Below, in pieces: positions 1 through 10,584 of a stretch of DNA of 10,584 bases. The DNA lies in NCBI GenBank assembly GCA_002712845.1, contig PAUV01000006.1:7497-18080 (forward strand). The letters are read 5' to 3'. The stretch comes from Rhodopirellula sp. (GTDB lineage Bacteria; Planctomycetota; Planctomycetia; Pirellulales; Pirellulaceae). The notes under the pieces were generated by a model. That model searched no databases. It saw only the letters and a program-made list of their open reading frames with translations, and was not told the DNA's origin. The translations under genes and the position numbers were made by a program. How positions within the stretch are numbered: the first letter of the stretch is position 1; each line of letters opens with the position of its first letter.

Positions 1-98
1 CTCGCGGTGTTAGCTTCTTCCGCTGCAAGCGGTCGCGGCAGACTAATCAAGAACCAATAAAACAGAACCCGAACGCTCAGGTAAATGCTCGACTGCAC
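1..98 (-). CDS. Partial 5' end of a putative exported protein
   Basis: An open frame on the minus strand runs off the left edge without a stop. From the GTG at 98 it reads like a complete Sec signal peptide: a short polar start ending in Arg (MQSSIYLSVR), a hydrophobic core VLFYWFLISL, a helix-breaking Pro, and a cleavage-type PLAA before EEANTA. The frame is also open further upstream, with in-frame ATG codons at 183 and 200, but those add a charged, unremarkable stretch. No strong ribosome binding site separates the choices. The mature protein lies outside the window, so no function can be given. The call rests only on the signal-peptide pattern; a chance open frame of this length is possible. 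Confidence 0.35.
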   Translation of the reverse strand, partial: MQSSIYLSVRVLFYWFLISLPRPLAAEEANTA

Positions 99-702
99 AA
101 CCGTTGAAAAATTACCGCGTTCAAAATCTGAAGATCGCGTCGGTCGCAATGATCTCAGTGATATTGGCAAATAAAGATACATGCCTGTTATTTTAATCAT
201 TCCAGCGGGCGGCGTCGTTCCCGACCTGCCAGAGAGAGCAGAATTTCAACGCAAACCGCCCACCTGTTATAGCATTGGTAAAAACGGCCGATTTCACGAT
301 CTAAACTTGACACTTGAACACTCATCCAGCTCGCCAAAACCAGACAATTGAACCCGCAAGGAACTAATCGCAGGTGACAAGCATCAGGCCAAGCAATGTC
401 GCAACCCCACACTTACCAAAATAGAGATTTCTCGCGCCTCCCCTGAGGTACAACAGAGCCCGTCCCATGGAGCGGAGCGAGTCTGTCTGGTCGCGGGCCC
501 TCACACGCCACATCGATTGCAGAACCTAGTGAATCAACGTCAAGCACCGTTACGATGGCTCCAGAAGTACGATGGCCGAATGAGTGACATGGCTGTATGA
601 GCAACATGACTTAACAGGCACCAAGCTGAATAAGACGTCAACTTTGCCCTGCCACCGATTTGAACATTATTTCACCAAGATCCCTGAACAGGCATATTTC
701 AC
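99..702. other. Intergenic region with no supported gene
   Basis: About 600 bp lie between the left-edge minus-strand frame and the GTG of the DUF1559 gene. Minus-strand frames of 71 and 64 codons (197-412, 413-607) and the plus-strand frame from 584 show no signal peptide, no recognisable motif and unconvincing composition (many Cys, Trp and Arg), so they are treated as chance. I found no tRNA, no strong hairpin with a T-run and no convincing -35/-10 pair. The promoters of the two divergent flanking genes must lie here, but I cannot place them. Confidence 0.5.
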
Positions 703-2343
703 GTGCACACCGATTTCCGAATACACCGTTTACTCGCCTTCGCCGCGGCAGCTTGCTGTTTTTCTGGTTCTGCACTTCAGGCTTCGGCACAAGAACCAAA
801 AGCGATCGGCAATGCATTTCTTCCAACGGATGCCGCAGCCACAGTGATCATGCGGGTCTCAGAAACACTTGCGAGCCCCCAGACTGAGCTGTACCCAATC
901 GAGATTGGCAATGCTTGGTGTCAGCAAAATATTGGCATGACTGCAGAAGAGATTGAAACGGTACAAGTCATTGCCGCAGTTCCAGGTCCAACTGGCCCCA
1001 TGGTTGCTGCTGTCATCAGGTTGAAACAGGACTTCAATCTGGCTCGGGTTAACGCGGAGATGGTGAATGCCAATGAGCCAGTCGACGTGGATGGCAACGC
1101 ATGTTATCCGATCAATACACCTTCCCCAGCAATGCTGCATGAATACGATAAGCGGACCGTCATTCTGGCAACGCCAAATTACATGGCCACCGTTATACGC
1201 GCGGGTGCGGATGATCGTGTGCTTGGTCCACTGGCAGAGTTGGCAGACACGACCCCGCCATCCGGCCAAGTCTCGCTACTGGCTTCAATGGAACCAGTGC
1301 GTCCCATCGCGATGAACCTGCTGCAAAACGCAGGTGACCAAATTCCACCACCACTACAAGGCTTGACCAAGGTGCCCGACTTAGTGGATGCGATGGTCCT
1401 ATCGATCGACATCGAAAACGAAAAGGCTGGGCAGCGTCTCACCATGTTGGCGAGCGACGCGTCCGCAGCAAAAGAACTGGAACGAACCCTGAACAACGGA
1501 ATTTTTTCGCTACGCGATATGCTGCTGCAGGGTGCGATCGCTGACATGAATCAGGATGATCCAGTCGCTGTCGCAATTCAGCAATACATGAAACGTGTTG
1601 CCGACCACATGGTCAAAGTAATCACTCCCAGGCGGACCGGTCGGGAAGTCGTAATCGAGGGCACGCTTAACCCCAGCATGACGACCAATGGCGTGCTGGT
1701 TGGCTTGCTGTTACCCGCCGTTCAAGCAGCCAGAGCATCAGCAAGACGCATGTCGTCAGTCAACAATATGAGACAAATCGGGCTTGCAATGCACAATCAT
1801 TATGATGTGTACCGCACACTGCCTGGCAACATCGTCGATAAAAACGGAAAAGCACTGCTCAGTTGGCGTGTCAAAATCCTTCCCTTCATCGATGAACAAG
1901 CCTTATATGACCAATTCCACCTCGATGAACCGTGGGACAGTGAACACAACATCAAGCTGCTGAGTCGCATGCCTGATCTCTATGTAGATCCGAACACCGC
2001 CACCCAACCAGGAAAGACAGTCTATCAACGACCCATTGGTGAAAAACTGATCATGAATTCGGACGCCGGCGGCAACTTCCGAAAAATCACCGACGGAACA
2101 TCCAACACCATCATGGCGGTGGAAACCTTGCCTGACGCCGCCGCTGCGTGGACAAAGCCCAAAGACGTAGCGATTGACCTAGACAAGCCAAAGAGCAAGT
2201 TATTCGATGGCAAGCGTGCGGGTTTCAATGCGTTACTGGCGGATGGTTCTGCACTTTACCTCAGTGATGACACCGATGCCTCCATGCTCAAGGCACTCCT
2301 AACAGCTCGGGGTGGAGAAGTAGTCAACAGGTCTGAATTCTGA
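703..2343 (+). CDS. Exported DUF1559-domain protein
   Basis: This 546-residue protein begins with a Sec signal peptide (HRL, then [16 protein letters not shown], cleavage near ASA-QEP at residue 30). Residues 31-330 are a region I do not recognise. Residues 333-460 carry the DUF1559 signature: [33 protein letters not shown], a [12 protein letters not shown] segment and PWDSEHN. The end has the typical DGTSNTI and [13 protein letters not shown] motifs. DUF1559 usually follows a type IV pilin-like N-terminus ([34 protein letters not shown] in consensus pieces); here only the LLLPAVQAA part survives, internally, and export relies on a separate signal peptide. The start is GTG at 703, just after an in-frame stop at 685; AGG at 690-692 may serve as ribosome binding site. 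It is monocistronic and converges on the next gene. DUF1559 proteins have no established biochemical function; the domain call is firm, the role is not. Confidence 0.9.
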   Translation: [546 protein letters not shown]

Positions 2344-2488
2344 TTTGTGCAACACCAACATGGTACATGAATCGTTGCCAAGCATGGGTAAAGATAATTT
2401 CCATCTCATGAAAACATGCTCACGATCTGGCAAAACAAGCTAGTCCCGAGCAGAACAAGGAACGCGTTGTTGTTTTAAAAATCGAAGT
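2344..2488. other. Convergent intergenic spacer
   Basis: These 145 bp separate the 3' ends of two convergent genes, so terminators for both are expected. Near the right end a weak AACAA/TTGTT inverted repeat (2454-2471) precedes TTTT at 2473-2476. It has five pairs and an eight-base loop, too little to call a terminator with confidence. Confidence 0.4.
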
Positions 2489-3865
2489 TTAATCCCACCG
2501 CAAAAACGACTTCCCCCGATCCAAATTGAAACAGATCATTTGATCCTGCCCCGACTGATACCACGTGCCTGCAGTGAGTGCAGACATTTCGATAACCTGT
2601 TTCAGCTTGACATCCAAACGTGGAGGCCCCTTAGCATTCGTGACACGAAGCGTAAAGTGTTTGACGTCGAATGGCGCATCGAAGGTAATCTGATTCCCAA
2701 TACGTTTGATCGCCGTTAAATCCTTCGCAGCCCAATAACGGCCGATTTCACTTAACTTCATCCAGACTGTCTGATCGCGATAGCGAGCATTCAATGAAGT
2801 TACAATTCTCTGGAATGCTCGAAAACCAGATTCAGTCCCGTTGTTATACATCCCGGGCCAATGACAAAGCATGATTGCGGGCTGTTTACGTTCGATCAGC
2901 TCAACCATCCGACCCGACGTTGCATCCCGATTGCAATATCGATCTGTATCGGGAACGCGATCACCCTGCCAACCACCGAACCAGTCTCCTGTGCCTGCTG
3001 GAACGTTAACGGTCAATCTCAGATCATCCGTTCCCAATCCTCGAACATGCTCCAAAATGGGTTCAGTATTTTGCTCGCCTGTACGCACATACTTGAAGTA
3101 GTGTGGCAGATCGACGGGATAGACATCTCGGACTGCCTGATCAACCGCCAGTGACAGTTCGCTCTTCACAAGGTTGCCAAAGCCACCTGGCGTGGTGATT
3201 CCCTCACACGGCAGATCACAACGCTCAAGGATTCGCAAGGCATAAGCGAGATACGCCGCCAGCTCATCAACACTCTTTTTTTGTTGTGGATAAGAGTTCT
3301 CCATGGTGCCAGCATTGATTGCTTCCATCGGTCGTCCGGTCTTCAAATCAATGACACGGGTGTGCGTGATCATTTCTGGGTGAATATCCCAGTTCGGCAC
3401 CATCAGTTCACGAACGAGTTTCAAACTGTCTTGCAATTGACGGCGCGACCACCCCGGCATCTCACGATCAACCCAACCCACGCAGGCAGGGTAGGGCACA
3501 ATGCTGTATTTTCCTCGCACTCCCCGATCTGCGCACCACTCACCAAACCGGCGAACAAACTGATCGGGAATCTCACGAGGCCAATCTCGCCAAGGCTTTC
3601 TGTATTCAGCGCGGTCAGGTAGCGCTTCGGCGAATTGAGGCGTGCAGAAATGCCCCATATTCACCAAGCAGGTTGAATCATCAATGACGAAGGACAGGGG
3701 AACACGGTTACGTGGAAGTAAAACCTTCACTCCCACAGTTTGCTGATCCGCACCAGATGCGCCTCGAGACACTGTTCCCACATCATCGTCTGCGATCAGT
3801 GAACTGGATCCACCATGCGCTGCAACACTGAGCCCCGTTGCCATGAAAGCCCGTCGAGTCTGCAT
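2489..3865 (-). CDS. Tat-exported polysaccharide deacetylase-like protein
   Basis: This 458-residue protein starts MQTRRAFMATGLSVAAHGGS, a twin-arginine signal (TRRAF followed by a mild hydrophobic stretch). The body looks like a NodB-fold glycoside hydrolase/deacetylase barrel. An acidic pair sits in LSFVIDDS (D62, D63) where the catalytic and metal Asp lie in this superfamily, and HPEMITH (H162, H168) resembles the two-His metal motif. TPGGFGN (226-231) and LCHWPGMYNNG (H335) could be the later active-site loops. Residues from about 385 resemble a small beta-rich C-terminal domain. A metal-dependent carbohydrate esterase or related hydrolase acting on envelope or environmental glycans is plausible, but the substrate is unknown. 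The frame extends to a TTG at 3886; ATG 3865 is preferred because GAGGTGA precedes it and because this puts RR right at the N-terminus. It stands alone, convergent with the DUF1559 gene. Confidence 0.75.
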   Translation of the reverse strand: MQTRRAFMATGLSVAAHGGSSSLIADDDVGTVSRGASGADQQTVGVKVLLPRNRVPLSFVIDDSTCLVNMGHFCTPQFAEALPDRAEYRKPWRDWPREIPDQFVRRFGEWCADRGVRGKYSIVPYPACVGWVDREMPGWSRRQLQDSLKLVRELMVPNWDIHPEMITHTRVIDLKTGRPMEAINAGTMENSYPQQKKSVDELAAYLAYALRILERCDLPCEGITTPGGFGNLVKSELSLAVDQAVRDVYPVDLPHYFKYVRTGEQNTEPILEHVRGLGTDDLRLTVNVPAGTGDWFGGWQGDRVPDTDRYCNRDATSGRMVELIERKQPAIMLCHWPGMYNNGTESGFRAFQRIVTSLNARYRDQTVWMKLSEIGRYWAAKDLTAIKRIGNQITFDAPFDVKHFTLRVTNAKGPPRLDVKLKQVIEMSALTAGTWYQSGQDQMICFNLDRGKSFLRWD

Positions 3866-3869
3866 CACT

Positions 3870-3876
3870 TCACCTC
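3870..3876 (-). promoter_or_regulatory. Ribosome binding site fixing the deacetylase-like start
   Basis: GAGGTGA on the minus strand, with GAGG seven bases before the ATG at 3865. It is the strongest Shine-Dalgarno match I see in the window and decides against the upstream TTG at 3886. Confidence 0.7.
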
Positions 3877-4159
3877 GTTCGCGCAAGCGGTAGGAATTGA
3901 ATCCAGCACAAAGAGACCGCCTCAGTGCTGACCATCATACAAGCATTTTACCGCACAATCGGCGTGCAGAACCGGAGCGTACACAGAACAAGTCACTAAA
4001 GCCTGTTAAGACACCTAGCCGGCCCCAAAACAAACTTTTTCCGGCGTGGAAGCATCTCTGAGGATAACGTGAATAATCGCGAGTCTGCTCACATAACCCC
4101 TGATCACACCCAACGGAGGAAAGACGAAGCACCGTGAAGATTTAATGTCCCGCTGCAAC

Positions 4160-4196
4160 CCAGTGCAGGGCAAATCCAGTGCAGGGCAAATCCAGT
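4160..4196. repeat. 16-bp direct tandem repeat, about 2.3 copies
   Basis: The unit CAGTGCAGGGCAAATC occurs at 4161-4176 and exactly again at 4177-4192, followed by CAGT. The flanking base C at 4160 extends the match. On the minus strand a third, degenerate copy (TGCACTGGGTTGCAG) follows. It lies about 55 bp downstream of the ccoP stop, outside any supported gene. Confidence 0.9.
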
Positions 4197-4251
4197 CAGC
4201 CCACCCGGTACATGCGAGCTTTTCTTTTTGATCCATAACGACCACTGCAAG

Positions 4252-4905
4252 CTAGCCCTGCGCTGCTGGTTCTTCAGCACTTGCATTTTCAGATGGGGGC
4301 TGCGGCCATGGCCCAATCTCTCGTCCTTCGGCTGGCTTGCCTGACCCGTCACTTTTGCCTCGCAAACTCGCCACATAAGCTGAAACCAGAACGATCTCAT
4401 TCGTGGATAATTTTGACTTCCATGCAGGCATCGCCCCGGCGTTGGCACCATTTTCCAGGACTCGCAAGATGTCAGCAATATCACTGACATTTTTGTAATG
4501 GTCATCCTGCAAATTCGGCCCAACTTGACCAATTCCATCACGACCGTGACATGAAACGCAATTCGTCTTGAAGATCGATCGCCCAACTCGCAACCATGAA
4601 TCGTCATAAGTAAAACGCACCAACGTCTCACGATCTGCTTTCAATTCTCCCATCTGGCTGAATTGCAACTTCAAGTTTGCAGCCAGCAACTGATCATGTT
4701 GATCAGCAAGCGAACGACCCTCGGTACCATTGTGGTAGTACCAAAAATAGGGCGGAGCAAAGACAAGGCAACCTGCAAATAGCCAGATCCACCACTTCGG
4801 TAATGGGTGATCATACTGTTGAATCCCATCGAAGGATGCATCAGTCAACTTATCAGCAGACGATGCATCGTTTGAATCAGAAGCGTTTGGGTTGTGATCG
4901 CTCAT
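4252..4905 (-). CDS. ccoP: Mono-heme CcoP-type cytochrome c subunit of a cbb3-like complex
   Basis: This 217-residue protein has the CcoP N-terminal signature FDGIQQYDHPLPKWW (residues 25-39), then one membrane segment (about 39-57), then a periplasmic cytochrome c domain. Heme c attaches at CVSCH (116-120) and the sixth ligand is probably M159 in AGAMPAW. Classical proteobacterial CcoP is about 300 residues with two CxxCH sites; this protein has one, and the remaining domain resembles the second classical domain (GAMPAW plus a final YVASL helix). It would accept electrons from a soluble or membrane donor and pass them to the CcoO heme. The frame opens at 5058, but ATG 4905 has GGGAG at 4916-4920, places the signature near residue 25 as usual, and avoids an unconserved leader. 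The ccoNO fusion lies 232 bp upstream on the same strand. The tail after residue 180 is Gly/Pro/Glu-rich. Confidence 0.9.
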   Translation of the reverse strand: MSDHNPNASDSNDASSADKLTDASFDGIQQYDHPLPKWWIWLFAGCLVFAPPYFWYYHNGTEGRSLADQHDQLLAANLKLQFSQMGELKADRETLVRFTYDDSWLRVGRSIFKTNCVSCHGRDGIGQVGPNLQDDHYKNVSDIADILRVLENGANAGAMPAWKSKLSTNEIVLVSAYVASLRGKSDGSGKPAEGREIGPWPQPPSENASAEEPAAQG

Positions 4906-5137
4906 GGCTTGAAAGCTCCCCGACGAAATCAGGGCTGTAAGACTGGGGCTAAAGGATTCAGTGGTTTGTTTGGGAAAAAGCTTCGGCACACAGATGATGG
5001 TCCGTGGTGATTTCAGCGTTTGCAAGTTGCAGTAAAACGGTACATCGTTTGTTATCAATCACGTTTGCAGGAATTCCTTTGCTGCACCATAGCGATGCCC
5101 TCGGGGCAAAGTGCTGTCATGAAAATTCCACGCACGA
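4906..5137. other. Spacer between ccoNO and ccoP with no ccoQ
   Basis: These 232 bp separate the two cbb3-like genes. A CcoQ-type gene (a short single-TM protein) would be expected here in a classical ccoNOQP operon. The frames on the minus strand contain only a 21-codon ATG frame and the unconserved upstream extension of the ccoP frame, neither with a membrane segment. The long spacer leaves room for a separate ccoP promoter, which I could not locate. Confidence 0.6.
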
Positions 5138-7567
5138 TCAAGGCACGGCAGTGAGCATCTTGTTCATGTCGGAATCGCGAGCTGTTTTCGTCAATTTTGG
5201 ATCGATTGGGTTGGTTTTCGTTTGGCCAATTTTCGTTGTGCTGGTTTTCGTTGTGCTGGTCGTGTTCTCGTCTTCAGCAACAGCAGGTTTTGTTTTCGCA
5301 GCGGGCGGGGCGGAAAGATCAGCCCCCAATCGTTGCAGGTAGGCAATCAGGGCTACCGCTTGCGAATCGAAGGTCATCAGGTTGCCACGCCGCACCGTTC
5401 CTCCCTTGGAAACAATGTCAGCTGCAAGACTCTCTGCCTGCTTGCTGACGCTATTTTTCACCTCAGCCAAGTCAGCGTCATAGCCAATCCCTCGTTCTTG
5501 AGCCGCCTGCACCAGTTCGTCCACTTCCTCCATGTCGATGGGTCGATCAAGCAGATACCGATACGAAGGCATTGCTGAGTCAGGGCTGGTTTTGCGAGGA
5601 CTCACCAGGTGCTGCCAATGCCAGAAACTGGCTTGCTTTCCAGACTCCCTTGCCAAGTCGGGACCGATCCGCCGATTTCCCCACTGGGCTGGCTGGTCAT
5701 ACACAAACTCACCGGCCTGACTGAACTCACCGTAGCGTTTCGTCTCAGCCATCAGTGGCCTGACCATCTGAGTATGACATTTGGAGCACCCTTCAGTCAG
5801 GTAAATGTGCCGTCCCATTAATTCCAAAGGCGTGTAGGGTTGGACAGACGCGATTTCTGGCACGTTACTGCTGGCAAAGACAAACAGGGGAACGAGTTCG
5901 ATCGTGAATGCAACCAGAACCACCAGTGCTACCAAGACACCGATTTTGCGTGGTGACTCCTCCCACTGTTGGTGCCAATTCAACCGGGTCCAGATGTCCA
6001 CCTTCTTGGCCACGTTCAAGACGGGCGCTGCCTCAAGAATGCTAACCGGCTCTGGAGTTGATACCGGGCGATTCTGTTTTGCATTGGACTCTACGTGATA
6101 AACCGTTACCTGGTAAGGTTTCGCACGATTCATCCAGGTCTTCGTGTAGTTGGCAAGCATCACGCCCAAGCCAACGAAATAAACCAACCCGCCCAACATT
6201 TGCAACGACCACACCATCTTCAGGAAGGACGTCGACTCAGCAAAGTCATATTTTAGAATGCCAAGATCATCCATGGCATTCCAAACACCACTCTGAACAA
6301 ATCCAGCCGCATAGCCCGGCAAGACGCACAACAAGACGCCAGCTGCTGCCAACCAGAAATGCAAGCTGGCTGCCTTTGAACTGGCGATCCCTGTTTCAAA
6401 AAGTTTGGGGATCATCCAGTAAGCCATGCCGATCACCAGCATTCCGCCACATCCCATGAGTCCCAATTGAAAGTGAGCAGTAATCCATTCAGAGTAATCC
6501 ACTTGGGCGCGGATACTTTTCACGCTCAAGGCAATTTCTTCACAGGCATAGACGCCAAGCAATAAAACTCCCCACTTGAGAAATCGCATCGAAGGATTGG
6601 CTGATTTATCAACCTCGCTTGAGCGGAACGTCAACAACAGGTTAGTGACGCCACCGAACACAGCCACACCAAACAAGATCCCAAACAACATTCCAAGGCT
6701 GGACACCCACTCGGACAAAACGGTGTAATGCAAAAGCCGCGGTGCTGCCCAAACCCCCACAAGGGTCAATGTCCAAAAACTGACGATGGTAAGTTTGTAA
6801 CTGTGGATTGGGCGATTCAGTACCTTCGGGACAAAGTAGTACGCCAGCCCCAGAGCTGGCATGATCAACAGAAACAGCGTCGCATTATGGCTATACCACG
6901 CCTGCAACAAAGCATCCTGCATTCCAGTCGCCAGCGAGTCGCTTTTCCATAGCCCCGTTGGAAACACAAACAGCGTGCATAGATTGTTCAATCCCATTCC
7001 AACCACAGCCGCGATATAAAACCACAGCGACACATACATTCGTCGCACTCGGCGGTGCGATACCGTCATCGCAAAATTTGATGCAAAGAACAGGATCCAC
7101 ACCAACGTCATTGCCAAGTCAATTGGCCACTCTGCTTCACTGAGCTCACGCCCTTGACTAATTCCTCGGGGCAGGGTGACCAACGCAGCAATAATGATCG
7201 CCTGCCAACTGAAAAAGTGAAGCCAACTCAAAGCCCCACTCCACATCCTCGCCTTACAAAGTCGCTGGGTGCTGTAATAGATTCCCGCAAAGACTCCGTT
7301 ACCAACGAATGCCATGAAGAACAGCAACAACCCAACGGGCTGAAGTCGCCCGAAACTTAACCACTCTACTCCAGCATCCTGCCTCGGATGGAGCAAGGTA
7401 GAGGTGACAAGGACAGCGTTAACTGCAGCGACAAAGCCCCAAAGAAGTGTCACCGTCAAGAAACAACGGACAATTGTGTCATCGTAGGAGTATGACTCCT
7501 CAGAAGCACCGTCCAGCATCATTACATCAGTCCCGGATGGATCGTCAGGGGAAGTCCCGCTTAACAC
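5138..7567 (-). CDS. ccoNO: Fused CcoN-CcoO cbb3 oxidase-like protein with degenerate oxidase site
   Basis: This 809-residue protein joins a multi-TM CcoN-like domain (about 26-485) by a short linker to a CcoO domain (about 528-750). CcoO is canonical: one TM (541-565), QPYTPLELMGRHIYL, heme c site CSKCH (594-598), QMVRP, AGEFVYDQPAQWG, GPDLAR and a Met ligand in SAMPSY (M666). The CcoN half keeps family landmarks: FVGNGVFAGIYY, SWQAIIIAALVTLP, EWPID, WYSHNA, YYFVPK, LLHYT, WITAH and IPKLF. But by position the low-spin heme ligand of RLRPLHT is G79, the CuB pair HH is R277-L278, the cross-linked Tyr is G271, and the second low-spin heme His is Q367. Only H227 (CuB-type) and H365 (heme b3-type) remain. 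Family knowledge: these residues hold the hemes and copper, so ordinary O2 reduction seems excluded. The GTG start at 7567 is the longest choice; ATG 7522 (preceded by GGGA eight bases away) fits usual CcoN length better. Residues 751-809 are a Thr/Lys-rich tail absent from classical CcoO. Confidence 0.93.
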   Translation of the reverse strand: MLSGTSPDDPSGTDVMMLDGASEESYSYDDTIVRCFLTVTLLWGFVAAVNAVLVTSTLLHPRQDAGVEWLSFGRLQPVGLLLFFMAFVGNGVFAGIYYSTQRLCKARMWSGALSWLHFFSWQAIIIAALVTLPRGISQGRELSEAEWPIDLAMTLVWILFFASNFAMTVSHRRVRRMYVSLWFYIAAVVGMGLNNLCTLFVFPTGLWKSDSLATGMQDALLQAWYSHNATLFLLIMPALGLAYYFVPKVLNRPIHSYKLTIVSFWTLTLVGVWAAPRLLHYTVLSEWVSSLGMLFGILFGVAVFGGVTNLLLTFRSSEVDKSANPSMRFLKWGVLLLGVYACEEIALSVKSIRAQVDYSEWITAHFQLGLMGCGGMLVIGMAYWMIPKLFETGIASSKAASLHFWLAAAGVLLCVLPGYAAGFVQSGVWNAMDDLGILKYDFAESTSFLKMVWSLQMLGGLVYFVGLGVMLANYTKTWMNRAKPYQVTVYHVESNAKQNRPVSTPEPVSILEAAPVLNVAKKVDIWTRLNWHQQWEESPRKIGVLVALVVLVAFTIELVPLFVFASSNVPEIASVQPYTPLELMGRHIYLTEGCSKCHTQMVRPLMAETKRYGEFSQAGEFVYDQPAQWGNRRIGPDLARESGKQASFWHWQHLVSPRKTSPDSAMPSYRYLLDRPIDMEEVDELVQAAQERGIGYDADLAEVKNSVSKQAESLAADIVSKGGTVRRGNLMTFDSQAVALIAYLQRLGADLSAPPAAKTKPAVAEDENTTSTTKTSTTKIGQTKTNPIDPKLTKTARDSDMNKMLTAVP
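5230..5259. repeat. 15-bp tandem duplication inside the ccoNO 3' end
   Basis: TTTTCGTTGTGCTGG is present twice in exact tandem copies (5230-5244 and 5245-5259). It is in frame and encodes a repeated Thr/Ser/Lys pentapeptide (TSTTK) in the low-complexity tail, downstream of the conserved CcoO domain. It is probably replication slippage without effect on the heme domain. Confidence 0.85.
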
Positions 7568-7636
7568 GCCGTTTGCCTATTTTTCTGCCAAGTAAAACAA
7601 AACGAGAACTTTCCAAACAGCCTCGCTGAACGCCCG

Positions 7637-7645
7637 ATTATAGCA
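7637..7645 (-). promoter_or_regulatory. Extended -10 promoter element for ccoNO
   Basis: The minus strand reads TGCTATAAT, a perfect extended -10 (TGn-TATAAT), about 70 bases before the GTG at 7567. No TTGACA-like -35 lies 16-18 bases upstream; that place is occupied by the edge of the palindrome at 7660-7677. An extended -10 with no -35 is typical of activator-dependent promoters. The start point would be near 7630. Planctomycete promoter rules are poorly known, so this is a candidate. Confidence 0.5.
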
Positions 7646-7659
7646 GGCGAATACACAAT

Positions 7660-7677
7660 CGCATTGGGGCCAATGCG
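7660..7677. promoter_or_regulatory. 18-bp perfect palindrome, candidate activator site upstream of ccoNO
   Basis: CGCATTGG, GG, CCAATGCG: eight perfect base pairs around a two-base centre. Its centre (7668.5) falls about 38-40 bases upstream of the start point implied by the extended -10 at 7637-7645, close to the -41.5 position used by class II activators such as FNR and CRP. The sequence is not a FNR box (TTGAT-N4-ATCAA) or a CRP site. No T-run follows on either strand, so a terminator for the upstream glycosyltransferase gene is less likely. Confidence 0.4.
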
Positions 7678-7788
7678 GCAGTCTGACGCGGAATGGAAAA
7701 TGGGACGCCAGATCCTTCAACCTCGCATCTCGAAACAAAATGAAATACAAAGAAAAACCCGTACAACCTCTGCTACACGACTAATCCG

Positions 7789-8586
7789 TTAACCAATTTT
7801 CGGGCGAAACGCCAGCGAAATGATCTGAATCATCGACCGCATCGCCTCCGAAATGGTCAACTTGCTGTAACCACGCTCACGCTCCGTGAACGTGATCGGA
7901 ACCTCCGCCATCGGCTCACCACGTTGATGCAGTCGCAGCAGAACTTCCTCCAGAACCGCATAACCGTTAACGCGTAAGTTCTCCAACCCAAGACTCGCAA
8001 GTGCATTGACACGATAACAACGCATTGATCCGCTGCAATCACGCACGGGTAACCGCAAACAAGTGGTTGCGAAACCATTGACCATTCGGCTCATCAGTTT
8101 CCGACGCAAGGGCCAGCCGATGATTTCACCACCAGAAACATATCGCGATCCCACGACCACCGCGAAACCACTGTCTTCTAACGCCTTGCTAAACAGCCCC
8201 TTCATTTGGTCTGGGCTGTGACTCAAATCTCCGTCAAGATTCATGAAGTAGTCATAACCATGATCGATTGAATACTGCATTGCGAAACGAATTGCACTGC
8301 CGAGACCTCGCTCGTTTTCCCTGACCAATACTTGAATTGAAGAATCACCCTCGGCCATCTCCCTGACCAATTGTGCGGTGCCATCAGGCGAGTTGTCATC
8401 AACCACGATCACATCGGCGTTGGGCAAGGCCTGCCTCAAACCAGAAACCATCAACTCAATATTTTCTGCTTCGTTGTAAGTGCAAACCGCGATCATTGCC
8501 CGCGGTGAGCCCTGACCTGCAACGGGGGAAGCCGTCACCCCATCTGGATTGGCGGATGACTCTGATGGGGATGATGATTCGGGCAA
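7789..8586 (-). CDS. GT2 family polyprenol-phosphate mannosyl/glycosyltransferase (DPM1-like)
   Basis: This 265-residue protein is a typical dolichol-phosphate mannosyltransferase-like GT2 enzyme. Visible motifs are the nucleotide-sugar start MIAVCTYNEAENI (31-43), VVDDNSPDGTA (61-71), the metal-binding NLDGDLSHSP (116-125, DxD-type), GSRYVSGG (146-153), DCSGSMRCYR (183-192) and the ERERGYSKL signature (235-243). The family moves a sugar, often mannose or glucose, from GDP- or UDP-sugar to a polyprenyl phosphate on the cytoplasmic face, giving lipid-linked donors for protein or glycan glycosylation. There is no C-terminal membrane domain (GtrA type), so it is the short, soluble or peripheral form. 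The start is uncertain: the frame opens with TTG at 8586 without a clear ribosome binding site, and residues 1-30 are Ser-rich and unconserved; ATG at 8496 sits exactly at the domain start. The gene follows the floA cluster on the same strand after a 135-bp gap. Confidence 0.9.
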   Translation of the reverse strand: MPESSSPSESSANPDGVTASPVAGQGSPRAMIAVCTYNEAENIELMVSGLRQALPNADVIVVDDNSPDGTAQLVREMAEGDSSIQVLVRENERGLGSAIRFAMQYSIDHGYDYFMNLDGDLSHSPDQMKGLFSKALEDSGFAVVVGSRYVSGGEIIGWPLRRKLMSRMVNGFATTCLRLPVRDCSGSMRCYRVNALASLGLENLRVNGYAVLEEVLLRLHQRGEPMAEVPITFTERERGYSKLTISEAMRSMIQIISLAFRPKIG

Positions 8587-8721
8587 AGCTAAGATTTTCA
8601 GAGCGGGAACAACGGACGCGGCAGCTTAACCAGCGATGACGCGCACGACCAGCAGGTAGCCGATTTGCACAATTGAGGTTCAGGAACAGGGGGACCAGAC
8701 GAGAGTGGCCTGGGACCATTT

Positions 8722-8925
8722 TCACAGTTTTGCTTCTTCAGGAAAACATACAGCGACTGCTGAAACAGCAATGAGCAGAACAACAAGACGGTATGAAACC
8801 TGATCAAAGAATTGCGACAAGATGACGCCTGCAATCACAACGCAAGTCGATAACGTCTTCTCTCTCGGCCAAATTCCCAAGCGGTGCTGACTACCACCGA
8901 TGCTCGGGACGATCGAGGATTTCAC
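8722..8925 (-). CDS. Small two-TM membrane protein, hypothetical
   Basis: This 67-residue frame encodes a hydrophilic start (about 25 residues, containing IWPREKTLS), a first membrane segment (about TCVVIAGVILSQFF), a short DQVSYR turn and a second membrane segment (LVVLLIAVSAVAVCF), ending PEEAKL. A two-helix hairpin with a charged turn is unlikely by chance in a shadow frame. The GTG start at 8925 overlaps the stop of the upstream gene by 35 bases; a TTG at 8880, with GGTAG upstream, would start ten bases after that stop and keep both helices. Either way it seems translationally linked to the gene before it in the floA cluster. I do not recognise the family. Confidence 0.6.
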   Translation of the reverse strand: MKSSIVPSIGGSQHRLGIWPREKTLSTCVVIAGVILSQFFDQVSYRLVVLLIAVSAVAVCFPEEAKL

Positions 8926-9439
8926 GAAGCAACAGCGCCTGCTGAACTCCGCCCGGCCGTTTCAACAATGCGACCAGGTCTTCGGCGGAAAACCCTACTG
9001 ACTGCTGAGAGCCGGCTGTTGCAGAGGCCTGCGAATAGGGCGTCGACTTCGAATACCCGTCTGTCACGGCCGTAGCTTTTGATTTTTCTTCACGTGCGAT
9101 CTGTTTTGGTGCTGCAGTATCGGTCTTGGCAGGCTTCCGCCTCCCGGACCTGCTTGCCTGCCTGGATCGATCTTGGTTTCCAGTCACCGCTTTGGCAACC
9201 AAAACATTGTCGGCGGATAATGCCGGTACAACTTCCGCCTCGACGACTTCCGCCTCGGCGACTTCGACTTCGGCGTCGGCGACTTCGGGGTCGGGAACTG
9301 GCCGCCGAGCACGCTCCATTCGGCGGTCGGAGTATTGGGGCGGCACACGCTTTTGCGGCGTACTTTGCTTTTGCTGGGCTGCCTTAGCCTGACGACGCTC
9401 GGCAGCTCGCTTGAGAAAATCTTCAAGATCACCAGACAT
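8891..9439 (-). CDS. Hypothetical charged protein downstream of floA
   Basis: This 182-residue soluble protein has three parts. Residues 1-25 form a basic helix (MSGDLEDFLKRAAERRQAKAAQ). Residues 26-145 are low-complexity and probably disordered, with a Val/Glu/Ala repeat (EVADAEVEVAEAEVVEAEVV, about 52-71) followed by Lys/Arg/Ser/Gln-rich sequence. Residues 150-182 form a compact ending (FSAEDLVALLKRPGGVQQ, then a LLLREILDRPEHRW end) that looks like a conserved helical motif. No signal peptide or membrane segment. The frame opens at 9517, but ATG 9439 has AGGGA eight bases upstream and leaves 40 bases after the floA stop; the longer version would overlap floA. Co-transcription with floA is likely. 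The function is unknown; a cytoplasmic partner of the flotillin is a guess from position only. Confidence 0.75.
   Translation of the reverse strand: MSGDLEDFLKRAAERRQAKAAQQKQSTPQKRVPPQYSDRRMERARRPVPDPEVADAEVEVAEAEVVEAEVVPALSADNVLVAKAVTGNQDRSRQASRSGRRKPAKTDTAAPKQIAREEKSKATAVTDGYSKSTPYSQASATAGSQQSVGFSAEDLVALLKRPGGVQQALLLREILDRPEHRW
9231..9290. repeat. Imperfect 15-bp coding repeats
   Basis: ACTTCCGCCTCGACG and ACTTCCGCCTCGGCG are adjacent near-copies (9231-9260), followed by more degenerate ACTTCG/GGCG units to about 9290. They encode the alternating Val, Glu and Ala stretch of the hypothetical protein downstream of floA. Such repeats often vary in number between strains. Confidence 0.75.
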
Positions 9440-9447
9440 GATGTCGG

Positions 9448-9452
9448 TCCCT
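9448..9452 (-). promoter_or_regulatory. Ribosome binding site deciding the start of the hypothetical gene after floA
   Basis: AGGGA on the minus strand, eight bases before ATG 9439. It supports this start over the ATG at 9517, which would lie inside floA. Confidence 0.6.
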
Positions 9453-9479
9453 GTGTGAATGCGTGATTCGTTCTTCGTC

Positions 9480-10532
9480 TTACTTGGAGTCGCCCGAATC
9501 ATTGTCACCATGAGCATTGACTGCCAATGACTTTCTCATCTCGGTGTCAGCTGCGACATTCTGCAATTTATAGTAATCGAGAATATGCAATTTTCCAGAT
9601 TGGAATGCTTCCGCCATCGCCCGAGGAACAGCTGCCTGCGCCAACACAACCGATGCTTTACTTTCCTGAATTTTCGCCTGGTTCTCCTGTTCCTCAGCAA
9701 CAGCAGAGGCTCGCTTTCCTTCGGCACGTGCACGTGCAACCTGAGTGTCTGCCTCTGCTTGGTCAGCCTGAAGCCTTGCGCCAATGTTGGCTCCCACATC
9801 AATGTCCGCGATATCAATGGAAACAATTTCAAATGCTGTCTGCGAATCGAGACGCTTTGCCAACACGGCCTTACTGATCACATCCGGATTTTCAAGGACT
9901 GCTTTGTGGTTCTCTGCAGATCCAATCGCACTCACAATTCCCTCACCGACTCGAGCGATAATTGTCTCCTCGGTTGCACCACCGATCAGTTGCTGCAGGT
10001 TTGCACGCACAGTCACGCGAGCCTTGACCTTCAACTGAATTCCATCCTTGGCCACGGCATCCAACGACGGTTTCGCTGCACCGCGGGGAGGGCAATCGAT
10101 GACCTTGGGATAAACGCTAGTCTGAACTGATTCCAAAACATCTCGACCAGCCAAGTCAATCGCAGTCGCTTCACGAAATGTCAGTGAAATGGTCTTCGCT
10201 TTCTTTGCGGCAATCAATGCGCGAATCACCTGCTGAACATTTCCACCAGCCAAGTAATGAGCTTCAAGTGCTTTGCTGGTGAGATCGGGGTCAACTAAGC
10301 CAGCCTGCGTTGACATGATCTTGCTGCGAACAATCGCTCGCGAGTTCACCTTTCGGAAGGTCATTCCGAGCAGGTCAAAGATCGTAACCTGTGCCCCCGT
10401 CAGCATGGACTGAATCCATAACCCGAAGTAGCGGGAAATGATGAAGAGCACAACCAAAACAACAACCGTGACCACAACCGCAACGATTGTCGGACCTCGG
10501 CCCGCTTGGGCGACCAAACTGATATCAAACAT
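9480..10532 (-). CDS. floA: Flotillin-like membrane scaffold protein FloA
   Basis: This 350-residue protein matches the FloA (YqfA) family of bacterial flotillins at the usual length (about 330 residues). A single N-terminal membrane segment (about 14-34, [21 protein letters not shown]) is followed by the family-typical [20 protein letters not shown] and [10 protein letters not shown]. An SPFH/PHB-type core follows (about 120-240, with [20 protein letters not shown], and [11 protein letters not shown]). Then an Ala/Glu-rich coiled-coil stretch (about 247-310), where [20 protein letters not shown] is clear. The end has [15 protein letters not shown]. FloA oligomers mark membrane microdomains that organise signalling and envelope proteins. 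The ATG at 10532 has only a weak upstream GAGA. In other bacteria floA often lies next to an NfeD-type gene; the window ends 52 bases upstream, so this cannot be seen. It is the first visible gene of the minus-strand cluster. Confidence 0.95.
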
Positions 10533-10584
10533 GTTTTGTTCTCAACTGATTCGTTTCCTAGCTATCACCCCAACCATCTTGGGA

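Follow-up and report, generated by a model that had tools for sequence, protein, structure and literature searches.

The locus described here raised the question of what a cbb3-type oxidase subunit can still be doing once most of the residues that bind its hemes and copper have been replaced. The window, i.e. the whole stretch of 10,584 nucleotides from Rhodopirellula sp. that was analysed, had been read in an initial annotation as encoding a cbb3 scaffold that lost O2 chemistry while remaining intact in frame and keeping the heme c sites of CcoO and CcoP. Its relevant features are as follows:

5138..7522, minus strand: ccoNO-like fusion gene of 794 aa, whose ATG at 7522 aligns with the starts of its relatives
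6113..7510, minus strand: CcoN-like half with the COX1 fold
5303..5980, minus strand: CcoO-like half with one heme c (CSKCH at 5788-5774, Met at 5572-5570; PF02433, 240 bits)
4252..5058, minus strand: CcoP-like gene with one heme c (CVSCH at about 4560-4546; PF14715 and PF13442)
3887..4251, minus strand: 365-bp gap from the CcoP gene to the conserved 465-aa gene
2489..3886, minus strand: gene of a 465-aa protein, present at the locus in intact and altered genomes

The open frame of ccoNO extends to a GTG at 7567; the ATG at 7522, which gives 794 aa as in relatives, is the likelier start. The likely start of the CcoP gene is an ATG near 4905. Upstream of ccoNO are found genes for a FloA-like flotillin, a small protein (no Pfam match) and a glycosyltransferase; downstream stands the 465-aa gene, which matched no Pfam or NCBIfam family. 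The ccoNO product scored 339.8 bits against TIGR00780, under the CcoN equivalog cut-off of 583.15 (NCBIfam).

A search of 5.8 billion proteins, in which 8000 candidates were scored and the best 120 matches examined, delineated a clade of twelve rows (P0001-P0012), P0001 and P0002 being the window gene itself. P0002-P0012 displayed 66-100% identity, and the next matches among the best 120 reached at most 52%. Residues were mapped by alignment to P. stutzeri CcoN (3mk7), in which we take H345 to be the axial His of heme b3, and H60 and H347 the two His of low-spin heme b. The three CuB His (H207, H257 and H258) are numbered as in the excerpted text of PMC3578206. The positions concerned are:

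7331..7333, minus strand: G79 in place of a low-spin heme b His (3mk7 H60); G or A in 12 of 12 clade rows
6755..6757, minus strand: G271 where 3mk7 has the active-site Tyr (Y251); all 12 clade rows have G
6734..6739, minus strand: R277 (6739-6737) and L278 (6736-6734) where 3mk7 has the paired CuB His H257 and H258
6467..6469, minus strand: Q367 at the site of the other low-spin heme b His (3mk7 H347); all 12 clade rows have Q, E or Y
6887..6889, minus strand: H227, the remaining CuB-type His (3mk7 H207), kept in 11 of 12 clade rows
6473..6475, minus strand: H365, the remaining heme b3 axial His (3mk7 H345), present in all 12 clade rows and in 19 of the 21 rows altered otherwise
6539..6541, minus strand: E343 (3mk7 E323), kept in 12 of 12 clade rows

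All substitutions named in the initial annotation were present in the DNA at the positions given there, and the alignment upheld each of them, as it did the claim that H227 and H365 are the only CuB or heme His left. The homologs shared these changes: H60, Y251, H257 and H347 were lost together in all twelve clade rows, and 105 of the 109 further matches among the best 120 (P0013-P0121) kept all eight residues checked. Replacements at the CuB pair varied within the clade (R, Q or G at H257; L, Q or H at H258, lost in five of twelve rows), and position E323 is D in genome locus L053. Compared with the cbb3 hallmarks, window CcoN is devoid of both low-spin His, the Tyr and two of the three CuB His, and displays the b3 axial His. 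Since the latter persists throughout the clade, a single b-type heme may still be bound, which refines the initial reading. As the defining ligands are missing, the protein is filed here as a cbb3 derivative and not as a cbb3 oxidase.

H117, H280 and H403, which had been named as possible stand-in ligands, were rejected in that role since they are His in intact proteins as well (105/106, 106/106 and 106/106 intact rows, respectively, including 3mk7, with T at H117). No newly gained, fully conserved His able to replace the lost ones was found in the twelve clade rows; residue 60 of the clade proteins (distinct from the 3mk7 H60 site) is His in 11 of them and Y in P0011. An enzyme still reducing O2 through other ligands would be in keeping with a fold and subunits of the cbb3 oxidase type, yet the lack of such a His, together with copper-loading genes not being found in the genomes of relatives (see below), makes it extremely improbable.

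A genome scan yielded 28 loci, seven of which belonged to the clade (L001-L007, under the labels Rhodopirellula, Rubripirellula and planctomycete MAGs), and a family-level search added an eighth clade genome, G181. In agreement with the initial description of a gene intact in frame, no stop was found inside the CcoNO match in the window or in any of the eight clade genomes (in G003, the gene is split in two pieces over two contigs). A single mutation or sequencing error was ruled out by the occurrence in 11 clusters and eight genomes. Purifying selection on clade CcoN was apparent from dN/dS values of 0.072-0.104 in nine clade pairs (a tenth being saturated), and these values, with the uninterrupted frames, led to rejection of a pseudogene. 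CcoN values were no higher than those of CcoO; neighbour genes gave 0.095-0.159 (GT2) and 0.075-0.132 (465-aa gene), and five intact CcoN pairs 0.016-0.040.

Slow decay of a redundant oxidase, whose relic gene would be conserved through operon or assembly constraints, could account for a clade dN/dS roughly 2-6 times that of intact CcoN, for the 133 of 244 invariant CcoN sites given up in the clade and for its long stem branch (0.82). Such a process accords poorly with the absence of stops, with a dN/dS near 0.1 despite divergence to about 65% identity, and with the many sites fixed inside the clade. The CcoO heme c sites are preserved too. Invariant sites still held amounted to 44 of 55 in the CcoO heme c domain versus 111 of 244 in CcoN (Fisher p 2.6e-6). 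Decay is consequently considered unlikely, and the altered complex is, with good confidence, likely maintained by selection. The CcoN fold was intact in the window protein. As read from the sequences, CcoN no longer has its low-spin heme b ligands, its redox Tyr and most of its CuB ligands, and the fold, the c-heme sites and the b3 His and Glu have been kept under selection.

The heme c sites initially reported for both other subunits were confirmed. CcoO displayed CxxCH and the Met (5572-5570) in 12 of 12 clade rows, and CxxCH in 15 of 16 altered loci, the sequence of L056 ending before the motif. A Met ligand is proposed solely within the window clade, since the MPxY pattern was not found in CcoO of L177, L197 and L198 (nor in L056, which ends early). 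All 16 altered CcoP examined, window included, contained CxxCH and an MPxW motif. CcoP of model species carries two heme c. Window CcoP has a single CxxCH, and a second one was found in none of the 123 CcoP examined in relatives; one heme c, unlike the 3mk7 system, is likewise the rule in intact relatives.

Gene order around the locus was shared among relatives (gene read as trigger factor, FloA, unknown gene, GT2, CcoNO, CcoP, 465-aa gene). At this same locus, the CcoNO of G185, G186 and G187 is intact, and downstream of it come ccoG, ccoH, the gene of a DsbD_2 protein and that of a copper-type P-ATPase (ccoI), which together take up about 5.4-5.5 kb where the window has 365 bp; the full upstream order was seen in G186 only, since the G185 and G187 contigs stop at or just past GT2. 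Remnants of ccoG, ccoH, dsbD2 or ccoI were not detected by tblastn in 12 altered loci, including the window, while both positive controls were. Genome-wide absence concerns eight relatives, and the locus alone for the window itself: ccoG, and likewise a ccoI match above 700 bits, occurred in 0 of 8 clade genomes versus 9 of 10 comparison genomes (MAGs of unstated completeness). The tenth comparison genome, G190, had no ccoG/ccoI ortholog and is itself altered. Weaker P-type ATPases were present in four clade genomes, and FixH-like matches in clade genomes were weak only, inside frames of at least 700 aa.

The family set comprised 241 genomes, 145 of them with a CcoNO match, and 130 loci were examined in 128 genomes. 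Intact loci with ccoG numbered 108, intact loci without it six (three at contig ends, in G015, G019 and G106), altered loci without it 14 and altered loci with it two (G103 and G115, both also holding an intact copy). Counted over loci that are not phylogenetically independent, with the altered loci of G103 and G115 omitted and weak ccoG matches (G015, G225) scored as absent, the contrast was 14 without and 0 with ccoG for altered loci versus 6 without and 108 with for intact ones (Fisher p 2e-14). CcoI exports the copper used in maturing cbb3, CcoG acts as a cupric reductase, and R. capsulatus requires CcoH to assemble its cbb3 (PMC8267372, in excerpt, and the abstract of PMC8475189). As copper and heme ligands have been lost along with copper-loading genes, the complex probably no longer reduces O2; judged from its residues and gene content, O2 reduction would be very unlikely. 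Absence of the assembly genes is by itself no proof of absent copper, since C. jejuni retains half of its activity after loss of ccoG, and a ccoI mutant of that species is partly rescued by added copper (PMC8267372, in excerpt).

The window protein is not isolated: sequence comparison places it at the far end of a range of planctomycete CcoN with altered ligands. Among 202 protein rows, 169 were intact, 12 belonged to the window clade and 21 were altered otherwise (P0060, P0062, P0066, P0093, P0122-P0128, P0131, P0133, P0135, P0143, P0152, P0160, P0173, P0175, P0190 and P0192). The latter are planctomycete-type CcoN with CuB His or Tyr replaced and both heme b His kept. Losses in the 12 clade rows and the 21 others were, respectively, 12 and 0 for H60, 12 and 0 for H347, 0 and 2 for H345, 1 and 9 for H207, 12 and 6 for H257, 5 and 12 for H258, 12 and 16 for Y251, and 0 and 5 for E323. 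The b3 axial His is absent from P0152 and P0175, and P0093 displays Glu at the H207 position. Five genomes (G190, G183, G182, G184 and G189) form class I, with altered CuB/Tyr and both heme b His at the same syntenic locus; class II is the window clade. In a CcoNO and CcoP tree, in which long branches are involved, both classes grouped together (100/99) and placement of class II with G185-G187 was rejected (p 0.001). The neighbour-gene tree preferred the latter placement (89/91) and did not reject the former (p 0.095). Five changes were counted on a FastTree tree with weak nodes (support down to 18), and a second heme b loss fell on G103/G115. These genomes contain a strongly diverged second CcoNO-CcoP copy (L197 and L198, QNTRQEHQ and QSTRQEHQ; stem branch 1.98), with the intact copy elsewhere in the genome. 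In L177 (G102), Y251 is replaced by Cys, the other seven sites are intact and ccoG was not found, which may reflect an early stage or an incomplete genome.

We give about even credence to an overall reading in which an oxidase was turned in place, under selection, into a copper-free c-heme relay without a functional b-heme pair. It would mark the last stage of a wider planctomycete radiation whose CcoN gave up CuB and the Tyr; heme b would have gone as well in the window clade and, by an apparently separate loss, in G103/G115. For the gene product itself, a cbb3-derived pseudo-oxidase working as c-heme relay is proposed tentatively, with slightly less assurance. It is offered as the best mechanism because it uses cofactors common to the altered versions. 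CuB would not be inserted and O2 not reduced; CcoN would act as a membrane scaffold, and the two c hemes of the complex would form a fixed relay at the periplasmic face. Electrons would enter from quinol:cytochrome c oxidoreductase or soluble cytochrome c and might conceivably leave to another acceptor, e.g. the A-family oxidase that most of these genomes encode; no gene indicating an electron acceptor was seen at the locus. A single high-spin heme may persist at the b3 site.

Published mutants bear on this relay in both directions. R. capsulatus devoid of CcoS, a factor needed there for heme b, heme b3 and CuB, was reported to contain a detected and inactive CcoNOQP with a likewise cofactor-less CcoN, and C. 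jejuni mutants in ccoI or ccoS continued to insert CcoO (PMC8267372, in excerpt). These cases indicate that cofactor-poor CcoN can coexist with heme c subunits, the difference being that the R. capsulatus complex comes from a laboratory mutant and window CcoN is an evolved state. Against the relay, neither complex nor CcoNO subcomplex was detectable in R. capsulatus without CcoH, and CcoO and CcoP were strongly reduced in R. gelatinosus without its CcoI homologue (same excerpted source). Furthermore, CcoN evolving no faster than CcoO is unexpected for a bare scaffold, and without low-spin heme b the path from CcoO heme c into CcoN is cut.

Compared with P. stutzeri cbb3 (3mk7), the window is without the low-spin bis-His, two of three CuB His, the Tyr and ccoG/ccoH/ccoI. 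NorB (4xyd, 3o0r) keeps its heme and FeB His, most of which are lost in the window, and was absent among the 13 sequence matches of a PDB search. The FeB ligands of cNOR are three His plus Glu, and the window keeps a His at one of the three corresponding His positions. Another heme-only chemistry could be envisaged, e.g. reduction of NO, nitrite or peroxide, either at a heme b3 without copper or at a non-heme metal site built anew from H227, H365, E343 and E344. The near-constant H227 is compatible with it, as are an extra acid after E343 (E in nine, D in one and Q in one of 11 aligned rows) and the Glu of P0093, which is reminiscent of the Glu at FeB in nitric oxide reductase. However, loss of H257 in all clade rows and of H258 in five, replacements that differ among members, unlike a metal site, and the missing electron path via heme b make this decidedly unlikely. 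Atypical CcoN of Nitrospina gracilis and some Sinorhizobium likewise depart around the CuB site, with W203 replaced (PMC3578206, in excerpt).

The respiratory setting was consistent with a dispensable cbb3 activity. Non-CcoN COX1 genes, taken as A-family from match scores, were present in 11 of 13 altered-locus genomes (7/8 in the clade, not in G004; 4/5 in class I, not in G183), so that the check for another terminal oxidase proposed in the initial annotation gave candidates in most relatives. Ligand motifs were matched in five such proteins of 741-754 aa (L029-L033), and the single COX1 scanned was above the TIGR02891 cut-off. Loss of O2 reduction probably became tolerable once other terminal oxidases took over that role. 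A bd oxidase was recorded in 1 of 16 genomes, an intact relative; 15 of the 16 encoded NrfD-like proteins, a type that alternative complex III also contains. Cytochrome b of the bc type occurred in 6/8 clade, 0/5 class I and 18/114 intact-CcoNO genomes (kinship uncontrolled), as well as in 4/17 unread CcoNO genomes and 71/96 genomes without CcoNO match. In G001, cluster L199 reads CoxB/c, CoxA/C fusion, CtaG, Rieske, cytochrome b/c, which suggests that a bc-linked oxidase could have made the cbb3 O2 reductase dispensable. Clade-wide ligand loss, selection, fold, heme c motifs, loss of ccoG/H/I and the other COX1 together support the initial reading of a cbb3 scaffold without O2 chemistry.

In window-clade genomes, such clusters (L199, scanned for protein families, and L200, assigned by gene sizes and order) adjoin a RegB/RegA-like two-component pair. 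The Rhodobacter cbb3 oxidase is said to signal to a histidine kinase of the RegB/PrrB type. A redox or gas sensor was considered on this basis, in which the complex would signal to such a kinase through the redox state of its c hemes or through a five-coordinate heme bound by H365, with no copper on the distal side. H365 and E343 are constant in the clade, the b3 His is frequent in the other altered rows, and a RegB/PrrB-like kinase with a RegA/PrrA-like regulator adjoins the bc-caa3 cluster in G001 (same gene-size order in G006), the kinase being matched in 18 of 19 genomes searched. The two kept sites are nevertheless weak evidence of heme, and not accepted as proof of heme b3, against a background of 111/244 sites kept. 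Moreover, the kinase is equally present in intact relatives and unlinked to the ccoNO locus, and both kinase and regulator fall under NCBIfam cut-offs. The sensor is therefore held to be doubtful, and the c-heme relay is retained as the working proposal.

CuB and the heme pair are what defines heme-copper oxidases as a superfamily, and a conserved lineage here gives both up. That the complex was kept after loss of ligands and copper-loading genes suggests a selectable job of CcoNOP beyond O2 reduction. No ligand-less CcoN was described in the titles and abstracts searched, which covered few subscription journals. Because a single syntenic locus offers intact forms, CuB-altered forms with both heme b His and CuB-altered forms lacking this pair, direct tests can address in which order the losses took place and what the second function is. 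In addition, a label such as 'cytochrome-c oxidase, cbb3-type subunit I' can suggest more respiration than these uncultured planctomycetes carry out.

A second, intact cbb3 was not found in the eight clade genomes, with at most four candidates scored per genome, and no further PF00115 match in G001-G007 was recognised as CcoN. G002 contains an extra PF00115 protein (L047, 777-aa frame) that is unmatched by the cbb3 query and possibly a nitric oxide reductase. Second, weaker CcoNO-like matches of 35-38% identity were also recorded beside a stronger one in three genomes (G016:C340, G019:C94 and G024:C3).
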